A stretch of DNA of 64,000 nt from NCBI GenBank assembly GCA_030168575.1, contig CP115555.1, forward strand, positions 1,116,001 through 1,180,000, in the 5' to 3' direction. The translations under genes were made by a program, and so were the position numbers. Shown in pieces: positions 1-64,000 of this stretch (position 1 is its first letter; each line of letters begins with the position of its first letter). This stretch comes from Methanomassiliicoccales archaeon LGM-RCC1 (lineage in GTDB: Archaea; Thermoplasmatota; Thermoplasmata; Methanomassiliicoccales; Methanomethylophilaceae). The notes beneath the pieces are model-generated. The model was not told the origin of the DNA and searched no databases. It saw only the letters and a program-made list of their open reading frames with translations.

Positions 1-1
1 G

Positions 2-1660
2 CGCGCAAGGGTCTGCGAATACACGAGGAACGAGCTCAAGCTCTCCACGCCGTCGATGATCGGATCGGATCCAGAGTCACCGGTCTGGATAGAGGCGAAG
101 GGCAACGATAGGGTGCTCCATGTCATGGGCACCGATGTAGTGATGGAGAGCGGACTGAGGACCACCTCCAATTCCGGAAGGGATACCGAGGTCCAGGTGA
201 CAGACGGCATCGCCGTCGTCAGGCTGCCGGTCCAGGAGGATCTGTCCTTCGACGATTCCGTCGAGATCGTGGTAGTCCCTAATGCATATGAGCTTAGGAA
301 GGACCCGAGAAGGATCGTCGACAACATCATCAGGCTCAGAAGGGCCGCCGGTTTCAACCGTCTGCTCTATCTCTCGGGATTGGGAGAGCCCTCAACGGTC
401 GCACTGTTGACCTACATGGGGGTCGACCTCTTCGACGAAGCCCTGCCCAGGGCCGCCGGTATCAGCGGCATCAGGCTAATCCCCGAGGCGGAGATCGCCA
501 CGGGACAGGACGAATCCGACAGCAACATCAGGGCGATGGAGGAGGAGCTGGAGAAGATCAGGATCTTCATCGCTACCGACCGCCTCAGAGAGCTGGCGGA
601 TCAGAGGGCCCCTTCCACACCGACGTCCGTCGCCATGCTCAGGCTGTATGACGATGTCGGTTACGAGTATGCCGAGGAGACATGCTCCTTCGTCGGATGC
701 AGGTTCAGCTGCAACACAACTCAGGCCCTCAGGAGGCCAGACATCAAGAGCTACAAGCATCGTATGGAGAGCTACAGGAAGCCCGAGCACAAGAAGGTCC
801 TCCTGCTGCTCCCATGCTCCGCGAAGAAGCCGTATCACATTTCAAAGACGCACAAGGCGTTCTCATCCGCCATCCACACAGGATTCCACGACACCCTGGT
901 GCAGGAGGTAATCGTCACCTCTCCGCTCGGTGTAGTCCCCAGGGAACTGGATGCATACTATCCTGCCAACTCCTATGACATACCCGTCACCGGGGAATGG
1001 AAGCCCGAGGAGAAGGCTATGATCCGCAAGATGGTCGGCGACATCATCGACCAGGGATGGGACAGCATCATCTGCCATCTCGGCGAGGATTACGAGCTGG
1101 TCGAGGGATTGGCCGAGATGACATGCACGGTCGTCGGAGACAGCACATCCCCAGCATCCCTCCAGAACCTTGACAAGGCACTCAGGGATGCTACAAAGGG
1201 CATGGAGCCGGTCGATAACACGATCGACAGGGACGCCCAGATGATGAACATGCTGAGATTCCAGTTCGGCGACGAGGCGGCCAAGGTCCTCATGGACGGT
1301 AACACCCATGCCCTTGGCAAGTTCCCGTACTTCAAACTCTTCCGCGAGGATGCAGAGCATAAGAAGACGCAGCTCGGAATGTTCACTCCCGAGAGGGGTG
1401 GCATATCCCTGACTATCGAGGGCGCCCAGCTTCTGGCGGATGCCAGATATCCCGTCATCAAGATCATGGACTTCGAGATGAAGGGCAACCTGTTCGCTGT
1501 AGGGGTCATCGAGGCGGATCCGAGGATCCATGTGGGAGACGAGGCGATAGCCGTATGCGACGGAAAGGTCCGTGCGATAGGCGTCGCCGCGATGTGCGGA
1601 CGCGAGATGACCGACCTTAAGAGAGGCATAGCCGTCAAGGTCAGGCACAAGGTCAAGTGA
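2..1660 (+). CDS. arcS: archaeosine synthase alpha subunit (ArcS), 5' truncated by the window edge
   Basis: ArcS converts preQ0 at position 15 of archaeal tRNA towards archaeosine, acting after the transglycosylase. The frame is open from base 2 with coding-like sequence before the first Met (base 56), so the start probably lies upstream of the window. Visible features are the family's PCSAKKPY motif (Cys codon 815-817), a following DUF5591-type region, and a C-terminal PUA RNA-binding domain over about the last 80 residues. The stop is TGA, one base before the next ATG, so the two genes are probably co-transcribed. The partner enzyme tgtA is at about 24-26 kb. Identity rests on motif and PUA architecture and is fairly sure. 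Confidence 0.85.
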   Translation, partial: RARVCEYTRNELKLSTPSMIGSDPESPVWIEAKGNDRVLHVMGTDVVMESGLRTTSNSGRDTEVQVTDGIAVVRLPVQEDLSFDDSVEIVVVPNAYELRKDPRRIVDNIIRLRRAAGFNRLLYLSGLGEPSTVALLTYMGVDLFDEALPRAAGISGIRLIPEAEIATGQDESDSNIRAMEEELEKIRIFIATDRLRELADQRAPSTPTSVAMLRLYDDVGYEYAEETCSFVGCRFSCNTTQALRRPDIKSYKHRMESYRKPEHKKVLLLLPCSAKKPYHISKTHKAFSSAIHTGFHDTLVQEVIVTSPLGVVPRELDAYYPANSYDIPVTGEWKPEEKAMIRKMVGDIIDQGWDSIICHLGEDYELVEGLAEMTCTVVGDSTSPASLQNLDKALRDATKGMEPVDNTIDRDAQMMNMLRFQFGDEAAKVLMDGNTHALGKFPYFKLFREDAEHKKTQLGMFTPERGGISLTIEGAQLLADARYPVIKIMDFEMKGNLFAVGVIEADPRIHVGDEAIAVCDGKVRAIGVAAMCGREMTDLKRGIAVKVRHKVK

Positions 1661-1661
1661 C

Positions 1662-2564
1662 ATGCCCGTAACAGATTATTCCGATCCAGCGAATTGGATT
1701 TACCTGTCCGAAGGGAGGGACAAGGATGTGGACGTGTTCCTCATCTCGCCGACGGTCTACACAGGCGAGGATGACAACATGTCCGTCGATGACACGAAGT
1801 TCGTCCAGAGCATGAAGGATGCCGTCAGGATGCAGCTCGGGCTGTACGAGGGCCGCTGCAGGGTATTCTCGCCCCTGTACCGCCAATCGGCCCTGAAGGT
1901 TTTCACCTCTGACAACGAGACCAGGAGGAGATGCATCACTGTTGCGTACAGCGACATCTCGGCCGCTTTCAGGTACTATCTCGACAATTACAACGATGGC
2001 AGGCCGTTCATACTCGCCGGTTTCTCGCAGGGCGCGCACATGTGCTACAGGATCATAGAGGAGTACCTGAAGGATGACCGTTTACGGAGTCAGTTCGTTG
2101 CAGCCTATGTATTCGGCTGGCCGTACTATGTGGAGTATGAGGGTGCCCGTTATCCGGTCCCGCCGGCCAAGGGCGAGACGGACACAGGCGTGATCATCAC
2201 ATTCGACTGCGAGGCCCCTGAGGTCGAGGAGACGATCTTTCACCCCGTCGGCAGGCGCAGCCACTCCATCAACCCACTCAACTGGAGGACGGATTCCGTA
2301 CCCGCAGACGCTTCCCTGAACAAAGGGGCACGCATCATGCGTTCCAACGGAGAGGTCAAGGCCGAGATCCCAAACTTCTGCGGATGCTACATCGATCCGG
2401 AGCGCGGTGCACTGAAGGTCCCCGGAGTGGACGCGGAGAAGTACAAACCGATCGTCCCGTTCCTGCCTAAGGGCGGATTTCACCTCTACGATTACGAGTT
2501 CTTCTACCACAACCTCAAGGAGAACGTCTCCAAGAGGATCGATTCGTACCTGTCGAAAAGATAA
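1662..2564 (+). CDS. DUF3089-type alpha/beta hydrolase
   Basis: A 300-residue protein with an alpha/beta-hydrolase nucleophile elbow, GFSQG (in 'FILAGFSQGAHM'), after a stretch with the DUF3089 pattern: 'DVFLISPTVY' near the N-terminus, then 'SPLYRQ' and an 'AFRYYL' helix. There is no signal peptide, so it is probably cytoplasmic. The substrate is unknown. It starts one base after the arcS stop, suggesting translational coupling, but no functional link to tRNA modification is evident. The stop is TAA. Confidence 0.75.
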   Translation: MPVTDYSDPANWIYLSEGRDKDVDVFLISPTVYTGEDDNMSVDDTKFVQSMKDAVRMQLGLYEGRCRVFSPLYRQSALKVFTSDNETRRRCITVAYSDISAAFRYYLDNYNDGRPFILAGFSQGAHMCYRIIEEYLKDDRLRSQFVAAYVFGWPYYVEYEGARYPVPPAKGETDTGVIITFDCEAPEVEETIFHPVGRRSHSINPLNWRTDSVPADASLNKGARIMRSNGEVKAEIPNFCGCYIDPERGALKVPGVDAEKYKPIVPFLPKGGFHLYDYEFFYHNLKENVSKRIDSYLSKR

Positions 2565-2585
2565 TCGAACATTCGTCCAAACCCA

Positions 2586-2594
2586 TTATATATG
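2586..2594 (+). promoter_or_regulatory. TATA box for psmB
   Basis: The AT-rich stretch TTATATATG lies in an otherwise GC-rich gap. A start of transcription about 25 bases on would give a leader of roughly 45 bases that ends in GGGAGATT, a Shine-Dalgarno-like sequence, upstream of ATG 2661. Confidence 0.6.
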
Positions 2595-2660
2595 ATTGCG
2601 TTTTATTGAGACTCAGCACAGCACGAGTTGTGTCTTTTCTCATCAACTGGGAGATTAACT

Positions 2661-3293
2661 ATGACTGAGGAGACTCTTAAGACCGGTACAACCACAATCG
2701 GACTGAAACTGAAGGACGGGGTAATCCTGGCAACCGACCAGAGGGCCACCATGGGCAATCTGATCGCGGACAACCACTGCCAGAAGGTGTTCCCCATTGC
2801 AGAGAACCTCGGAATGACCATCGCAGGCGGAGTCGGCGACGCACAGCTGCTCGTCCGTTACCTCCAGAGCGAGGTCTCGATCTACAAGATGAAGAAGGGC
2901 GCACCCATGTCCGTACAGACAGCGGCCACCATGATCGGCAATATCCTCCGTCAGGGATTCTACGTCGCCCCTCTCGTGGGCGGATACGACTCCACAGGCG
3001 GACACATCTTCAGTGTTGACATGGCAGGCGGAGTTCTCGAGGACAACTACACATCATCGGGTTCCGGTTCAGTGTTCGCACTTGGAGCACTGGAGTCCGC
3101 ATACAAGCCCAACATGACGAAGGACGAGGGCATCAACTGTGCTATCACAGCCCTCAACTCCGCCAGGAGGAGGGACAATTACTCCGGAGACGGATTCCTC
3201 GTGTCGTACGTCGGTCCCGACGGATACGAGGAGATCTCCCGCGAGGAGATCATCTCCCGTTGCGAGAAGCTCGGATTCAAGTTCCCGAACTGA
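2661..3293 (+). CDS. psmB: 20S proteasome beta subunit
   Basis: This is the catalytic subunit of the archaeal 20S proteasome, an N-terminal Thr hydrolase. The start at 2661 gives the short propeptide MTEETLKTG followed by TTTIG. Autocleavage after Gly9 would expose Thr10 as the nucleophile. The conserved 'LATDQRATMG' and a downstream Lys ('CQKVF') follow in the usual order. An in-frame upstream ATG at 2628 would add 11 residues unlike the family, and the purine-rich GGGAGATT before 2661 supports the shorter form. No psmA is in the window. Length (210 residues) is normal. Confidence 0.95.
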   Translation: MTEETLKTGTTTIGLKLKDGVILATDQRATMGNLIADNHCQKVFPIAENLGMTIAGGVGDAQLLVRYLQSEVSIYKMKKGAPMSVQTAATMIGNILRQGFYVAPLVGGYDSTGGHIFSVDMAGGVLEDNYTSSGSGSVFALGALESAYKPNMTKDEGINCAITALNSARRRDNYSGDGFLVSYVGPDGYEEISREEIISRCEKLGFKFPN

Positions 3294-3352
3294 ATCCGGA
3301 CATCTCAAACCCCTTCCCTTCTAAACCCTAACTTTTCAAAGCTGGATTTGAA

Positions 3353-5257
3353 ATGAACGTAGACAAGCTATTCGAAACCCTTACCGACGAGGTCAGGAGA
3401 CTTGTGCCCTCGGACATGAAGATCACTTCGATCAACTTCGAGGGACCTGTCGTGGTCGTTTACACGAACGATTACGAGAAGTTCTCCGCAGACGACAGTC
3501 TGGCAAGGACCATCGCGCAGAGCATACACCGCAGGGTGGACATCAGGCCTGACCCCTCCACACTCGAGGATCCCAACAAGGTCGAGGAGAAGATCAGGAG
3601 CATGATCCCGGAGAAGGCGGAGATCTTCGACATAAACTTCGTCGAGGAGACAGGGGAGGCAATCGTTGAAGCGATCAACCCCAGCGAGGTCGTCGGTAAG
3701 GAAGGTCAGCGTCTGACCGAGCTCAGGAAGGAGACGGGATGGAACATCAAGGTCATGAGGGCCCCGCCAATCCCGTCCAAGACCGTCTCGGATGTCAGAG
3801 GATACCTCCGTGCGAACCACGACGAGAGGCAGGACATGCTGAAGTATGTGGCAAGGAGGATCGCCAGGCCCAAGCTCGAGGGAGAGCAGTGGGTCAGGAT
3901 GACCGCCATGGGAGGATTCAGGCAGGTCGGAAGGTCTGCTTCGCTGCTGACCACCAGAGAGTCCAAGATCCTCATCGACTGCGGTCTCGACCCCTCATCG
4001 GACGCGACACCCTATTTCGCGATCCCCGAGGTACAGCCTCTGTCGGATATCGATGCCGTCGTCATCACCCACGCCCACCTGGACCACTGCGGAACACTTC
4101 CAGCACTGTTCAAGTATGGTTACAAGGGGCCTGTTTACTGCACACCGCCCACCAGGGACCTGATGGCGCTTCTGCAGCTGGACAACATCAAACTGGGATT
4201 CGGAGAGGACAAGAAGACTCCCTACGACGCATCCCACGTGAGGCAGGAGATCCTGCACACGATCCCGCTCAAGTACAACGAGACCACCGACATCGCTCCC
4301 GATGTCAGGCTCACCTTCCACAACGCCGGGCACATCCTGGGATCGGCCATCGCCCACTTCCACATCGGAGACGGTCTCCACAACGTGGCGTTCTCCGGAG
4401 ACACCAAGTATGAGAAGACATGGCTGTTCAACCCTGCCAACAACAGATTCCCCAGGCTCGAGACGCTGGTCATAGAGTCGACTTACGGAGGGCACAACGA
4501 CGTGACCCCCACCAGGACAGAGGCGTCCGAGGAGATGGGCAACCTTCTCCAGCAGGCAACCGCCAAGGGCGGAAAGGTCCTGATCCCTGTATTCGCGGTC
4601 GGAAGGTCGCAGGAGGTCATGCTCGTCATCGAGGAGCAGATGCGCCTCGGCAAGATCCCCAAGTGCCCAGTGTACCTGGACGGAATGATCTGGGAAGCAA
4701 CCGCAATCCACACGGCCTACCCTGAATACCTCAACAGCAATCTGAGGACGCAGATCTTCCAGCAGAACGAGAACCCGTTCCTCTCACCCATCTTCAAGAG
4801 GGTCGAGACGGCGGACATGAGGGAGGAGATCTGCCATTCGCCCGATCCGTGCATCGTGCTCGCCACATCTGGTATGATGTCGGGAGGACCCGTCATGGAG
4901 TACTTCCGCGAGTGGGCTGACAACGAGAACAACTGGCTGCTCTTCGTCGGATACCAGTCCGAAGGTTCCATCGGAAGGACAATCCAGAGGGGACGCAGCG
5001 AGATCACCCTCAGCATGAAGGGCAAGCCCATCGATCTGCAGATCAAGATGCAGAGGGTCACCGTGGACGGATTCTCCGGACACTCCGACAGGAAGCAGCT
5101 GATGAGGTACATCTCATCGCTGGAGCCCAAGCCGAACAAGATCATCATCGGTCACGGTGAGGACAAGAAGTGTACTGACTTCGCGTCATCGATCTACAAG
5201 AAGTTCGGAATCGAGACCAAGGCTCCCCAGAACCTCGAGACCATCAGGCTCAGATAA
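3353..5257 (+). CDS. fttA: KH-domain beta-CASP ribonuclease, transcription termination factor FttA (aCPSF1)
   Basis: FttA is the archaeal CPSF73-like ribonuclease that cleaves nascent RNA and releases RNA polymerase. The 634-residue protein has N-terminal KH-type RNA-binding domains (about residues 1-145), a metallo-beta-lactamase domain with the zinc motif THAHLDHC (His240, His242, Asp244, His245), and a beta-CASP region with 'SGMMSGGP' and the late 'DGFSGHSDR' motif, all in the order typical of the family. The length matches aCPSF1. A TATA-like 'TTCTAAACC' lies about 35 bases upstream. The stop is TAA, followed by a GC hairpin. Confidence 0.95.
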   Translation: MNVDKLFETLTDEVRRLVPSDMKITSINFEGPVVVVYTNDYEKFSADDSLARTIAQSIHRRVDIRPDPSTLEDPNKVEEKIRSMIPEKAEIFDINFVEETGEAIVEAINPSEVVGKEGQRLTELRKETGWNIKVMRAPPIPSKTVSDVRGYLRANHDERQDMLKYVARRIARPKLEGEQWVRMTAMGGFRQVGRSASLLTTRESKILIDCGLDPSSDATPYFAIPEVQPLSDIDAVVITHAHLDHCGTLPALFKYGYKGPVYCTPPTRDLMALLQLDNIKLGFGEDKKTPYDASHVRQEILHTIPLKYNETTDIAPDVRLTFHNAGHILGSAIAHFHIGDGLHNVAFSGDTKYEKTWLFNPANNRFPRLETLVIESTYGGHNDVTPTRTEASEEMGNLLQQATAKGGKVLIPVFAVGRSQEVMLVIEEQMRLGKIPKCPVYLDGMIWEATAIHTAYPEYLNSNLRTQIFQQNENPFLSPIFKRVETADMREEICHSPDPCIVLATSGMMSGGPVMEYFREWADNENNWLLFVGYQSEGSIGRTIQRGRSEITLSMKGKPIDLQIKMQRVTVDGFSGHSDRKQLMRYISSLEPKPNKIIIGHGEDKKCTDFASSIYKKFGIETKAPQNLETIRLR

Positions 5258-5266
5258 ACCATTCAA

Positions 5267-5284
5267 GCCCCGGGAGACCGGGGC
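5267..5284 (+). terminator. hairpin between convergent fttA and DUF5714 genes
   Basis: A perfect 7-bp stem, GCCCCGG / CCGGGGC with a GAGA loop, lies 9 bases after the fttA stop and 2 bases before the stop of the opposing gene. It could end transcripts from both sides. The T-rich tail is weak. Confidence 0.5.
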
Positions 5285-5286
5285 AT

Positions 5287-5973
5287 TCATCTTCTATGGA
5301 ACGGGCAGTCGCCGCCCAGGCATTGCGGATTCTTTTCGCTGAAACCGCACACAATCTCGCCGAGCTCCATTTCGATGCCGAGATTTTCTTTGACGAATCT
5401 CACAGCTTCTATCAACGAAAGGAACGAGTCGCGCTTGCAGCATCTCGGGCCTCCGTGGGAACCTATCGACTGCAGAGACCTGGAAGTCATGGTGTTGGAC
5501 AATCCGAACGCCTCCTTCGCCAGAGGAGTGGAGCCGGTAACGACCGATATGAAAATCCCTGAACTTACGGCAGCTCCGCAGGTGCCCCAGTATCCGCAGA
5601 TCCCTCCCGGGACCGCTTTGCCGCGCGACACGATCTCCGTCAGTGCCTTATCGAAATCCACCATTCCTCCTGCGTTGCGGTAGGCAGTAAGAAGCGATGC
5701 GGCGACCAGAACGTGGTGCTCAGGGCCGTGCATGTGACAGAACGGAAGGCGCATAAGTCTGTCCAATATCTCCGATGGATCCTTCGACACCTCTTTCCTG
5801 CACACAGGGACGATTGAATCCAGTCCGGACATATGGCATTCGTTGCAGACATAATGCCCGTCTGCGCATCTCACTCTGTCGGCGAATTTCTTTCCGCATA
5901 CGGCGCATGTCATTTCATAATCCGCATCCAGGTATTCTAGCGCGGAACCGCAGATTATGCATCCCGTATCCAT
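5287..5973 (-). CDS. DUF5714 domain protein with N-terminal zinc-binding Cys pairs
   Basis: A 228-residue protein starting MDTGCIICG at 5973. An upstream extension of the frame runs through a hairpin and is not used. The N-terminus has CxxC pairs (CIIC, CAVC, then CADGHYVCNEC) that look like a treble-clef or zinc-ribbon site. The rest matches the DUF5714 pattern: 'CHMHGPEHH', 'GGICGYWGTCGAA' and 'GPRCCKRDSF'. The many conserved Cys and His suggest a metal or redox role, but the function is not known. The gene lies downstream of rubrerythrin on the same strand. Confidence 0.75.
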   Translation of the reverse strand: MDTGCIICGSALEYLDADYEMTCAVCGKKFADRVRCADGHYVCNECHMSGLDSIVPVCRKEVSKDPSEILDRLMRLPFCHMHGPEHHVLVAASLLTAYRNAGGMVDFDKALTEIVSRGKAVPGGICGYWGTCGAAVSSGIFISVVTGSTPLAKEAFGLSNTMTSRSLQSIGSHGGPRCCKRDSFLSLIEAVRFVKENLGIEMELGEIVCGFSEKNPQCLGGDCPFHRR

Positions 5974-6009
5974 GTCAGGCCTCTTGAAAACAAGTGAAAG
6001 AAGGTTATG

Positions 6010-6031
6010 CCCCGGACCTTCCGGACCGGGG
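6010..6031 (-). terminator. imperfect GC hairpin after rubrerythrin
   Basis: On the minus strand, CCCCGGTCC and GGTCCGGGG form a stem with one mismatch and a short loop, 14 bases after the rubrerythrin stop. A pyrimidine-rich stretch follows on the transcript strand. It probably ends or attenuates the transcript before the DUF5714 gene. Confidence 0.4.
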
Positions 6032-6044
6032 GTTGAGTTTGAAA

Positions 6045-6584
6045 TCACCAGTTTGTTGCTCTTACTTCGAAGAACGACTGGGCGTGCTTACATACTGGAC
6101 AGACGGCAGGGGCCTCCTCTCCGACGTGGATGTAACCGCAGTTCCTGCACTTCCACATGACGACCTTGTCCTTCTTGAAGACGACGCCCTCCTCGATGTT
6201 CTTCAGGAGTGCGAGGTATCTCTCCTCGTGCGTCTTCTCGATTCCGCCGACCATCTCGAAGAGTTTGGCGATCTGGTCGAATCCCTCAGCCTTCGCTGTC
6301 TCGGCGAACTCCTTGTACATCGTGGTGTGCTCGTAGTTCTCTCCCTGGGCGGCGTCCTTCAGGTTCTCAACTGTCTTGGGGACCTTTCCGTCGTGGAGTT
6401 CCTTGAACCAGAGCTTTGCGTGCTCCTTCTCGTTCTCCGCTGTCTCGAGGAAGATGTCTGCGATCTGCTCGTAGCCCTCTTTCTTCGCCTGGGAGGCGTA
6501 GTAGGTGTATTTGTTCCTGGCCTGACTCTCGCCTGCGAAAGCCGCCATAAGATTCTGCTCTGTTTTTGAACCTTTTAGTTCCAT
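6045..6584 (-). CDS. rbr: rubrerythrin
   Basis: A non-haem diiron peroxidase that detoxifies hydrogen peroxide in anaerobes. The 179-residue protein has an N-terminal ferritin-like four-helix domain with the paired ExxH-type ligands ('ENEKEHA', 'EKTHEER') and a C-terminal rubredoxin-like FeS4 site (CRNCGY...CPVCKH). Domain order and length are those of classical rubrerythrin. The upstream region holds an inverted repeat TCGAT-N6-ATCGA (6597-6612) that could be an operator. Confidence 0.95.
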
Positions 6585-6596
6585 GATGTAACCTCG

Positions 6597-6612
6597 TCGA
6601 TACTATCATCGA
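6597..6612 (-). promoter_or_regulatory. inverted repeat upstream of rubrerythrin
   Basis: TCGAT and ATCGA arms separated by six bases lie 13-28 bases upstream of the rbr start codon, where a repressor of an oxidative-stress gene would be expected. The sequence alone does not prove function. Confidence 0.35.
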
Positions 6613-6686
6613 TTCCATAGAAAAAGCTATTCTCGGACAACTGACGCTGAAGTATGCTTAAAAATCAATTCAGGGATACAGAAAGC

Positions 6687-7163
6687 ATGCGCGGGCCGTG
6701 TATCGCATCCTTCTTCACCCTTCTGGGGACGATAAGCATCACCGAGGACGGAGAGGGCATGATCACGGGAGTTTTCCTGCCGTGCGATAACCTGCCGCCG
6801 ATGGACCAATCCGAGACGCCCGCACTGTCATCGGCCGCGAAGCAGATCAACGAGTATCTCGCAGGGAAGAGGACTGAGTTCGATCTGGACCTGCGTTACG
6901 ACGGTTCCGATTTCAGGTCCAGGGTGATGGAGGAGCTCAACAGGATACCCTACGGGGAGGTCCGCACCTACAAGCAGGTCGCTGAAGCCATCGGATACCC
7001 AACATCAGTGCGCGCAGTCGGCATGGCATGCGCAGAGAACCCGTTGCCGATCCTGGTGCCGTGCCATCGCGTGGTCCCTTCTGGCGGAGGCTATGGCAAC
7101 TATGCCGGAGGCACGTCGATGAAGAAGAAGCTCCTCAATCTGGAGGGCGTGTTCCTTGATTGA
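6687..7163 (+). CDS. ogt: methylated-DNA--protein-cysteine methyltransferase
   Basis: A suicide enzyme that removes O6-alkyl groups from guanine. The active-site motif PCHRV is present ('LVPCHRVVPSGG'), preceded by the DNA-binding wing 'RIPYGEVRTYKQVAEAIG'. I chose ATG 6687 rather than ATG 6654 because the likely TATA element (CTTAAAAAT, about 6657-6665) overlaps the upstream ATG and places transcription start at about 6687, giving a leaderless mRNA. Length is 158 residues. It overlaps alkD by 8 bases, so the two repair genes form an operon. Confidence 0.9.
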   Translation: MRGPCIASFFTLLGTISITEDGEGMITGVFLPCDNLPPMDQSETPALSSAAKQINEYLAGKRTEFDLDLRYDGSDFRSRVMEELNRIPYGEVRTYKQVAEAIGYPTSVRAVGMACAENPLPILVPCHRVVPSGGGYGNYAGGTSMKKKLLNLEGVFLD

Positions 7164-7833
7164 TTACCGTTCATTGCTGAAGGAGTCCGCCGAGAAGGAG
7201 TACGCCAGATTCAATTCCAAACTGATCCCGGGGAAGGAAGGCATAATCGGAGTGAGGGTTCCGACGCTGAAGAAGATTGCCAAGCAGATCACCAAGGATG
7301 ACTGGGAAGCGTTCCTCGAAGAGACTCCGACCTGTTACGAGGAGGAGGTCCTGAAGGGGCTGGTGATCGCCACCGCACCCATGGATGCCGAGCGCAGGAT
7401 AGGCTATACGGAAGGTTTCCTGGGCTATATCGATAATTGGGCCACCTGCGATTCGTTCTGTCAGGCCTGGAAGTTCCGCAAGAGCGAGTCGGATAGAGTG
7501 TACGATTACTTCTCATCCCTCATCGATTCGGGCCAGGAGTTCAGGATGAGAGTATCCCTTGTTTTGCGTATGTCGCACTTCATAGACGAGGAACATGTAG
7601 GTGACATCATGGATGATATCGTGAGATACGACCATGACGGCTACTACTACAAGATGGGCGCAGCCTGGGCCGCATCCGTCTGCTATGTCAAGTTCCCGGA
7701 AACCACATTGGACAGGATGCGCAACAGCGACATGGACAAATGGACGTACAACAAGGCCATTCAGAAGATCTGCGAATCCTACCGTGTGAGCGATGAGGAC
7801 AAGCAGTTCCTTCGCTCGATCCGTAAAAAATGA
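7156..7833 (+). CDS. DNA alkylation repair protein, AlkD-like HEAT-repeat glycosylase
   Basis: AlkD-family proteins excise N3- and N7-alkylated purines using a HEAT-like helical repeat fold. The 225-residue protein has the family's pattern: 'GVRVPTLKKIAK', 'EEEVLKGLVIA', 'IDNWATCDSFC', 'MGAAWAASVCYVKFPE' and 'WTYNKAIQKICESYR'. The start is TTG within the end of ogt, 8 bases before its stop, implying translational coupling. The substrate range cannot be read from sequence. Confidence 0.85.
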   Translation: MIDYRSLLKESAEKEYARFNSKLIPGKEGIIGVRVPTLKKIAKQITKDDWEAFLEETPTCYEEEVLKGLVIATAPMDAERRIGYTEGFLGYIDNWATCDSFCQAWKFRKSESDRVYDYFSSLIDSGQEFRMRVSLVLRMSHFIDEEHVGDIMDDIVRYDHDGYYYKMGAAWAASVCYVKFPETTLDRMRNSDMDKWTYNKAIQKICESYRVSDEDKQFLRSIRKK

Positions 7834-7858
7834 CGACTATTTCGACCGTGCCACCCAT

Positions 7859-7868
7859 ATTATTAAAA
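7859..7868 (+). promoter_or_regulatory. TATA box for the anchored transglutaminase-like gene
   Basis: TATTAAAAAT lies about 30 bases upstream of ATG 7892. This spacing predicts a leaderless or near-leaderless transcript and favours ATG 7892 over the upstream ATG 7880. Confidence 0.55.
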
Positions 7869-7891
7869 ATAAGGGACTTATGCGAGAGAGT

Positions 7892-8941
7892 ATGCAGCCC
7901 CGTCTAGGCGTTATATTGGCGTTATTCGTTCTAGCGTCAGTTATATTCATCCCAGCCTTGGATGCCGAGGTGGATGACACGGAGCTGTTCACATACAAGT
8001 CGCAACTGGACGTCAACGGAAGGCTCGTCTATAACGAGGTCGCGAACGCTACCACGATAGACGGGGAGAGCAAGACGTTCACCGTTACGTTCAATATCGA
8101 CAGGCTATTCGACGACACGGCATCCGCCAAGGCATACGCGAACTCCACAGTCCAGGATGCACTGGCAGCGGAATATCTGACGAATCCGATGGTCCCTTAC
8201 CTTTGGGATTATCCGGTGAAGGCAGTGGAAGTCAGCTCCGAGATCGCGATCTACGAGGGCAAAGAGAAGAAGTACATCGTCGAATCGGTAACATTCACGC
8301 TGTCCGTCCCTGAGGGGATGACAGCAGAGAAGATGAAGAAGCTGAGCGAAGCCCTCAGCAAAGTCAACGTCACAGGGAACACAGATTCTGAGAAGGTCAT
8401 CTCGATAATGGCCTATCTGAACGGCATGTACTTCCAGAAGGACGAAGAGGGAACCGTCAGCAACATCTACAACGCCGTGGTGGAACTCAAGACCACCTCG
8501 GCAGGGGTATCACAGGCCTTCAACCAGCTCTGCATACTCAACAACATCCCGGCCATAACCGTGGCCGGAGACAACGTGCTCGCAACCAATGAGTCCAAGA
8601 GCTTCTGGAATTACGTGTATCTGGAAGGGGACATAGACGGCGAGACGAAATATTCATGGTACATCGTCGATCCCACATATGCGACGACGACAGGGATAGC
8701 AGGCTACCTCACAGAGGTGGTCTTCGACAACAAAGCCTATTCCATGTCGTCGGCCCACAACAGGGATCTGACGCTTTCCAGCGATAACACGCTGGACGTG
8801 CCCCAGCTTGCCAAGAACAAGTACGTGCAGGTAGGAGGACCGACGTTCTTCGAGAAGTACGGAGAGATGCTCATCATGGCAGCAATCGGGGCAGTAGTGA
8901 TTGTCGGCATGCTTTATGCCGTCAGGACTGGAGTAATCTGA
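7892..8941 (+). CDS. secreted, C-terminally anchored transglutaminase-like protein, catalytic residues apparently lost
   Basis: A 349-residue protein with a signal sequence (hydrophobic residues about 5-20) and a C-terminal membrane segment (about 323-343), so most of it should face outside. The middle resembles a transglutaminase-like (Cys-His-Asp) domain: 'SAGVSQAFNQLCILNNIPA', 'WNYVYL' and 'YSWYIVDPTYAT'. The Asp of the VDPT motif is present, but where the family usually has the nucleophilic Cys there is Ser or Val, and the His position appears to be Phe or Trp. It may bind peptides without catalysis. Assignment of the fold is moderate. Confidence 0.6.
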   Translation: MQPRLGVILALFVLASVIFIPALDAEVDDTELFTYKSQLDVNGRLVYNEVANATTIDGESKTFTVTFNIDRLFDDTASAKAYANSTVQDALAAEYLTNPMVPYLWDYPVKAVEVSSEIAIYEGKEKKYIVESVTFTLSVPEGMTAEKMKKLSEALSKVNVTGNTDSEKVISIMAYLNGMYFQKDEEGTVSNIYNAVVELKTTSAGVSQAFNQLCILNNIPAITVAGDNVLATNESKSFWNYVYLEGDIDGETKYSWYIVDPTYATTTGIAGYLTEVVFDNKAYSMSSAHNRDLTLSSDNTLDVPQLAKNKYVQVGGPTFFEKYGEMLIMAAIGAVVIVGMLYAVRTGVI

Positions 8942-8960
8942 TAGGAGAAACGGGGTTAAT

Positions 8961-11033
8961 ATGACAGAAGACAAGAAGAAGGTATCCAAGTTGTCGGTGG
9001 AGGCCTGGGTGGACGCCCAGACGTTCAATACCACTGACGATATCGAGATCCCCAACATGATGGCGGACCGCGTCATCGGACAGGACAGGGCAGTCGAGAT
9101 CATGAAGAAGGCCGCTTCCCAGAAGAGGCACGTCATGCTCATCGGAGAGCCCGGAACAGGAAAGTCCATGCTCGCCAATTCGATGGTAGAGTATCTTTCC
9201 AAGGAGGCCCTAGAGGACATCGTTGCCTATCACAACCCCGAGGATTTCAACGAGCCCAGGATCAGGGTGTTCCCTGCAGGAAAGGGAAAGGCCGTCGTCA
9301 ACGAGCAGAAAGCTGCAGCCGCGGCCCAGAAGAATCAGAAGAACTCCGCTTACATCTACGTCTGCATCGCACTGCTGATCCTAGGTCTGATCGGTGCGAT
9401 GTACTTCGGTTACACCATCGCCCTGCTGGCGTTCATGGGTGTGTTCCTCATACTCATGCTCTACAGGAGCCCCATGCAGCAGAGGACAGAGGTCGCCATC
9501 GTACCCAAGGTCCTAGTAGGCCATGATCCGGGAGATATGCCCCCGTTCGTCGATGCCACTGGAACCCACGCTGGTGCCCTCTTGGGAGATGTCAGGCACG
9601 ATCCCTTCCAGTCCGGAGGACTGGAGACCCCGTCCCACGACAGGATCGAGGCAGGCTGTATCCACAAGGCCAACAAGGGAGTCCTCTACATCGATGAGAT
9701 CAACCTCCTGAGGATCGAATCTCAGCAGGCCATCCTCACCGCCATGCAGGAGAAGAAGATGTCAATCACCGGTCAGTCCGAGAGGTCGTCCGGAGCATTG
9801 GTGAAGTCCGAACCCGTACCCTGCGACTTCATCCTCGTCTGCGCAGGTAACCTGGATGCCATCCAGGGAATGCACCCCGCACTCAGGTCAAGGATAAGGG
9901 GATACGGATACGAGGTCTTCATGGAGACCAACATGCCCGACACCGACGAGAACCGTCAGAACATCGTCAGGTTCGTCGCCCAGGAGGTCAAGAAGGACGA
10001 GAAGATCCCCGCCTTCGACAAATACGCCGTCGGAGAGATCCTCAAGGAGGGTCAGCGCCGTTCGGGCAAGAAGGGAGAGATCACGCTCAGGATGAGGGAG
10101 CTCGGAGGACTGATCCGTATCGCAGGAGATATGGCTGTTAACAACGGCGACAAAGTCGTCACATCCGAGCATGTGATGCTCGCAAGGGAGACAGCCCGCA
10201 GTCTCGAGCAGCAGATTGCCGATAAGCAGATCGAGGGAATGATGAGATACCAGCTCTTCCACAACAGCGGAGAGGCGGTCGGACTCATCAACGGTCTCGC
10301 GGTTCTGTCCAACGGCAACTCGTCGGAGATGTCCGGAATGGTCATGCCCCTGGCCGCTGAGGTCACCCCAGCACAGAGCAAGAAGGGCGGAAAGATCATC
10401 GCAACCGGTCAGCTCGGAAAGATTGCACAGGAAGCAGTCGACAACATCTCAGCCGTCATCAAGAAGTACACGCTCACGGACCTGTCCGCCCTGGACATCC
10501 ACATCGAGTACGTCGCAGCCTACAACGGTGTCGACGGTGACAGCGCATCGGTCACGATGGCCACCGTGATCATCTCCGCATTGGAGAACATCCCCATCCG
10601 TCAGGACCTGGCGATGACAGGTTCGCTGAACGTCAGGGGAACTGTCATGCCCATCGGAGGAGTAACCGCCAAACTCGAGGCGGCAGCCAACTCCGGAATC
10701 AAGGTCGCGCTCATCCCCAAGGAGAACGAGAAGGACGTCATGATCGACAGGAAGTACTACGACATGATGGAGATCTACACCATGCAGACCCTCCGTGACG
10801 TGTTCGAGTACGCATTCGTGGACTGCCCTGCCAAGCAGAAGTACCTGGATGCACTCCTTCCGCTGAATCCCTCCGGAGAATCTACCGCTGAGAAGGTCAA
10901 GATCCCTCCGAAGTACAAGAAGGACAGGAAGCGCTCCAAGGTCGCCAAGAAGGAGCCTGTGGCCGAGGAGGCCGAGACCGTCGCCGAGCCCGAAGAGGTC
11001 GAAGTGACCGTCGAAGTTGAGTCCGAGGACTGA
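8961..11033 (+). CDS. lonB: ATP-dependent membrane protease LonB
   Basis: Archaeal LonB is a membrane-anchored AAA+ protease that degrades unfolded and regulatory proteins. The 690-residue protein has Walker A GEPGTGKS (residues 62-69), two transmembrane segments inserted in the AAA+ domain (about 131-168), Walker B 'VLYIDEINLL', and a C-terminal Lon domain with Ser528 ('GDSAS') and Lys571 ('GGVTAKLEAA'). The 43-residue Ser-Lys spacing equals that of known Lon dyads. The last 50 residues are an acidic and basic tail without a recognised motif. A strong terminator follows. Confidence 0.97.
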   Translation: MTEDKKKVSKLSVEAWVDAQTFNTTDDIEIPNMMADRVIGQDRAVEIMKKAASQKRHVMLIGEPGTGKSMLANSMVEYLSKEALEDIVAYHNPEDFNEPRIRVFPAGKGKAVVNEQKAAAAAQKNQKNSAYIYVCIALLILGLIGAMYFGYTIALLAFMGVFLILMLYRSPMQQRTEVAIVPKVLVGHDPGDMPPFVDATGTHAGALLGDVRHDPFQSGGLETPSHDRIEAGCIHKANKGVLYIDEINLLRIESQQAILTAMQEKKMSITGQSERSSGALVKSEPVPCDFILVCAGNLDAIQGMHPALRSRIRGYGYEVFMETNMPDTDENRQNIVRFVAQEVKKDEKIPAFDKYAVGEILKEGQRRSGKKGEITLRMRELGGLIRIAGDMAVNNGDKVVTSEHVMLARETARSLEQQIADKQIEGMMRYQLFHNSGEAVGLINGLAVLSNGNSSEMSGMVMPLAAEVTPAQSKKGGKIIATGQLGKIAQEAVDNISAVIKKYTLTDLSALDIHIEYVAAYNGVDGDSASVTMATVIISALENIPIRQDLAMTGSLNVRGTVMPIGGVTAKLEAAANSGIKVALIPKENEKDVMIDRKYYDMMEIYTMQTLRDVFEYAFVDCPAKQKYLDALLPLNPSGESTAEKVKIPPKYKKDRKRSKVAKKEPVAEEAETVAEPEEVEVTVEVESED

Positions 11034-11045
11034 AACATTATTCAT

Positions 11046-11069
11046 AGGGCGGGTAGAACCCGCCCTTTT
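11046..11069 (+). terminator. intrinsic terminator after lonB
   Basis: Perfect 9-bp stem AGGGCGGGT / ACCCGCCCT with a 3-base loop, ending in a T run, 12 bases after the lonB stop. Confidence 0.85.
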
Positions 11070-11075
11070 CTTATC

Positions 11076-11084
11076 TATTTAAAT
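11076..11084 (+). promoter_or_regulatory. TATA box of the his operon
   Basis: TATTTAAAT lies between the lonB terminator and ATG 11110. The spacing of about 30 bases predicts a leaderless hisB transcript and argues against the in-frame TTG at 11098. Confidence 0.65.
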
Positions 11085-11109
11085 AACCCGTGCGCAATTG
11101 TCCCTTATT

Positions 11110-11658
11110 ATGACCAGCAGGGTTGCTAAGATCAAGCGCGAGACCAGGGAGACCAACGTCTCAGTGGAACTGAATCTGGACGGAACGGGGAAATTCGATG
11201 TCGATTGCGACCTCCAGTTCCTCAAGCACATGGTGGAGACACTCGCGAGGTACGCAGAGTTCGACATCAAGGTGAAAGCCTCCGGAGACAACGACCACCA
11301 CCTCATCGAGGATGTGGCCATCACCTTGGGAAAGGCGATGAGGGATGCCATCGGAGAGCAGCCCATAGAGAGGATGGCAACCGCCACCGTCGTCATGGAC
11401 GACGCGATGGTGATGACATCCTTGGACCTTGTGGACAGGCCGTACTGCGAGGCAGACTGCCCCGATCCGCTGTACATCCACTTCTTCAGGAGCTTCGCCA
11501 TGACCGCCGGAATCACCTTGCACATACTGGTCATCCGCGGTTTCGACGAGCACCACATCATAGAGGCCGGTTTCAAATCGATGGGAAAGGCCCTCAAGGA
11601 AGCAGTGAAGGTCAGGAAGACCGCCCTCAGCAACAAGGGCACTGTAAAAGTAAAGTGA
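11110..11658 (+). CDS. hisB: imidazoleglycerol-phosphate dehydratase
   Basis: Sixth step of histidine biosynthesis: dehydration of imidazole glycerol phosphate to imidazole acetol phosphate. The 182-residue protein has the paired manganese-binding motifs DNDHHLIED (N-terminal half) and DEHHIIE (C-terminal half) of this duplicated fold. It is a monofunctional dehydratase without the phosphatase domain found in some bacteria. It is the first gene of hisB-hisF-hisIE-PHP, with short gaps and overlaps throughout. Confidence 0.96.
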
Positions 11659-11663
11659 TTCCA

Positions 11664-12416
11664 ATGCTCACCAAGAGGATCATCCCCTGCCTCGACATGA
11701 GGGGCGGGAAGGTAGTCAAGGGAATCAACTTCCAGAACATCAAAGAGGTAGGGGACCCTCCGACCATGGCCATCGACTATGAAGGCCAGGGTGCGGACGA
11801 GATCACCTTCCTGGACATCTCCGCATCGCAGGAGGAGAGGGCAACGATGCTCGATGTGGTAACCAAGACCGCAGAGGGCCTGAACGTCCCGCTCTGCGTA
11901 GGCGGAGGAATAAGATCGGTGCAGGATGTGAGGAACACCCTGAACGCAGGAGCGGACAAGGTATCGATCAATTCCGCCGCGGTTCAGAACCCGGACATAA
12001 TTACGGAATGCTCCAACGCATTCGGCTGCCAGTGCATAGTCGTCGCCATCGACGGAAAGTGGAAGGACGACCACTGGGAGGTCGTAACGCACGGGGGAAC
12101 GAGGTTCACGGGCATCGATGCCATCGAGTGGGCGAAAGAGGTCGAGGACCTCGGGGCAGGGGAGATCCTGTTCACATCCATGGACGCCGACGGCGTCAAG
12201 ACAGGTTACGACATAAAGCCCACAGCTCTGATCTCTGACGAGGTCAGGATCCCCGTGATCGCATCCGGAGGATGCGGTTCGAAGGAGCATATATTGGAGG
12301 TCTTCCAGCAGACCAATGCGTCGGCTGCGCTGGCGGCCTCGATCTTCCATTACAAGGAATACACCGTCGGAGAGGTCAAGGAGTACCTCAGGGACAACGG
12401 AGTGTGCGTAAGATGA
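11664..12416 (+). CDS. hisF: imidazole glycerol phosphate synthase, cyclase subunit
   Basis: HisF condenses PRFAR with ammonia from HisH to give imidazole glycerol phosphate and AICAR. The 250-residue (beta/alpha)8 barrel shows both phosphate-binding half-barrels ('CVGGGIRS' and 'IASGGCGS') and the catalytic acids Asp11 ('[12 protein letters not shown]') and Asp130 ('VAIDGK'). The start is 5 bases after the hisB stop. The glutaminase partner HisH is not in the window. The stop overlaps the hisIE start (ATGA). Confidence 0.97.
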
Positions 12417-13015
12417 CAGAACTCAAATTCGATGATAAGGGACTGATCCCCGTTGTGGTCCAGGATTGGATCACTAACGAGGTTCTCATGGTCGCCTGGG
12501 CCAATGCAGAGGCTGTGGAGCTCATGAAGACTACAGGATACACCCACTTCTGGTCCAGAAGCAGGCAGAAGATGTGGAAGAAGGGCGAGGAGTCCGGACA
12601 TGTCCAGAAGATCAAGTCCATCCAGACCGACTGCGATGAGGACACCCTCCTGGTGAGGGTGGAGCAGACCGGAGTGGCCTGTCATCTCGGAAAGCCGTCA
12701 TGCTTCGACGAGGTCATCTTCGGAGAGACCGACGAGACGATGGCGATCATCCCCGACCTCAAGCGCGTGATTGAGGACAGGCACCAGAATCCCTCCGATG
12801 AGAGCTACACGTGCAAGCTGTTCAACGACGAGACCCGCATGTGCAAGAAGGTCATCGAGGAAGCCGGAGAGTTCGCACTGGCGATAAAGGACAAGGACAC
12901 GGATGAGATGGCCTGGGAACTGGCCGACCTGATCTACCACGCAATGGTGGCCATAGAGAAGACAGGCCTCCCGATGTCCGAGGTCTACAAGAAATTGAAG
13001 GAGAGGGCAGAATGA
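12413..13015 (+). CDS. hisIE: bifunctional phosphoribosyl-AMP cyclohydrolase / phosphoribosyl-ATP pyrophosphatase
   Basis: Catalyses steps two and three of histidine biosynthesis in one chain. Residues 1 to about 110 are HisI (cyclohydrolase), with '[18 protein letters not shown]', the Asp-rich '[10 protein letters not shown]' and 'CHLGKPSC' supplying zinc and magnesium ligands. Residues about 115-200 are HisE (pyrophosphatase), with '[12 protein letters not shown]' and 'WELADLIYH'. The fusion is common in bacteria and present in some archaea. It overlaps both neighbours by 4 bases. Confidence 0.96.
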
Positions 13016-13659
13016 GAGCAGACCTTCACACGCACACAGTCTACAGCGACGGGGAACTCATCCCTGCCGAACTGGTCCGCAGGGCCATGTACAAGGGACA
13101 CGATCTGATCGCAATCACCGACCACGTAGACATGACCAACGTCGAATGGGTGGTCACGAACATGGTGAAGGCCGTCGACCTCTGCGAGGATTACATAAAG
13201 GTCATCCCCGGAGTCGAGATCACACATGTCCCTCCGAAGCAGATCGATAAGGTCGCGAAGATGGCCAGGAAGTTCGGTGCGGAGTGGATAGTCGTCCACG
13301 GAGAGACCGTCACCGAGCCCGTGATGCCCGGGACCAACCGTGCATCCGTCGAGAATCCCGAGATCGATATCCTGGCGCACCCCGGATTCATCACGTTGGA
13401 GGAGGCGCAGATCGCCAAGGACAACGACGTCATCCTGGAGGTCACCGGAAGGGCAGGTCACAACATCACCAACGGACACGTCGTGAACATGGCCAGGGCT
13501 GTCGGCGCCAAGATGGTAATCGATTCCGACACGCACCAGCCTGAGAATCTGATGAACGATGCTGAGGCATTAGTAGTGGCTCTCGGAGCTGGTCTGACAG
13601 ACAAAGAAGCAGAGACCGCTCTCCATGTAACACCCTATGAGATGACCAAGCATTTATGA
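13012..13659 (+). CDS. PHP-domain phosphoesterase, probable histidinol-phosphatase
   Basis: A 215-residue PHP-fold metal-dependent phosphoesterase. Metal ligands are visible at DLHTHT (Asp4, His6, His8), 'ITDHVD', 'VHGET', 'LAHPG' and 'DSDTHQP'. Its position as the last gene of the his operon, with a 4-base overlap, suggests it dephosphorylates histidinol phosphate, a step often supplied by PHP enzymes. Family is sure; the specific substrate is inferred from context. Confidence 0.8.
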
Positions 13660-13687
13660 TGTGCCAGCACGTCCAATTAGCAAATCG

Positions 13688-13696
13688 GTTAAATAT
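13688..13696 (+). promoter_or_regulatory. TATA box for mtnP
   Basis: GTTAAATAT lies about 25-29 bases upstream of ATG 13717 in the short gap after the his operon, consistent with a leaderless transcript. Confidence 0.6.
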
Positions 13697-13716
13697 GGGA
13701 GTTAAGATGGCGTACT

Positions 13717-14499
13717 ATGCCTGAGATAGCGATAATCGGCGGAACCGGAATCTATAACCCGGATACTTTCGAACTCATCGACAAGGTCTTTCCAGACACA
13801 CCTTACGGAAAGCCCTCTGACGAGATCCTAATCGGGAAGATCGCTGGCGTGGAGATCGCTTTCCTCCACCGCCACGGCACGACTGTGCCCCACCCGCCGT
13901 CCACCGTGCCCTACAGGGCCAACATGTACGCTCTCAAGGAACTTGGATGCAAGTATGTGATCTCCGCATGTGCGGTCGGATCACTGCAGAGGAAGTTCGC
14001 AAGCGGTGACCTGGTCATCGTTGACCAGTTCGTGGATTTCACCAAGAAGCGCGATTACACCTATTTCGACGACTCGATCACTCACATCGCTATCCCCGAG
14101 CCGTTCTGCCCCTATCTCAACTCCGTCTTCGTGGATACCGCCAAGAAGCTGGGCATCAAATATCACAACGGCGGAACATACGTCTGCATCGAGGGCCCCA
14201 GGTTCTCCACCAGGGCAGAGAGCAGGATGTTCAGGCAGTTCGGAGACATCATCGGAATGACTGTCGTCCCCGAATGTCAGCTCGCAAGGGAGCTCGGAAT
14301 GTGCTACTGCAGTCTCGCCACCATCACAGACTACGATGCGTGGAAGGAGGAGACCGTCGACATCGAGATGGTCAAGAAGACCATGGCATCATGTCTGGAC
14401 AAGGTACTCAAGCTGCTCGAGGCCGGACTCCCCAAGATCAAGACCGAGGGCTGCAAGAGCTGCATCACAGCTGCCAAGGCCTGCGGCGCAATCGAATGA
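13717..14499 (+). CDS. mtnP: S-methyl-5'-thioadenosine (or thioinosine) phosphorylase
   Basis: Phosphorolysis of 5'-methylthioadenosine, or of its inosine form, in methionine and polyamine salvage. The 260-residue purine nucleoside phosphorylase fold shows 'IIGGTGIY' at the N-terminus, 'HRHGTTVPHPPSTVPYRAN' for phosphate and substrate, 'CIEGPRFSTRAE', 'GMTVVPECQLARELG' and the base-contact 'DYDAW'. Some archaeal homologues prefer methylthioinosine, which sequence alone does not settle here. Transcribed alone, with a hairpin terminator after it. Confidence 0.92.
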   Translation: MPEIAIIGGTGIYNPDTFELIDKVFPDTPYGKPSDEILIGKIAGVEIAFLHRHGTTVPHPPSTVPYRANMYALKELGCKYVISACAVGSLQRKFASGDLVIVDQFVDFTKKRDYTYFDDSITHIAIPEPFCPYLNSVFVDTAKKLGIKYHNGGTYVCIEGPRFSTRAESRMFRQFGDIIGMTVVPECQLARELGMCYCSLATITDYDAWKEETVDIEMVKKTMASCLDKVLKLLEAGLPKIKTEGCKSCITAAKACGAIE

Positions 14500-14505
14500 T
14501 TCTTT

Positions 14506-14522
14506 CCGGCACTCAGTGCCGG
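14506..14522 (+). terminator. hairpin terminator after mtnP
   Basis: Perfect 8-bp stem CCGGCACT / AGTGCCGG with one loop base, 6 bases after the mtnP stop. A TTTTT run follows about 15 bases further on. Confidence 0.6.
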
Positions 14523-14590
14523 CATCTTCCAATCATTTTTGTCAGTGTTTGTACAACCGGATTCACAATGCTGGACAATCGTTTCTCAGT

Positions 14591-14745
14591 CTTATTATAT
14601 CTAGAAAGCGAAAGCGGTCTTGAACTCAGTCCGTAACACTCCGGACCGACGAGACATCGCTGAACGGCATTAGTACATCATCCATAGTATCACAGGGAGC
14701 CGGGAGCGAGCGATGCCTAGCTCCCGGCTGCACTCTTCTTCAATT
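14591..14745 (+). ncRNA. candidate small RNA with its own promoter and terminator
   Basis: The 318-base gap 14500-14817 contains no plausible ORF. A TATA-like CTTATTATAT (14591-14600) is followed by a GC-richer stretch from about 14620. That stretch holds a small hairpin (TCCG / CGGA near 14630-14645) and a strong 10-bp stem AGCCGGGAGC / GCTCCCGGCT (14698-14707 with 14720-14729) that ends in a pyrimidine-rich tail. The predicted RNA is about 115 bases. I could not match it to tRNA, C/D box, RNase P or 7S RNA features. It could instead be leader sequence of the downstream aminopeptidase gene. Confidence 0.35.
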
Positions 14746-14817
14746 AATATCAAAATCGCAGATTCTCCGCACCCTTAATCAAATGCATTAACTACCTCCT
14801 TTTTGATTAGCCCAAGC

Positions 14818-16233
14818 ATGGCAGAGAAAAAGACCAAGGGCCAGAAATTGGCCGATGAGTTGCTTTCGAACCCCAAGAGCATCGGGGAGACGAATCCCAA
14901 GTATCTCGACGAGGCATCGAAGTTCTGCGAGGGCTACAAGGCCTTCCTTGCAAACAAGACCGAGCGCGAAGCCGTCGCATACGCGATCCCGATCCTCAAG
15001 AAGCACAAGTACACGGAGTACGTCCCCGGCAAGAAGTACAAGGCCGGCGACAAGTTCTACATGGTCAACCGCGGAAAGGACCTGATCATGTGCACCAAGG
15101 GAAAGAAACCCGTGTCCGAAGGAGTCCGTGTTTCCGTCGCACACGTTGACAGCCCCAGGCTGGACTTCAAGCCTCACCCCCTGTTCGAGGAGGGCGAGAT
15201 GGTGTACTTCAAGACTCACTATTACGGCGGTATCAAGAAATACCAATGGACCACGGTCCCCCTCTCCATCCGCGGAGTCGTGATGCTGAAGGACGGGAAG
15301 AAGGTCACCATCAATGTCGGAGAGGACGAGTCCGAGCCCGCATTCATAATTACGGACCTGCTGGTCCACCTGGCGAGGGACCAGATGCAGAAGACCGCAT
15401 CCAAGGTCGTGGAGGGAGAGCAGCTCAACCTCCTAATCGGATCCTGGCCATTCGATGACGAGAAAGTATCTCTGAGATGCAAGCTCGCCATCATGAAGAT
15501 CCTCAACGACAAGTACGGATTCACCGAGTGCGACCTGGAGTCCGCAGAGCTCTGCGCCGTGCCCGCATTCAAGGCCAGGGACCTCGGATTCGACAGGTCC
15601 ATGATCGCAGCCTACGGACAGGATGACAGCTCCTGCGCTTACGCAGAGTTCATGGCGGAGATCGACACGAAGAACCCCGAGTACACAACCATGACCATCT
15701 TCGCCGACAAGGAGGAGACCGGATCCGACGGTGTCACCGGAATGGCATCATACTTCTTCAGGGACTTCATGGAGGACCTGGCCCAGACAGAGGGATGCGA
15801 GGTCCGCCACGTCATGAGGAACTCCGTCTGTCTCTCAGCAGACGTCGGAGCGGGATACGATCCCGCCTGGCCGGAGGTATTCGAGAGGACCAACTGCGCA
15901 TTCATGAACTACGGACCGATCCTGTCCAAGTACGATGGGGCCGGAGGGAAGTACAGCACCAACGACGCATCGGCCGAGATGGTGAACTATGTCCAGAGGA
16001 TCTTCAGGGATGCCGGAGTCTCATGGCAGATGGGAGAGCTCGGAAAGATCGACGTCGGAGGCGGAGGAACCATTGCGTCCTACATCTCGCTGAACAACAT
16101 CGACACCATCGACATCGGTGTGCCCGTCCTTTCGATGCACGCACCCGTCGAGGTCGTCGCGAAGGCCGACGAGTACATGCTGTACAAGGCGATCTACGCG
16201 GTCTACAACAGCAAGTTCCCCAAGGAGATCTGA
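14818..16233 (+). CDS. M18-family zinc aminopeptidase
   Basis: A 471-residue metallo-aminopeptidase of the aspartyl aminopeptidase / aminopeptidase I family, usually a cytoplasmic dodecamer trimming acidic or neutral N-termini. Metal and catalytic motifs are in order: HVDSPRLD (His109, Asp111), the double Glu of DKEETGSDG (Glu299-Glu300), 'ADVGAGYDP' and the late 'SMHAPVE' histidine. An in-frame TTG at 14803 is less likely than ATG 14818. Archaeal M18 genes are less common than bacterial ones, so past transfer is possible. Confidence 0.9.
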   Translation: MAEKKTKGQKLADELLSNPKSIGETNPKYLDEASKFCEGYKAFLANKTEREAVAYAIPILKKHKYTEYVPGKKYKAGDKFYMVNRGKDLIMCTKGKKPVSEGVRVSVAHVDSPRLDFKPHPLFEEGEMVYFKTHYYGGIKKYQWTTVPLSIRGVVMLKDGKKVTINVGEDESEPAFIITDLLVHLARDQMQKTASKVVEGEQLNLLIGSWPFDDEKVSLRCKLAIMKILNDKYGFTECDLESAELCAVPAFKARDLGFDRSMIAAYGQDDSSCAYAEFMAEIDTKNPEYTTMTIFADKEETGSDGVTGMASYFFRDFMEDLAQTEGCEVRHVMRNSVCLSADVGAGYDPAWPEVFERTNCAFMNYGPILSKYDGAGGKYSTNDASAEMVNYVQRIFRDAGVSWQMGELGKIDVGGGGTIASYISLNNIDTIDIGVPVLSMHAPVEVVAKADEYMLYKAIYAVYNSKFPKEI

Positions 16234-16243
16234 AACCATTCAG

Positions 16244-16257
16244 GGGGCTTCGGCCCC
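16244..16257 (+). terminator. UUCG-capped hairpin after the aminopeptidase gene
   Basis: GGGGC-TTCG-GCCCC, a tetraloop hairpin 10 bases after the stop, followed by ATACCTTTT. Confidence 0.7.
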
Positions 16258-16278
16258 ATACCTTTTCCCGGTGTTTCC

Positions 16279-16998
16279 ATGCAACAGCAGCAGTTCTCCT
16301 TCGAAGACTACGTCCGCATGGCCGAACAGGGCAATCCGGATGCCAAGTATATCCTGGCCACCAAGTACCGCAACGGCGAGGGGGTAGAGATGGACAAGGA
16401 GAAGGCAGCACAGCTGTACAGGGAGCTGGCCGACACTGGAGATTCTGACGCCCAGTACGACCTGGCGTTCATGCTCGACAATGGCGAGGGCATCCCCCAG
16501 GACCGCGTCGAATCCGAGAAGTACTTCAAGCTCTCCGCCGACCAGGGGGATTCAGACGCATGCCTCTGCTACGGAGGGATCCTTTTCGAGAAAGGCAACT
16601 ACAAGGATGCTGAGGGATACTTCATGACCTCGGCGATGAAGGGGGACGTGAAGGCGGAGTACAACCTCGGGCTGCTGTACATGGGAGAGTATCTCGGAGA
16701 GCCCGATCTCGCTAAGGCGAAGGAGTGGTTCGAGAGCGCTGCGGACAAAGGATTCGCCTATGCCCAGTCCATGATGGGATCCATCCTTCTCGACCAGAAG
16801 GACCTGAAGGGTGCAGAGGAATACTTCAGATATGCCGCCGAGCAGGACGAGCCCTCAGCCCAGTACAACCTGGGTGCACTGGGGCTCTCTAATCAGATCC
16901 CCATGGAGTATGCCGAGGCGGTGGAATGGGTCACGAAGTCAGCCAAGAATGGATTCGAGCCCGCATTCCAATTGCTCCTGAAACTGAACAGCCAGTGA
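16279..16998 (+). CDS. Sel1-like repeat protein
   Basis: A 239-residue soluble protein of about six Sel1/TPR-like repeats of 36 residues. The repeat signature recurs ('AKYILATKYRNGEGV', 'AQYDLAFMLDNGEGI', 'AEYNLGLLYMGEYLG', 'AQSMMGSILLDQKD', 'AQYNLGALGLSNQI'). Such repeats form superhelical protein-binding scaffolds. There is no signal peptide or enzymatic domain, and the partner is unknown. Confidence 0.88.
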   Translation: MQQQQFSFEDYVRMAEQGNPDAKYILATKYRNGEGVEMDKEKAAQLYRELADTGDSDAQYDLAFMLDNGEGIPQDRVESEKYFKLSADQGDSDACLCYGGILFEKGNYKDAEGYFMTSAMKGDVKAEYNLGLLYMGEYLGEPDLAKAKEWFESAADKGFAYAQSMMGSILLDQKDLKGAEEYFRYAAEQDEPSAQYNLGALGLSNQIPMEYAEAVEWVTKSAKNGFEPAFQLLLKLNSQ

Positions 16999-17058
16999 TA
17001 TTATCGCACTGCTCTGATAATCTTTTTTAAGTTAGTTTCAGATTCGACATTCGATAGA

Positions 17059-18549
17059 ATGAGTGACGTCGGCTACAGTTCCGAGTACGAGGTTTATCTC
17101 ACCAGAGAGAACGGAGTACAGATTGTAACCAACAGCCTCAGTCTAGCAATTCTGAAAGAGATGCGCATCCGTGAGATCTCCCCTACGGAGATCGCCACCA
17201 CACTGGGCGTATCCAAGTCCACTATCCAAGGAAACATGGCCAAGCTGCTCCGTACCGGTATCGTGACACAGGAAGCACGTGTGAACGATGCCCGCATAGC
17301 GGTCTACAGGACCGATGCGATACTCATGTTCTGCAGCGATACGGATGTGGAATGGCAGCTTTATGCAAGGTCCGCATCCATTGCACGCATAATGAGGAAT
17401 GGGCAGTGTACCTGCAGGGAGGATCTGTCCCTGTATACGGCATCCCTTACGGAGAGCGGTCTGAACGTTATCCAAGGATTGTTCAATGTAGGTGCCGCCC
17501 TCACATACATAGAAGGCGGCAGACGCTGGTGGGACCACATATTGGACGACATCCAGGGCCAGTGCGCCCCGTACGGTATATCCGTCCACATGGAGACTCT
17601 GGAGGACCTCACGCTCGTGTTCACATCCAAGAAGGACGACATATCGGACCTTCCGTTGATCGTTGTTCCGATGATCGGTGCGTTCATCGCGCATTCCCGC
17701 ATGCTCCTGGGATTCAATCTTGCCCATGATCTGAGCCTTAAGGTCTCGGAGCACGGCCGCAGAGTGGACATCCATGTTCCGGCATTCTACGGCCAGGAGT
17801 TCGATGCACCTCGTCCGATTATGCCTAATTCGGACGCTTTCAAGGTCAAAGAGCCGTTCTCCATCTACTCCATCGGTGGGAAGGCTACACTTTTCACCAA
17901 TCCGACTATGATGTCCATCCTCGACAATCTTTCGAACGGCAACTATTCGCTGAATGAGCTGGAGGATATCATGGGAATCTCCAAGGCGACGCTCTATGCT
18001 TCACTCGTAAAGCTGCAGGACATGGGCGCCGTAGAGATCGAGAAGGATTCCGGTTCTCCGAAGAAGTACAAGCTTACGGCAGATCCTATCCTGTACGTTA
18101 CCGAACCGGGGACCAAGAACCGTGACATCTTGAACGGGATCGCCGAGAGGTTCCAATCCGGAGAGGTGGATTACTATTCATCCGTCATCGCCTATGCGAT
18201 GGAGGTCATAGACTGCCTGGGCATACATTTCGATAAGATGTTCATCAGGGCAGGAAGGAATGCGGCCAACACTGTAATCGATCAGAACCCGGGCATCGAA
18301 CCGCAGCAGTTCGTCGATTTGGCCTGCAATATGGTCTCGCCCCCTGACAGGGCAGAGCTGAGAACGTACCTCCCGCTTCGCATCGAGGTCACTCTGTCAA
18401 AGAACACCCTTTGGGTTTCATGGCCCGGGGATTTCATAATGGGATTCATCAACGAGGGACTCAAGCGTTTGCTCGGAGAGAAGTACAGGGTCAAGGTCGA
18501 GGTCATCCGCGAGGGTGCGTCCGATCCATTGATGGTTCTGAACAATTGA
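17059..18549 (+). CDS. tandem winged-helix transcriptional regulator (soluble)
   Basis: A 496-residue protein built as two similar halves. Each half has an ArsR-like winged helix ('ISPTEIATTLGVSKSTIQGNMAKLLRTGIV' at about 40-70 and 'YSLNELEDIMGISKATLYASLVKLQDMGAV' at about 297-327) followed by an unassigned domain of roughly 150-200 residues that could bind a ligand. A TATA-like TTTTTTAAGT about 30 bases upstream suggests a leaderless message. Its nearest downstream target is the corrinoid protein gene, whose leader carries two copies of an inverted repeat, so I infer local control of that gene. A membrane-bound relative is at 29030-31498. Confidence 0.7.
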   Translation: MSDVGYSSEYEVYLTRENGVQIVTNSLSLAILKEMRIREISPTEIATTLGVSKSTIQGNMAKLLRTGIVTQEARVNDARIAVYRTDAILMFCSDTDVEWQLYARSASIARIMRNGQCTCREDLSLYTASLTESGLNVIQGLFNVGAALTYIEGGRRWWDHILDDIQGQCAPYGISVHMETLEDLTLVFTSKKDDISDLPLIVVPMIGAFIAHSRMLLGFNLAHDLSLKVSEHGRRVDIHVPAFYGQEFDAPRPIMPNSDAFKVKEPFSIYSIGGKATLFTNPTMMSILDNLSNGNYSLNELEDIMGISKATLYASLVKLQDMGAVEIEKDSGSPKKYKLTADPILYVTEPGTKNRDILNGIAERFQSGEVDYYSSVIAYAMEVIDCLGIHFDKMFIRAGRNAANTVIDQNPGIEPQQFVDLACNMVSPPDRAELRTYLPLRIEVTLSKNTLWVSWPGDFIMGFINEGLKRLLGEKYRVKVEVIREGASDPLMVLNN

Positions 18550-18643
18550 ATCATTAATTTTATTGACGTTTCATTATTCCTTCTTCTTTTTTATTATTAT
18601 ATTTAATAATATGTTTATCAGTCAAAGATTTTGATCTATATTA

Positions 18644-18664
18644 GTTTGAACTTAAGATTCAAAC
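18644..18664 (+). promoter_or_regulatory. operator candidate, copy 1 (GTTTGAA-N7-TTCAAAC)
   Basis: A perfect inverted repeat with 7-base arms and a 7-base spacer, about 165 bases upstream of the proximal TATA box. The same half-sites with the same spacing recur at 18798-18816, and the match continues rightward (GATTCAAACAAATT in both). Confidence 0.55.
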
Positions 18665-18797
18665 AAATTCTATGGATATAGGGTGGATGTATGTATAATC
18701 CATCCCCTTTTGGATAGTTTTTCCTTATTTCTATATATAAATATTTTCAAAATAAACGCTAATTAATTCTTTATTATCAAATTTTTTGAGGAAAAAA

Positions 18798-18816
18798 TTT
18801 GAACATCTGATTCAAA
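18798..18816 (+). promoter_or_regulatory. operator candidate, copy 2 (TTTGAA-N7-TTCAAA)
   Basis: The second copy of the inverted repeat, ending 12 bases before the TATA box GTATATAAAT, a position where an activator or a repressor could contact the preinitiation complex. The spacer length equals that of copy 1 although the spacer sequence differs, as expected of a protein-binding site. Confidence 0.6.
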
Positions 18817-18917
18817 CAAATTTTACTTGTATATAAATGTGATTAACAACCTTATTATATTGAGCCCTCATTATTTCGTTTAGCTAAGAAAAACCGCTTA
18901 CCAAGGAGGAATACAAA

Positions 18918-19562
18918 ATGGCATTTGAAGCAGAGTCTGAGAAACTGAAGAACGCACTGATCTCTTGTAAGGTCCCCGACATCGGAAAGGCTGTCGAGGA
19001 GGCAAAGGCTGCAGGCATGCCCGCAGACGAGATCATCAACACACTTGGAGCCGCAATGTCCGACGTTGGAGTTCTCTTCGAGAGGGGAAAACTCTTCCTG
19101 CCTCACGTTCTGAGCGCAGCTGCCGGAATGAAGAACGCTATGACAATTCTCGACGACGAGCTCAAGGCCGGAGCCGGAAGTGCATCCGCAAAGGGAGTCG
19201 CAGTCATGGGAACAGTCGAGGGAGATGTTCACGACATCGGAAAGTCCATCTGCTCCACCATGCTCCAGTGCGCTGGATTCGAAGTCCACGACCTCGGAAG
19301 GGACGTTCCCCTCAAGAACATCGTTGAGGAGTGCAAGAACGGCTGCAACTACTGCGGAATGTCTGCACTCATGACCACAACCATGACCGGAATGAAGACC
19401 GTCATCGACATGCTCAACAACGAGGGCATCCGTGACAAAGTCATCGTCATGGTCGGAGGCGCACCCGTCACACAGGGATACGCCGACAAGATCGGAGCTG
19501 ACCTCTACGGAGAGTCCGCATCCGAGACAACCAAGAAGGCATCAGCACTCGCATCGGACTGA
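18918..19562 (+). CDS. methylamine/methanol-type corrinoid protein, no methyltransferase partner nearby
   Basis: A 214-residue cobalamin-binding methyl carrier of the MtbC/MttC/MtmC family. Residues 1 to about 88 form the helical cap. The Rossmann part carries the base-off signature EGDVHDIGK with His105 as lower cobalt ligand, 'GMSALMTTTM' (Ser149) and 'VMVGGAPVT' (Gly180-Gly181). In methylotrophic methanogenesis such proteins pass a methyl group from a substrate-specific methyltransferase (MtxB) to MtxA. No mtxB or mtxA is in the window. A long leader and consensus Shine-Dalgarno suggest strong regulated expression. Exact substrate class cannot be told. Confidence 0.9.
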   Translation: MAFEAESEKLKNALISCKVPDIGKAVEEAKAAGMPADEIINTLGAAMSDVGVLFERGKLFLPHVLSAAAGMKNAMTILDDELKAGAGSASAKGVAVMGTVEGDVHDIGKSICSTMLQCAGFEVHDLGRDVPLKNIVEECKNGCNYCGMSALMTTTMTGMKTVIDMLNNEGIRDKVIVMVGGAPVTQGYADKIGADLYGESASETTKKASALASD

Positions 19563-19596
19563 TCCGATCAGCGCTGAGCCGCTAACAGTCCAGGGG

Positions 19597-19715
19597 GAAA
19601 CCCCAGGATCCATACATAAACCATCGGGGTTATTAACCTCCAGACAACAGGTCCTTCCACCTGAAGTCGCCCCGATTCCCTGGCTCCGCTTGCCTTAGGA
19701 GCCAGGGACCTAATT
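19597..19715 (+). ncRNA. structured 3' region and terminator of the corrinoid gene, possibly a stable RNA
   Basis: After the stop come a GGGG-AAA-CCCC hairpin (about 19597-19607) and a closed domain made by ATCGGGG / CCCCGAT (19623-19629 with 19670-19676) enclosing the CAGGT / ACCTG hairpin (19648-19652 with 19659-19663). A final 11-bp stem TCCCTGGCTCC / GGAGCCAGGGA (19677-19687 with 19698-19708) is followed by a T-rich tail. The last stem is a convincing terminator. The enclosed domain is more than a terminator needs and may be a processed or regulatory RNA. Confidence 0.45.
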
Positions 19716-19777
19716 TTCACACTATTATCTACAAACAATCAGCGATTTGCTGTTTTGATAACAAAATAATCGAAGGA

Positions 19778-20527
19778 TCATTCCTTCGTGCCGACGTAGA
19801 TGTTGACGGCACCCATCGACTTGACGTAGAAATGGGCATCTTTGAAACCGGCCTTCTTGAAGATGGCGACCATGTCGTCTCCGTAAGGGAATCCCTCGAT
19901 GGATGTGGTCAGCCACTCGTAGGGCGAGAACTTGTCATCGATCTTCTTGCCGCTGTCGCGCTTGCGACCGTAGGCCTTGACCCTCTTCATGTAGAGGTTG
20001 TAACCGATCTTCACTACCCTGTTCTTGGGTTTGGAGAGCTCTGCGACGACGACCTTTCCTCCGGGAGCTAGCACCCTGTGCATCTCGGAAACAGCCTGAA
20101 GGATATTGGTGACGTTCCTGAGCATGTATCCCGATGTCACGAGGTTAACGGAATTGTCAGGGATGTCCAAGGCAAGGGCGTCCCCCTCGCGCCAATCGAT
20201 CTTGACAGGGAGGTCCATTTCTGCCTCCTTCCTCTTAGCGAGCTCTAGCATCGCAGGAGTTATATCCACTCCGATGACGGTGGATCCTGGTCCAGCGGTC
20301 CTTGCAACATGGAATGCGATCTCGCCGGTACCGGTACCTACGTCCAGACAGGTCTTGCCCTTGATGTCTCCGGCCTGCTTCATCATGAACTTATGCCATC
20401 CCTGCACCATGTGCATGGACATTACCTCGTTCATGTCGTCATAGTATTCCGCGATCTCGGTGAAAGCGTCCTTGACGAACTCCTCCTTACCCTCGAACTG
20501 GTTGCCGGTCTTGAGCTCCTCTGTCAT
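19778..20527 (-). CDS. ubiE: UbiE/MenG-family SAM-dependent C-methyltransferase
   Basis: A 249-residue class I methyltransferase with SAM motif I 'LDVGTGTGEIAFH' and the UbiE/Coq5 features 'FTEIAEYYDDMNEVMS' near the N-terminus, 'GYMLRNV' and 'EMHRVLAPGGKVVVAELSKP'. In bacteria this family methylates the ring in menaquinone and ubiquinone synthesis. The start codon directly follows the stop of the menA-like prenyltransferase, so the pair is an operon. The substrate in this archaeon is unknown and could be a quinone or a methanophenazine-like ring. Confidence 0.8.
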   Translation of the reverse strand: MTEELKTGNQFEGKEEFVKDAFTEIAEYYDDMNEVMSMHMVQGWHKFMMKQAGDIKGKTCLDVGTGTGEIAFHVARTAGPGSTVIGVDITPAMLELAKRKEAEMDLPVKIDWREGDALALDIPDNSVNLVTSGYMLRNVTNILQAVSEMHRVLAPGGKVVVAELSKPKNRVVKIGYNLYMKRVKAYGRKRDSGKKIDDKFSPYEWLTTSIEGFPYGDDMVAIFKKAGFKDAHFYVKSMGAVNIYVGTKE

Positions 20528-21457
20528 TCAGATCACCATGGGGATGATATTCAACTCTAAAACATATCCTATGACCAGCAGCAGCCCGAAATGCCAATTC
20601 AGCTTGAAGCACAGGGGGACCAGCATGAAGCTGGCGTGCGGATCGGTGGGCGCTTTCTTGCTGTTCTTGTAAACTATGTATCCGTCGTACAGCGTGATGA
20701 AGGCCAATGCGCATCCGAGTGGTGCGACCCCGCATAGGATGAGTGCGGCCAGAATAGGGAACGATACCAGGCTCTCGAAGAGGTATATCTTCATCCCTGT
20801 CTCGTAGGGGAAACGGCCCAGCAGAGTACCTGCTCCAGCCTTCTTGTCCTCCCAGTAGTCCCTCATCTCGTTGCCTGCCAGGACTCCGGTGATCATGAAG
20901 GTGTTAGGAAGCCCGAGCAGCAATGGCTCCCAGGCGAATATCTCTCCGGTCAGTACGCAGTTGGTCCCCAGGGGCATCAGGAGCCCCATCATCACGAAGA
21001 CGCTGATCTGGCCCATGCCGTGGTATTTGTAGGACAGTCCTACTGTGTAGGTCCCGGCTCCCAGAAGTCCGAGGAGCCCGTAGATCAGGATCCCCCATCC
21101 GGAATACCAGATGAAAATCAGTCCGAGCAGGGCGGTGACCCCAAGGCACGCGAGTCCCGTGTAGAGAACCTTCTTGGGGCTGAGGACACCTGTGACGAGC
21201 TCAGGCGACCTGGTCTCGTTCTCGACGGTATCCACTCCGGTCTTGAAGTCCCCATAGGTGTTCAGGATATTGGCCGCCGATTGAAGGAGGCATCCTCCCA
21301 GGATGATCAGGAGGAACATCGTCACACTGAGGACGTTCACCTCGGCCGTCTGGAATGCGACCGCTCCTCCGATAAGGACGGGTATGATGGCCCCATGAAG
21401 GGTCCAGGGTCTGAATACATTCCACCATCCGGCTTTAACCGGTCTGACGTCGGCCAT
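20528..21457 (-). CDS. menA: MenA-like aromatic prenyltransferase (UbiA superfamily)
   Basis: A 309-residue integral membrane prenyltransferase with about eight or nine transmembrane helices. The two Asp-rich motifs of the superfamily are present: NTYGDFKTGVDTVEN, which is the MenA form, and 'GNEMRDYWEDKKAG'. MenA attaches a polyprenyl chain to dihydroxynaphthoate. The start at ATG 21457 (MADVRPVKAGWW) is preferred to the in-frame TTG at 21472 because a minus-strand TATA-like element lies about 25 bases upstream. It precedes ubiE without a gap and is divergent from a transporter across a palindrome. Confidence 0.85.
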   Translation of the reverse strand: MADVRPVKAGWWNVFRPWTLHGAIIPVLIGGAVAFQTAEVNVLSVTMFLLIILGGCLLQSAANILNTYGDFKTGVDTVENETRSPELVTGVLSPKKVLYTGLACLGVTALLGLIFIWYSGWGILIYGLLGLLGAGTYTVGLSYKYHGMGQISVFVMMGLLMPLGTNCVLTGEIFAWEPLLLGLPNTFMITGVLAGNEMRDYWEDKKAGAGTLLGRFPYETGMKIYLFESLVSFPILAALILCGVAPLGCALAFITLYDGYIVYKNSKKAPTDPHASFMLVPLCFKLNWHFGLLLVIGYVLELNIIPMVI

Positions 21458-21489
21458 ATCCGACAATCCCAATTATGTTATTTATGAAT

Positions 21490-21512
21490 TATTTATCGAT
21501 AATCGATAAATA
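21490..21512. promoter_or_regulatory. perfect palindrome between divergent menA and BASS transporter genes
   Basis: Arms of 11 bp (ATTTATCGAT plus a flanking T; mirrored by ATCGATAAAT plus A) around one central A. The site lies 33 bases from the menA start codon and 22 from the transporter start codon, so a bound regulator could control both promoters. Confidence 0.6.
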
Positions 21513-21534
21513 TTGATTAGGTCATGATGCATCT

Positions 21535-22491
21535 ATGAAAGCGATCACTCTGTTGACCAGCAGTGCATTCATGATGATGGCGGCCATGTTTGTCGCTCTT
21601 ATCACCAACTTCTGCGGCTGGTTCCCCGGAGACGTATTGGACGCAGGACTGCGTTCAAATCTGACAATCCTCACCCTCGTGGTCATGCTGACCCTTTCGA
21701 TGTCGAGGATACCGATGCAGAACCTGAATCCCCTGAAATACGGGAAGTCCATGGCCAGGGCCATACTGCTCGGGATGGTCGTCGCTTCCATAATCCCCTT
21801 GGCAGGATACCTGCTTCTCAAGGATACGGAGTATGCCGCTCAGGCCGCTGGTCTGGTGTTCATCGCAGCCACTCCGTTCGCAGGATCCGTTCTGCCGCTG
21901 TCCATCATCCTCCGCGGAGATGCGGAGCATGCTGCCAGAGGCACCATAGTGATCTACATCCTCTCGCTGATCTGGATCCCGTTCATCGTTTGGCTCGCCC
22001 TCGGAGATTCCGTGGACATGCAGTTCCTTATCATCACGGTCATCGAGCTCATCGGCGTGCCTCTAGTATTGTCCAGAGTATTGGCGAGATTCGACATCGG
22101 CAAGGAGACGCTCGCTGTCTTCCTCAACTGCTGTATCTTCTTCATGGTATGGCTGTCCGTCGGATCAACCAACTTCGCGGGCAATGCCTGGTGGATCTTC
22201 CTGGCGTTCCTGATCATCGCCGCCCTGAGGTCATTCGGTCTCGGTACCGCCGTCGAGGTCATTGAGAAGAGGGCCGGAATCCTCTGGGGCCAGAGGGTCA
22301 CTGATATCCTGATGACGTCATACAAGAACAAGGGTGTTGCGATCGCTCTGTGCGTAGCCCTCTATCCTCCGGGAATGGTCGCTATAGCTACGTCCATCCT
22401 CGTGGAGATCACATGGGTAGCATTCATGGATTCGGTTCTGTTCTCGAAGAAGAGGATGGAGAGGGAGCTGGCGTCAGAGGGCAGCGTCTGA
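21535..22491 (+). CDS. BASS-family (bile acid:Na+ symporter-like) transporter
   Basis: A 318-residue membrane protein with about nine or ten transmembrane helices in the SBF/BASS pattern ('FIAATPFAGSVLPLSIILRGD' resembles the conserved crossover region). Family members cotransport organic anions such as bile acids, pyruvate, pantothenate or keto acids with sodium. The substrate is unknown. Its last 18 bases overlap the end of an opposing HTH gene. The shared palindrome with menA hints at co-regulation. Confidence 0.75.
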   Translation: MKAITLLTSSAFMMMAAMFVALITNFCGWFPGDVLDAGLRSNLTILTLVVMLTLSMSRIPMQNLNPLKYGKSMARAILLGMVVASIIPLAGYLLLKDTEYAAQAAGLVFIAATPFAGSVLPLSIILRGDAEHAARGTIVIYILSLIWIPFIVWLALGDSVDMQFLIITVIELIGVPLVLSRVLARFDIGKETLAVFLNCCIFFMVWLSVGSTNFAGNAWWIFLAFLIIAALRSFGLGTAVEVIEKRAGILWGQRVTDILMTSYKNKGVAIALCVALYPPGMVAIATSILVEITWVAFMDSVLFSKKRMERELASEGSV

Positions 22492-22701
22492 ATCGTCTTC
22501 CTCGATGTACTCGAGGATGTCCCCGGGCTGACAGTCCAGGGCCTTGCAGATCCCGTTCAGGGTGGAGAATCTGATGGCGCAGATCTTCCCGGTCTTGATG
22601 TTCGACAGATTGACATTGGAGATGCCCACCTTCTCGGCGAGCTCGTTGAGGGACATCTTCCTGTCCGCCATCACCCTGTCCAATCTGAGGATTATCGCCA
22701 T
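22474..22701 (-). CDS. small XRE/Cro-type HTH regulator
   Basis: A 75-residue single-domain helix-turn-helix protein. 'MSLNELAEKVGISNVNLSNIKTGKICAIRFSTLNGICKALDCQPGDIL' is a full Cro/C1 (YozG-like) fold. It follows the DUF2975 membrane gene by 4 bases on the same strand, a gene pair seen widely in bacteria, so the HTH protein probably acts together with the membrane protein. Its 3' end overlaps the transporter gene by 18 bases. Confidence 0.9.
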   Translation of the reverse strand: MAIILRLDRVMADRKMSLNELAEKVGISNVNLSNIKTGKICAIRFSTLNGICKALDCQPGDILEYIEEDDSDAAL

Positions 22702-22705
22702 TGTA

Positions 22706-23215
22706 TCACAACGTGTGGTCCGATTCGTCCTGCAGCAGGAATCCGTAACGGAAGATTATGGTCAGGCAGTACATCACGACCGAGATGAGGGCGCATACCA
22801 GCAGGATGCAGATCGTGATTATCTCATCGCCCCTGCATAGGTATTCAAGAATCGTGAGGGGAACCGCAGATATCAGGAATGTCAGGGAAACGAGCTTGAA
22901 TCCCTTAGGAGTGTCCTCCATGAACGGGCTGTGCTCCCTTTGGATGGAGGCCATGATGTCATGGATCACCTTCACGGTGACGAACATGGCAAGGAACGCC
23001 ACCGCCATCTCCAGAGTACCTGAAATCAGCGAGATGTCGGATCCTCCGCATTTGATAAGATCAGAGAACATCGAACGGATGTCCGGTGACGAGAAGGACA
23101 ATGCCCCCAATGCGATGACGGCAACTGTGAGGGCGAGGAATGCGATCTCGCCGATCAGCATTACGACAGATGCGTATCTGCACACTTTCTTCAGGGTATG
23201 GAGGTCCCCTCTCAT
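22706..23215 (-). CDS. DUF2975 membrane protein
   Basis: A 169-residue membrane protein with four predicted helices (about 14-40, 64-88, 106-124, 133-156) and a cytoplasmic 'SPFMEDTPKGFKLVS' stretch typical of DUF2975. Start ATG 23215 (MRGDLHTLKK) is chosen; the open frame upstream is antisense to the formate/nitrite channel gene and not credible. With the downstream XRE gene it forms a likely membrane-sensing regulatory pair. Confidence 0.8.
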   Translation of the reverse strand: MRGDLHTLKKVCRYASVVMLIGEIAFLALTVAVIALGALSFSSPDIRSMFSDLIKCGGSDISLISGTLEMAVAFLAMFVTVKVIHDIMASIQREHSPFMEDTPKGFKLVSLTFLISAVPLTILEYLCRGDEIITICILLVCALISVVMYCLTIIFRYGFLLQDESDHTL

Positions 23216-23296
23216 GGATACAGGGATGCAGTCATGGGGAATAATGATAACGGTTAAATGGTGGCCAGAGATAACATCCTCTGAAGTGAAGTGAAG

Positions 23297-23926
23297 ATGG
23301 ATTCCCAACACTATCCGAAATGCTTTGTGAGATCGTTCCTCGCCGGTATGGCAATAGGACTCGGCGGCGCTGTGCTGCTGGGGACAATGGGCATAAATCC
23401 TGAGCTCAAGTGGGTAGGGGCGATCCTGTTCTCTATCGGACTTTTCACCGTCTTCACATTCGGTCTCGATCTGTACACCGGCAAGGTCGGATACATGTTC
23501 GACGACAAACCCTGGACATACGGCATCGATCTGCTGATCATGCTGGTCGGTAACTTCTTCGGAACGATGTTCATTGCATTCTGCATGCCTATGGCGGACC
23601 AGTTCATCCCCGGATTCATCGATGGAAGGCTGGCCATGCTGGACTCGCCCGTTACGGTGGTCCTCAAAGGAATCTTCTGCGGTATCCTGATGTTCATCGC
23701 AGCGGATGTCTACAAGACGAAGAAGAGTTACCTCGGAGCGTTCATCTGCGTCCCTGTCTTCATTCTTGCGGGATCTGAGCACAGCATTGCGGACATGTAC
23801 TACTTCTGTGCGGCGGGAGCATACTCCCTGGAGGCACTCGCATTCATCCTCCTGGTCGCATTGGGTAACGCGATCGGCGGAGTGATAATCCCCGTTTGCA
23901 GGAAGTACATGTACGAGGAAGCCTGA
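23297..23926 (+). CDS. formate/nitrite transporter (FNT) family channel
   Basis: A 209-residue membrane protein with six hydrophobic segments in the FNT arrangement ('FLAGMAIGLGGAVLL', 'DLYTGKVGYM', 'GNFFGTMFIAF', 'LKGIFCGILMFIAADVY', 'AGSEHSIADMYYF', 'ALGNAIGGVIIPV'). The last two include the conserved selectivity-filter His (in 'SEHSIADM') and the C-terminal GN motif. It may carry formate, nitrite, hydrosulfide or another small anion. It is short for the family (usually 250-280 residues) because the loops and termini are compact. ATG 23297 is preferred to GTG 23291. Confidence 0.82.
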   Translation: MDSQHYPKCFVRSFLAGMAIGLGGAVLLGTMGINPELKWVGAILFSIGLFTVFTFGLDLYTGKVGYMFDDKPWTYGIDLLIMLVGNFFGTMFIAFCMPMADQFIPGFIDGRLAMLDSPVTVVLKGIFCGILMFIAADVYKTKKSYLGAFICVPVFILAGSEHSIADMYYFCAAGAYSLEALAFILLVALGNAIGGVIIPVCRKYMYEEA

Positions 23927-23928
23927 GC

Positions 23929-25860
23929 TCACTCGTCGCTGGAACCGGAACGGACCTTCACGGCCATTCCCTTCTTCATCTGCCTTATCTCAAAGGGCAC
24001 CAGGAACGCACGTCCGGTTGCCACGGGATTGTCGTCCTTGTCTGTGACGATGACCTCCTCCATGGGGCGGATCTCCGGATCGCATTCCGTTACGAACTGG
24101 GCGAAGACGTTGCGTCCGTCTGCGGCGAAGGGAACGGCATCATCCGTCACCTGGACTCTCATGTGGGGCTTGGGAACGGCTTTCACGATCCTCTTCGCTC
24201 CCTCGAGCTTGAGGGTGTACAGTCCGTCGCCTGCGCGCATCGAGAGGACGTGCTCCCCGTCGGATATGACGTTCCTGATCTTGCCGGTCTTCTTGCTGGT
24301 GACGAGCTCAACAGGTTCTCTGAAAAGTGCATCCGCGGCCTCGATGCCGAACTGATATCTGGCCACAGCCTTCGCCCTGAGCATGTCCGCGTTGTACTCC
24401 TCGGTCCCGTCCTCAGGGATCTGATCCTGGAGGATGACCTGCTTGACACCCATCATGCTTAGGAACTGATATGTGAGCCTCTCGGATTCCGTCTCGGTTT
24501 CCATGTCAGGGATCTGGGGGAAAAGCGACTGCGCCAGGGGATAGAGTTCATCCAATTCCGCCGGAACCGGTCCGAATGGCGAGACGACGATAGGCGTGTA
24601 ACCTGCCTTCCTGGCCTTGTCGAACTCCTGCTCATAGGGCCTGCTGTAAGGCTTACCGTGTGTGTCCTCGAAGAGGCAAACCTTGTCAGTGGGCAGGACA
24701 TACCTAGTCCCGAGCCTGTCGAGGTACCTCTTGAATACGGGACGGATCCTTGTCTCTGAACCTGTGTAGAATATCGCACCGTCACGGCTGATGGGGTCGT
24801 ACTGCTCCAGGACATCCTGGTAGTCCCTCAGCTTCCTCAGTGCTTCCAGAAGGGCGGGGTGCGCACGGCATCTGATCTCCGCCAGCTCCCAGAGGCGTCC
24901 CTCGCGGATGTACCTCCTGACGAGGTTGAGCTCCTGGACGATCTGGTAGAGGTTGTGCTCAGCGATGAGCTTGGTCTTCTTGCCCTTCTCCATCTTCCTG
25001 AGCTCCTCTAGGGAGTGTCCGCGGCACGCGGGGCAGTTGCAGTCCAGGGATTCCATGTCCGCTAAACGGAACGTTCCGTCGACGAACATCATCCTCTCGT
25101 CGCGAGCGAATTTAGCATAGGAGGCGGAATCGAAGAAATCGCATCCCATCAGCGCTGCGAATGCGAGGATCATGGGGTGACCGGCACCGAAGAGGTGGAC
25201 TGGACGGTTGGGATTCAGGCCCTTCTTGCTGGACATTATGACATCAACGAGCTCTGCGTATCTGTACTGCTCCATGAGGGGAACAACACCTCCGATGGGG
25301 TGGACGTCGATGTCCATTTCCGCCATCCTCCTAGCGCAGTCCTCCCTGAGGTCCGGGTAGATGGAGCCCTGTGCGACTCCGTTGATCATCATTTCGCCCT
25401 TCATCTCGCAGGCCTGCTGCGTCCTCTCGAGCGTGACCTCGATGGATTCCGCAGTCTGCTCCTTGGTCCAGTACGGCTCGGTGAAAATGTCGAGAACAGT
25501 TCCGATGTCCGTGCCTATGGATTTCTGGAATTCCACGATCTCCTCGTTGGTGAGCTCCACCTCGCCGTACATGTGACTCTGGAATGTTCCGGAGTCGGTC
25601 ATGATGATCCCGGGGAAATCCAGCATCTCGTGGAGTCCGACGGCCTGGGCCTTCTCCTTGAGTTCGGGCGTGTTCTTTATGATGTATGAGTTCGTGATCA
25701 GTGACTTGAAGCCGAAGGTATCATAGAGTTCCCTTGCAGGCACCGTGTTGATCTTCGGATTGATTACCGGGAACAGCGCCGGAGTCTCCATGGAGCGTCC
25801 TGAATTGGTGGTGAATTTTCCGATACGGGCGAGCCCGTCCCTTCTGATGATCTCGAACAT
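23929..25860 (-). CDS. tgtA: tRNA-guanine(15) transglycosylase
   Basis: Exchanges guanine 15 of tRNA for preQ0, the first committed step to archaeosine. The 643-residue protein has the TIM-barrel catalytic domain with 'MTDSGTFQ' (Asp89), zinc ligands in CNCPAC (Cys274, Cys276, Cys279), and archaeal C-terminal domains ending in a PUA module ('EVIVTDKDDNPVATGRAFLVPFEIRQMKKGMAVKVR'). A minus-strand TATA element (TTATAAAC, about 25883-25891) about 25 bases upstream predicts a leaderless transcript. ArcS, which acts next, is the first gene of the window. Confidence 0.97.
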   Translation of the reverse strand: MFEIIRRDGLARIGKFTTNSGRSMETPALFPVINPKINTVPARELYDTFGFKSLITNSYIIKNTPELKEKAQAVGLHEMLDFPGIIMTDSGTFQSHMYGEVELTNEEIVEFQKSIGTDIGTVLDIFTEPYWTKEQTAESIEVTLERTQQACEMKGEMMINGVAQGSIYPDLREDCARRMAEMDIDVHPIGGVVPLMEQYRYAELVDVIMSSKKGLNPNRPVHLFGAGHPMILAFAALMGCDFFDSASYAKFARDERMMFVDGTFRLADMESLDCNCPACRGHSLEELRKMEKGKKTKLIAEHNLYQIVQELNLVRRYIREGRLWELAEIRCRAHPALLEALRKLRDYQDVLEQYDPISRDGAIFYTGSETRIRPVFKRYLDRLGTRYVLPTDKVCLFEDTHGKPYSRPYEQEFDKARKAGYTPIVVSPFGPVPAELDELYPLAQSLFPQIPDMETETESERLTYQFLSMMGVKQVILQDQIPEDGTEEYNADMLRAKAVARYQFGIEAADALFREPVELVTSKKTGKIRNVISDGEHVLSMRAGDGLYTLKLEGAKRIVKAVPKPHMRVQVTDDAVPFAADGRNVFAQFVTECDPEIRPMEEVIVTDKDDNPVATGRAFLVPFEIRQMKKGMAVKVRSGSSDE

Positions 25861-25899
25861 TAGTTCAGAGGATAGGGACGACGTTTATAACCAGTTCGT

Positions 25900-25925
25900 T
25901 AAAAAAAGCCCGGGGATGCCCCGGG
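25900..25925 (-). terminator. intrinsic terminator of the 25.9-26.3 kb gene
   Basis: On the minus strand, CCCGGGG-CAT-CCCCGGG is followed by a run of seven T's, 10 bases after the stop codon. It also separates this transcript from the tgtA promoter. Confidence 0.85.
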
Positions 25926-25934
25926 TAAGTGGGT

Positions 25935-26339
25935 TCACTGCGATTCTTTCTCTTTCTGCCTCTCGTCGGCGTACACCTTGGCGATGGCGTTCTTCATGAT
26001 GGTGTCGGGCACGTCCTCGACGTACTCCTTCTTCCAGTCGAGTGTCGGGCGTCCGAACGTGATCCTCTGGGGCTTGCCGTGGTCGCAAGCGTCGTCGGAA
26101 TCGAGGTACCTGATCTGGAGGCCGTCGATGACCTCGGGGATGGTCCTTCCGTTGATAAGGACGTCGTTCTTCCCGTCCTCGATGATCGTCTCCTTGAACG
26201 AGCAGGATATGTCCGCGGATTTCATCTCGTAGATCAGGTCCTGGATGTAGGCTGCCATCTTGCCGGTGGAGGGTCTCCTGATCGATATGTCGGAGATCTC
26301 CTTCTCGGTGTGCTTGTATTCGATTTTGATCGTAGCCAT
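25935..26339 (-). CDS. hypothetical protein, faint DUF2703-like pattern
   Basis: A 134-residue soluble protein that I do not recognise with certainty. The segment 'KNDVLINGRTIPEVIDG' after an N-terminal 'MATIKIEYKH' strand recalls DUF2703-type thioredoxin-like proteins ('ILINGxPIE'), but the paired cysteines of that family are missing. The C-terminus is highly charged. It has its own TATA-like element (minus strand, about 26366-26376) and a strong terminator, so it is a single-gene unit. Confidence 0.55.
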   Translation of the reverse strand: MATIKIEYKHTEKEISDISIRRPSTGKMAAYIQDLIYEMKSADISCSFKETIIEDGKNDVLINGRTIPEVIDGLQIRYLDSDDACDHGKPQRITFGRPTLDWKKEYVEDVPDTIMKNAIAKVYADERQKEKESQ

Positions 26340-26403
26340 GTCAGAAGGATTGTTTACTCGATTAGATAAAGATTCTTTTCCATTATCCTACTGGTCCAGC
26401 AAT

Positions 26404-26417
26404 CTGATTTAAATCAG
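26404..26417 (+). promoter_or_regulatory. palindromic TATA region of thiM
   Basis: CTGATTTAAATCAG, a perfect 14-bp palindrome, includes the likely TATA element (ATTTAAAT) and lies about 20-32 bases upstream of ATG 26436. A repressor bound here would block TBP. No TPP riboswitch is visible in this short leader. Confidence 0.5.
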
Positions 26418-26435
26418 GCTGGGGATAGAGGTATC

Positions 26436-27227
26436 ATGGATTACCTAACTGAGATGATGGATTGCGTCCGTTCCAAGCATCCGCTCGTCCATCACATCAC
26501 CAACTATGTGACCGTAAACGACTGCGCGAACATCTGCATCTGCTCCGGGGGATCACCCGTGATGACAGATGAGATGAAGGACATCATCGACATGTCCAGT
26601 TTCGCCAATGCCGTTGTCCTGAACATGGGGACTCTCAACGTTCGCACAGTGGAATCCATGATGTATGCCGGAAAGATCGCCAAGGACAACAATGTCCCCG
26701 TCATCTTCGATCCTGTCGGAGCCGGTGCCACCAGATACCGCAACGAAGTTGCCGAGATGATCATCAAGAAGGTAAAGCCCGAAGTGATCAAAGGCAACTC
26801 CGGGGAGATCTCGTTCCTTGCAGGAATTCAGGGCGGAGTAAGAGGAGTCGATGCCGTGGGTAAATCAGACGTAGGCGAGCTGATCAGCTCTCTGGCCGAG
26901 AAGCTGGGCTGCATCGTCGCATCCACTGGTGAAGTGGATTACGTTTCCGACGGGAAAGAGGTGTATGAGCTGAAGAACGGCGACCCCATGCAGGGCAACG
27001 TATCCGGTACCGGCTGCATGCTCAGCTCCGTCATCGGATCATATGTCGGGGCCAACGGAGTCAAGAAGGAGTCCGTGATCTCGGCGATAACTGCATTCAA
27101 CGTTGCGGCGGAACACGCGGCAAAAGACTGCAAAGGTCCGGGTTCATTCAAGGTCGGGCTGTTCGATTCCCTTTTCAATCTCAGATCCGAGGATCTGCCG
27201 AAGGAAGCAAAGATCAGAAGGCTCTGA
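26436..27227 (+). CDS. thiM: hydroxyethylthiazole kinase
   Basis: Phosphorylates 4-methyl-5-(2-hydroxyethyl)thiazole, a salvage step to thiamine. The 263-residue ribokinase-like protein has the ThiM features 'HHITNYVTVNDCAN', 'SGGSPVMTDE', 'PVIFDPVGAGATRYR', 'VIKGNSGEI' and the anion-hole/catalytic 'NVSGTGCMLSS' (Cys). Its stop abuts the stop of the opposing pth2 gene with no gap. The other thiamine genes in the window (thiE, thiDN) are separate units. Confidence 0.96.
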   Translation: MDYLTEMMDCVRSKHPLVHHITNYVTVNDCANICICSGGSPVMTDEMKDIIDMSSFANAVVLNMGTLNVRTVESMMYAGKIAKDNNVPVIFDPVGAGATRYRNEVAEMIIKKVKPEVIKGNSGEISFLAGIQGGVRGVDAVGKSDVGELISSLAEKLGCIVASTGEVDYVSDGKEVYELKNGDPMQGNVSGTGCMLSSVIGSYVGANGVKKESVISAITAFNVAAEHAAKDCKGPGSFKVGLFDSLFNLRSEDLPKEAKIRRL

Positions 27228-27608
27228 TCACAGCATCTTGAGCTCGCCAGTGATCTTGTCGATTTCACTGGCGGGCGCAGGTCCGAGGCCCATGCAGGTG
27301 ACCGTTCCCGGGTCGACCTGAGTCCTTCCTGCATCGGTGATCACCGCGATATGGATCTTGTTGCTGCTGGCGATCATCCTGTACTTGTCCAGTTCCTCCA
27401 TCGAATCCACCTTGAGGACGATCTTGGGCTGGCCGCATCTGTACCATGCATCGAAGGATTTCTTGTCCTTCTTCTCAGTGAAAAGCGCGCATTCGACAGC
27501 GGCATGCCCAACCTGAGCGGCGATCTTGCCCTTGCCCATCTTGAGGTCGTTCCTTACGAGCACGACGAGCTTATACTCCCCTGTAGGTCTGAACAGTCCG
27601 AATGCCAT
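27228..27608 (-). CDS. pth2: peptidyl-tRNA hydrolase, archaeal/eukaryotic type
   Basis: Releases peptides from prematurely dissociated peptidyl-tRNA. The 126-residue protein has the Pth2 signature 'KLVVLVRNDLKMGKGKIAAQVGHAAVECAL', 'GQPKIVLKV' and 'ITDAGRTQVDPGTVTCMGLGPAP'. A minus-strand TATA-like TTTTTTATAGG about 25 bases upstream of the start suggests a leaderless message. Confidence 0.97.
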   Translation of the reverse strand: MAFGLFRPTGEYKLVVLVRNDLKMGKGKIAAQVGHAAVECALFTEKKDKKSFDAWYRCGQPKIVLKVDSMEELDKYRMIASSNKIHIAVITDAGRTQVDPGTVTCMGLGPAPASEIDKITGELKML

Positions 27609-27654
27609 GGAGGAAGCGACATAATCGGCCTATAAAAAAGGTGGTCTGATTGTT

Positions 27655-28950
27655 TCACACGACCTCTAATCCGTAGCGTCCGTGGATCTCCTCGCCGTTG
27701 TAGTAGAGGATCCTTCCATTGTCGGAGATGTCGTAGTAAGGCCTGAGCTCTCCGAGCCCCAGGTCAGAGCTGGTGTCGGCCACGATGTACAGGCTGTAGA
27801 CTCCCCTGACCCCTTTGGCGTAAGCAGATATGGGGCTGTCGGTGAGATCGACATCCACAGCGGCGATCGTGGTCTCCGGCAGGAACAGCAGGCCAACATC
27901 CCTGCCCTCCCTCTTCATGATGGAGCAGTACAGGATGGCCCTGTCCTCGTCATCGCCGCATCCCCAGAGCAGGGTCTCCGTCGGGTATGCCCAGTAGTCG
28001 TTGACACGGTAGTTGAAGCTGTCGAACACGTTGGGGAAGCAGTTCTGCACGAAAGAGAGGACGAAGTCCGCATATTTGGCCTGCGAATCCCTGTAGTTCT
28101 TGTTGAACAGCGATCTCAGCTGATCGTTCAGGGTTTCCACGGAGAGGCTATCGACCACGTACTTCGTCATCGAGGTCTTCGACTGTTCGTCCAGCCTGAT
28201 GCTGAGGTCCACGTTGAGGCAGTTCTTCACCTCATCGGAAGACATGGTGTACTCGAAGGAATTGACGGTGCCGTCGTATTCCCAAGAGTAGGTTGTCGTG
28301 TACTTCCCATAGTACACTCCCTTGCCGATGAACACATCGTAATCTCCGGATTCGCCATAGCAGTCGGCAGTGATCCAGAATCTCCCTATGGAGACGTTGT
28401 CCCATGTCACGCTGTAGATGTTGTCGGAATCGGCGATGTCCTTGGTGACCTTCTGGTAGAATGGATTCTTGGCGTTCGTATGGTTGTAGGCATCCGTTTG
28501 GACGACCCATATTATCTTGTTGTATTTGCCCACGTACTTATCGCTGAGGCTGATGGTGAGCTTGAGCTCGGGGTCGTAGGTGGGCAGGAGGTTAAGGTCG
28601 TAGTTCGCGAAGTCGCCGGTCAGGTCGATGTAACCGTTGGTCTTGATGTCCACTATGATTCCTTCCGCCACCGGTTCGGGTTCAGGCTGCATGTGAGTCT
28701 CATAGTAGTCGAATGCCACGAGAGCGCCTGCAAACACCAAAACGAACAGGATGATCGACATGGTGATCCTGACCTTGGGGCTCTTCATGTCTATGTTGGT
28801 CCTGGTCTGGATGGTCTCCATGATCGGGCCGAGGTCATCCTTGTATTGTCTGAGGTCCTGACCGCAGAAAGGACAGTTGTCATGGTCGCCGAGGAACTCG
28901 TTACCGCAGAAAGGGCAGAATCCCTTGTCGGTGTGCTTGTTTGCGGCCAT
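27655..28950 (-). CDS. zinc-ribbon membrane protein with outer transglutaminase-like domain
   Basis: A 431-residue protein. Residues 12-31 hold two CxxC pairs (CPFC...CPFC) forming a cytoplasmic zinc ribbon. A single transmembrane helix follows (about 64-84), and about 340 residues should lie outside. The C-terminal part resembles a transglutaminase-like domain ('PTETLLWGCGDDEDRAILYCSIMKREGRDV'), but the usual catalytic Cys position before 'EDRA' is Asp, and a Cys sits three residues earlier. Function unknown. It could sense or bind envelope peptides and signal inward through the ribbon. Confidence 0.65.
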   Translation of the reverse strand: MAANKHTDKGFCPFCGNEFLGDHDNCPFCGQDLRQYKDDLGPIMETIQTRTNIDMKSPKVRITMSIILFVLVFAGALVAFDYYETHMQPEPEPVAEGIIVDIKTNGYIDLTGDFANYDLNLLPTYDPELKLTISLSDKYVGKYNKIIWVVQTDAYNHTNAKNPFYQKVTKDIADSDNIYSVTWDNVSIGRFWITADCYGESGDYDVFIGKGVYYGKYTTTYSWEYDGTVNSFEYTMSSDEVKNCLNVDLSIRLDEQSKTSMTKYVVDSLSVETLNDQLRSLFNKNYRDSQAKYADFVLSFVQNCFPNVFDSFNYRVNDYWAYPTETLLWGCGDDEDRAILYCSIMKREGRDVGLLFLPETTIAAVDVDLTDSPISAYAKGVRGVYSLYIVADTSSDLGLGELRPYYDISDNGRILYYNGEEIHGRYGLEVV

Positions 28951-29029
28951 GCATGTTCACGCTCCTAGTGGCTTCGAGACCTGACGGTGTAATAATACTA
29001 TGCGCTGGTCTGTCGGAATGTGTGCAAGA

Positions 29030-31498
29030 TCAGTAGAAGTTCTTCTCTTCCACCGTGATGTGGGTTTCCACTCCGGGCTCGAGGATGATGATGAAGGAGT
29101 TGTCGTTGTCCAGCTCCACAGCCTTGCCGTTGACCTTGACCACGACGTTCTTGTCGCCTACGATCTTCATCGGACCGATCTTCTTCGCATCTCCGGGAAC
29201 CACGAGCTCACCCTCGATGAGCTGGTCGCCGTAAAGCAGCGGGCCGTTGTCCAGGTAGATCGTCCTGGTCTCAACGGGGATCTCGTTGATGCTCATGTCC
29301 CTGAAGTTGGTGCTGTTGCAGAAACGGCTGGGGAGGATCTTGTCCTTCTCGCTCTCATCGTTGCTGGCGATATAGTAGCCGTCCTTGGCTGTGACCTTAA
29401 TCGCATTGTTGGCCGAGACGTACAATCCTCCGGTCAGCTCCATGTAGCTCTCCGAGCTCCTGTACTTCTCGTTCTCCTTAAGAGCGGAGCTTGTGTCCAG
29501 AACTATGGCCTTCTCCGAGCAGTAGAGGGAGAATGTGCAATCCATCTCCGTCAGGTCGGAGACGTCGAAAAGGGGGACCAGGTTCAGGTCCGAATTCATC
29601 GTGATGCTGTACTCTCCGTTGTCCGCAGGGGACATCAGGAATGCCATCCCGTTCCTCACGTAACCGATATCTGTCGGATCGTCGAGGACCAGGGAGAGCG
29701 TATCTCCGGCCTGGGCGCTGTACGGGTAGGTGAGCTCGTTGCCGTCCTCGTCGTACACAGTGTACTCGAGCGAGCTGTCGACAGTGAGTTCGAACGTCTC
29801 TGCGCTGAGATCCGAACCGGTTCCTGTCGCTCCGAACACCAATATGGCTGAGAGCATCACCATGAACACGGCCGCGGTGATGTACCTGACCGATCTCGTG
29901 GACTGTGTGCTGTCCTTCTTGCTGCGGTTGAGCAGGGCTGTCTTGACAGATGATGTGCGTTTCTTCGCGGAAGGCGCAGGGGACAGGTTCTCGATCATGA
30001 CTCCCTTCACGGGTTTCATGCTGAGTGCGGGGTAGATCTCCTTGAACGAGATGTTCTCGTTCGTCGCGCTCTCCTCCGAGCTCCTGACGAATATTCCGCT
30101 GCTGGCCATCTCCAGTCCCTGGTGGGCCATTCCCTTGATGAATGTCATCGCCTGCGACATCTCCGAGTTAGGGTCCCTGCTGGAGATTCCTATCGTCAGG
30201 GGGTAGACGGAAACGATGTTCAGTGAAAGTCCGATCGCCTGGGCTATGTCCGACATCTTTCCGAAGTAGGTGTCGAAGCTGCCCTGCACATCCATGGATC
30301 CGGATGCCCTCATGTACTTGGCTCCCAGGACGACCATGGTGTACTCGGAATCGAATCCGTACATCTTCAGAAGGGCCAATGTGTACAGCAACTGGCCTTC
30401 CATGAATCCGCCCTCCTTGTCCTTGATCTTGTCCAGGACCTCGTCCATCTCGGATCTGTCGTAGGAGATCGGGCGGGATTTCTTGAGCAGTATCGAGCAT
30501 GCGAGCCCGTAGTATGCTGAACCTGATTCGGAGTAGAAGACTGAGATGACTCCCTCCTCAACCATCCTGAGCAGGTTCGAAGTGATGGTCGACCTTGGGG
30601 AGTCGACCTTGGTGACTATGTCCGTGATGCACAGGGGCCTCTCGTAGATGGCGTTGATGATATCGATCTGGACGTCGCTGGTCATCAGACCGGCCGATCC
30701 GTCAACGTCGACCATGAGGAAGCGATCGGTATCCTTGTGGTGGAGGCTGGTGTTCATGTAGGGCTCTTCCACCTTCTCTGTGCGGTCCATGGTGACCTTG
30801 ATCATGTTGTCTGCGCCGTTGAAGGGCTCTGTGCTGACGATCTTGTAGGTCCTTCCAGTGGAGTTCTCGATGAGCCTGATGACGAATTCCATCAGGATCT
30901 TGGATTTGTCCATGATGTTCTCGTCGCCGGTGACCACCAGGGTCAGAGGGGAGAACGAGAATACGGAGAAACTGTGGCCTGTGATCCTGGAGAAGATGTC
31001 CCTGACGTTCATCACGGCATCCTCCATTCCGGCCTTCTCCATCTCGATGGAGTCCGCCAGGGCGTCGGCGTACTTCATCTTGAGAGGGTCGATGTCCACA
31101 CCGATCTCGGACATGTAGCAGTCCAGCATATTGGACAGTGTGGAGAGTCCCTTGTAGTTCTTGAGCGGATCGACGAATGTCTTCTGAGATACGTTCCTGA
31201 GCCTGTCGTTGGTCTCCGTGGAACTGGCCAGGACCTTAGCGTTGGTGGAGTAGTAGACGGTCTTCTTGTCGGACTCCGGTTTGGTCCTGTCGATTATCCC
31301 GTTCTCGGCCATCTTGTCGATGATGAAGTGCAGAGACGATGAGCTCAGATTGAGCTCCGATGTGAGATCGCTCGGTCTCTTCATTCCCTGGAGCAGGCTG
31401 TTGTAGACTGCTATCTGCAGGGGATCCGTGAGGGGAACGACACCTTTGTCGGTCAGTAGGATGCAGAAATTGCGTAGATACTCATCCTGTGCGCCCAT
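29030..31498 (-). CDS. membrane-anchored tandem winged-helix regulator with outer domain
   Basis: An 822-residue protein. Its N-terminal two thirds repeat the layout of the soluble regulator at 17059: winged helix ('RPSDLTSELNLSSSSLHFIIDKMAENGII'), an unassigned domain, a second winged helix ('CITDIVTKVDSPRSTITSNLLRMVEEGVI'), and a second unassigned domain. A transmembrane helix ('YITAAVFMVMLSAILVFGA', about 540-560) and an outer region of about 260 residues follow. It could therefore read an outside signal and act directly on DNA at the membrane. A minus-strand TATA-like TTAAAATATA about 25 bases upstream implies a leaderless message. Confidence 0.7.
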   Translation of the reverse strand: MGAQDEYLRNFCILLTDKGVVPLTDPLQIAVYNSLLQGMKRPSDLTSELNLSSSSLHFIIDKMAENGIIDRTKPESDKKTVYYSTNAKVLASSTETNDRLRNVSQKTFVDPLKNYKGLSTLSNMLDCYMSEIGVDIDPLKMKYADALADSIEMEKAGMEDAVMNVRDIFSRITGHSFSVFSFSPLTLVVTGDENIMDKSKILMEFVIRLIENSTGRTYKIVSTEPFNGADNMIKVTMDRTEKVEEPYMNTSLHHKDTDRFLMVDVDGSAGLMTSDVQIDIINAIYERPLCITDIVTKVDSPRSTITSNLLRMVEEGVISVFYSESGSAYYGLACSILLKKSRPISYDRSEMDEVLDKIKDKEGGFMEGQLLYTLALLKMYGFDSEYTMVVLGAKYMRASGSMDVQGSFDTYFGKMSDIAQAIGLSLNIVSVYPLTIGISSRDPNSEMSQAMTFIKGMAHQGLEMASSGIFVRSSEESATNENISFKEIYPALSMKPVKGVMIENLSPAPSAKKRTSSVKTALLNRSKKDSTQSTRSVRYITAAVFMVMLSAILVFGATGTGSDLSAETFELTVDSSLEYTVYDEDGNELTYPYSAQAGDTLSLVLDDPTDIGYVRNGMAFLMSPADNGEYSITMNSDLNLVPLFDVSDLTEMDCTFSLYCSEKAIVLDTSSALKENEKYRSSESYMELTGGLYVSANNAIKVTAKDGYYIASNDESEKDKILPSRFCNSTNFRDMSINEIPVETRTIYLDNGPLLYGDQLIEGELVVPGDAKKIGPMKIVGDKNVVVKVNGKAVELDNDNSFIIILEPGVETHITVEEKNFY

Positions 31499-31560
31499 GA
31501 TAGGGGTATTTTTTTAATTATATTTTAAGAGCACCCCAGTTTGTACGGACGATGTGCGAA

Positions 31561-32184
31561 TCAAAGCTTAGCTTTGATTATGAGGTCCCTGAGGTCGTGA
31601 GCCGCTTTGACCACATCATCCTGGCTGACCACAGCGGACACCACGGCGGCGCAGTCTGCACCAGCCCTGATGACGTCCTGGATGTTGCCTTTGTTGATAC
31701 CGCCGATGGCCACGATCGGGATGTCGACGGCCTGTCTGATCCTGTAGATTGCATCAAGTCCGAGACCTTGGGTCGCATCAGGTTTCGTAGAGGTGTTGAA
31801 GATGGATCCGACACCGACGTAGGCGGCCCCTCCGTTGTAGGCTTTTATCGCTTCATCGACGGTCGTGACGGAGATGCCGATGAGCATCCTACCGCCCACG
31901 ATCTCCGATGCCTTCTCCAGAGGCATATCCGACTGTCCCAGATGTATGCCGTCTGCCTCTGATTCCACAGCGACTTCCACGTTGTCGTTGACGAAGAAAT
32001 ATCTGCTGTAGTCGTCAGCGATCTCCTTGATTTTGAGGGCGTCCCTGAGCATGTCCTCCTTTGTCGAATCCTTCATCCTCAGCTGCACAACATCGGCACC
32101 GCCCTCATAGGCGAGCCTTGCGATCTCGACATTAGAGCGTCCTTTGGAGAGAGATTCATCGGTCACGACATACAGGTCGAACAT
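31561..32184 (-). CDS. thiE: thiamine-phosphate synthase
   Basis: Joins hydroxymethylpyrimidine diphosphate and thiazole phosphate to make thiamine phosphate. The 207-residue TIM barrel shows 'VVQLRMKDST', 'FFVNDNVEVAVESEADGIHLGQSDMP' and the phosphate loop 'VAIGGINKGNI'. The Met at 32184 (MFDLYVVTDE) is chosen; nine further in-frame residues are unlike the family. ThiN in the thiDN fusion is an alternative thiamine-phosphate synthase in many archaea, so this genome seems to carry both. Confidence 0.94.
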   Translation of the reverse strand: MFDLYVVTDESLSKGRSNVEIARLAYEGGADVVQLRMKDSTKEDMLRDALKIKEIADDYSRYFFVNDNVEVAVESEADGIHLGQSDMPLEKASEIVGGRMLIGISVTTVDEAIKAYNGGAAYVGVGSIFNTSTKPDATQGLGLDAIYRIRQAVDIPIVAIGGINKGNIQDVIRAGADCAAVVSAVVSQDDVVKAAHDLRDLIIKAKL

Positions 32185-32307
32185 GGCATGTCTATCCCCG
32201 GTGTCATACATAACTGATTCGGGCTCGATTCCCTCTCTTTTTTATTCTACTTAATAGAAAAGGCATAGGACTTTTATACAGGGTTTTGAATCGGTTGCTT
32301 GGTTAAA

Positions 32308-33231
32308 ATGGCTGGCGATAAGACTGTCAGAAAAGATAGGGACCCGATCATGTTGGTCTGTGGTGTCATCTTCTTGGTTGCAGCCGTCGTTGTCATCGGA
32401 TGCTTCGTGTCCGATGAATGGTTCCCCAGTGGGGAAAAGACGGCATCGAATGGAGACAAAGTGACTGTGGAGTACACAGGAACATTCTATGACGAGTACG
32501 GAGGAACCTATGCCGTCGTATTCGACACCAACGTTTCCAGCATCGGTAACGACACGAACATCGCCAAATCCAACGACTTCACGGCGAAGACCTCCTATTC
32601 ACCTCTCGAGTTCACAATCGGTAAAGGAACGATGCTGAAGGCATTCGAGGAATCCGTCATCGGCCACAAGGTCGGCGACAAGTACAAGATCGAGCTCACC
32701 GCAGCCCAGGGATACATCGGAGCATCCACAGAAGGATACCTCAACACCTCCGGCAATGTGATGTCCACAACCGTCACCATGACCAAGACGGACTTCGCAG
32801 CCGCATACTCCGACGTGACCCTCAAGGACAACGGAGAGGTCAAGTTCGTTTCCAAGTACAAGTGGGACGCATACGCCTCCTACACCGACATGGGCAACGC
32901 TGTCCTGATCACTTACGTCCCCGAGGCAGGAGAGACCTACGAGGTCTACAAGTCCGGAGACACCGTCGTCAACTACAAGGTCAAGACCGTCTCCAGCGGA
33001 AAGATCACCTACGACATAGAGATCAAGAACCCTGTGAAGGTCGGTTCAACCGAGATTCAGATGATCAAGCTCGACCTCGGAACCAAGACAATCTACATCA
33101 CTAACATCGATGGTTCCGACATCATCTACAAAGAAGGAGCAGAGCGTGTCAACCAGCCTCTGTTCTTCGAGATCAAAGTTTTGACCATCGAGTGGGAACA
33201 GTCATCCCCCCGGGCATTAGCCCGGGGGTAA
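32308..33231 (+). CDS. membrane-anchored FKBP-type peptidyl-prolyl isomerase
   Basis: A 307-residue protein with an N-terminal transmembrane anchor (about 16-36) and an outward FKBP domain: 'GDKVTVEYTGTF', 'FDTN', 'LEFTIGKGTMLKAFEESVIGHKVGDKYKIELTAAQGY', followed by an insert and extension of about 150 residues. Family members accelerate proline isomerisation, so this one may fold envelope proteins. The last residues (PRALARG) are encoded by a perfect GC hairpin and the stop TAA comes directly after it. ATG 32308 lies about 30 bases after a TATA-like CTTTTATACA. Confidence 0.85.
   Translation: MAGDKTVRKDRDPIMLVCGVIFLVAAVVVIGCFVSDEWFPSGEKTASNGDKVTVEYTGTFYDEYGGTYAVVFDTNVSSIGNDTNIAKSNDFTAKTSYSPLEFTIGKGTMLKAFEESVIGHKVGDKYKIELTAAQGYIGASTEGYLNTSGNVMSTTVTMTKTDFAAAYSDVTLKDNGEVKFVSKYKWDAYASYTDMGNAVLITYVPEAGETYEVYKSGDTVVNYKVKTVSSGKITYDIEIKNPVKVGSTEIQMIKLDLGTKTIYITNIDGSDIIYKEGAERVNQPLFFEIKVLTIEWEQSSPRALARG
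33207..33229 (+). terminator. hairpin embedded in the FKBP stop region
   Basis: CCCCCGGGC-ATTA-GCCCGGGGG spans the last codons and ends at the TAA stop. There is no T run, so it may stabilise the 3' end or act with FttA rather than as an intrinsic terminator. Confidence 0.45.
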
Positions 33232-33369
33232 CCAATCCTCTTACGACCTGAGGTCGGATCAATTCTATCATCGATTCTTGAATCAATTCCACTGCATCCG
33301 TGCGTTGGTCGCAGTCCGAGAAATATATTCGCAACGGCTGTCTGCAGATGAATTTCATCTTCTGCATGT

Positions 33370-34107
33370 TCAGTAGAGCTTCTTCCTGATCACGTAATGG
33401 CAGATTGCATAGAACGATACGATGTATATCATGATCACAAGGATCGAGATTCCATCCATCGGCAGGCAGTTCGCCGCTTCACGCATGACCGTGGTGGTGT
33501 GCGTCAACGGAAGTGCCCAGATTATCGAGGATATGATGTCCGGAAGTGCGCTCACATCGAACAGGGTGCCGCACATGAACGACATCGGGAGGATGATCAG
33601 GCTGTTGAACATCATCAATGTGGGGGTAGAGTCAGCCAGCAATCCAGCGGCCACTCCGAGCAATGAGAACATTACGCTCGAAAGGATCATCGTCAGGATC
33701 AGTTCCGCAGTTATGTGCAGCCCGGATGTAAGCAGCATTCCAAGGCAGATGATTATGACCCCACCGATGAGTCCCCTTATGATCCCCATCAGGCATTTAC
33801 CGAAGATTATCGAAGGGGTATGCATAGGGCAGAGAATGAGCTCGTCGAAGCTGGTATGGAAGAGCCTCTGGATGACTATCTTCTGCGATGAGGAAGAGAA
33901 TCCTGAGTTCATGGAGGATATCGCGACGATACCAGGTATGACATACGCGATGTATCCCGAGTCGCCTGCGCGCATACCGTAACCGAAGGCGATGAGATAT
34001 AGCAACGGACCCACCAGAGTGGAGACCAGGGTCTGAATCGCATTGTGCTTCATGTAGACCAGGTCACCGTACGCCACTCTGAAGATCTCGGAGAAAATGT
34101 TGTACAT
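33370..34107 (-). CDS. ABC-2 type exporter permease
   Basis: A 245-residue membrane protein with about six transmembrane helices in the ABC-2 arrangement ('YIAYVIPGIVAISSMNSGF', 'MFNSLIILPMSFMCGTLFDVSALP', 'LPLTHTTTVMREA'). It pairs with the ATPase gene immediately upstream, whose stop shares a base with this start (TGATG). The substrate is unknown; relatives export drugs, lipids or polysaccharides. Confidence 0.88.
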   Translation of the reverse strand: MYNIFSEIFRVAYGDLVYMKHNAIQTLVSTLVGPLLYLIAFGYGMRAGDSGYIAYVIPGIVAISSMNSGFSSSSQKIVIQRLFHTSFDELILCPMHTPSIIFGKCLMGIIRGLIGGVIIICLGMLLTSGLHITAELILTMILSSVMFSLLGVAAGLLADSTPTLMMFNSLIILPMSFMCGTLFDVSALPDIISSIIWALPLTHTTTVMREAANCLPMDGISILVIMIYIVSFYAICHYVIRKKLY

Positions 34108-34970
34108 CACATCCTCCTCCCGGTAAGCTCCAGGAAGACATCCTCAAGGTTGGTGCGGCGTATCGATATGCTGCAGTCCGGCGGGATATCGAGAGAGGCA
34201 TTCTTGGCGTGGGCCAGGTCCTGGAAGTAGCTGGTGTTCTCGTTTCCTTCGGGATCGACGGTGACCAGCGTGAAGTTTCCTACCTTTTCCTTAAGCTCCT
34301 TGGGTGTTCCCTCGGCTATGATCTTCCCCTTGTTGATGATCCCGATACGGTCGCACAGCGATTCCGCCTCGAAGATGTAATGGGTTGTCAGGAATATGGT
34401 GGTGCCCGTCTTGTTGATGTTGCGTATGAGCTTCCACAGCATGTTCCTAGACTGTGTGTCCAAGCCGGTCGTGGGCTCGTCCATGAAGAGTACCTTCGGG
34501 GTATGGATGAGCGAGCAGACGATGGCAACCCTCTTCTTCCAGCCTCCGGACAGGTGCATGACCTTCTTGTTCATGTATTCATGGAGCTCCATCTGGTCGG
34601 CCAGCTCGTTCATGCGCCTGTGAGATTCCTTCCAGGACAGGTTCTCCATGAGTGCGTGATGGATGATGTTCTCCTTGACGGTGAGGTCCTTGTCCAGACT
34701 GTGCTGCTGCTGTATGATCCCCAGCAGCTTTCTGGCCTCGATGAAATCGGAGTGGGTGTCGTGCCCGCCGATCCATACCTGCCCCTCGTCGGGAACGTCG
34801 ATGGTCGTGAGCATGCGGACCGTGGTAGTCTTACCGGCACCGTTGGGTCCGAGGAATCCGTAGATCTCCCCTTCCTTAATGTCAAGGTCGATCCCGTCGA
34901 CTGCCGTGAACTTCCCGAATCTCTTGACAAGCCCGCTGCAGCGGATAATGGAGTCGTCATCCGTATCCAT
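34107..34970 (-). CDS. ABC exporter ATPase (DrrA/NatA-like)
   Basis: A 287-residue ABC ATPase. Walker A GPNGAGKTT, Q-loop 'IIQQQHSLD', signature LSGG(W), Walker B 'VLFMDEPTTGLD' and the switch 'LTTHYIFEAE' are all present. The C-terminal extension ('SISIRRTNLEDVFLELTGRR') is typical of daunorubicin-resistance and Nod-factor type exporters. It starts 7 bases after the thiDN stop and ends on the permease start, so the three genes look like one operon. Confidence 0.92.
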   Translation of the reverse strand: MDTDDDSIIRCSGLVKRFGKFTAVDGIDLDIKEGEIYGFLGPNGAGKTTTVRMLTTIDVPDEGQVWIGGHDTHSDFIEARKLLGIIQQQHSLDKDLTVKENIIHHALMENLSWKESHRRMNELADQMELHEYMNKKVMHLSGGWKKRVAIVCSLIHTPKVLFMDEPTTGLDTQSRNMLWKLIRNINKTGTTIFLTTHYIFEAESLCDRIGIINKGKIIAEGTPKELKEKVGNFTLVTVDPEGNENTSYFQDLAHAKNASLDIPPDCSISIRRTNLEDVFLELTGRRM

Positions 34971-34977
34971 GATGTCC

Positions 34978-36264
34978 TCAGAGTATGTTGTCCAGCTTCT
35001 CCATCATGAGTTCGGGGTTCCTGGCGATGATCCTGATTGTCCTGTCCTTCTTGGAGCCCTTGTCAACAATGGCATCGGGTACCTTTCCGGCAAGGCTGAC
35101 GGCCTTCTTCGTGGCCTCGGAGATCTTGTCCTTGGACATCTCCACACTCACGGCGGTCATGCCGACCTCTTCCATGATGTCGATGATGTCGTCCCTGTAG
35201 GCGAGGTTCATGATGCATCTGGATTTGGGGTCGTGCTTCATTATCTCAAGCAGGATGTATGATAGTCCTTCAGCGGCTCCGAACTTGGCGGGACCGTTCT
35301 TCTTGAGGATTCCGTTGTGAACGACCATCCTCTTGTCGATGGCCGCTATCTCCTCTGGTCCGGCAGCATCCTTGAGCGCATAGGCGATGTTCATTCCCGC
35401 TTTGGGGACGAATTCATTGGGGATCAGGTCGATGATCCTGGATGCCGCGGAATCCAGGGAATCGAGGATCTTGAACTTGTCCGATTCCCCTTTGACCTTC
35501 ACCATCGGGTTGACGACGACGTCGCCCTTGCCTATGGCGTACTGCGATGCGATGGATTCTTGGATCATGTCCCTGGACTTGATCACCGCGTTGACGATGT
35601 CCAGTCCTTTCGCCATATTGGCGGTTATGTAAGCGGAGAGGCAGCATCCGCTGCCGTGTCCGGCCTTGTTGAGACGAGGATACTCAAGCTTGTTGAATTC
35701 TGATGACAGGTACAGGTAATCCACAACCTTGGGCCCTCTGAGATGGCCGCCTTTGAACAGGACGGACGATCCCTGTTTGCCTATGAGCTCGCAGGCGAGT
35801 GTGATGTCGTCCTCATTCCTGATCTTCATGCCTGCCAACGTCTCAGCTTCATGCATGTTCGGGGTCACGAGTTCACATATTGGAAGGAGTTTCTTCTTGA
35901 GTGCCTTGACAAAATCGTCCTCGCAGAGGGAGCATCCGGTTCCCGAAATCATGACGGGATCCACGATAAGCGGGGCTTCATGGTCCTCTAGGATGTCTGC
36001 CACCGTCTCTACGATCTCTGCGCTGTACAGCATACCGGTTTTGACTGCCTTTATGTCGCAGTCCTTCAGCACCGATTCGAGCTGGGCCTGGATGAAATCC
36101 ACAGGCATGGGGAAGATGCCATCGACGCCCTGCGTGTTCTGGGCGGTGACGGCCGTGATGACTGATGTGGCGTGAATGCCGACTACGGACATGGCCTTGA
36201 TGTCCACTTGGACACCTGCGCCTCCGATGGAGTCGGAACCTGCCACAGTAAGAGCTGTTCTCAT
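34978..36264 (-). CDS. thiDN: bifunctional HMP(-P) kinase / ThiN thiamine-phosphate synthase
   Basis: Residues 1 to about 255 are ThiD, the hydroxymethylpyrimidine (phosphate) kinase ('TVAGSDSIGGAGVQVDIKAM', 'PLIVDPVMISGTG', 'VTPNMHEAETLAG', 'GHGSGCCLSAYI'). Residues about 265-428 are ThiN ('FVPKAGMNIAYALKDAAGPEEIAAI', 'GAAEGLSYILLEIMKHDPKSRCIMNL'), an archaeal thiamine-phosphate synthase that can also act as a ligand-sensing domain. ATG 36264 (MRTALTVAG) is preferred over 36276. First gene of a thiDN-ABC exporter operon, divergent from a small unknown gene. Confidence 0.93.
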   Translation of the reverse strand: MRTALTVAGSDSIGGAGVQVDIKAMSVVGIHATSVITAVTAQNTQGVDGIFPMPVDFIQAQLESVLKDCDIKAVKTGMLYSAEIVETVADILEDHEAPLIVDPVMISGTGCSLCEDDFVKALKKKLLPICELVTPNMHEAETLAGMKIRNEDDITLACELIGKQGSSVLFKGGHLRGPKVVDYLYLSSEFNKLEYPRLNKAGHGSGCCLSAYITANMAKGLDIVNAVIKSRDMIQESIASQYAIGKGDVVVNPMVKVKGESDKFKILDSLDSAASRIIDLIPNEFVPKAGMNIAYALKDAAGPEEIAAIDKRMVVHNGILKKNGPAKFGAAEGLSYILLEIMKHDPKSRCIMNLAYRDDIIDIMEEVGMTAVSVEMSKDKISEATKKAVSLAGKVPDAIVDKGSKKDRTIRIIARNPELMMEKLDNIL

Positions 36265-36314
36265 TGTTTTTCCCATATCAAAAGCAATAAATAAAGAGTC
36301 TTAGCTTTGGAGCA

Positions 36315-36683
36315 ATGATGAAAGTCAGCAGTAAGCATTTCGTCCTCAAAGGCAAATCAGACTACAAGGATTTGGCTCCTGTTTTCCCCGACATCCTCAA
36401 GATGTTCCTGGAGTCGATCGATCAGATGCCTGAGGAGGAGGAACTTCTGCAGATGCTGATAGAGCTCAACACCATCGACCTTGAGATGAACAGGAAGCCC
36501 GAGGGATACAACAGGAAGGGAAAGGTCAGACTGGTCTTCCCCATGGATTCCAAGGAGTTCTACATCAAGACGTACGGAAAGGCATCGGACCTTGTCCCCA
36601 TCGCGGACAGGATCAGCGAGATGCTGACTGCCGCCAACATCAAGTTCGATGTGAAGGATAACGACCGTATCGACTACGACTGA
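36315..36683 (+). CDS. hypothetical protein
   Basis: A 122-residue acidic soluble protein that I do not recognise. It is predicted mixed alpha/beta with an acidic helix ('QMPEEEELLQMLIEL') and ends 'DNDRIDYD'. A TATA-like AATAAATAAAG lies about 25 bases upstream within the shared divergent region with thiDN, so it appears to be a leaderless single gene. Codon use and clean reading frame resemble the neighbours, so it is probably real. Confidence 0.6.
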   Translation: MMKVSSKHFVLKGKSDYKDLAPVFPDILKMFLESIDQMPEEEELLQMLIELNTIDLEMNRKPEGYNRKGKVRLVFPMDSKEFYIKTYGKASDLVPIADRISEMLTAANIKFDVKDNDRIDYD

Positions 36684-36718
36684 TTATCCTCGATATCTTC
36701 TCAGAAAACAGCCTGCTG

Positions 36719-38161
36719 TCAGGACAGCAGGTTCTTCCAGCAATTATCGATCAGCTGCTTCTCCTGACGGAGGGTCTCTTCGCGAAGCATCAGTTGCTCT
36801 ATCGCCTTGGACATCTGTTCATCGGTGGATGTCGGAGATGTCCCCCCGTAGGATTCCCTTCTGTCCACGCAACTCTTCACGGGGATGAACTTATAGACGT
36901 CGTCCTCGATCTTGTCACAGAACGATTTCAGTTTGTCCAGGGGCATGTCCTCGAGGTTCACTCCGGACTCTATGCTCTCCCTCACCGCTGCACCGACGAT
37001 GCCGTGGGCCTCGCGGAAGGGGATTCCCTTGGTCACAAGGTAGTCTGCGAGATCGGTGGCGTTGATCTGTCCCCTGCTGGTGACCTCCATGAGCCTGTCA
37101 GCCTTGAAGGTGGTCGTAGACATGACCTTCTCCATGATCTCCAGGCAGCGGATGACCGTGTCCATGGATTCCATGACGGGTTTTTTGTCCTCCTGCAGGT
37201 CGCGGTTGTATGTGAGCGGAAGCCCCTTGGTCAGGACCAGCATGGTGACGAGTGATCCGACGACCCCTCCGGTCTTGCCCCTTACGAGCTCCGCGATGTC
37301 GGGGTTCTTCTTCTGGGGCATGATGGAGGATCCGGTGGTGTACTTGTCATCCATCTCGATGAACGCAAACTCCTGAGAGGACCAGTAGACCAGCTCCTCG
37401 CACAGGGATGACAGGTGGATCTGTGTCTGGGTGGCGCAGAATGCCACTTCATTCACGAAGTCCCTGTCGCTGACCGAATCCATGGAATTCTCGGTGGGCT
37501 CCTTGAATCCCAGAGCCTCTGAGGTCATGAATCTGTCTATGGGGTATGTCGTTCCCGCAAGAGCGGCCGCTCCCAGCGGGCATTTGTTCATCCTGTTGAA
37601 CGCATCGATGAACCTATCCGCGTCCCTTGAGAACTTGAATGCGTATGCGAGCATGTGCTGCGCTAAGGTTACCGGTTGCGCATGCTGCATGTGCGTGAAT
37701 CCGGGCATGACCGTCTCGGCATTTTCCTCGGCGATCTTGAGGAGGCTGGTGACCAGGCCGTCGATGGAGGTTGCCGCCTCGAGGACCTTGTCCCTGAGGT
37801 ACATCCTGAAGTCGACTGCGACCTGGTCGTTCCTGCTCCTTCCGGTATGGAGTTTGCCGCCTGCAGGGCCGATCCTCTCAGTGAGGGAGAATTCGATGTT
37901 GGTGTGGATGTCTTCCAGCGAGTAGTCCAGCTCGAACTTCCCTTCTTCGATCTCTTTGAGGATGGCCTTGAGGCCTTCTGTGATACGGTCGACATCCTCT
38001 GGCGGAAGGATGGAGCATGCCTTCAGCATCTCCACGTGTGCGAGGGACCCCATGACGTCGTAGAACGCCATCTTCGAGTCCACATCCAGCGAGGATGTGA
38101 AGTCGAGCGTGGAGTCATCCATCTTGTCCTTGAACCTTCCAGACCAGAGGGCTTGTTTCAC
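36719..38161 (-). CDS. argH: argininosuccinate lyase
   Basis: Last step of arginine synthesis: cleavage of argininosuccinate to arginine and fumarate. The 480-residue protein has the fumarase/aspartase superfamily signature 'GSSIMPQKKNPD', 'TGRSRNDQVAVDFR' and 'MPGFTHMQHAQPVTLAQH'. The start is GTG at 38161, 4 bases after the argG stop, so argG and argH are co-transcribed. Confidence 0.97.
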   Translation of the reverse strand: MKQALWSGRFKDKMDDSTLDFTSSLDVDSKMAFYDVMGSLAHVEMLKACSILPPEDVDRITEGLKAILKEIEEGKFELDYSLEDIHTNIEFSLTERIGPAGGKLHTGRSRNDQVAVDFRMYLRDKVLEAATSIDGLVTSLLKIAEENAETVMPGFTHMQHAQPVTLAQHMLAYAFKFSRDADRFIDAFNRMNKCPLGAAALAGTTYPIDRFMTSEALGFKEPTENSMDSVSDRDFVNEVAFCATQTQIHLSSLCEELVYWSSQEFAFIEMDDKYTTGSSIMPQKKNPDIAELVRGKTGGVVGSLVTMLVLTKGLPLTYNRDLQEDKKPVMESMDTVIRCLEIMEKVMSTTTFKADRLMEVTSRGQINATDLADYLVTKGIPFREAHGIVGAAVRESIESGVNLEDMPLDKLKSFCDKIEDDVYKFIPVKSCVDRRESYGGTSPTSTDEQMSKAIEQLMLREETLRQEKQLIDNCWKNLLS

Positions 38162-38165
38162 GTGA

Positions 38166-39521
38166 TCACTTCTTCTTTGTTGCTGTCTTCTTGGCAGGTG
38201 CCGCGGTCTTCTTCGCAGCAGGGGCTGCCTTCTTCACAGTCTTCTTGGGTGCCTTGGCGTGCGCTTTGGCTGCGGTCTTGCCGGGCAGTCCCCAGCAGTA
38301 GATGAATCCGACTGCGGAGCTGTGGTCGAAGCCGTCTCCCTTGGCGTATGTGCTGAGTCCGACGTCGTACAGCGAGTAGGGGGATCTCCTTCCGACAACG
38401 GTGGCGGTTCCCTTGTACAGCTTGACCCTTACGACTCCGGTGACATACTCCTGAGTGGATTCGATGAATGCCTGGAGGTTCTCGCGGAGACCCTCGTACC
38501 ACAGACCGTCGTAGATGATCTCACTGAACTTCTGCTCGATGATGCGCTTGAACTCGATCGTGTTCTTGGGCAGGGTCAGGGACTCCAGTGCCCTGTGGGC
38601 TGTGATGAGTGTGATCGCTGCGGGGCACTCGTATGTCTCGCGGCTCTTGATTCCGACGAGACGGTCCTCGACGTGGTCGATCCTTCCGACTCCGTACTTT
38701 CCTGCGAGCTCGTTGAGTGTCTCGATGAGCTTGACTCCGTCCATCCTCTTTCCGTCGAGGCATACGGGAACACCCTTCTCGAATCCGATCTCGATGTACT
38801 TGGGTGCAGCGGGTGCCTTGGCAGGGTCGACTGTGTATGCCCATGCTCCTGCGGGTGGCTCCTCCCAGGGGTCCTCCAGAATTCCGCACTCGCACGAGTT
38901 GCCCCAGAGGTTCTCGTCACGGCTATAGGGGCTGGACTTCTTGACGATGATCTCGATGCCGTTCTTCTTGGCGTAATCGATCTCCTCCTCTCTGGTGGTG
39001 ATCCATTCCCTCATGGGGGCGATGATCTTCAGGTCGGGGTTCTGGGAGATGAGTCCGACATCGAACCTTACCTGGTCGTTTCCCTTGGCTGTGCATCCGT
39101 GGGCGATGTACTTCGCGCCTTCCTTCTTGGCGATGTCTGCGAGGACCTTCGTGATGAGAGGTCTGGCGACAGCGGTGCTCAGGGGGTAGACGTTCTGATA
39201 CATGGCGTTGGCCTTGAGTGCAGGCCAGATGTAGTCCGTGACGAACTCTTTCCTGACATCGATGAAGTCGGCCTTGATCGCTCCGTTCCTGAGTGCGCGG
39301 GCCACGATGTCGTCCTTGCTCGGGGGCTGACCGACATTGACCGCGATGGCGATGACGTCGACGTTGTAGTTCTCCTGTAACCAGTGGATGTCGACAGATG
39401 TGTCGAGACCTCCGGAGTACGCAAGGACTACTTTGTCCCTGGGCTTCTTGGCGGGGGTCGCTTTAACCGTCTTCTTGGCTGTGCTAGCCTTCTTTGTTGC
39501 TGTCTTCTTAGCTACTGCCAT
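38166..39521 (-). CDS. argG: argininosuccinate synthase with lysine/alanine-rich tails at both ends
   Basis: Condenses citrulline with aspartate using ATP. The core (from about residue 27) shows the PP-loop 'VVLAYSGGLDTSVDIHWLQE', 'YIAHGCTAKGNDQVRFD' and 'ECGILEDPWEEPP'. The protein begins with a basic low-complexity stretch of about 25 residues (MAVAKKTATKKASTAKK...) and ends with about 40 residues of KTAAKAHAKAPKK / AAPAKK-type repeats resembling histone H1 tails. Such tails are not part of normal ArgG. ATG 39521 is set by the TATA box (39549-39559). The longer open frame upstream crosses that promoter. Confidence 0.95.
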   Translation of the reverse strand: MAVAKKTATKKASTAKKTVKATPAKKPRDKVVLAYSGGLDTSVDIHWLQENYNVDVIAIAVNVGQPPSKDDIVARALRNGAIKADFIDVRKEFVTDYIWPALKANAMYQNVYPLSTAVARPLITKVLADIAKKEGAKYIAHGCTAKGNDQVRFDVGLISQNPDLKIIAPMREWITTREEEIDYAKKNGIEIIVKKSSPYSRDENLWGNSCECGILEDPWEEPPAGAWAYTVDPAKAPAAPKYIEIGFEKGVPVCLDGKRMDGVKLIETLNELAGKYGVGRIDHVEDRLVGIKSRETYECPAAITLITAHRALESLTLPKNTIEFKRIIEQKFSEIIYDGLWYEGLRENLQAFIESTQEYVTGVVRVKLYKGTATVVGRRSPYSLYDVGLSTYAKGDGFDHSSAVGFIYCWGLPGKTAAKAHAKAPKKTVKKAAPAAKKTAAPAKKTATKKK

Positions 39522-39548
39522 GCTTACCGTTCCAAACGATGTGAATTC

Positions 39549-39559
39549 CGTTATATAAG
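39549..39559 (-). promoter_or_regulatory. TATA box of argG-argH
   Basis: On the minus strand CCTTATATAAC, about 28-38 bases upstream of the argG start codon, gives a near-leaderless transcript. Confidence 0.65.
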
Positions 39560-39675
39560 GCGCGCGCAAAGATATATCAAACTGTGTCGGATAGTGTCCA
39601 TTCGGAAACTCAAGATGTCTGGAACATACCCAATGTTTACTATGTAACATTTTTGTCTAGAATCGAACACCATAC

Positions 39676-39717
39676 TTAATATACTTAAAAACATGGGGTT
39701 AAAGGAACAAAAAGGAG
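39676..39717 (+). promoter_or_regulatory. argC promoter and ribosome-binding site
   Basis: TATA-like TTAATATAC (39676-39684) should start transcription near 39705, and AAGGAG (39712-39717) lies 7 bases before ATG 39725. The 203-base divergent region between argG and argC holds no ORF; nothing else in it stands out. Confidence 0.55.
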
Positions 39718-39724
39718 ACTGCCT

Positions 39725-40744
39725 ATGGTTAAAGTTGGAATAATAGGAGGAACCGGGTACACCGGAGGGGAGCTTTCACGCATCCTTTGCACGCACCCCG
39801 ATGTAGAGATAGCCGCGCTTACGTCACGCCAGAACGCGGGACGCAGGGTCGGCGATGTCCACACCTTCCTCAGGGGATACATCGGCGACCTCGAGTTCAC
39901 CGAGAAGATTTCCGACACCAAGGATCTTGACTTCGTGTTCGTCGCCACCCCTCACGGAGTGGCCATGAAAGAGATTCCCGCTCTGATGGAGCAGGGGATC
40001 AAATGCATCGACCTGTCGGGGGACTACCGCCTGCATGATGTCGCCGTCTACGAGAAGTGGTACGGCCACGAGCACACGGACGTGGACAATCTGCAGAAAG
40101 CGGTGTACGGTCTGCCGGAGTTCTTCCGCGACGAGATCAAGGGAGCTGACCTGGTGGCCAATCCGGGCTGTTATGCGACATCCATCATCCTGGCCTGCGG
40201 GCCTCTGCTGAAGGCAGGAGTCGTCAAGGAGGACATCATAGTGGATGCCAAGTCGGGAACGTCCGGGGCCGGAATGGTCCCCACGGAACGCACGCACCAC
40301 TCCACATGCGGAGAGACGATCATACCGTACAGCGTAGGCAAGCACCGCCATACGCCGGAGATCGAGATGGCGGTGGACAAGTTCGCGGGTTCCCACACCA
40401 AGGTGACATTCGTCCCGCAGCTTCTGCCCATAGTCCGCGGCATCCTGTCGTCATGCTACTTCAGCATCACCAAGGACCTCTCGCAGGAGGATGTGGATTC
40501 GATTTATAGTAAACAATACGGCAACGAGGTGTTCGTACACTACGTCCCCGAGCCGTCCATACGCGCAGTGGTGGCATCCAACCACGCACAGGTTTCGTCC
40601 AAAGTCATGGGGGACAAGGTCGTCTCCTTCGGAGTGTTGGACAATCTGGTCAAAGGGGCATCGGGGCAGGCAGTCCAATGCATGAACTTGATGCTGAACA
40701 TGGATGAGAAGAAAGGCCTGAACCTGCCTGGTTTGGGGGTATGA
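39725..40744 (+). CDS. argC: N-acetyl-gamma-glutamyl-phosphate reductase
   Basis: NADPH-dependent reduction of N-acetylglutamyl phosphate, third step of arginine synthesis. The 339-residue protein has the Rossmann 'GIIGGTGYTGGEL', the catalytic Cys149 in 'NPGCYATS', and 'GTSGAGMVPTERTHHS'. First gene of argC-argJ-argB-argD; its stop overlaps the argJ start (ATGA). Confidence 0.97.
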   Translation: MVKVGIIGGTGYTGGELSRILCTHPDVEIAALTSRQNAGRRVGDVHTFLRGYIGDLEFTEKISDTKDLDFVFVATPHGVAMKEIPALMEQGIKCIDLSGDYRLHDVAVYEKWYGHEHTDVDNLQKAVYGLPEFFRDEIKGADLVANPGCYATSIILACGPLLKAGVVKEDIIVDAKSGTSGAGMVPTERTHHSTCGETIIPYSVGKHRHTPEIEMAVDKFAGSHTKVTFVPQLLPIVRGILSSCYFSITKDLSQEDVDSIYSKQYGNEVFVHYVPEPSIRAVVASNHAQVSSKVMGDKVVSFGVLDNLVKGASGQAVQCMNLMLNMDEKKGLNLPGLGV

Positions 40745-41973
40745 AGATGGTAGAGGTCATAGAGGGGGGAGTAACGACTCCTCAGGGATTCAAAGCGGCC
40801 GGAGTGCACAGCGGTGTGAAGTACCGCTCGCTCGACCTTGCTCTGCTGTACTCCGAGACACCTGCGACAGCATGTGTCGGATACACTAGCAACAACGTGA
40901 AGGCGGCACCCGTACAGGTGATGATGAAGGAGAATGCGGAGAAGCTGCAGGCGGTTGTCGTCAACAGCGGTAACGCAAATGCCCTCACGGGACGCCGCGG
41001 TATCGAGGACGCCATAGAGATGAAGAAGGTCACCGCAAACGAGTTGGGATTGGACCCCCTCAACGTCGGAGTGATGTCCACCGGTCTGATCGGACGCTTC
41101 ATGGACATGCACAAGGTCCGCTACGGTATCTCAAGAGCGGCCAAGGAGTTGTTCAACGGACGTCAGGCGGATGCGAATCTGGCCGAGGCCATAATGACCA
41201 CAGACACGATCAAGAAGGAGTGCGCTGTCCGCGTACGTCTCTCGGACGGCACCCTGGTTTACATCGGAGCGATATGCAAGGGAAGCGGAATGATCGCACC
41301 CCACATGAAGGTCCTCCACGGAACCACCCTGTCGCTGATCACAACGGATGCCAACCTGTCCGTCGGATTCCGCGAGAAATGGCAGCAGATCCTCGACAGT
41401 TCATTGAACATGGTCTCGGTAGACGGAGATCAGTCCACCAACGACACCAGCATCCTCCTGGCCAACGGAATGGCAGGAGGAAAGGTGGCCGACGACGATC
41501 CCGAATTCTTCGATGCCCTGAACTTCGTGATGACGAAGATCGCCCGCACCGTCGCATCCGACGGAGAGGGAGCGACAAAGCTCATCGAGGTGAAGGTCAC
41601 TGGAGCCGACTCCAAGGAGGATGCGAACAAGCTGGTCAAGACGATCATCAACTCGCCTCTTGTCAAGTCGGCCATATTCGGGTCCGACCCCAACTACGGC
41701 CGTATCATGATGGCGCTGGGCAACAGCGGATGCAAGTTCAACCTCGAGGATGTCCGTCTCACCATCAAGGGAGGGGACATGGAGGTTCCCATCCTGGATT
41801 CCGGAGCCCCTGTCTTCCAGGACGAGCGCTCCGTGGAGGTCGTGCGCATGGCCATGGACAACAAAGAGGTATCAATCATCGTCGACCTGGGAATCGGTAA
41901 GGAGACCGCTACCGGGTGGGGATGCGACCTGACGTACGATTACGTGCGCATCAACGCCGAGTACTCCACGTGA
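40741..41973 (+). CDS. argJ: glutamate N-acetyltransferase / amino-acid N-acetyltransferase
   Basis: Transfers acetyl from N-acetylornithine to glutamate, making the arginine pathway cyclic. The 410-residue Ntn-hydrolase-like precursor self-cleaves before a Thr. The likely site is in 'KGSGMIAPHMKVLHGTTLSLITTDA', where the usual 'MATML' reads 'HGTTL' after a short insert, keeping the Thr. Other family motifs are 'VVNSGNANA' and 'SDPNYGRI'. No separate argA is needed if this enzyme is bifunctional, which I cannot tell. Confidence 0.95.
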   Translation: MKMVEVIEGGVTTPQGFKAAGVHSGVKYRSLDLALLYSETPATACVGYTSNNVKAAPVQVMMKENAEKLQAVVVNSGNANALTGRRGIEDAIEMKKVTANELGLDPLNVGVMSTGLIGRFMDMHKVRYGISRAAKELFNGRQADANLAEAIMTTDTIKKECAVRVRLSDGTLVYIGAICKGSGMIAPHMKVLHGTTLSLITTDANLSVGFREKWQQILDSSLNMVSVDGDQSTNDTSILLANGMAGGKVADDDPEFFDALNFVMTKIARTVASDGEGATKLIEVKVTGADSKEDANKLVKTIINSPLVKSAIFGSDPNYGRIMMALGNSGCKFNLEDVRLTIKGGDMEVPILDSGAPVFQDERSVEVVRMAMDNKEVSIIVDLGIGKETATGWGCDLTYDYVRINAEYST

Positions 41974-41977
41974 TAGC

Positions 41978-42796
41978 ATGGACAATCTATACGTCCTGAA
42001 GTTCGGCGGAAACGCTATCCGCGGCAAGGATGCGATGATACGCCTTGCTAAGGAGATCGCCCAGATGATGTCATCAGGGGCGAAGATCATACTTGTCCAC
42101 GGAGGAGGTCCCGAGATCTCCGAGGAGATGGAGAGGAGGGGACTCAAGCCCAAGAAGGTCGCAGGGATCAGGGTCACGGACCAAGATGGTCTGGAAGTGG
42201 CTGAGAAGGTCCTTTCGAACCTCAACAGGGATGTCGTCGCATGCCTGCAGGATGCAGGCGTTCAGGCCATTGGATTGCCTGGATACCACTGCACCCTCTG
42301 CGTCAAGAAGCCCCCCATGGAGGCCATCGAGGACGGACAGAAGATCACAGTGGATGTGGGATTGGTAGGAGAGGTCTCCGAGTGCGACCCCACAGCGCTG
42401 ATGGACCTGCTGGAGCAGAACGTAGTGCCCGTCATCTACCCGATAGGGAAGGACAAGGACGGGAAGAAGCTGAACGTCAATGCCGACACCATGGTCGCCG
42501 GCATCGCGGCGAACGTCCCCTGTAAGGAGATGATCGCCATAACGGACGTCCCGGGGATACTGATGGACGTCAACGATCCCTCGTCCAAGCTGGACAAGGT
42601 GGATCTGAAGAAGATAGATGAACTGATCGCATCCGGCGTGATATCCGGCGGAATGGTCCCCAAGGTGGACGCATGCCGCAAGGCGATAGAAGCGGGTGTC
42701 GGAACCGTCCGTATGGTGAACGGGACGGATCCGAACTGCATAGTTGCAGACATAATGAAGGAGGGAAACCTCCACGGAACAATCATAGTGAAGTGA
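41978..42796 (+). CDS. argB: acetylglutamate kinase
   Basis: Phosphorylates N-acetylglutamate. The 272-residue amino-acid kinase fold shows 'VLKFGGNAI', 'LVHGGGPEIS', 'NVNADTMVAGIAANV' and 'SGVISGGMVPKVDACRKA'. It begins 4 bases after the argJ stop. Confidence 0.96.
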   Translation: MDNLYVLKFGGNAIRGKDAMIRLAKEIAQMMSSGAKIILVHGGGPEISEEMERRGLKPKKVAGIRVTDQDGLEVAEKVLSNLNRDVVACLQDAGVQAIGLPGYHCTLCVKKPPMEAIEDGQKITVDVGLVGEVSECDPTALMDLLEQNVVPVIYPIGKDKDGKKLNVNADTMVAGIAANVPCKEMIAITDVPGILMDVNDPSSKLDKVDLKKIDELIASGVISGGMVPKVDACRKAIEAGVGTVRMVNGTDPNCIVADIMKEGNLHGTIIVK

Positions 42797-42800
42797 TAAA

Positions 42801-43973
42801 ATGGATTTCAAAGAAGTAAAGGAACTGAGTTCCAAGTACCTCTTCCAGAACTACGGCCGCATAGAACTGTCGTTCACACACGGGAAGGGATGCTATCTTT
42901 ACGATGCCAGTGGCAATGAGTATCTTGACCTGGTGTCGGGAATAGCCGTGAACTCGATTGGCTATTCGCACCCAGAGTGGGTGAAAGCTATGCAGGAGCA
43001 GGTCGCGAAGTTCGCGCATGTATCGAACCTGTACTATGTGGAGGAGCAGGCCAAGCTGGCGGAGAAGATAGCGTCGATAACTCCTGGTGAGCTCAACCGC
43101 ACCCTGTTCGTCAACAGCGGAGCGGAGGCCAACGAAGGCGCATTGAAACTGGCCGTAAGATACACTGGACGCAGCAAAGTGATGGCGGCGCTGAACGGAT
43201 TCCACGGAAGAACTGCCGCAGCGCTGGGAGCCACAGGCCAGACTAAGTATCAAGCCTCGTTTGAACCTCTGATCAGCGGTGCGTACGAGTATTACGAATA
43301 CGGTGACTGTGAATCCGTGAAGAGCATGATGTCCAAGGATGTGGCGGCCTTGATAGTGGAACCCATCCAGGGAGAGGGCGGTGTTCGCACGGCACCCAAG
43401 GAGTTCTTCAAGACCGTCCGCGACCTCTGTACGGACAACGGAACGCTGATGATAGTGGATGAGGTTCAGACCGGAATCGGACGCACGGGAATGTGGTACG
43501 GAATACAGAACTTCGACGTCATACCTGACATCATCACCATGGCCAAGGCACTAGGAGGAGGGGCACCAATCGGAGCGGTCACCTCCACAGACGAGATCGC
43601 AAAGGTCATGACTCCCGGAACCCACGGAACGACATTCGGAGGCAACCCACTGGTCACCGCTTCCGGTTGCGCTACTCTGGACATCTTGAAGAAGGAGAAC
43701 CTGGTCCAGAACTCACACGATCTGGGAGCGAGATGGATGGCCGATCTGAAGGCCATCAAATCTGACAAGATCAAGGAGGTTCGCGGATACGGGCTCATAA
43801 TCGGTATCGAGATGGACTCAAACGAGACCGCAGCGGCCGTACAGAAGCACTGCCGCGATAACGGTGTCCTGGTGAACGTCTGCCATGGGAACACCGTCCG
43901 TTTGATCCCTCCGCTCATCATCAACGATGAGCAGAAGGATGTCTTCACCAAACTCCTCAAAGAATCGATTTAA
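42801..43973 (+). CDS. argD: acetylornithine aminotransferase
   Basis: PLP-dependent transamination of N-acetylglutamate semialdehyde to N-acetylornithine. The 390-residue class III aminotransferase has 'FVNSGAEANEGALKLA', 'FHGRTAAALGATG', 'EPIQGEGGV', 'VDEVQTGIGRTG' and the PLP lysine Lys249 in 'MAKALGGGAPIGA'. The last gene of the operon; the stop is TAA, and two hairpins follow. argF is not in the window. Confidence 0.97.
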   Translation: MDFKEVKELSSKYLFQNYGRIELSFTHGKGCYLYDASGNEYLDLVSGIAVNSIGYSHPEWVKAMQEQVAKFAHVSNLYYVEEQAKLAEKIASITPGELNRTLFVNSGAEANEGALKLAVRYTGRSKVMAALNGFHGRTAAALGATGQTKYQASFEPLISGAYEYYEYGDCESVKSMMSKDVAALIVEPIQGEGGVRTAPKEFFKTVRDLCTDNGTLMIVDEVQTGIGRTGMWYGIQNFDVIPDIITMAKALGGGAPIGAVTSTDEIAKVMTPGTHGTTFGGNPLVTASGCATLDILKKENLVQNSHDLGARWMADLKAIKSDKIKEVRGYGLIIGIEMDSNETAAAVQKHCRDNGVLVNVCHGNTVRLIPPLIINDEQKDVFTKLLKESI

Positions 43974-43978
43974 GGTGG

Positions 43979-44020
43979 CAGGGGGGAGATCCCCCTGCTT
44001 CCGAACCTTCAAGGTTCGGC
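43979..44020. terminator. two hairpins between convergent argD and receptor genes
   Basis: GCAGGGGG / CCCCCTGC (43979-43999) is followed by CCGAACCTT-C-AAGGTTCGG (44002-44020), the latter overlapping the stop of the opposing gene. TTT follows. Both orientations could use them. Confidence 0.6.
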
Positions 44021-46294
44021 TTTCAATATGTTTTGGATAAGCGTGTTTGCACGGTCAACCGTATAGTCTGTGCCTTCATATCTGAGGGTGAGGTCCAGAG
44101 AGCATCCGTCCACGTATCCGGCGAAGTAGATCATGTATCCACTCACCTGGGTGCGGTATATGATGTATCCGAAGGCATCCTCGAACCCATCGGTACTCAG
44201 GGGCAGGTACTCCGTACCCTCCGTGTCATAACCGGCGGTCTTGGTCCTGTATGTGGACACTGCCTTGCTGTACGTCGCGAACGAGTTGGCAGAGGAATCG
44301 ACCTCCACGTGGCGGTTTCCGTTCCCGCTGTCCGCAGCAGATATGTTGGCGTAGGTATCAGTTGCACCCTCGTCCAAGGTGTAAGGCGACCCCAGATACA
44401 CGTTGAGGGATGTGCTGTCGAACGTCTGCAGCCAGGTCTTCGCGGATTTACCGGACTCAGAGGGGTATGCCGCATCGATGAGCTTAGCGAGATCATCCAT
44501 TGAGAACGACGGCCTCTTGACGATCTGCAGATCCACAAGACAGTGGTCGATGTAGCCTACGAACTTCATGCTTCCGAGCACATGTTCAGCATCAGGATCG
44601 GAGTTCACATAGTATCCGTATCCCTCGGTCAGACCGTTGGAGAACGGAAGTTCGGTGCATATTCCGCTGGTCCTTGCAGTTGTACCTACCTTGGCCTCAT
44701 ACGTGGCCTTAATCTCTTCGTACTTGGACTTGGCATCTTCCACCAGAGTGTACTTGATGTAGTATGTGCTTCCATCCGACACCACTTTCGACTCCTGAGA
44801 GTTGTTGTCGGGAGACAGTACGTACGGAGTGTACGAATAGTCGATCATCGGGTCCAAGTTGGAGTTCAGATCGTCCTTCATGATATTCCAGAACCTGTTG
44901 GCCAACGCCACGGTGCTGATATTCGATTCGATCTCCTTTGGTTCATCCCCTCCTCTATAGTCAAGGTAGTCCTGGTAGGTGATCACGGTCATCATGTCCT
45001 GAACGACATTGAAATCATTGTCAGCGACGGTGTTGTCCAGATAGCTGAGGTACTTGTCGACCATTGTCTGGAAGTATTTGTTGGCATCACTCATCGACAC
45101 AATGTCCGGATAGAACATTGCTGCCGCATACATCACTCTGCAGGGCGTGGGCATGGACAGGTTCAGGAAGAACATGTTCTCGAACTCAGAGGATTTTCTG
45201 ATTATGTCCAGGTCGCTGTTCTCGAACAGATACGAGGGGCTGACCACTGTACAGTCGCAGGTGTGGCAGTTCATGATGTAATCGATCTTGCCATTGTAGA
45301 TGGTGATCGCCTCCACATCGTTGATCTGTGTCGATCCGTTGCCTTCCAGATTGGCGACGTCTATTCCGCCGGCCTGAGTTCCGATCTTGGTGTACTGCGA
45401 CTCGTGCTGAGAGATGTAACGCCACATGCACATGGCGATGAACTTGGTGCGGTCCTTCTCGTCGAGTTTTGCGACGGCCTCGGTTACATCTACGATGGCC
45501 TTACGAGAATCGTTAGCGTAATTCAGGGCTTTCTGGAAGTAGTCCGGACCCAATAGGAATCCAAGGAGCATGGTGGCATCGATGGAGTATAAGGGGTCTG
45601 TGCACCTGATGTAAATGACAGGGATTCCAGCAACCAGAAGATCGTCCTTGTAGTCTCCGAGGGCATTGTCATTGTACGCCAATATGGCGCCGATACCGCC
45701 CTGGTCGTGGTATTCGCTGTCCGTGTTCTTAATCGCCTCCCATTCAGAGGTCTTTATCTGCCTAGCGGTGGTACCGAGGCATTTGGACACACCGTTGTGA
45801 TCGGCCTTGTAGAATGTATTGGTGTAGGAACTCTTGTTGGCGATGTAGCCTATGACCTTCTCGTCGCCGTCAAAAGTGAACATCAGCTGGAGCATATCGG
45901 GATTGATGGTGACCAGATTCTTCAGAGGATAGTCAATCTCCAGGAGATGTATGTCGCCAGTATCGTATACGTATTGGTCGATGAAGCGTATCTTGGTACT
46001 CTCTCCCGCTATGAGTTTCTCCACGATCACAGCATCGTTCTCTGTGATGGCGTCATCCCCATCAGCGTCAGCGTAGGGGTATTTGGAGAGATCCCCGCCG
46101 ATGTTCTCCCTTATCAGCTCCACATCTTTCGAGTCTATGGTGTAGTCCTCGTTGGCGTTGCCGTAGATCGGCAGGCTGGTCATCTTCAGATTGTCGTAAT
46201 TGCCACCGCCCGCGCCTCCTAACGCAATCACAGCTGCCGCCGCTAGAACGATGACCGCCGCTACTGCGATTATGATTAGATTGTTCTTTTCCAT
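44009..46294 (-). CDS. surface receptor: anchor, dockerin-like repeats, FecB/BtuF-like domain (paralogue 1)
   Basis: A 761-residue protein. An N-terminal membrane anchor (about 6-30) is followed by two dockerin-type calcium loops (about 44-95; the second reads DADGDDAITENDA). A FecB/BtuF-type binding domain comes next (about 100-430: 'LVTINPDMLQLMF', 'LLGFLLGPDYFQKALNYANDSRKAI', 'GTQAGGIDVANLEG'). Then come two copies of a module of about 100 residues ending in 'GYxDxC'. A CHTCDC motif in the binding domain could bind metal. It starts 16 bases after the paralogue's stop with a GGAGA ribosome site, so the two are co-transcribed. I infer a chelate receptor for the FecCD system next door. Confidence 0.75.
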   Translation of the reverse strand: MEKNNLIIIAVAAVIVLAAAAVIALGGAGGGNYDNLKMTSLPIYGNANEDYTIDSKDVELIRENIGGDLSKYPYADADGDDAITENDAVIVEKLIAGESTKIRFIDQYVYDTGDIHLLEIDYPLKNLVTINPDMLQLMFTFDGDEKVIGYIANKSSYTNTFYKADHNGVSKCLGTTARQIKTSEWEAIKNTDSEYHDQGGIGAILAYNDNALGDYKDDLLVAGIPVIYIRCTDPLYSIDATMLLGFLLGPDYFQKALNYANDSRKAIVDVTEAVAKLDEKDRTKFIAMCMWRYISQHESQYTKIGTQAGGIDVANLEGNGSTQINDVEAITIYNGKIDYIMNCHTCDCTVVSPSYLFENSDLDIIRKSSEFENMFFLNLSMPTPCRVMYAAAMFYPDIVSMSDANKYFQTMVDKYLSYLDNTVADNDFNVVQDMMTVITYQDYLDYRGGDEPKEIESNISTVALANRFWNIMKDDLNSNLDPMIDYSYTPYVLSPDNNSQESKVVSDGSTYYIKYTLVEDAKSKYEEIKATYEAKVGTTARTSGICTELPFSNGLTEGYGYYVNSDPDAEHVLGSMKFVGYIDHCLVDLQIVKRPSFSMDDLAKLIDAAYPSESGKSAKTWLQTFDSTSLNVYLGSPYTLDEGATDTYANISAADSGNGNRHVEVDSSANSFATYSKAVSTYRTKTAGYDTEGTEYLPLSTDGFEDAFGYIIYRTQVSGYMIYFAGYVDGCSLDLTLRYEGTDYTVDRANTLIQNILKAEP

Positions 46295-46310
46295 TTCATT
46301 GTCTCCTAGA

Positions 46311-48575
46311 TCACGGGATGGTTTTCGCTACTGCGTTCACCAGTTCAGCAGTGTTCTGGTCGTTGAACTCGGGGTTTCCTCTGAGATACATGGTCACGAA
46401 GCAGCCGTCCTTGTATCCGACAAATTTCAGCATCCAGAATCCGCCCTGCCTGACGGCCTGTCCGTAGAATCCGTATCCGTCGTCAAAGCCTCCTTTCTCG
46501 ACTGCCATTGCGGTACCTCCCATATAGTCGGTGCCAATCTTGTCGATGTATTCCTGCTTCTCGTTGAGGAATTTGACCAGCGCATCAGAGCTGTTGTCGT
46601 AGGTGATGTAATAGTATTTTCCGGCGTCGTTCGCTGAACATCCTATCTCCGCCTTCACATCATTGCTGTTGGGAATGAGAGAGTACGGAGGATAGTCCAG
46701 TTTACTCAGAAGATTGAGGTCAAGCTTGTTGGCCGAATCCACAGCAGAGAAACTGCCGTCCACCGCCCACGCCGAAGTCACGATCTCCTGGAGGTCCACA
46801 TCCGAGAACGATGGTTTCTTCGCCAGATGGATGAGGATGAAACATTCCTTGTAGTATCCTGCGTAGTGCATGGATCCGATCTGTCCCTTCTCCGTGGTGT
46901 TCACGTAATAACCGAATCCGTCGGTGAGGCCGGTGACCACATCCATGGCGACATAGGTGCCTCCCATGGAGGACGATTGTCCAACCTTCTGCTCGAACTC
47001 TGCTTTCTTCGCCTCGAATACGGATTTCGCATCGTTGTACAGCTTAACGTTGACATAGTAGTTACCGGAGTTGGAGAGGACGTCAGCGGACTGGTCGTTC
47101 GAAGAATCTTTGAGATAGAAACCATCGCCGGAGAATCCTTCAAGGTCCATGGTGTCAAGGAAGTGCTGGGCTACGAGCTTCGCATTGATCTCTGAGGTGA
47201 CCTTTTCGCCAGGGTCTCCTCCGCCCTCGTTCACATAATCCTGGTAGGTGATTATGGTGAACATGTCCTTGGATACGTCGAAATATCCGTCGGAGACGGT
47301 CTCGTGAAGGTACGGCATGTACTTGTCGACAGTGCTTTGGAAGTATGCATCCGCATCAGCTTTCGACACCAGGTCCGGGTAGAACATTGATGCTACGTAC
47401 ATCACCCTGCAGGGAACCGGCATGGACATGTTGATCCAGAACATGTCCTTGTAGTGAGTGCTCTTGGCCATGTATCTGACACCGTTGTCCTCCCAGAGGG
47501 ATGTTGCGGTGACATTCGTACAGTCCTGGGTGGTGCAGTTGATCATGTAGTCTATCTTGTTGTTGTACTTCGTGATGGCTTCCACATCCTGAAGACGCTC
47601 CGAGGAGTTACCGGAGATACCGACGACAGACTTGCCCCCAGCTTGTATTCCGAGTTTGTTATACTGCGATTCATCCTGTGCTATGTAGCAGATCATGCAC
47701 AGGGAGATGAAGCGTTTCTTGTCCTTGTCAGCTATATTGCCGACTATGTCGCTGACTTCGCTTATGGTCTGCTTGCAATCGTTAGCGAAAACAGTTGCTT
47801 TGGCTGCATGCTCAGGACCCATGAGGGTTCCCAGCAGCAGAGCCGCATCAATCGAATAGATGGGGTCAGTGCATCTCAGGAATATGAGCGGGAATCCTGC
47901 CGCTATGATGTCATCCTCATAGTCTCCGAGAGCGGCTTTGCTGTGAACGACGATCGCTCCGATCTGCCTTCCTTCTTCCTGTAGCTCCACATCGAGGTTC
48001 TTGATGCCCACCCAGTCGGTGGAACCGATGTACCTTGCTGTCTCGCCTACCTGTTTGGAGAAGCCGTTATGGGTGACCTTGTAGAACTCGTTGGGGTAGT
48101 TGGCGATGTTGGCAACGTATCCCGCTACCACATCGTCAGCATCAATCATCATCGTCAGCAGCAGCATGTCCGCGTTCTGAGTGACGATATCCCTGAGCGG
48201 ATAGTCGATCTTAACGTAGTGGTATTTGCCGGCCACCAGATCGTACTGGTCGACGAACCATACCGGTGTGTTTTCCCCGTTGATGATCTTCTGTACGATT
48301 GCTATGTCCTTGCTGGTCACAGCGCCATCCCTATCGGCATCTGCGAAGGGATAGTCTTCCAAGGGGATGCTCTCGTCAATCATCTTCTGGATGAGGTCTA
48401 TGTCCTTCTGGTCTATGGTCGTGTCATCATTCGCATTCCCATAGATGGGGAGGGCAGTCTTGTCCAGAAGCTCTTCGCCGCCTTCTCCGTTTCCGTTCAG
48501 GATGAAAACGGCTGCTCCTGCTATTGCGACTACCGCTACCAAGGCAATTGCAATCATGGTCACGTTCGACTTCAT
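46311..48575 (-). CDS. surface receptor: anchor, dockerin-like repeats, FecB/BtuF-like domain (paralogue 2)
   Basis: A 754-residue paralogue with the same order: membrane anchor (about 7-27), dockerin-like repeats ('NANDDTTIDQKDIDLIQKM', 'DADRDGAVTSKDIAIVQK'), FecB/BtuF-like domain ('IVTQNADMLLLTMM', 'LLGTLMGPEHAAKATVFAND', 'GIQAGGKSVVGISG'), and two C-terminal modules with 'GFYKEC/GYKDGC'-type ends. The CHTCDC of paralogue 1 is CTTQDC here, so ligands may differ. ATG 48575 (MKSNVTMIAIAL) is preferred over an in-frame start 24 bases upstream; a minus-strand TATA-like CTTTTATAGG lies near 48606-48616. It is divergent from the permease genes. Confidence 0.75.
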   Translation of the reverse strand: MKSNVTMIAIALVAVVAIAGAAVFILNGNGEGGEELLDKTALPIYGNANDDTTIDQKDIDLIQKMIDESIPLEDYPFADADRDGAVTSKDIAIVQKIINGENTPVWFVDQYDLVAGKYHYVKIDYPLRDIVTQNADMLLLTMMIDADDVVAGYVANIANYPNEFYKVTHNGFSKQVGETARYIGSTDWVGIKNLDVELQEEGRQIGAIVVHSKAALGDYEDDIIAAGFPLIFLRCTDPIYSIDAALLLGTLMGPEHAAKATVFANDCKQTISEVSDIVGNIADKDKKRFISLCMICYIAQDESQYNKLGIQAGGKSVVGISGNSSERLQDVEAITKYNNKIDYMINCTTQDCTNVTATSLWEDNGVRYMAKSTHYKDMFWINMSMPVPCRVMYVASMFYPDLVSKADADAYFQSTVDKYMPYLHETVSDGYFDVSKDMFTIITYQDYVNEGGGDPGEKVTSEINAKLVAQHFLDTMDLEGFSGDGFYLKDSSNDQSADVLSNSGNYYVNVKLYNDAKSVFEAKKAEFEQKVGQSSSMGGTYVAMDVVTGLTDGFGYYVNTTEKGQIGSMHYAGYYKECFILIHLAKKPSFSDVDLQEIVTSAWAVDGSFSAVDSANKLDLNLLSKLDYPPYSLIPNSNDVKAEIGCSANDAGKYYYITYDNSSDALVKFLNEKQEYIDKIGTDYMGGTAMAVEKGGFDDGYGFYGQAVRQGGFWMLKFVGYKDGCFVTMYLRGNPEFNDQNTAELVNAVAKTIP

Positions 48576-48680
48576 GTTATCAATGCCAACTGTTATCATT
48601 TCTCCCTATAAAAGTTGGAAGTATTAACCAACAATATTGGGGGTCGGAGGTCGCTACCAATTAATACGAAAAAACAAATT

Positions 48681-48693
48681 GGATGTCTCATCC
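48681..48693 (+). promoter_or_regulatory. shared operator candidate, site A (GGATG-TCT-CATCC)
   Basis: Inverted repeat with 5-base arms and a 3-base centre, overlapping the start codon (48683) of the first permease gene, about 20 bases after a TATA-like AATTAATAC. The same repeat is found at 51724-51736 and 53187-53199. Confidence 0.5.
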
Positions 48694-49777
48694 GATGATC
48701 GAGGAGATAGAAAGAACCGGCAAGGAGCAGTACAAAAGCTCCATAGCCCGCAAATTCGCATTTCTAGCGATATGTCTAATAGCCCTCATCATCACAACCC
48801 TGGTCTCATGCTCTGTCGGTACAGGATACGAGTTCACGAAGACCGCGCAGGTCATTTGGGACCACATTACCGGTGTCACATACGAGATCAGGAGTCCGGA
48901 TTGGTGGGCCGATTACTACATTTTCAACAATGTCATGCCCGGAGTGATAATGGCATTGATCGCCGGTGCAGGTCTGGCCCTGGCCGGTACCGTCATGCAG
49001 AGCATGATGGAGAATCCTCTCGCAGATGCGTATACCACCGGAATCTCTTCGGGAGCATGTCTGGGAGCAGTAGTGGCCATAATCATGGGATTCTCCTACT
49101 CCACGGTCGTATCGGGGGCAGGAATAGTCATCAATGCATTCATCGGGTCGCTCATACCGGCGGTCATAGTGATATTGATGGTGCGTTTTGTTGGCAATTC
49201 GCCATCGACGATCATCCTCATAGGAACCGCATTGACATTCTTCTTCAACTCATTGGTAACGCTGGTGATGATCACCGCCAGCACAGAGAGTCTTCAGGAC
49301 GCATACATATGGCAGGTCGGAAGCGTCACCAACGCATCCTGGGCGGATATGCCCCTAATGTTGGTGATGACAGTGGCTTCCGCGATCCTCGTTCAGCTAT
49401 CGTCCAGTAAGCTCAATATCATGGCTCTGGGAGAGAAGAGCGCCAAGAGTCTCGGATTGGATGTGGTCCAGTTCAGGATGCTGTGCATCATCCTGACATC
49501 GGTGCTCATCGCATCGATCATCTCATTCACGGGAATCATAGGTTTCATCGGTCTCGTGGCGCCGCACATGACCCGTTATCTGGTCGGAGGGGACAACAAG
49601 TTCGTAGTTCCCGGATCCATCATACTGGGCTCCACGGTTTTGGTCATAGCAGACCTAGTATCGCGTCTTCTCACGGGATTCGGATACATCCCTCTGGGAG
49701 TCGTCATGTCGTTCATCGGCGCGCCCGTGTTCCTCTATCTCATCGTCAGACGTAAAGCTCAGAAGGAGGTGTTCTGA
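48683..49777 (+). CDS. FecCD-family ABC permease, subunit 1
   Basis: A 364-residue importer permease with about ten transmembrane helices, family motifs 'MPGVIMALIAGAGLALAGTVMQSMMENPLADAYTTGISSGACLGA' spanning residues about 87-130, and late 'GIIGFIGLVAPHMTRYLVGGDNKFVVPGS'. Family members import iron-siderophore complexes, haem or cobalamin. ATG 48683 coincides with a palindrome; ATG 48695 is also possible. The stop overlaps the next gene (TGATG). The N-terminal tail is longer than usual. Confidence 0.93.
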   Translation: MSHPMIEEIERTGKEQYKSSIARKFAFLAICLIALIITTLVSCSVGTGYEFTKTAQVIWDHITGVTYEIRSPDWWADYYIFNNVMPGVIMALIAGAGLALAGTVMQSMMENPLADAYTTGISSGACLGAVVAIIMGFSYSTVVSGAGIVINAFIGSLIPAVIVILMVRFVGNSPSTIILIGTALTFFFNSLVTLVMITASTESLQDAYIWQVGSVTNASWADMPLMLVMTVASAILVQLSSSKLNIMALGEKSAKSLGLDVVQFRMLCIILTSVLIASIISFTGIIGFIGLVAPHMTRYLVGGDNKFVVPGSIILGSTVLVIADLVSRLLTGFGYIPLGVVMSFIGAPVFLYLIVRRKAQKEVF

Positions 49778-50826
49778 TGGGCAAGGAGGATTACTACAGA
49801 TCGATCCGCAGGAAATGGTTCTTCATCATCCTCTGCGCGGTGCTGACCGTAGTTGCCATAGTCCTCTCTCTGTCGATAGGAATGTACGAGCTGAGCTTCG
49901 TGGATTGTTATACGATCCTTATCGATCACATCATGGGGAACATAACCGACCCGTACTCTGATGATATCGTCATCAACACGAGGCTGCCCATCTCATTGTT
50001 CGCGGTCATCGTAGGTGCCGTACTTGCGCTGGGCGGTGCGGTCATGCAGTCCATGCTCCGCAACCCTCTGGCCGACCCATATACCATGGGAGTCTCGTCA
50101 GGTGCACTGTTGGGTGCATCAATCGCGATCGTCCTCGGGAACACGATCATGCCGTTCTTCGGTGAACCATGGGTCAGGATAGTGATGGCATTCGGATTCT
50201 CGCTGATCCCGGTGGCGGTAATCCTGCTGTTTTCATTCAGGCGCAGGGTGACGGCCACAAAGATCATCCTTATCGGAATCGCGATGATGTACATCTTCTC
50301 AGCTATCGTCCAGTTGCTGATGATAACCGCTTCGGAGGAGACTCTATCCGAGATCTACTCCTGGAGGGTCGGAACCCTGGCGCTCACGGAATGGAGCACC
50401 ATCCCGATACCTCTAGCCATCAGTCTGGTCTGCGGTGCCATCATATTCTATCATCACAGACGCATCAATGTCATGATGGCCGGTGCCAATTCAGCTCACT
50501 CCATGGGAGTGGACCCCAGGAAGACGATCCTGGTGGAGATCACACTGGTATCATTGATGACCGCGGCAGTGGTCTGCTTCACAGGTACCATCGGTTTCGT
50601 TGGTCTGGTCGCCCCGCACATCGCGAGGCTGTTCGTCGGTTCCGAGACAAAACATCTTCTTCCCGCTTCGGCGGTATTCGGAGGACTATTCCTCCTGTTG
50701 GCGAACTGTATCGCCAGGGTTTCCGGGGAGTTCGCTCTGCCCGTGGGAGTCATCAGCGCCATCATCGGATGCCCGTTGTTCATAATCATACTGATCAGGA
50801 TGCGCAGGAAGAGCGCTTGGAGATGA
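49777..50826 (+). CDS. FecCD-family ABC permease, subunit 2
   Basis: A 349-residue permease with the same fold and motifs as its neighbour ('LGGAVMQSMLRNPLADPYTMGVSSGALLGA', 'GTIGFVGLVAPHIARLFVGSETKHLLPAS'). Two different permease subunits in tandem suggest a heterodimer like FecC-FecD rather than a BtuC-type homodimer. A ribosome site AAGGAGGT lies 6 bases before the start inside the end of subunit 1. Confidence 0.93.
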   Translation: MGKEDYYRSIRRKWFFIILCAVLTVVAIVLSLSIGMYELSFVDCYTILIDHIMGNITDPYSDDIVINTRLPISLFAVIVGAVLALGGAVMQSMLRNPLADPYTMGVSSGALLGASIAIVLGNTIMPFFGEPWVRIVMAFGFSLIPVAVILLFSFRRRVTATKIILIGIAMMYIFSAIVQLLMITASEETLSEIYSWRVGTLALTEWSTIPIPLAISLVCGAIIFYHHRRINVMMAGANSAHSMGVDPRKTILVEITLVSLMTAAVVCFTGTIGFVGLVAPHIARLFVGSETKHLLPASAVFGGLFLLLANCIARVSGEFALPVGVISAIIGCPLFIIILIRMRRKSAWR

Positions 50827-50832
50827 GGATAA

Positions 50833-51663
50833 ATGAGGTTAGTAATTGACGGAATAGAATTTGGGTACTCTAGCTTACCTGTGCTCAAGGACATAACGCT
50901 GGATGCAAACGGTCCGCAGCTCCTTTCGATCATAGGGCCCAACGGAGTCGGAAAGTCCACGCTGATCCACTGCATCAATAGGATCCTTTCCCCCAACAAG
51001 GGTACCGTGATGATCGACGGCGATCTTGTAAATGACATCTCGCTCAAGGATCTCGCAAAGAAAGTCGGTTACGTTCCCTACTCCGCCAACGATACCTTCC
51101 CTCTGTCTGTGGTGGACACTGTGCTCATGGGGCGCCATCCTCACGCCACCTACAAGTCAATGGATAAGGATCTGGACATAGTCTATGAGACCCTGAAGCT
51201 TCTGGACATAGAGGACCTCGCAATGAGGAACTTCGATGAGCTCTCCGCAGGACAGCACCAGAAGGTCATGCTCGCCAGGGGATTGGTCCAGGAGCCCGAG
51301 ATCCTGCTGTTGGACGAGCCGACCTCGAACCTGGACATCAAGCACCAGATGGAGGTCACACGTATCCTCAGGGATCTTTCCCAGAAGAAGGGCATCCTGG
51401 TCATAATGATCAGTCACGACCTCAACATCGCTGCCAAGTATTCCGATACGATGATCATGCTCTATGGCGGTTCCATATATGCGATAGGGACGCCTTCAGA
51501 AGTCATCACGAAGGAGAACATCAAGGCAGTCTATGACGTGGATTCAGAAATCATCGACAGTCACGGAAGGCCGCATCTCATAATGTTAGATGACGAGTTC
51601 GATGCCGAGTCGGCCTCTCTTGCTGCGGATACTTATGCCGTAAAGGAAAGAAGGGCAATCTGA
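50833..51663 (+). CDS. FecE/BtuD-type ABC importer ATPase
   Basis: A 276-residue ATPase with Walker A GPNGVGKST (about 35-43), signature LSAGQHQKV, Walker B 'ILLLDEPTSNLD' and switch 'ISHDLNIAAKYSD', in the form typical of iron-siderophore, haem and cobalamin importers. It starts 6 bases after the second permease. The C-terminal 40 residues after 'GTPSEVITKENIKAVYDVDSEI' extend slightly beyond the usual end. Confidence 0.94.
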   Translation: MRLVIDGIEFGYSSLPVLKDITLDANGPQLLSIIGPNGVGKSTLIHCINRILSPNKGTVMIDGDLVNDISLKDLAKKVGYVPYSANDTFPLSVVDTVLMGRHPHATYKSMDKDLDIVYETLKLLDIEDLAMRNFDELSAGQHQKVMLARGLVQEPEILLLDEPTSNLDIKHQMEVTRILRDLSQKKGILVIMISHDLNIAAKYSDTMIMLYGGSIYAIGTPSEVITKENIKAVYDVDSEIIDSHGRPHLIMLDDEFDAESASLAADTYAVKERRAI

Positions 51664-51678
51664 CACCCAGTACGAATT

Positions 51679-51706
51679 GGATGGTTAGTACAATTTAAGT
51701 ACATCC
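51679..51706 (+). promoter_or_regulatory. promoter region of the anchored protein gene with GGATG / CATCC half-sites
   Basis: GGATG (51679-51683) and CATCC (51702-51706) flank a TATA-like CAATTTAAG (51691-51699). They are the same half-sites as in the shared operator, with wider spacing. Confidence 0.4.
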
Positions 51707-51723
51707 ATCTCACTTCACCGGAT

Positions 51724-51736
51724 GGATATCTTATCC
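51724..51736 (+). promoter_or_regulatory. shared operator candidate, site B (GGATA-TCT-TATCC)
   Basis: Inverted repeat with 5-base arms and the same TCT centre as site A, located around or just after the expected transcription start and 12 bases before ATG 51748. Confidence 0.5.
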
Positions 51737-51747
51737 AAGAGGATATT

Positions 51748-52494
51748 ATGGAAAAGAAGACAATGACAATCGTCGCTGTCGTTGCTGTTGTGATCATCAT
51801 CGCAGCAGCAGCTTGCGTCTTCCTCCTCCCTGCAAAGAACTACAACGCGCAGGAACTGGCAGAGAAGTTCGTCAAGGACTACGACGGAGAGTTCGGAGAT
51901 TTCGAAGTCGCAATCGGCGGAACAAAAGACCTTGCAATTCTGTCCTACACAACCAACACAGTGATCCCTTCAACCGGAGAAGTTCTGGACAAGACCAGGT
52001 CGAGCAACATCAAAGTCATCCACTTCGAGACCAAAGATGCAGCTACCGCAGCATACGACAACTACATCAAAATTCATGACGCACCTTACGAGTCCACCAA
52101 CGGATCCAGCGGAGAAACCATCTATTCCCAGCTGACTCCTGTCGGAATGGCAAAGGATTTCGTCACAGTTCTCAACGGAACGAAGAACATCGAGCTCCAC
52201 TCGATCGACGGAGTTTCTGTAAAGAACGTCAAGGCCAGCGATTACGGATGCGATCAGATCTACGTCCTCTACGGAGCGTACCACCCTACAAAGACAACCA
52301 TTGCAGCATTCACATTGGCAATGGGAGTCATCCAGGATGGAAACAACCTGATCGTCTTCAACCAGTCTACTTCTGACAAGTTCGGACTGTACCTGAACAA
52401 AGCGATTTACGACGAGGATATCGTTGGAATCCTTTCTAAGATCACACAGGCTGACTACGAGAAGGAACTGACAAAGCTCATCAAGGCTTTCTGA
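51748..52494 (+). CDS. membrane-anchored outer-face protein of the uptake locus
   Basis: A 248-residue protein of unknown function. It has an N-terminal anchor (about 5-29) much like those of the two receptors and of the flavodoxin, then about 215 residues outside. The segment 'KVIHFETKDAATAAYDNYI' and a later strand-rich part with 'YGCDQIYVLYGAY' loosely recall the C-terminal modules of the receptors ('xDAxxxYxxxxxxY ... GYxDxC'). It could be a stand-alone relative, which I cannot confirm by eye. A shared operator sits in its leader. A terminator follows. Confidence 0.65.
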   Translation: MEKKTMTIVAVVAVVIIIAAAACVFLLPAKNYNAQELAEKFVKDYDGEFGDFEVAIGGTKDLAILSYTTNTVIPSTGEVLDKTRSSNIKVIHFETKDAATAAYDNYIKIHDAPYESTNGSSGETIYSQLTPVGMAKDFVTVLNGTKNIELHSIDGVSVKNVKASDYGCDQIYVLYGAYHPTKTTIAAFTLAMGVIQDGNNLIVFNQSTSDKFGLYLNKAIYDEDIVGILSKITQADYEKELTKLIKAF

Positions 52495-52506
52495 TAAACT
52501 AAAAAC

Positions 52507-52526
52507 GTAGGGGGTTATCCCCCTAC
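52507..52526. terminator. bidirectional terminator
   Basis: Perfect 8-bp stem GTAGGGGG-TTAT-CCCCCTAC, 12 bases after the plus-strand stop and 4 bases before the minus-strand flavodoxin stop. A-rich before it and T-rich after it, so usable from both sides. Confidence 0.8.
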
Positions 52527-52530
52527 TAAT

Positions 52531-53160
52531 TTATTGTTTCTTTTCAAAACCAAGCGAATCCAGCCAATTGTAGATTTCCGATTCGCTGAAACCAGTTGAG
52601 AAGCAGGCCCCCTTCAGCATGTTGCAGTCGGGTTCCGCATTCCATACGCTCAACCTGGCGGCAGCAACTCCTGCAGACCATGAAGTTGCGAAGATTGCTA
52701 CGTTCTTTCCACTCAGATCGTAAATGTCGAGGAAAGTGTCGATGATGTTAGGTTCTTGGTGATACCAGATTGGGAATCCTAAAACGATCGTGGAATAGCT
52801 GGAAAGGTCTATCGGGGCCCCCTCGATCGCAGGTCTTATCGAATGATCGGCATGTTCATTGTTTACACGGCTGCCCTCAACATCACGCTGGAGGTCTTCA
52901 TTAGTATACGGCACCTCGGGGATTATACGGTATGCATCTGCATTGAGATAATCCATGATCTTCTCTGCCACTCCAGCTGTTGTTTCAGTCGCTGAGAAGT
53001 AGATCACAATGACCTTCTCATTGAGGTCCGGGAATTCCTTTTCCGGTTCCGGATCGGGATCCTTCTGTTCAGAGCCCCACGGGTTCAGAATCAGCAAAGC
53101 TCCTACGGATACCATTGCGATGACCGCAATGGCTACGATAGCTATCGTTTTGTTATCCAT
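52531..53160 (-). CDS. membrane-anchored flavodoxin predicted to face outside
   Basis: A 209-residue protein: N-terminal anchor (about 5-26, with Lys on the inner side and acidic residues after it), an acidic linker ('KDPDPEPEKE'), then a flavodoxin fold with the FMN phosphate loop 'VIYFSATETTAGVAEKI', 'STIVLGFPIWYHQEP' and 'NVAIFATSWSAG'. Flavodoxins carry electrons and are normally cytoplasmic; here topology puts the FMN outside. Convergent with the uptake genes and sharing their operator (site C), it may help release metal from a chelate by reduction. The stop is TAA. Confidence 0.8.
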   Translation of the reverse strand: MDNKTIAIVAIAVIAMVSVGALLILNPWGSEQKDPDPEPEKEFPDLNEKVIVIYFSATETTAGVAEKIMDYLNADAYRIIPEVPYTNEDLQRDVEGSRVNNEHADHSIRPAIEGAPIDLSSYSTIVLGFPIWYHQEPNIIDTFLDIYDLSGKNVAIFATSWSAGVAAARLSVWNAEPDCNMLKGACFSTGFSESEIYNWLDSLGFEKKQ

Positions 53161-53186
53161 ATTATCAAACGAATAACCGATTTATA

Positions 53187-53199
53187 GGATATAACATCC
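53187..53199 (-). promoter_or_regulatory. shared operator candidate, site C, at the flavodoxin promoter
   Basis: Read on the minus strand, GGATG-TTA-TATCC directly precedes and touches the TATA box CCTATAAATC (minus strand, 53179-53188), a place where binding would block TBP/TFB. Confidence 0.5.
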
Positions 53200-53296
53200 A
53201 ACAATGTATTTCAAGACACAATGTTGTGCTTTGAACTTTTTAAGATAATTTTGTTCAGAGATAGACATAAAATACTGTAGTACAATATCCCTCAGC

Positions 53297-53980
53297 ATGG
53301 CAAAAGGCGAGATGAAAGAGAGTCTTGCGGAGAAGACCAGGGTTTACATCGACGCGCACCCCAGCATCAAGGATTGCGTCGCCAAGGGATTGATCAACTA
53401 TTCCTCCCTGGCCAGGATGATCATGAAGGACATAGATGTCGATAACGAGGAGGCTGTCATGATCGCATGCCGCCGTTACGCATCGAAGCTCAACGTCACC
53501 ACCGACCACGAGCTGAACATCCTCAGGGTCCTGAAGGACAGCAGGCTCGAGATGAGGACAAAGACATGCATCGTCACAGCGAAGAACGACTGGTCCGTCC
53601 TGCACAAGATGGACAACCTGTTCAAGGACCTTTGGAACGAGAACTCCATCATGCAGTGCGTCCAGTCCGCATCCGCGGTCACCATCATCGCTGACAGGAA
53701 CCTCAAGGACAGGATCACGGACACCGTTGGAAGGTTCAACATCATCAAGATCAGGGAGAACCTCGTGGAGATCGCCGTCAAGTCACCGGAGAAGATCGTG
53801 GACACAAGCGGAGTCATCGCATATCTGATCACCAATCTCTCCGACGCAGGCATCAATATCGAGGAGACGGTCAGCTGCCACACCGACACCATCTTCATCG
53901 TCGACGAGAGCAACATGATCAATGCCTATTCCGTTCTTACCAAGTGCATTCAGTCCGCCGAGGCCACGGTCAAGGATTGA
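53297..53980 (+). CDS. ACT-domain-like protein
   Basis: A 227-residue soluble protein. The N-terminal part is helical ('AHPSIKDCVAKGLINYSSLARMIMKDI'). The C-terminal part contains two ACT-like beta-alpha-beta units ('ENLVEIAVKSPEKIVDTSGVIAYLITNLSDAGINIEETVSCHTDTIFIVDE'), as in aspartate-kinase regulatory domains. It probably senses an amino acid or similar ligand; I cannot tell which. A TATA-like ATAAAATAC about 25-30 bases upstream suggests a leaderless start. It overlaps the next gene. Confidence 0.7.
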   Translation: MAKGEMKESLAEKTRVYIDAHPSIKDCVAKGLINYSSLARMIMKDIDVDNEEAVMIACRRYASKLNVTTDHELNILRVLKDSRLEMRTKTCIVTAKNDWSVLHKMDNLFKDLWNENSIMQCVQSASAVTIIADRNLKDRITDTVGRFNIIKIRENLVEIAVKSPEKIVDTSGVIAYLITNLSDAGINIEETVSCHTDTIFIVDESNMINAYSVLTKCIQSAEATVKD

Positions 53981-54693
53981 TCGTCTTGTCCGAAGGAACC
54001 CGTCTCAACAAGTACATCAGCGAGGCTGGTGTTGCCTCCCGCCGTGCGGCCGACAGGCTGATCGAGGGAGGCAAGGTCACCATCAACGGCAAGCCTGCCG
54101 TTGTGGGGGACAGGGTCTACGAGGACGACATAGTCGCAGTCAACGGGAAGAGGATAGAGAAAGAGGGAGAGGACATCATCCTGGTGTTCAACAAGCCCAA
54201 GGGGATAACCTGCACCTCCAATCCGGAAGACAAGGACAACGTGATAGATTACATCGGCTATCCGAAGAGGATATACTCCATAGGTAGGCTGGACAAGGAC
54301 TCGCAGGGCCTTTTGCTAATGACCAACAACGGCGAGCTTGCCAACCAGATCATGCGCTCCAGAGGGGAGCACGAGAAGGAGTACATCGTCACGGTGGACA
54401 AACCGGTCACCAAGGCATTCATCAAGGGCATGTCCAACGGGGTGCCCATCCTGGAGGACAGGATCACGAAGAAGTGCTTCGTAGAGATGACCGGGGAGAA
54501 TGAGTTCAGGATCATTTTGAAACAGGGATTGAACAGGCAGATCCGCAGGATGTGCGAGTACTTCGGCTATGATGTCGTCAAACTGGTCAGGATCAGGGTA
54601 ATGAACGTGGAGCTGGGAAAGCTGAAGGAGGGCCGTTACAGGGACATCTCCAAGCAGGAGCGCGAGGAGCTCTACAGACAGTTGGGGTTATGA
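53977..54693 (+). CDS. RsuA/RluB/E/F-family pseudouridine synthase
   Basis: Isomerises uridine to pseudouridine in RNA. The 238-residue protein has an N-terminal S4 domain ('RLNKYISEAGVASRRAADRLIEGGKVTING') and the catalytic motif 'GRLDKDSQGLLLMTNNG' with the essential Asp. The best start is TTG 53977, whose TTGA overlaps the upstream stop; TTG 53986 is an alternative. This family is mainly bacterial, so horizontal acquisition is possible. It sits between an ACT-protein and a GNAT gene. Confidence 0.88.
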   Translation: MIVLSEGTRLNKYISEAGVASRRAADRLIEGGKVTINGKPAVVGDRVYEDDIVAVNGKRIEKEGEDIILVFNKPKGITCTSNPEDKDNVIDYIGYPKRIYSIGRLDKDSQGLLLMTNNGELANQIMRSRGEHEKEYIVTVDKPVTKAFIKGMSNGVPILEDRITKKCFVEMTGENEFRIILKQGLNRQIRRMCEYFGYDVVKLVRIRVMNVELGKLKEGRYRDISKQEREELYRQLGL

Positions 54694-54694
54694 T

Positions 54695-55207
54695 ATGCTC
54701 AGAAGCGAGAGAATGGCATTCATGGACGGGCCGATCCTCGATCTTTACAAGACCGCATTCTCCGATGCGGAGAGGGTCCCTCTGGAGAACATACACCGTG
54801 CGATGGGGAAGGGGGCCTTCCTCGACGCCTACAGCGATGAGGGCAGGTTCATCGGATTCATTTTCGGTTTCATCGACGGGGACAAGCTGTTCTTCATCTA
54901 TTTCGCAACAGTTCCCGAGGTACGCGGACAGGGATACGGAGCACAGATCCTCAAGGATTTCCGTCAGAGGTATCAGGACAAGAGGTCGTTCCTGGTGACG
55001 GAACCCAAGGACAGCGGGGCCGAGGATTACATCATGAGGGTAAGGCGCCAGAACTACTACATCCGCAACGGCTGCACCGAGACCGGTATCAAGCTCCTCT
55101 CGGACGATGTCTGGTTCGACGCCATGTTCATCCAGGGAACGCTCAGCGAAGAGGAGATGGTCAAGGTCGTGACCCTCTACGAGGACATCCACAACGGAAG
55201 GGCCTGA
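54695..55207 (+). CDS. GNAT-family N-acetyltransferase
   Basis: A 170-residue acetyltransferase with acetyl-CoA motif A 'ATVPEVRGQGYGAQILKDF' (the R/QxxGxG/A pattern is RGQGYG) and a preceding 'DKLFFIYF' strand. The substrate is unknown. The start lies one base after the pseudouridine synthase stop, so the three genes are one operon. Confidence 0.88.
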   Translation: MLRSERMAFMDGPILDLYKTAFSDAERVPLENIHRAMGKGAFLDAYSDEGRFIGFIFGFIDGDKLFFIYFATVPEVRGQGYGAQILKDFRQRYQDKRSFLVTEPKDSGAEDYIMRVRRQNYYIRNGCTETGIKLLSDDVWFDAMFIQGTLSEEEMVKVVTLYEDIHNGRA

Positions 55208-55258
55208 CCTATAATTCCTGGGCATAGTATCATTAACCCCCATCAGGATTCCGCACGC

Positions 55259-56029
55259 ATGGCATTCGATGGAAGGGCAAGCATCGTCGAGATAGACGAC
55301 GAGGAGAAGAATGTAATCTTCGATATCTACAGGTTCAAGAAGATCACCGGCACCAAGGTCGGTCCGATACTTGGAATGAGCGAGTTCTCCACACCCTTCA
55401 AGGTGGCCTGCGAATTGGCCGGCCTCTATCCCGGAGACAAGCCGAACAAGTACATCGATGCCGGCAACATCCTGGAACCGGTCCTCAGGGATTATCTCGC
55501 GGCCAAGCCGTCGCTCATGAGGGAGGCGTTGGGCCTCTCGGAGGAACAGAAGGTCGGAGTCGAGGAACCCGTTCCCAAGGAGCAATGCGGCTACGATCAC
55601 TTCCATAACGAGAAGGTCTTCGGCGGGCTTGTAGACGGATACATACAGGTCGACGGCGTCAGGGACACAATACTGGAGATCAAGACCTCCCACGATATGG
55701 AGAAGTGGAAGGACGATCAGGGAGGTTACTCCAATATCCCGATGACCTACATGCTGCAGGCTTCCCTCTATGCCGAGCTCTCCAATCTGGACAGGATCCT
55801 TTTCCTGGTTGGATTCCTTGAAGAGAAGGACTACGATCGTCCCAAGCAGTGGGTTCCCAATCCGGACAACACGAAGGTCATATGCGTCCCCAAACTCGAT
55901 ATGACCGACTACATGAAGCAGTGCGAGGATTGGTACAACGAGTACATCAAGGGCGGATACACCCCGGAGTGGACAGACAAGGATGAAGAAGTTCTGAAGT
56001 ACCTCAAGGCCTACAAGCCCAGAAGATGA
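55259..56029 (+). CDS. YqaJ-like PD-(D/E)XK nuclease
   Basis: A 256-residue nuclease-fold protein. The lambda-exonuclease/YqaJ pattern is visible: 'KITGTKVGPILGMSEFSTPFKVACELAGL', an N-terminal Glu in 'DAGNILEPVLRDYLAAK', and the catalytic core 'GGLVDGYIQ ... ILEIKTS' (Asp, then Glu-x-Lys), followed by 'YMLQASLYAEL'. Such enzymes degrade DNA ends and are common in phages and plasmids. No other phage or recombination gene is nearby, so it may be a domesticated or housekeeping nuclease. Its stop is 4 bases from the opposing transporter stop. Confidence 0.82.
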   Translation: MAFDGRASIVEIDDEEKNVIFDIYRFKKITGTKVGPILGMSEFSTPFKVACELAGLYPGDKPNKYIDAGNILEPVLRDYLAAKPSLMREALGLSEEQKVGVEEPVPKEQCGYDHFHNEKVFGGLVDGYIQVDGVRDTILEIKTSHDMEKWKDDQGGYSNIPMTYMLQASLYAELSNLDRILFLVGFLEEKDYDRPKQWVPNPDNTKVICVPKLDMTDYMKQCEDWYNEYIKGGYTPEWTDKDEEVLKYLKAYKPRR

Positions 56030-56033
56030 TCCC

Positions 56034-57236
56034 TCAGACGAAGATGTAATAGGTCGGGATCAGCACCGCCAGCATCGTTATGTTCACGATGAGGAAGACC
56101 TTCAGATAGTTCCTTACAGAGGAATCCTTCTCCTGGAGATACAGCTTCAGGGTAATGATGCTGGCCATGGATGCTATGGGGGTTCCGAATCCTCCTATAT
56201 CCGCACCTATCAGAACCGCCGCCCAATCGTCGGTGAACGGCTGAAGCAGAATGGTAGAAGGCACATTGCTTGTGAACTGCGACGTTATGACGGTCGTCAA
56301 CATGGGATCCCAGTCCATGAGCCCTGTCAGCAGAGAATGCACGTATTCCATGTTGGTGAGTCCGCTGGCGAAGACGAACAGGAAGAAGAAGATCAGCAGG
56401 ATGCTGTAATTGACTTTCTTGAAGATCCCGGGCATCATGATCAGGAATGCTACGATTATGATCAGCACGGTGACGTAGAACGGGATAAAGTCGATGACCG
56501 TGATTATCGCCAGGATGAACAGCGCCAGGATGATGAACACCGTGGTCTTGTTCTTGATGTTGATTTCCTGATCCATTCCGAATTTCAGAGGTTTGTTCCT
56601 CATCATCAGCGTCATCGCCAGAAACATCACAGTACCCATTGCGACTATGGGGATGAGAACCATTTCATAATCCCAAAGCGTGAAGCCGTAGGCGTCTTTC
56701 AGATTGAAGATGTAAAGGTTGTGGGGATTCCCGAACGGGGTGAGGAAGCTGCCCACGTTGGCCGCCACAGTCTGGAGGACCAGTACTCCGATGGTGGCCC
56801 TCTTCATATCAGCCATGCTGAGGATCGCTATGGCCAACGGGACGAATGTGAGCAACGCCACGTCGTTCGAGAACAGCATTGCGCAGAAGAAGGGCATCAG
56901 GATCAGGGCGATACAGAGCATCCTCGTGGATTTCACGTCACTGAGCATCTTCTGTGCCAATTTGTTCAGGACGTTGCATTCCTTCAGCCCCGCAACGATC
57001 AGCAGGAACATCAGAAGGGTGCAGATCGTCTCGACTATCCTCATGTAGTCATAGGTCAGAACGGTGTCAAACGGAACTATCAACAGAGAGATGAACGCTA
57101 GGGCCGCGGATATCATGAGAAGGTAGTCCTTCTTGACGAAGCTTATGATATCCATGAGACGGGAACGCAGGCCAGCGGTTATAACATTGTCGATGGCAGA
57201 GTCGTACGTGTTTAGCAGATGGAAGAGGATGGCCAA
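56034..57236 (-). CDS. SLC13/ArsB-type anion or Na+ transporter
   Basis: A 400-residue membrane protein with about ten or eleven helices in the ion-transporter (IT) superfamily pattern: 'FFCAMLFSNDVALLTFVPLAIAIL', 'TVAANVGSFLTPFGNPHNLYIF', and the mirrored C-terminal 'SQFTSNVPSTILLQPF' with 'GADIGGFGTPIASMASIIT'. It may carry dicarboxylates, sulfate, arsenite or sodium. The start is probably TTG 57236, about 25 bases after a minus-strand TATA-like ATTAAAAAG; a Met at 57155 is the alternative. Confidence 0.8.
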   Translation of the reverse strand: MAILFHLLNTYDSAIDNVITAGLRSRLMDIISFVKKDYLLMISAALAFISLLIVPFDTVLTYDYMRIVETICTLLMFLLIVAGLKECNVLNKLAQKMLSDVKSTRMLCIALILMPFFCAMLFSNDVALLTFVPLAIAILSMADMKRATIGVLVLQTVAANVGSFLTPFGNPHNLYIFNLKDAYGFTLWDYEMVLIPIVAMGTVMFLAMTLMMRNKPLKFGMDQEINIKNKTTVFIILALFILAIITVIDFIPFYVTVLIIIVAFLIMMPGIFKKVNYSILLIFFFLFVFASGLTNMEYVHSLLTGLMDWDPMLTTVITSQFTSNVPSTILLQPFTDDWAAVLIGADIGGFGTPIASMASIITLKLYLQEKDSSVRNYLKVFLIVNITMLAVLIPTYYIFV

Positions 57237-57312
57237 TGCGATGGTAGGGGGTTGCCCTTTTTAATGTAAAAAGAATACGCCTTTTCAAGCAAGGCAAGAA
57301 TGGAGGCTTTTC

Positions 57313-58992
57313 TTGGACGCTATCATTGTCACAACGGCCATTTTGACACTGCTCGCAGGTATCGGTGTTTTCCTAACCGCGTGCATGATGCTCAGTTCGA
57401 ATCTCGAGTCGCTGAGCAGTGGCAAGCTCAAGAATATGTTCACCAAGGCCTCCAAGAGCAAGCTTTACGGAGTAGGGATCGGTACCGTTGGTACGGCTGC
57501 CATCCAGAGCTCCGGAGCCATGACCGTCATGGTCATCGGATTCGTAAACGCGGGGATTATGACCCTGCCGCTTGCTGCCACTATCATCTACGGAGCGAAC
57601 ATCGGTACCACCATAACGGCTCAGATCGCCGCCATGGGAATGTTCGGCGGGGAGACGATCTCCCTTGCAGTCATCTTCTCTGCGATAGCAGGTATCGGAG
57701 CGTTCGCATACTCGTTCTCTAAGAAAGAGTCTACTAAGATCTGGGCAGGGGTTCTGACCGGTTTCGGTCTGCTGTTCGTCGGTTTGACCATGATGGCAAC
57801 ATCCATGGAGGAGTTCTCGCAGCTCCCCGAGGTAGTCGATTTCCTTGCCGGCATCGAGAACATCTTCGTCTTGCTTCTGATCGGAATTCTCCTGACTGCA
57901 CTGGTCCAGAGTTCGTCGGTTGTCACCACTCTGGCCATCACCATGGTCGTCACCGGTCTGATCGACCTCGAGCAGGGAATCTACCTGACCCTCGGATCGA
58001 ATATCGGTTCTTGTGTCGTGGCGATGATCGCCGGATTCTCCGGCGGATTGAACGCGAAGCGTACTGCGGCGATCCACCTTCTGTTCAACGTGTTCGGAGT
58101 GGTCATCTTCGTCATATTGGGCATGGTCATCGGATTGTTCGGATACGGTTATGCAGGAATCTTCGAGTCCCTGTTCCCCGGAGTGCCGTCCACCCAGCTG
58201 GCCATGTTCCATACGGTGTTCAACGTGATCACAGTGGTCATCATGCTGCCGCTGACCAATGCGCTCATCAGGCTCGTCATGAGGATTGTTCCCGAGAAGA
58301 TCGGTGGCGAGAAGGTCGAAACGGAATTCGTACCCCGCCTGCACTACTTGAACGCGTACATGCTCAGGAATCCCCCAATCGCAGTCCAGCAGGTCAAGAA
58401 GGAGGTCCTGAACATGTCCTCCATCGCCATGGAGAACTACCGTTTTGCATGCCACATGATCCGCACGATGGACTTCGATAACGTTGAGAAGTTCTGCCAG
58501 AATGAATAGGAGCTCAATTTCCTCAACAAGGAGATCGCCAGATTCCTCGTCAAACTGTCCGAGAACAGGCTGAACGAGAGGGATCAGATCTACATCTCCA
58601 CAGTGTATCACACCATATCCGACCTCGAGCGTATCGGAGATTATTCCAAGAACATCATGGAGTACGCCCAGAAGATGAAGGATATGAACGTTTCATTCTC
58701 GGAGACCGCACTCGAGGAGACCATGAACGTGGAGGCCCTCATCGATCAGCTGTATGACAAGATCGAGATGGCCTACACAGAGACCAACGAGATCGCCCTC
58801 GAAGCCGCCTATGACATCGAGGAGCACATCGACATCGTCACTGCGGAGATGGCCGAGAACCATGTCAAGAGGCTCAATGAGGGGATATGCACTCTGGATG
58901 TCGGTTCGGAGTTCCTTGCGATGACCTCAGATTCAGAGAGGGTTGCGGACCATCTTATCAACATGGGAAAGGTCATCAGGCTGTATGCCTGA
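57313..58992 (+). CDS. nptA: Na+/phosphate cotransporter with PhoU-like domain, interrupted by an in-frame amber codon (candidate pyrrolysine protein)
   Basis: A 559-residue frame if TAG at 58507-58509 (codon 399) is read through. Residues 1 to about 320 are the membrane domain with duplicated QSSGA (65-69) and QSSSV (199-203) sodium/phosphate motifs. From about 350 to the TGA at 58990 runs a PhoU-like helical bundle. The TAG falls in a helix (...EKFCQNE-stop-ELNFLNKEIARFL...), and the frame continues perfectly for 160 codons with PhoU-like 'SDLERIGDYSKNIMEY'. There is no ribosome site or good start after the TAG. The start is TTG with GGAGG 6 bases upstream. If TAG were a true stop, the protein would lack most of its regulatory domain. 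Confidence 0.8.
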
Positions 58993-59358
58993 TTAGACGT
59001 ATGGCGTATTGATGCGCTTGCCGTTCTTCACACGACCGTAGAACATCTCCACCATCTCGCAGTCGTCCGGCGTCAGGTCTCCGAGCTTGTAATTGAACCT
59101 GCTTTTGGGGACATTGAAAGTCCTATCCGTCCTGACCGTCGAGGTCTTGTCCAGCATGACCTCGTACGGATTCACCAGCTTGATGTCTGTCTCCGGATGA
59201 TGGCCGTGGGATGTGACCATGAAGACCGTGTACGCATCGCCCTTCTTCGCCAGGACGATGACCGGACGGTTCTTCGCGCCGGACATGTTATCGAAATCGA
59301 CCTTGGCGTTCCACACCTCCATAGCCTTCGGGTCGGAGGTGTCCTGCTTGAGCTTCAT
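58993..59358 (-). CDS. PemK/MazF-like protein
   Basis: A 121-residue protein with the PemK-type beta-barrel pattern: 'VWNAKVDFDNMSGAKNRPVIVLAKKGDAYTVFMVTSH' (a 'K.RPVIVL' strand, then 'TSH'). MazF/PemK toxins are ribosome-independent mRNA endonucleases. No antitoxin gene is adjacent: the flanks are nptA and a lipid gene. It may be a solitary or domesticated relative. Its stop abuts the nptA stop with no gap, and the next minus-strand gene upstream ends 4 bases before its start. Confidence 0.72.
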   Translation of the reverse strand: MKLKQDTSDPKAMEVWNAKVDFDNMSGAKNRPVIVLAKKGDAYTVFMVTSHGHHPETDIKLVNPYEVMLDKTSTVRTDRTFNVPKSRFNYKLGDLTPDDCEMVEMFYGRVKNGKRINTPYV

Positions 59359-59362
59359 CCTA

Positions 59363-60193
59363 TCACGCGAGGAAGCTGTAGTAGATGGCGCTCAGGATGA
59401 ACGCCAGGAGTCCGAACAGCATACCGATCTTGGCCTTCTTCTCCGCTGCGTGGGGGTCCGAGAACACCTTGTATGCGCAGTAGAAGAACGCGATGTCCGC
59501 GAGGATAACGCTGTAGTACAGGTAGTTGGCCGGATCGAGGTAGATCGGATACCAGCTGAGGATTGGACCAGCTAGGTAGAAAAGCGAAGCGACTATCGAT
59601 GCGTTCCTGACTCCGATGCTCATGGGGAGGGTCTTCCTTCCGATATCGGATTCCATGTCCTCGATGTCCTTGGAGATCTCCCTTCCTACCGAGACCAGGG
59701 TCGCCATTCCCGCAACTGCGATGTTGGATGTGTAGTCGCCGACGAGGGCTCCTGCGAGAAGGAAGACCATTCCGGTCATCACGGCGATGGTCAGGTTCCC
59801 TATGAATCCCCTCTGCTTGAGGAAGAGCTCGTAGGAGGCCATCAGGATGACCGCTATGATGACGATGGCGATGCTCGGGATATCCACAGTAAGGAGCGAC
59901 AGCACTGCTGATAGGACCAGCATAACGATTCCGATGTTCCTGGCCTGTATCGGTGTGAGCTCACCTGACGGCACCGGGCGGTCAGGATGCGCTGTCTTGT
60001 CAATCTCTACATCGATGAAGTCGTTGAGTGAGTTTCCTCCAGCTATGAATGTGAACACCACAGCGAAACCTATGACGAGGTTCTGCCAGTAATCGATCAT
60101 ACCTGTACCGGCAGCCATGAATGCCGCGATGAGGATCGCGAACGAGCCGATCAGTGTGTTGCCGAGCCTGAACAGCCGAAGGTACTTGTTCAT
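59363..60193 (-). CDS. digeranylgeranylglyceryl phosphate synthase (UbiA superfamily)
   Basis: Adds the second geranylgeranyl chain in archaeal membrane lipid synthesis. The 276-residue membrane protein has about eight helices, the first Asp motif 'GGNSLNDFIDVEIDKTAHPDRPVPSGELT' and the second 'GREISKDIEDMESDIGRKTLP', both in DGGGP-synthase form. A minus-strand TATA-like AATTTATAG about 25 bases upstream predicts a leaderless message. Divergent from three plus-strand lipid-related genes. Confidence 0.9.
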   Translation of the reverse strand: MNKYLRLFRLGNTLIGSFAILIAAFMAAGTGMIDYWQNLVIGFAVVFTFIAGGNSLNDFIDVEIDKTAHPDRPVPSGELTPIQARNIGIVMLVLSAVLSLLTVDIPSIAIVIIAVILMASYELFLKQRGFIGNLTIAVMTGMVFLLAGALVGDYTSNIAVAGMATLVSVGREISKDIEDMESDIGRKTLPMSIGVRNASIVASLFYLAGPILSWYPIYLDPANYLYYSVILADIAFFYCAYKVFSDPHAAEKKAKIGMLFGLLAFILSAIYYSFLA

Positions 60194-60276
60194 GCTACAG
60201 CAATCATCGAAGGGCTATAAATTCGATTGGTGGAGATAAATCGTCATCCGACGGACATACCTTTATCTCTAAGTCA

Positions 60277-60285
60277 TTTATACCG
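60277..60285 (+). promoter_or_regulatory. TATA box of the CTP-kinase-like operon
   Basis: CATTTATAC lies about 25-30 bases before ATG 60308, which is preferred over the out-of-frame ATG at 60301. Confidence 0.5.
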
Positions 60286-60307
60286 TTAAGCATCAGGTGT
60301 ATGGCAC

Positions 60308-61036
60308 ATGGGCATCGAAGACCTTTTTCAGATCTCGAGCAACGATATCGTTGCCCTTGTGCTGGTCTACGCACTGATTGTAGCCGTATTGGCCGTCGCT
60401 CTTCTCACCCAGAAGAAGACCGGAGACAAGTACGACATACGCAAGATCATCCACATCGGAATCGGTAATTTCGTGTTCATCTGGTGGATGTTCGAGAACG
60501 CTTGGGTGATGGAGGCATTCTTCGCAGTGCCCTTCGCGATCATTCTCTTCTTCGCGATGCTCAAGAATAATGCGATTTCTAACTCCGCTCTCGGAGACAT
60601 ATCGAAGAACAAAGGCCACACACCTGGATTGTTCTTGTATGTGGTCAGCATCGTCATCCTCGTCGCATTATGCTTCAACGAGCATTGGACCGCAGCGTCC
60701 ATAGGCATAGTGGCGATGACCTGGGGAGACGGATTCGGAAGCATCATAGGTAAGAAGTACGGAAAGCACAAGACCGTCAACGGCAAATCGCTGGAGGGAA
60801 CGCTCGCAGTCCTGCTCGTCACGGCCATCGTTTCCATGGTCCTGATCGTTTTCCTGGGCTTCATGCCTCTGCCAGATCCGACCGGAATAAAGCTAGCGGC
60901 ATCGATCCCCATGTGGGCGTGCTGTCTGATAGCAGGCGCCGTCGTATCGATCACAGAGACTTTCACTCCCGGATGGGTGGACAACATCGTCAACTGCATG
61001 GCCGTCACGGCCGTCATGATTCTGTTGGGATTGTGA
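60308..61036 (+). CDS. CTP-dependent dolichol/phytol-kinase-like membrane protein
   Basis: A 242-residue membrane protein with about seven helices. It has the signature of the cytidylyltransferase/polyprenol-kinase family: 'KIIHIGIGN' near the N-terminus, then 'TWGDGFGSIIGKKYGKHKTVNGKSLEGTLA' in a cytoplasmic loop. Relatives phosphorylate dolichol, phytol or geranylgeraniol with CTP. In this archaeal lipid context it may recycle polyprenol or geranylgeranyl alcohol. The substrate is inferred. Confidence 0.8.
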   Translation: MGIEDLFQISSNDIVALVLVYALIVAVLAVALLTQKKTGDKYDIRKIIHIGIGNFVFIWWMFENAWVMEAFFAVPFAIILFFAMLKNNAISNSALGDISKNKGHTPGLFLYVVSIVILVALCFNEHWTAASIGIVAMTWGDGFGSIIGKKYGKHKTVNGKSLEGTLAVLLVTAIVSMVLIVFLGFMPLPDPTGIKLAASIPMWACCLIAGAVVSITETFTPGWVDNIVNCMAVTAVMILLGL

Positions 61037-61040
61037 TCGG

Positions 61041-61622
61041 ATGACATGGTTCGTTGTTGACGGTATGGATGGGTCCGGAAAGACCACCTCTTCCGATTTC
61101 ATAAGGGAGCAGCTGGTGTCGGAGGGACGTAAGGTCCTGGAGATTACCCATCCCAACAGTGAGACGTCATACGGGCGCACAGCATCCAAGTACCTTCTCA
61201 AGGACAGCAAGGTCGCCGTTCTGATCTCCACCACATACTACATCTTCGATGTGCTGCATTCGCTCAGATTCAAGAGGAAGCATGGAAAGGAGTACGATGA
61301 CATAATCTTCGTCAGGTACAGCCTCGCCGCTGCTTATCTGCCCGAATTCCTTTGCAGACCAATCTACAAGGTCATAGAGATGATCCTTCCCGTTCCCGAG
61401 GTGAAGATCTATGTGGACATAGAGCCCAAGATCGCTCTCCAGAGGATCTACGAGAGGGGCGAGGAGATTGAGACCTTCGAGACCGAGGAGAAGCTGGAGA
61501 AGACACGCCACAGGATGTCCCTCATAACCGACAGTTGGATCAAGATCGACAACTCCGGGACACCTGAGCAGACCAAGGAACAGACGATGAAGGTTCTGAA
61601 GGAGGTCCGTAAGAATGCATGA
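61041..61622 (+). CDS. thymidylate-kinase-like P-loop kinase
   Basis: A 193-residue nucleotide kinase with P-loop 'VDGMDGSGKTT' and a dTMP-kinase-like layout, including a 'VRYSLAAAYLPEF' segment near the usual DRY position and a lid region. The residues do not fit canonical Tmk closely: 'HPNSETSYGRTASKYLL' replaces the usual 'REPGGT', so the phosphate acceptor may differ. It lies between the CTP-kinase-like gene and the PAP2-like gene, with gaps of 4 and overlap of 8 bases. Confidence 0.72.
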   Translation: MTWFVVDGMDGSGKTTSSDFIREQLVSEGRKVLEITHPNSETSYGRTASKYLLKDSKVAVLISTTYYIFDVLHSLRFKRKHGKEYDDIIFVRYSLAAAYLPEFLCRPIYKVIEMILPVPEVKIYVDIEPKIALQRIYERGEEIETFETEEKLEKTRHRMSLITDSWIKIDNSGTPEQTKEQTMKVLKEVRKNA

Positions 61623-62238
61623 TCCGACGCATCGCTTCGAGGGAACAATATCTCCCAAGACCGAGAAGATAGCGAAGGTCATCTCCACCATAGGCCAGCC
61701 GCCATTCCTGGCCATAATCCCGTTCATCGCCATATGCATGTCCTATTCAGAGGATTCAACGACAGGCATCCTAGCATCAATCGCTTCAGTTCTCTCGGCC
61801 GTGGTCATCCCGATCTCGGTCATAGTGTTCTTCTCGAAGAAGTACGGCAATGCGGACAAGCTCGATGTGGAGAGGAAGGAGGACAGGATGTGGCCTCTGA
61901 TCGCGGGAATAATCGGCTATTCGATAGGCGTCGTTCTGCTATACTTGCTGGGGGCGCCATGGCTCGCCACCGTGCTCATGATCTGTTACGTTCTAGTCAC
62001 TCTTGCGATAGCATTCATCACCCCGTTCTGGAAGATCAGCGTGCATGCATGCGGTGTCATCGGACCATCCATGGGATTGGCCGCAGCATTCTGGCCTTAC
62101 GGGGCGTTGTACATACTCCTTCTGCCCCCGATCATGTGGAGCCGTTACTTCCTGAAGAAGCACACTCCTCTCCAATTGGTGGGCGGAGCGCTTGTGGGAT
62201 TCGTCATAACGTATCTCATTTTCTTCCTGTTGCTCTGA
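61615..62238 (+). CDS. PAP2-like membrane phosphatase
   Basis: A 207-residue protein with five or six helices. It shows a PAP2-type arrangement: 'KEDRMWPLIAG' (K..R.P-like), 'ISVHACGVIGPSMGLAAAF' (the H of the second motif) and 'WSRYFLKKHTPLQLVGGALVG' (SR-x5-H-x3-like, final Asp replaced). Such enzymes dephosphorylate polyprenyl diphosphates or phosphatidyl lipids. It overlaps the kinase by 8 bases. Confidence 0.68.
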   Translation: MHDPTHRFEGTISPKTEKIAKVISTIGQPPFLAIIPFIAICMSYSEDSTTGILASIASVLSAVVIPISVIVFFSKKYGNADKLDVERKEDRMWPLIAGIIGYSIGVVLLYLLGAPWLATVLMICYVLVTLAIAFITPFWKISVHACGVIGPSMGLAAAFWPYGALYILLLPPIMWSRYFLKKHTPLQLVGGALVGFVITYLIFFLLL

Positions 62239-62364
62239 ATCAAGGGCATCATTCTAGTGGGCAACAATGACCATTATCTTGCTAAAAATCACATTATTGT
62301 CGTATGTTAAACGAATCAGTTTTAACTGATACGACCATACAATATTCCCAGAGAAGTGAGTTCG

Positions 62365-63003
62365 ATGGATTTTTGCCCGAACATTCATGTCCTGGACCAT
62401 CCCCTGATACGCCATAAGGTGGCGATGCTCAGGGATGTCAATACTGGTCACAAGGATTTTAGGGATCTGATCACCGAGATCGCTACCCTGATGGTCTACG
62501 AGAGCTTCAGGGACGTTCCAACAATGGAGATCGAGGTTCAGACGCCCTTGGAGAAATGCAAGCAGACGGTTGTCAAGGACGACTGCATCGCAGTCATCCC
62601 CATCCTCCGTGCCGGATTGGGCATGGTAGAAGGCATCCTGAACATCTTCCCCTCGGCAAAGGTCGGGCATATCGGCCTTTATAGGGACGAGGAGACGCAC
62701 CAACCTATCGAATATTACTGCAAGCTTCCGGACCGCATCGAGGAGAAGGTGGTCATCGTCACCGACCCGATGCTCGCAACAGGAGGCAGCGCATCCGAGG
62801 CCATCACCATGCTGAAGAAGCACGGATGCAAGAAGATCAAGCTGCTGTCCATCATAGCTGCCCCAACAGGAGCGGAGAGGGTCCACAAGGACCATCCCGA
62901 CGTGGAGGTCTATATCTCCACCATGGACAGGGAGCTCAATGAGAACGCATACATCCTCCCAGGTTTGGGGGATGCCGGAGACAGGATCTTCGGAACCAAA
63001 TGA
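62365..63003 (+). CDS. upp: uracil phosphoribosyltransferase
   Basis: Salvages uracil to UMP with PRPP. The 212-residue protein has 'AVIPILRAGLGMVEGIL', the PRPP loop 'VVIVTDPMLATGGSASEAI' and the C-terminal uracil-binding 'YILPGLGDAGDRIFGT'. ATG 62365 is preferred over GTG 62356 because a TATA-like CATACAATATT lies about 25-30 bases upstream. Followed at 28 bases by a uracil permease, so the two form a salvage operon. Confidence 0.96.
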   Translation: MDFCPNIHVLDHPLIRHKVAMLRDVNTGHKDFRDLITEIATLMVYESFRDVPTMEIEVQTPLEKCKQTVVKDDCIAVIPILRAGLGMVEGILNIFPSAKVGHIGLYRDEETHQPIEYYCKLPDRIEEKVVIVTDPMLATGGSASEAITMLKKHGCKKIKLLSIIAAPTGAERVHKDHPDVEVYISTMDRELNENAYILPGLGDAGDRIFGTK

Positions 63004-63031
63004 TTCACAAACTCATTAGTGAGAAGATAAC

Positions 63032-64000
63032 ATGTCTGAAGAAAATGGAATGAAATATGATGTGGGGGACAAGCCTCCGTTCAAGGAGAACTTGGTATGC
63101 GCTCTGCAGCAGTTCCTCGCCATCAGTGCGGCCACCATACTCGTACCGCTCATCGTGGACCCCACAGGCGAGTACCTGAACATGGCTTCCGCCCTCATCG
63201 GAGCGGGATTCGGTACGATCGTGTACCTCCTGTTCACGCAGTTCAAGAGCCCTGTCTTCCTAGGAAGCAGTTTCGCATTCATCGGTCCGCTGTTCATGGC
63301 CATCGGATGCGGGTTCTTCGGTCTCATAATCGGAGCATTGGTCGCATGCCTGGTCTACGTCCTCATCGCCGTAATCGTTCTGGCCGGAGGAATCAGGTGG
63401 ATCAACAAGTACCTGCCTCCGATCGTCATCGGACCCACTGTGGCATTGATCGGATTCTTCCTCGCAGGAACCGCCATGACCTATGTGATGTACAACGAGT
63501 ACAACTCCGCATTGCCGACCGCGTCATACAACATGTTCGCAATTATCCTTGGTCTGTTCGCCTTCATGGTGATCGCATACACCTCAGTGAGGGCAAGGAG
63601 CTCCATCAGGATGTATCCCTTCATCGTCGGAATCGCAGTCGGATACGTTGCTGCCCTGATTCTGACAGGAATCGGAATGGCGACCGGCATCCAGGACCTT
63701 CAGCTCATCGACTTCTCGCCGTTCGAGAAGATCGGGGACTTCAACAACTGGATCCCCCAGCTGACCTTCGTCGGACTCTTGGGACAGGATCTCTCTGCCG
63801 TAGATATGTCGAAGATTGTAACCATCATCGTCGCATACTTCGTTACCGCATTCGTCGTGTTCACGGAGCACCTCGGGGACCACAAGAACATCAGTTCGAT
63901 CCTCAAGAGGAACCTGTTCGCCGATCCCGGACTTCACAGGACCCTTGTGGGAGACGGAGTGGGATCGTTCGTCGGAGCTATCTTCGGAGGTGTCCCCAAC
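63032..64000 (+). CDS. uraA: uracil/xanthine permease (NCS2 family), 3' truncated by the window edge
   Basis: The open frame runs from ATG 63032 to the end of the window (323 codons). It begins 'MSEENGMKYDVGDKPP', then 'LQQFLAISAATILVPLI', 'GSSFAFIGPLF', 'PPIVIGPTVALIGFFL' and 'VFTEHLGDHKNIS', all NCS2 motifs; the Glu of 'TEHLGDH' is the substrate-binding residue in UraA. Membrane protein with about ten helices seen so far. The upp gene directly upstream supports uracil as substrate. Confidence 0.92.
   Translation, partial: MSEENGMKYDVGDKPPFKENLVCALQQFLAISAATILVPLIVDPTGEYLNMASALIGAGFGTIVYLLFTQFKSPVFLGSSFAFIGPLFMAIGCGFFGLIIGALVACLVYVLIAVIVLAGGIRWINKYLPPIVIGPTVALIGFFLAGTAMTYVMYNEYNSALPTASYNMFAIILGLFAFMVIAYTSVRARSSIRMYPFIVGIAVGYVAALILTGIGMATGIQDLQLIDFSPFEKIGDFNNWIPQLTFVGLLGQDLSAVDMSKIVTIIVAYFVTAFVVFTEHLGDHKNISSILKRNLFADPGLHRTLVGDGVGSFVGAIFGGVPN

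Follow-up and report, generated by a model that had tools for sequence, protein, structure and literature searches.

A type II ABC importer locus with paired dockerin-bearing receptors in a rumen Methanomethylophilaceae methanogen, and its association with CobN-family genes in relatives

Results and discussion

The locus lies in a 64,000-nucleotide stretch, referred to here as the window, of the genome of Methanomassiliicoccales archaeon LGM-RCC1. This 1.66-Mb archaeal genome (G000) is a single contig and its host is a rumen Methanomethylophilaceae methanogen. At the receptor, 99% identity was found with 'Thermoplasmata archaeon SIG9', and most further matches were to rumen and gut Methanomethylophilaceae. 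The locus is flanked by arg genes on one side and by an ACT-domain gene on the other, and all of the open reading frames claimed in a first-pass annotation of the DNA were present (Table 1).

Table 1. Genes and other features of the locus, in window coordinates
Feature	Position	Strand	Description
Receptor 1, 761 aa	44009..46294	-	N-terminal anchor, dockerin-like loops, class III binding domain, two C-terminal modules
Receptor 1, domain borders			Dockerin-like Ca2+ loops aa 47-95; binding domain ~aa 103-450; two alpha/beta modules ~aa 456-761
Receptor 2, 754 aa from likely start	46311..48575	-	Architecture as receptor 1
Divergent promoter region, 107 bp	48576..48682	.	Separates receptor operon from importer operon
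FecCD-family permease 1	48683..49777	+	PF01032, E 2.6e-76
FecCD-family permease 2	49777..50826	+	PF01032, E 1e-81; 1-base overlap with permease 1
FecE/BtuD-type ATPase	50833..51663	+	PF00005, E 1.3e-29
Anchored protein of unknown family, 248 aa	51748..52494	+	Downstream of FecE-type ATPase
Anchored Flavodoxin_4 protein, 209 aa	52531..53160	-	PF12682, E 8.7e-37

The region between the two operons contains a TATA-like sequence, TATAAAA, that is common to the orthologous locus L067. When the divergent regions of five genomes were inspected by eye for a shared operator, the TATA-like stretch was all that was seen, and a search of the window for known RNA elements (e.g. a cobalamin riboswitch) gave none. 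The reading frame of receptor 2 opens at 48599, and the start given in Table 1 is the most likely one because the L067 orthologue aligns from that methionine. The 248-aa anchored protein is probably co-transcribed with the importer.

The sequence of the ATPase contains the motifs GPNGVGKST, LSAGQ, LLLDEPTSNLD and SHD, and it was also matched by haem/FecE-type NCBIfam models. The permeases gave high scores with BtuC-type NCBIfam models. With two FecCD permeases, a FecE/BtuD-type ATPase and a class III binding protein, the locus is well supported as a type II (BtuCD/FecCD-class) ABC importer. The first-pass description of surface-anchored FecB/BtuF-like receptors accompanied by a FecCD-FecE importer is therefore supported, both by these family matches and by the conservation of the unit described below. 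The system is like BtuCDF, FecBCDE and FhuBCD in its permeases, ATPase and binding-protein fold, but differs from them in having two anchored receptors per pump, a dockerin-like stalk, two extra C-terminal modules and a divergent gene order.

The two receptors are paralogues of approximately 760 residues each, with about 42% identity. The Dockerin_1 model matched receptor 2 with 25.1 bits, above the Pfam cut-off of 22.9, and receptor 1 with 18.0 bits, just under it; 26 of 31 homologous receptors matched at E <= 0.01, and both Ca2+-loop repeats of the dockerin are visible. In a Pfam search with the window's two receptors the binding domain was not recognised. When a profile of the 31 homologues was compared with the PDB, matches to iron-chelate binding proteins and to dockerins were obtained. 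An AlphaFold2 model of receptor 2 (mean pLDDT 88) was matched by Foldseek to YiuA, CeuE, haem substrate-binding proteins (SBPs) and BtuF, with E values down to 1.6e-12. The FecB/BtuF-like domain read from the sequence in the first pass was thus borne out by both approaches, and the tandem C-terminal modules that it had also described proved to be two copies of one alpha/beta module. These modules were modelled confidently (pLDDT 89); comparison with the PDB gave no match at E <= 0.001, only repeated weak PsbP/DcrB-like matches.

The ten long receptors are without variation at R234, T236, D237, N346, C347, T349, D351, C389 and R390. Several of these residues sit just past predicted strand ends in the receptor model, which would fit a ligand pocket. 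C347 is found in none of the 21 short paralogues and C389 in 2 of them, and the invariant set suggests that the long receptors have a ligand other than that of the short paralogues.

As to the nature of this ligand, the proteins that the receptors match best in sequence and structure (YiuA, FeuA, CeuE and 4hn9) bind iron chelates, FecCD-FecE is the siderophore-importer class, and the arginine-rich conserved set (R234, R390) would suit carboxylate or catecholate chelates. The locus could then be an ordinary importer of Fe(III)-siderophores or of some other non-tetrapyrrole iron chelate, and the CobN genes found near it in relatives (see below) would reflect incidental clustering of metal-homeostasis genes. 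However, haem SBPs and BtuF also match the receptor model at E values of about 1e-8 to 1e-7, although the top matches are iron-chelate SBPs, and the conserved cysteines count against this explanation, as cysteines are unusual in siderophore pockets. The number and position of CobN genes, moreover, follow this importer type across genomes, and a siderophore importer is accordingly judged unlikely. The modelled receptor structure alone cannot separate iron-siderophore from haem or cobalamin binding.

The dockerin had been taken in the first pass as a possible means of organising the receptors on the surface through cohesins. No cohesin (PF00963) was found in the window genome, and cohesins above the cut-off were seen in just 3 of 41 genomes (G001:C10:71148-71441, G018:C17:8726-9031 and G006:C69:20981-21349), in which partners for dockerin receptors may exist. 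Cellulosome-like docking is therefore unsupported here, and the dockerin is most likely a Ca2+-stiffened stalk. Ig-like Big_2 domains can also separate the anchor from the receptor or module domains (L068:3976-6852 and L068:7194-8738), which suggests a stalk function for both the dockerin and the Ig-like parts. A fused receptor that carries two binding domains was also observed at L068. Cellulosomal type I dockerins (PF00404) share the duplicated Ca2+-binding loop with these receptors, as the profile and PDB matches indicate, but here the dockerin adjoins a membrane anchor, and no cohesin partner was found in the genome. ABC-transporter binding proteins carrying dockerins have already been reported in ANME archaea (PMC9012536). 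Those proteins are of the NikA/OppA and TroA types and occur in genomes with multi-cohesin scaffoldin-like proteins (PMC9012536), whereas the window receptors are of the FecB/BtuF type.

The flavodoxin fold was recognised from PF12682 together with the phosphate loop S-x-T-x-x-T, present as YFSATETT. The anchor and charge pattern of its sequence suggest that the flavodoxin faces outside. It lies beside the locus in the window species (also in the same-species genome G103) and in G003 only, and anchored flavodoxins are encoded elsewhere in other genomes. In G029, from another family of the order, an exported Flavodoxin_4 is fused to an aldo/keto reductase domain (L089:6547-8025). A flavodoxin-family protein, HmuF, is known from a haem-uptake operon in Fusobacterium (PMC10404700). 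In both cases a gene of the flavodoxin family neighbours genes for the uptake of haem or a chelate, but here no radical-SAM HmuW was seen and the protein is a Flavodoxin_4 with an N-terminal anchor.

The first-pass annotation had combined these elements into one unit, a dockerin-cohesin surface array in which an external flavodoxin would release the metal reductively before import. The probable outside position of the anchored flavodoxin, its retention by the locus in two species, its position in G003 next to a co-oriented CobN, the HmuF precedent and the cohesins of G001, G006 and G018 are all in keeping with such an arrangement. However, only 2 of 6 species have the flavodoxin here, so that it does not belong to the constant core of the unit; no cohesin was found in the window genome, and the locus lacks an external electron donor. 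Such an array with reductive release is very improbable.

The receptor pair is divergent from a permease-permease-FecE group in six species (G000, G003, G012, G001, G006 and G106). Conservation of the neighbourhood, which had been proposed as a check on the first-pass unit, thus holds for the receptors and importer in all six and fails for the flavodoxin. Orthologues of the 248-aa anchored protein, with one to three tandem modules, follow FecE in 5 of the 6 species (G003, G012, G001, G106 and the window species); in G006 a related module sits on another contig. Homology of this small protein to the receptor C-terminal modules was considered and rejected at the sequence level, as profile comparison gave a probability of 0.2% with a shallow profile. 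A sodium/calcium exchanger gene adjoins receptor 1 in two relatives (L067:4613-5566 and L069:15200-16153) and is absent from this place in the window.

The receptors, the small anchored protein and the flavodoxin have the same style of N-terminal anchor. Their identity to the G003 orthologues is 53-63%, compared with 83-91% for the pump and 87-96% for cytoplasmic neighbours. This contrast is compatible with a surface position, though only suggestive of one.

Some nine receptors with a dockerin are encoded in the window genome, and each one examined adjoins FecCD-FecE genes. The same layout of dockerin-SBP with FecCD-FecE is usual in the genus and rare outside it. Together with the ANME reports (PMC9012536), this removes the novelty that the first pass had seen in the unit. 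No published dockerin-SBPs or CobN clusters in Methanomassiliicoccales were found in the literature searched, which excludes most subscription journals. What is distinctive of the window locus is the long form, a tandem receptor pair with C-terminal modules. Relatives of the C-terminal module also adjoin FecCD at L207, L208, L209 and L211. At L208 an array of module copies (L208:5430-7289, in a 1897-aa frame) stands beside FecCD, FecE and CobN.

The main interest of the locus is its association in relatives with CobN, a finding that goes beyond the first-pass annotation. In two relatives, G003 and G012, the locus has a CobN-family gene (PF02514) as its neighbour; in G003 this gene is directly upstream of the flavodoxin and on the same strand. 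Two of the loci with C-terminal-module relatives (L208 and L209) hold CobN as well. No CobN is present at this place in the window genome, whose four CobNs fall in other clades; the link was therefore out of sight of the first pass, and a tetrapyrrole reading here rests on orthology. Relatives have up to 13 copies. Eight genomes together contain 34 CobN genes, of which 18 have a FecCD gene no more than 5 kb away, where random gene placement would give at most 6.2 (P ~5e-6; the genomes are not independent). All 23 CobN-bearing genomes among the 41 have the receptors, and the copy numbers of the two are correlated across the 41 genomes (rho 0.92) and within the genus (rho 0.83), in counts that ignore shared ancestry. 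The statistical link between importer and CobN is thus genus-wide.

Elsewhere in the window genome, a single region (G000:C1:25000-57500; L135, L083) holds three CobN genes, a ChlI/ChlD pair, two dockerin-SBP importers and several other ABC ATPases. Some CobN genes contain one or two in-frame TAGs (L083:10716-14399, L067:14860-18633 and L154:6918-10652). The order is known for pyrrolysine read-through. A conserved pyrrolysine site was rejected, as the positions differ between copies, and the TAGs reflect either read-through or decay.

The CobNs at the locus in G003 and G012 (L067 and L069) keep the superfamily motif HxGTHG and lack both the LSLDHxxEFMGG motif of HmuS and an N-terminal anchor. 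The nearest PDB relative of the G012 protein is CobN rather than the haem de-chelatase HmuS, and it scored 885 bits against a cobaltochelatase equivalog cut-off of 822. The window genome has ChlI/ChlD-type ATPase genes at three sites, with one pair next to a CobN, which makes metal insertion possible for that copy. Given the likeness to CobN rather than HmuS, the missing anchor and motif and the presence of ChlI/ChlD, the metal could equally well be inserted or removed.

The equivalog score and the ChlI/ChlD pairs, like the BtuC-type scores of the permeases, would suit an importer for salvage of corrinoids (B12 family), a functional analogue of BtuCDF, with CobN and ChlI/ChlD re-metallating or remodelling the corrinoids. 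The reliance of methyl-reducing methanogens on corrinoid proteins also counts in its favour. However, the corrin-pathway marker CbiG was present in all 13 genomes tested, which implies less need for salvage, the largest CobN complements seem excessive for corrinoid remodelling, and corrinoid is inseparable from haem on present data. Corrinoid salvage as such is considered rather unlikely; being a narrower version of the main reading set out below, it shares part of the confidence placed in that reading.

A natural control is provided by G014, a 99% complete genome of the same genus, which has CbiG, no CobN and two weak dockerin-SBP matches only. It is therefore unlikely that CobN provides the cobalt chelatase for making corrins de novo. 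CobN is dispensable for corrins there, favouring a role in salvage or metal release.

The Hmu systems of Bacteroides and Porphyromonas, with HmuS/BtuS (PMC12583661, PMC6460266), have in common with the archaeal loci a link between the CobN superfamily and uptake, the HxGTHG motif and an anaerobic gut habitat. They differ in that HmuS of the Bacteroidota hmu operon is membrane-anchored and larger (PMC12583661, PMC6460266), unlike the archaeal CobNs, which are moreover missing from this locus in the window genome.

Conclusions

The reading that we favour, if by a modest degree, is an importer of metallo-tetrapyrroles or metal chelates that feeds a cytoplasmic CobN-type chelatase or de-chelatase. 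Two homologous receptors would be attached to the outside of the membrane, each through its N-terminal helix and a dockerin-like stalk loaded with Ca2+, and would capture a metal chelate in their class III fold. This chelate would most likely be a metallo-tetrapyrrole, such as haem, a corrinoid or a related compound. Capture or retention of the ligand would be aided by the added C-terminal modules and by the 248-aa anchored protein. One shared FecCD2-FecE2 pump would use ATP hydrolysis to import it. In the cytoplasm, a protein of the CobN family, whose gene is at the locus in two relatives and elsewhere in the window genome, would remove or exchange the metal. The analysis demonstrates the gene content, the folds, the conservation and the statistical link with CobN across the genus, from which the outside location, the shared pump, the class of substrate, the CobN step with its direction and any part played by the flavodoxin are inferred. 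The CobN linkage lends indirect support to the first-pass suggestion of 'iron, haem or a corrinoid'; the ligand may be haem, a corrinoid or another metal chelate.

A wider proposal, which we make tentatively and regard as somewhat improbable, is that gut Methanomethylophilaceae possess an expanded archaeal counterpart of Hmu. Many dockerin-stalked surface receptors with FecCD-FecE would import varied metallo-tetrapyrroles (haem, corrinoids and perhaps chlorophyll products), from which dedicated CobN paralogues in the cytoplasm would strip the metals to supply iron, cobalt or nickel. What archaea do with their numerous HmuS/CobN/ChlH homologues has been described as unclear, as complete hmu operons are lacking in them (PMC12583661). 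If true, the proposal would explain this use, and the genus-wide occurrence of CobN paralogues with dockerin-stalked FecCD-FecE importers offers a testable answer to that question. These methanogens would then also be rivals of gut bacteria for metals bound to haem or corrinoids.
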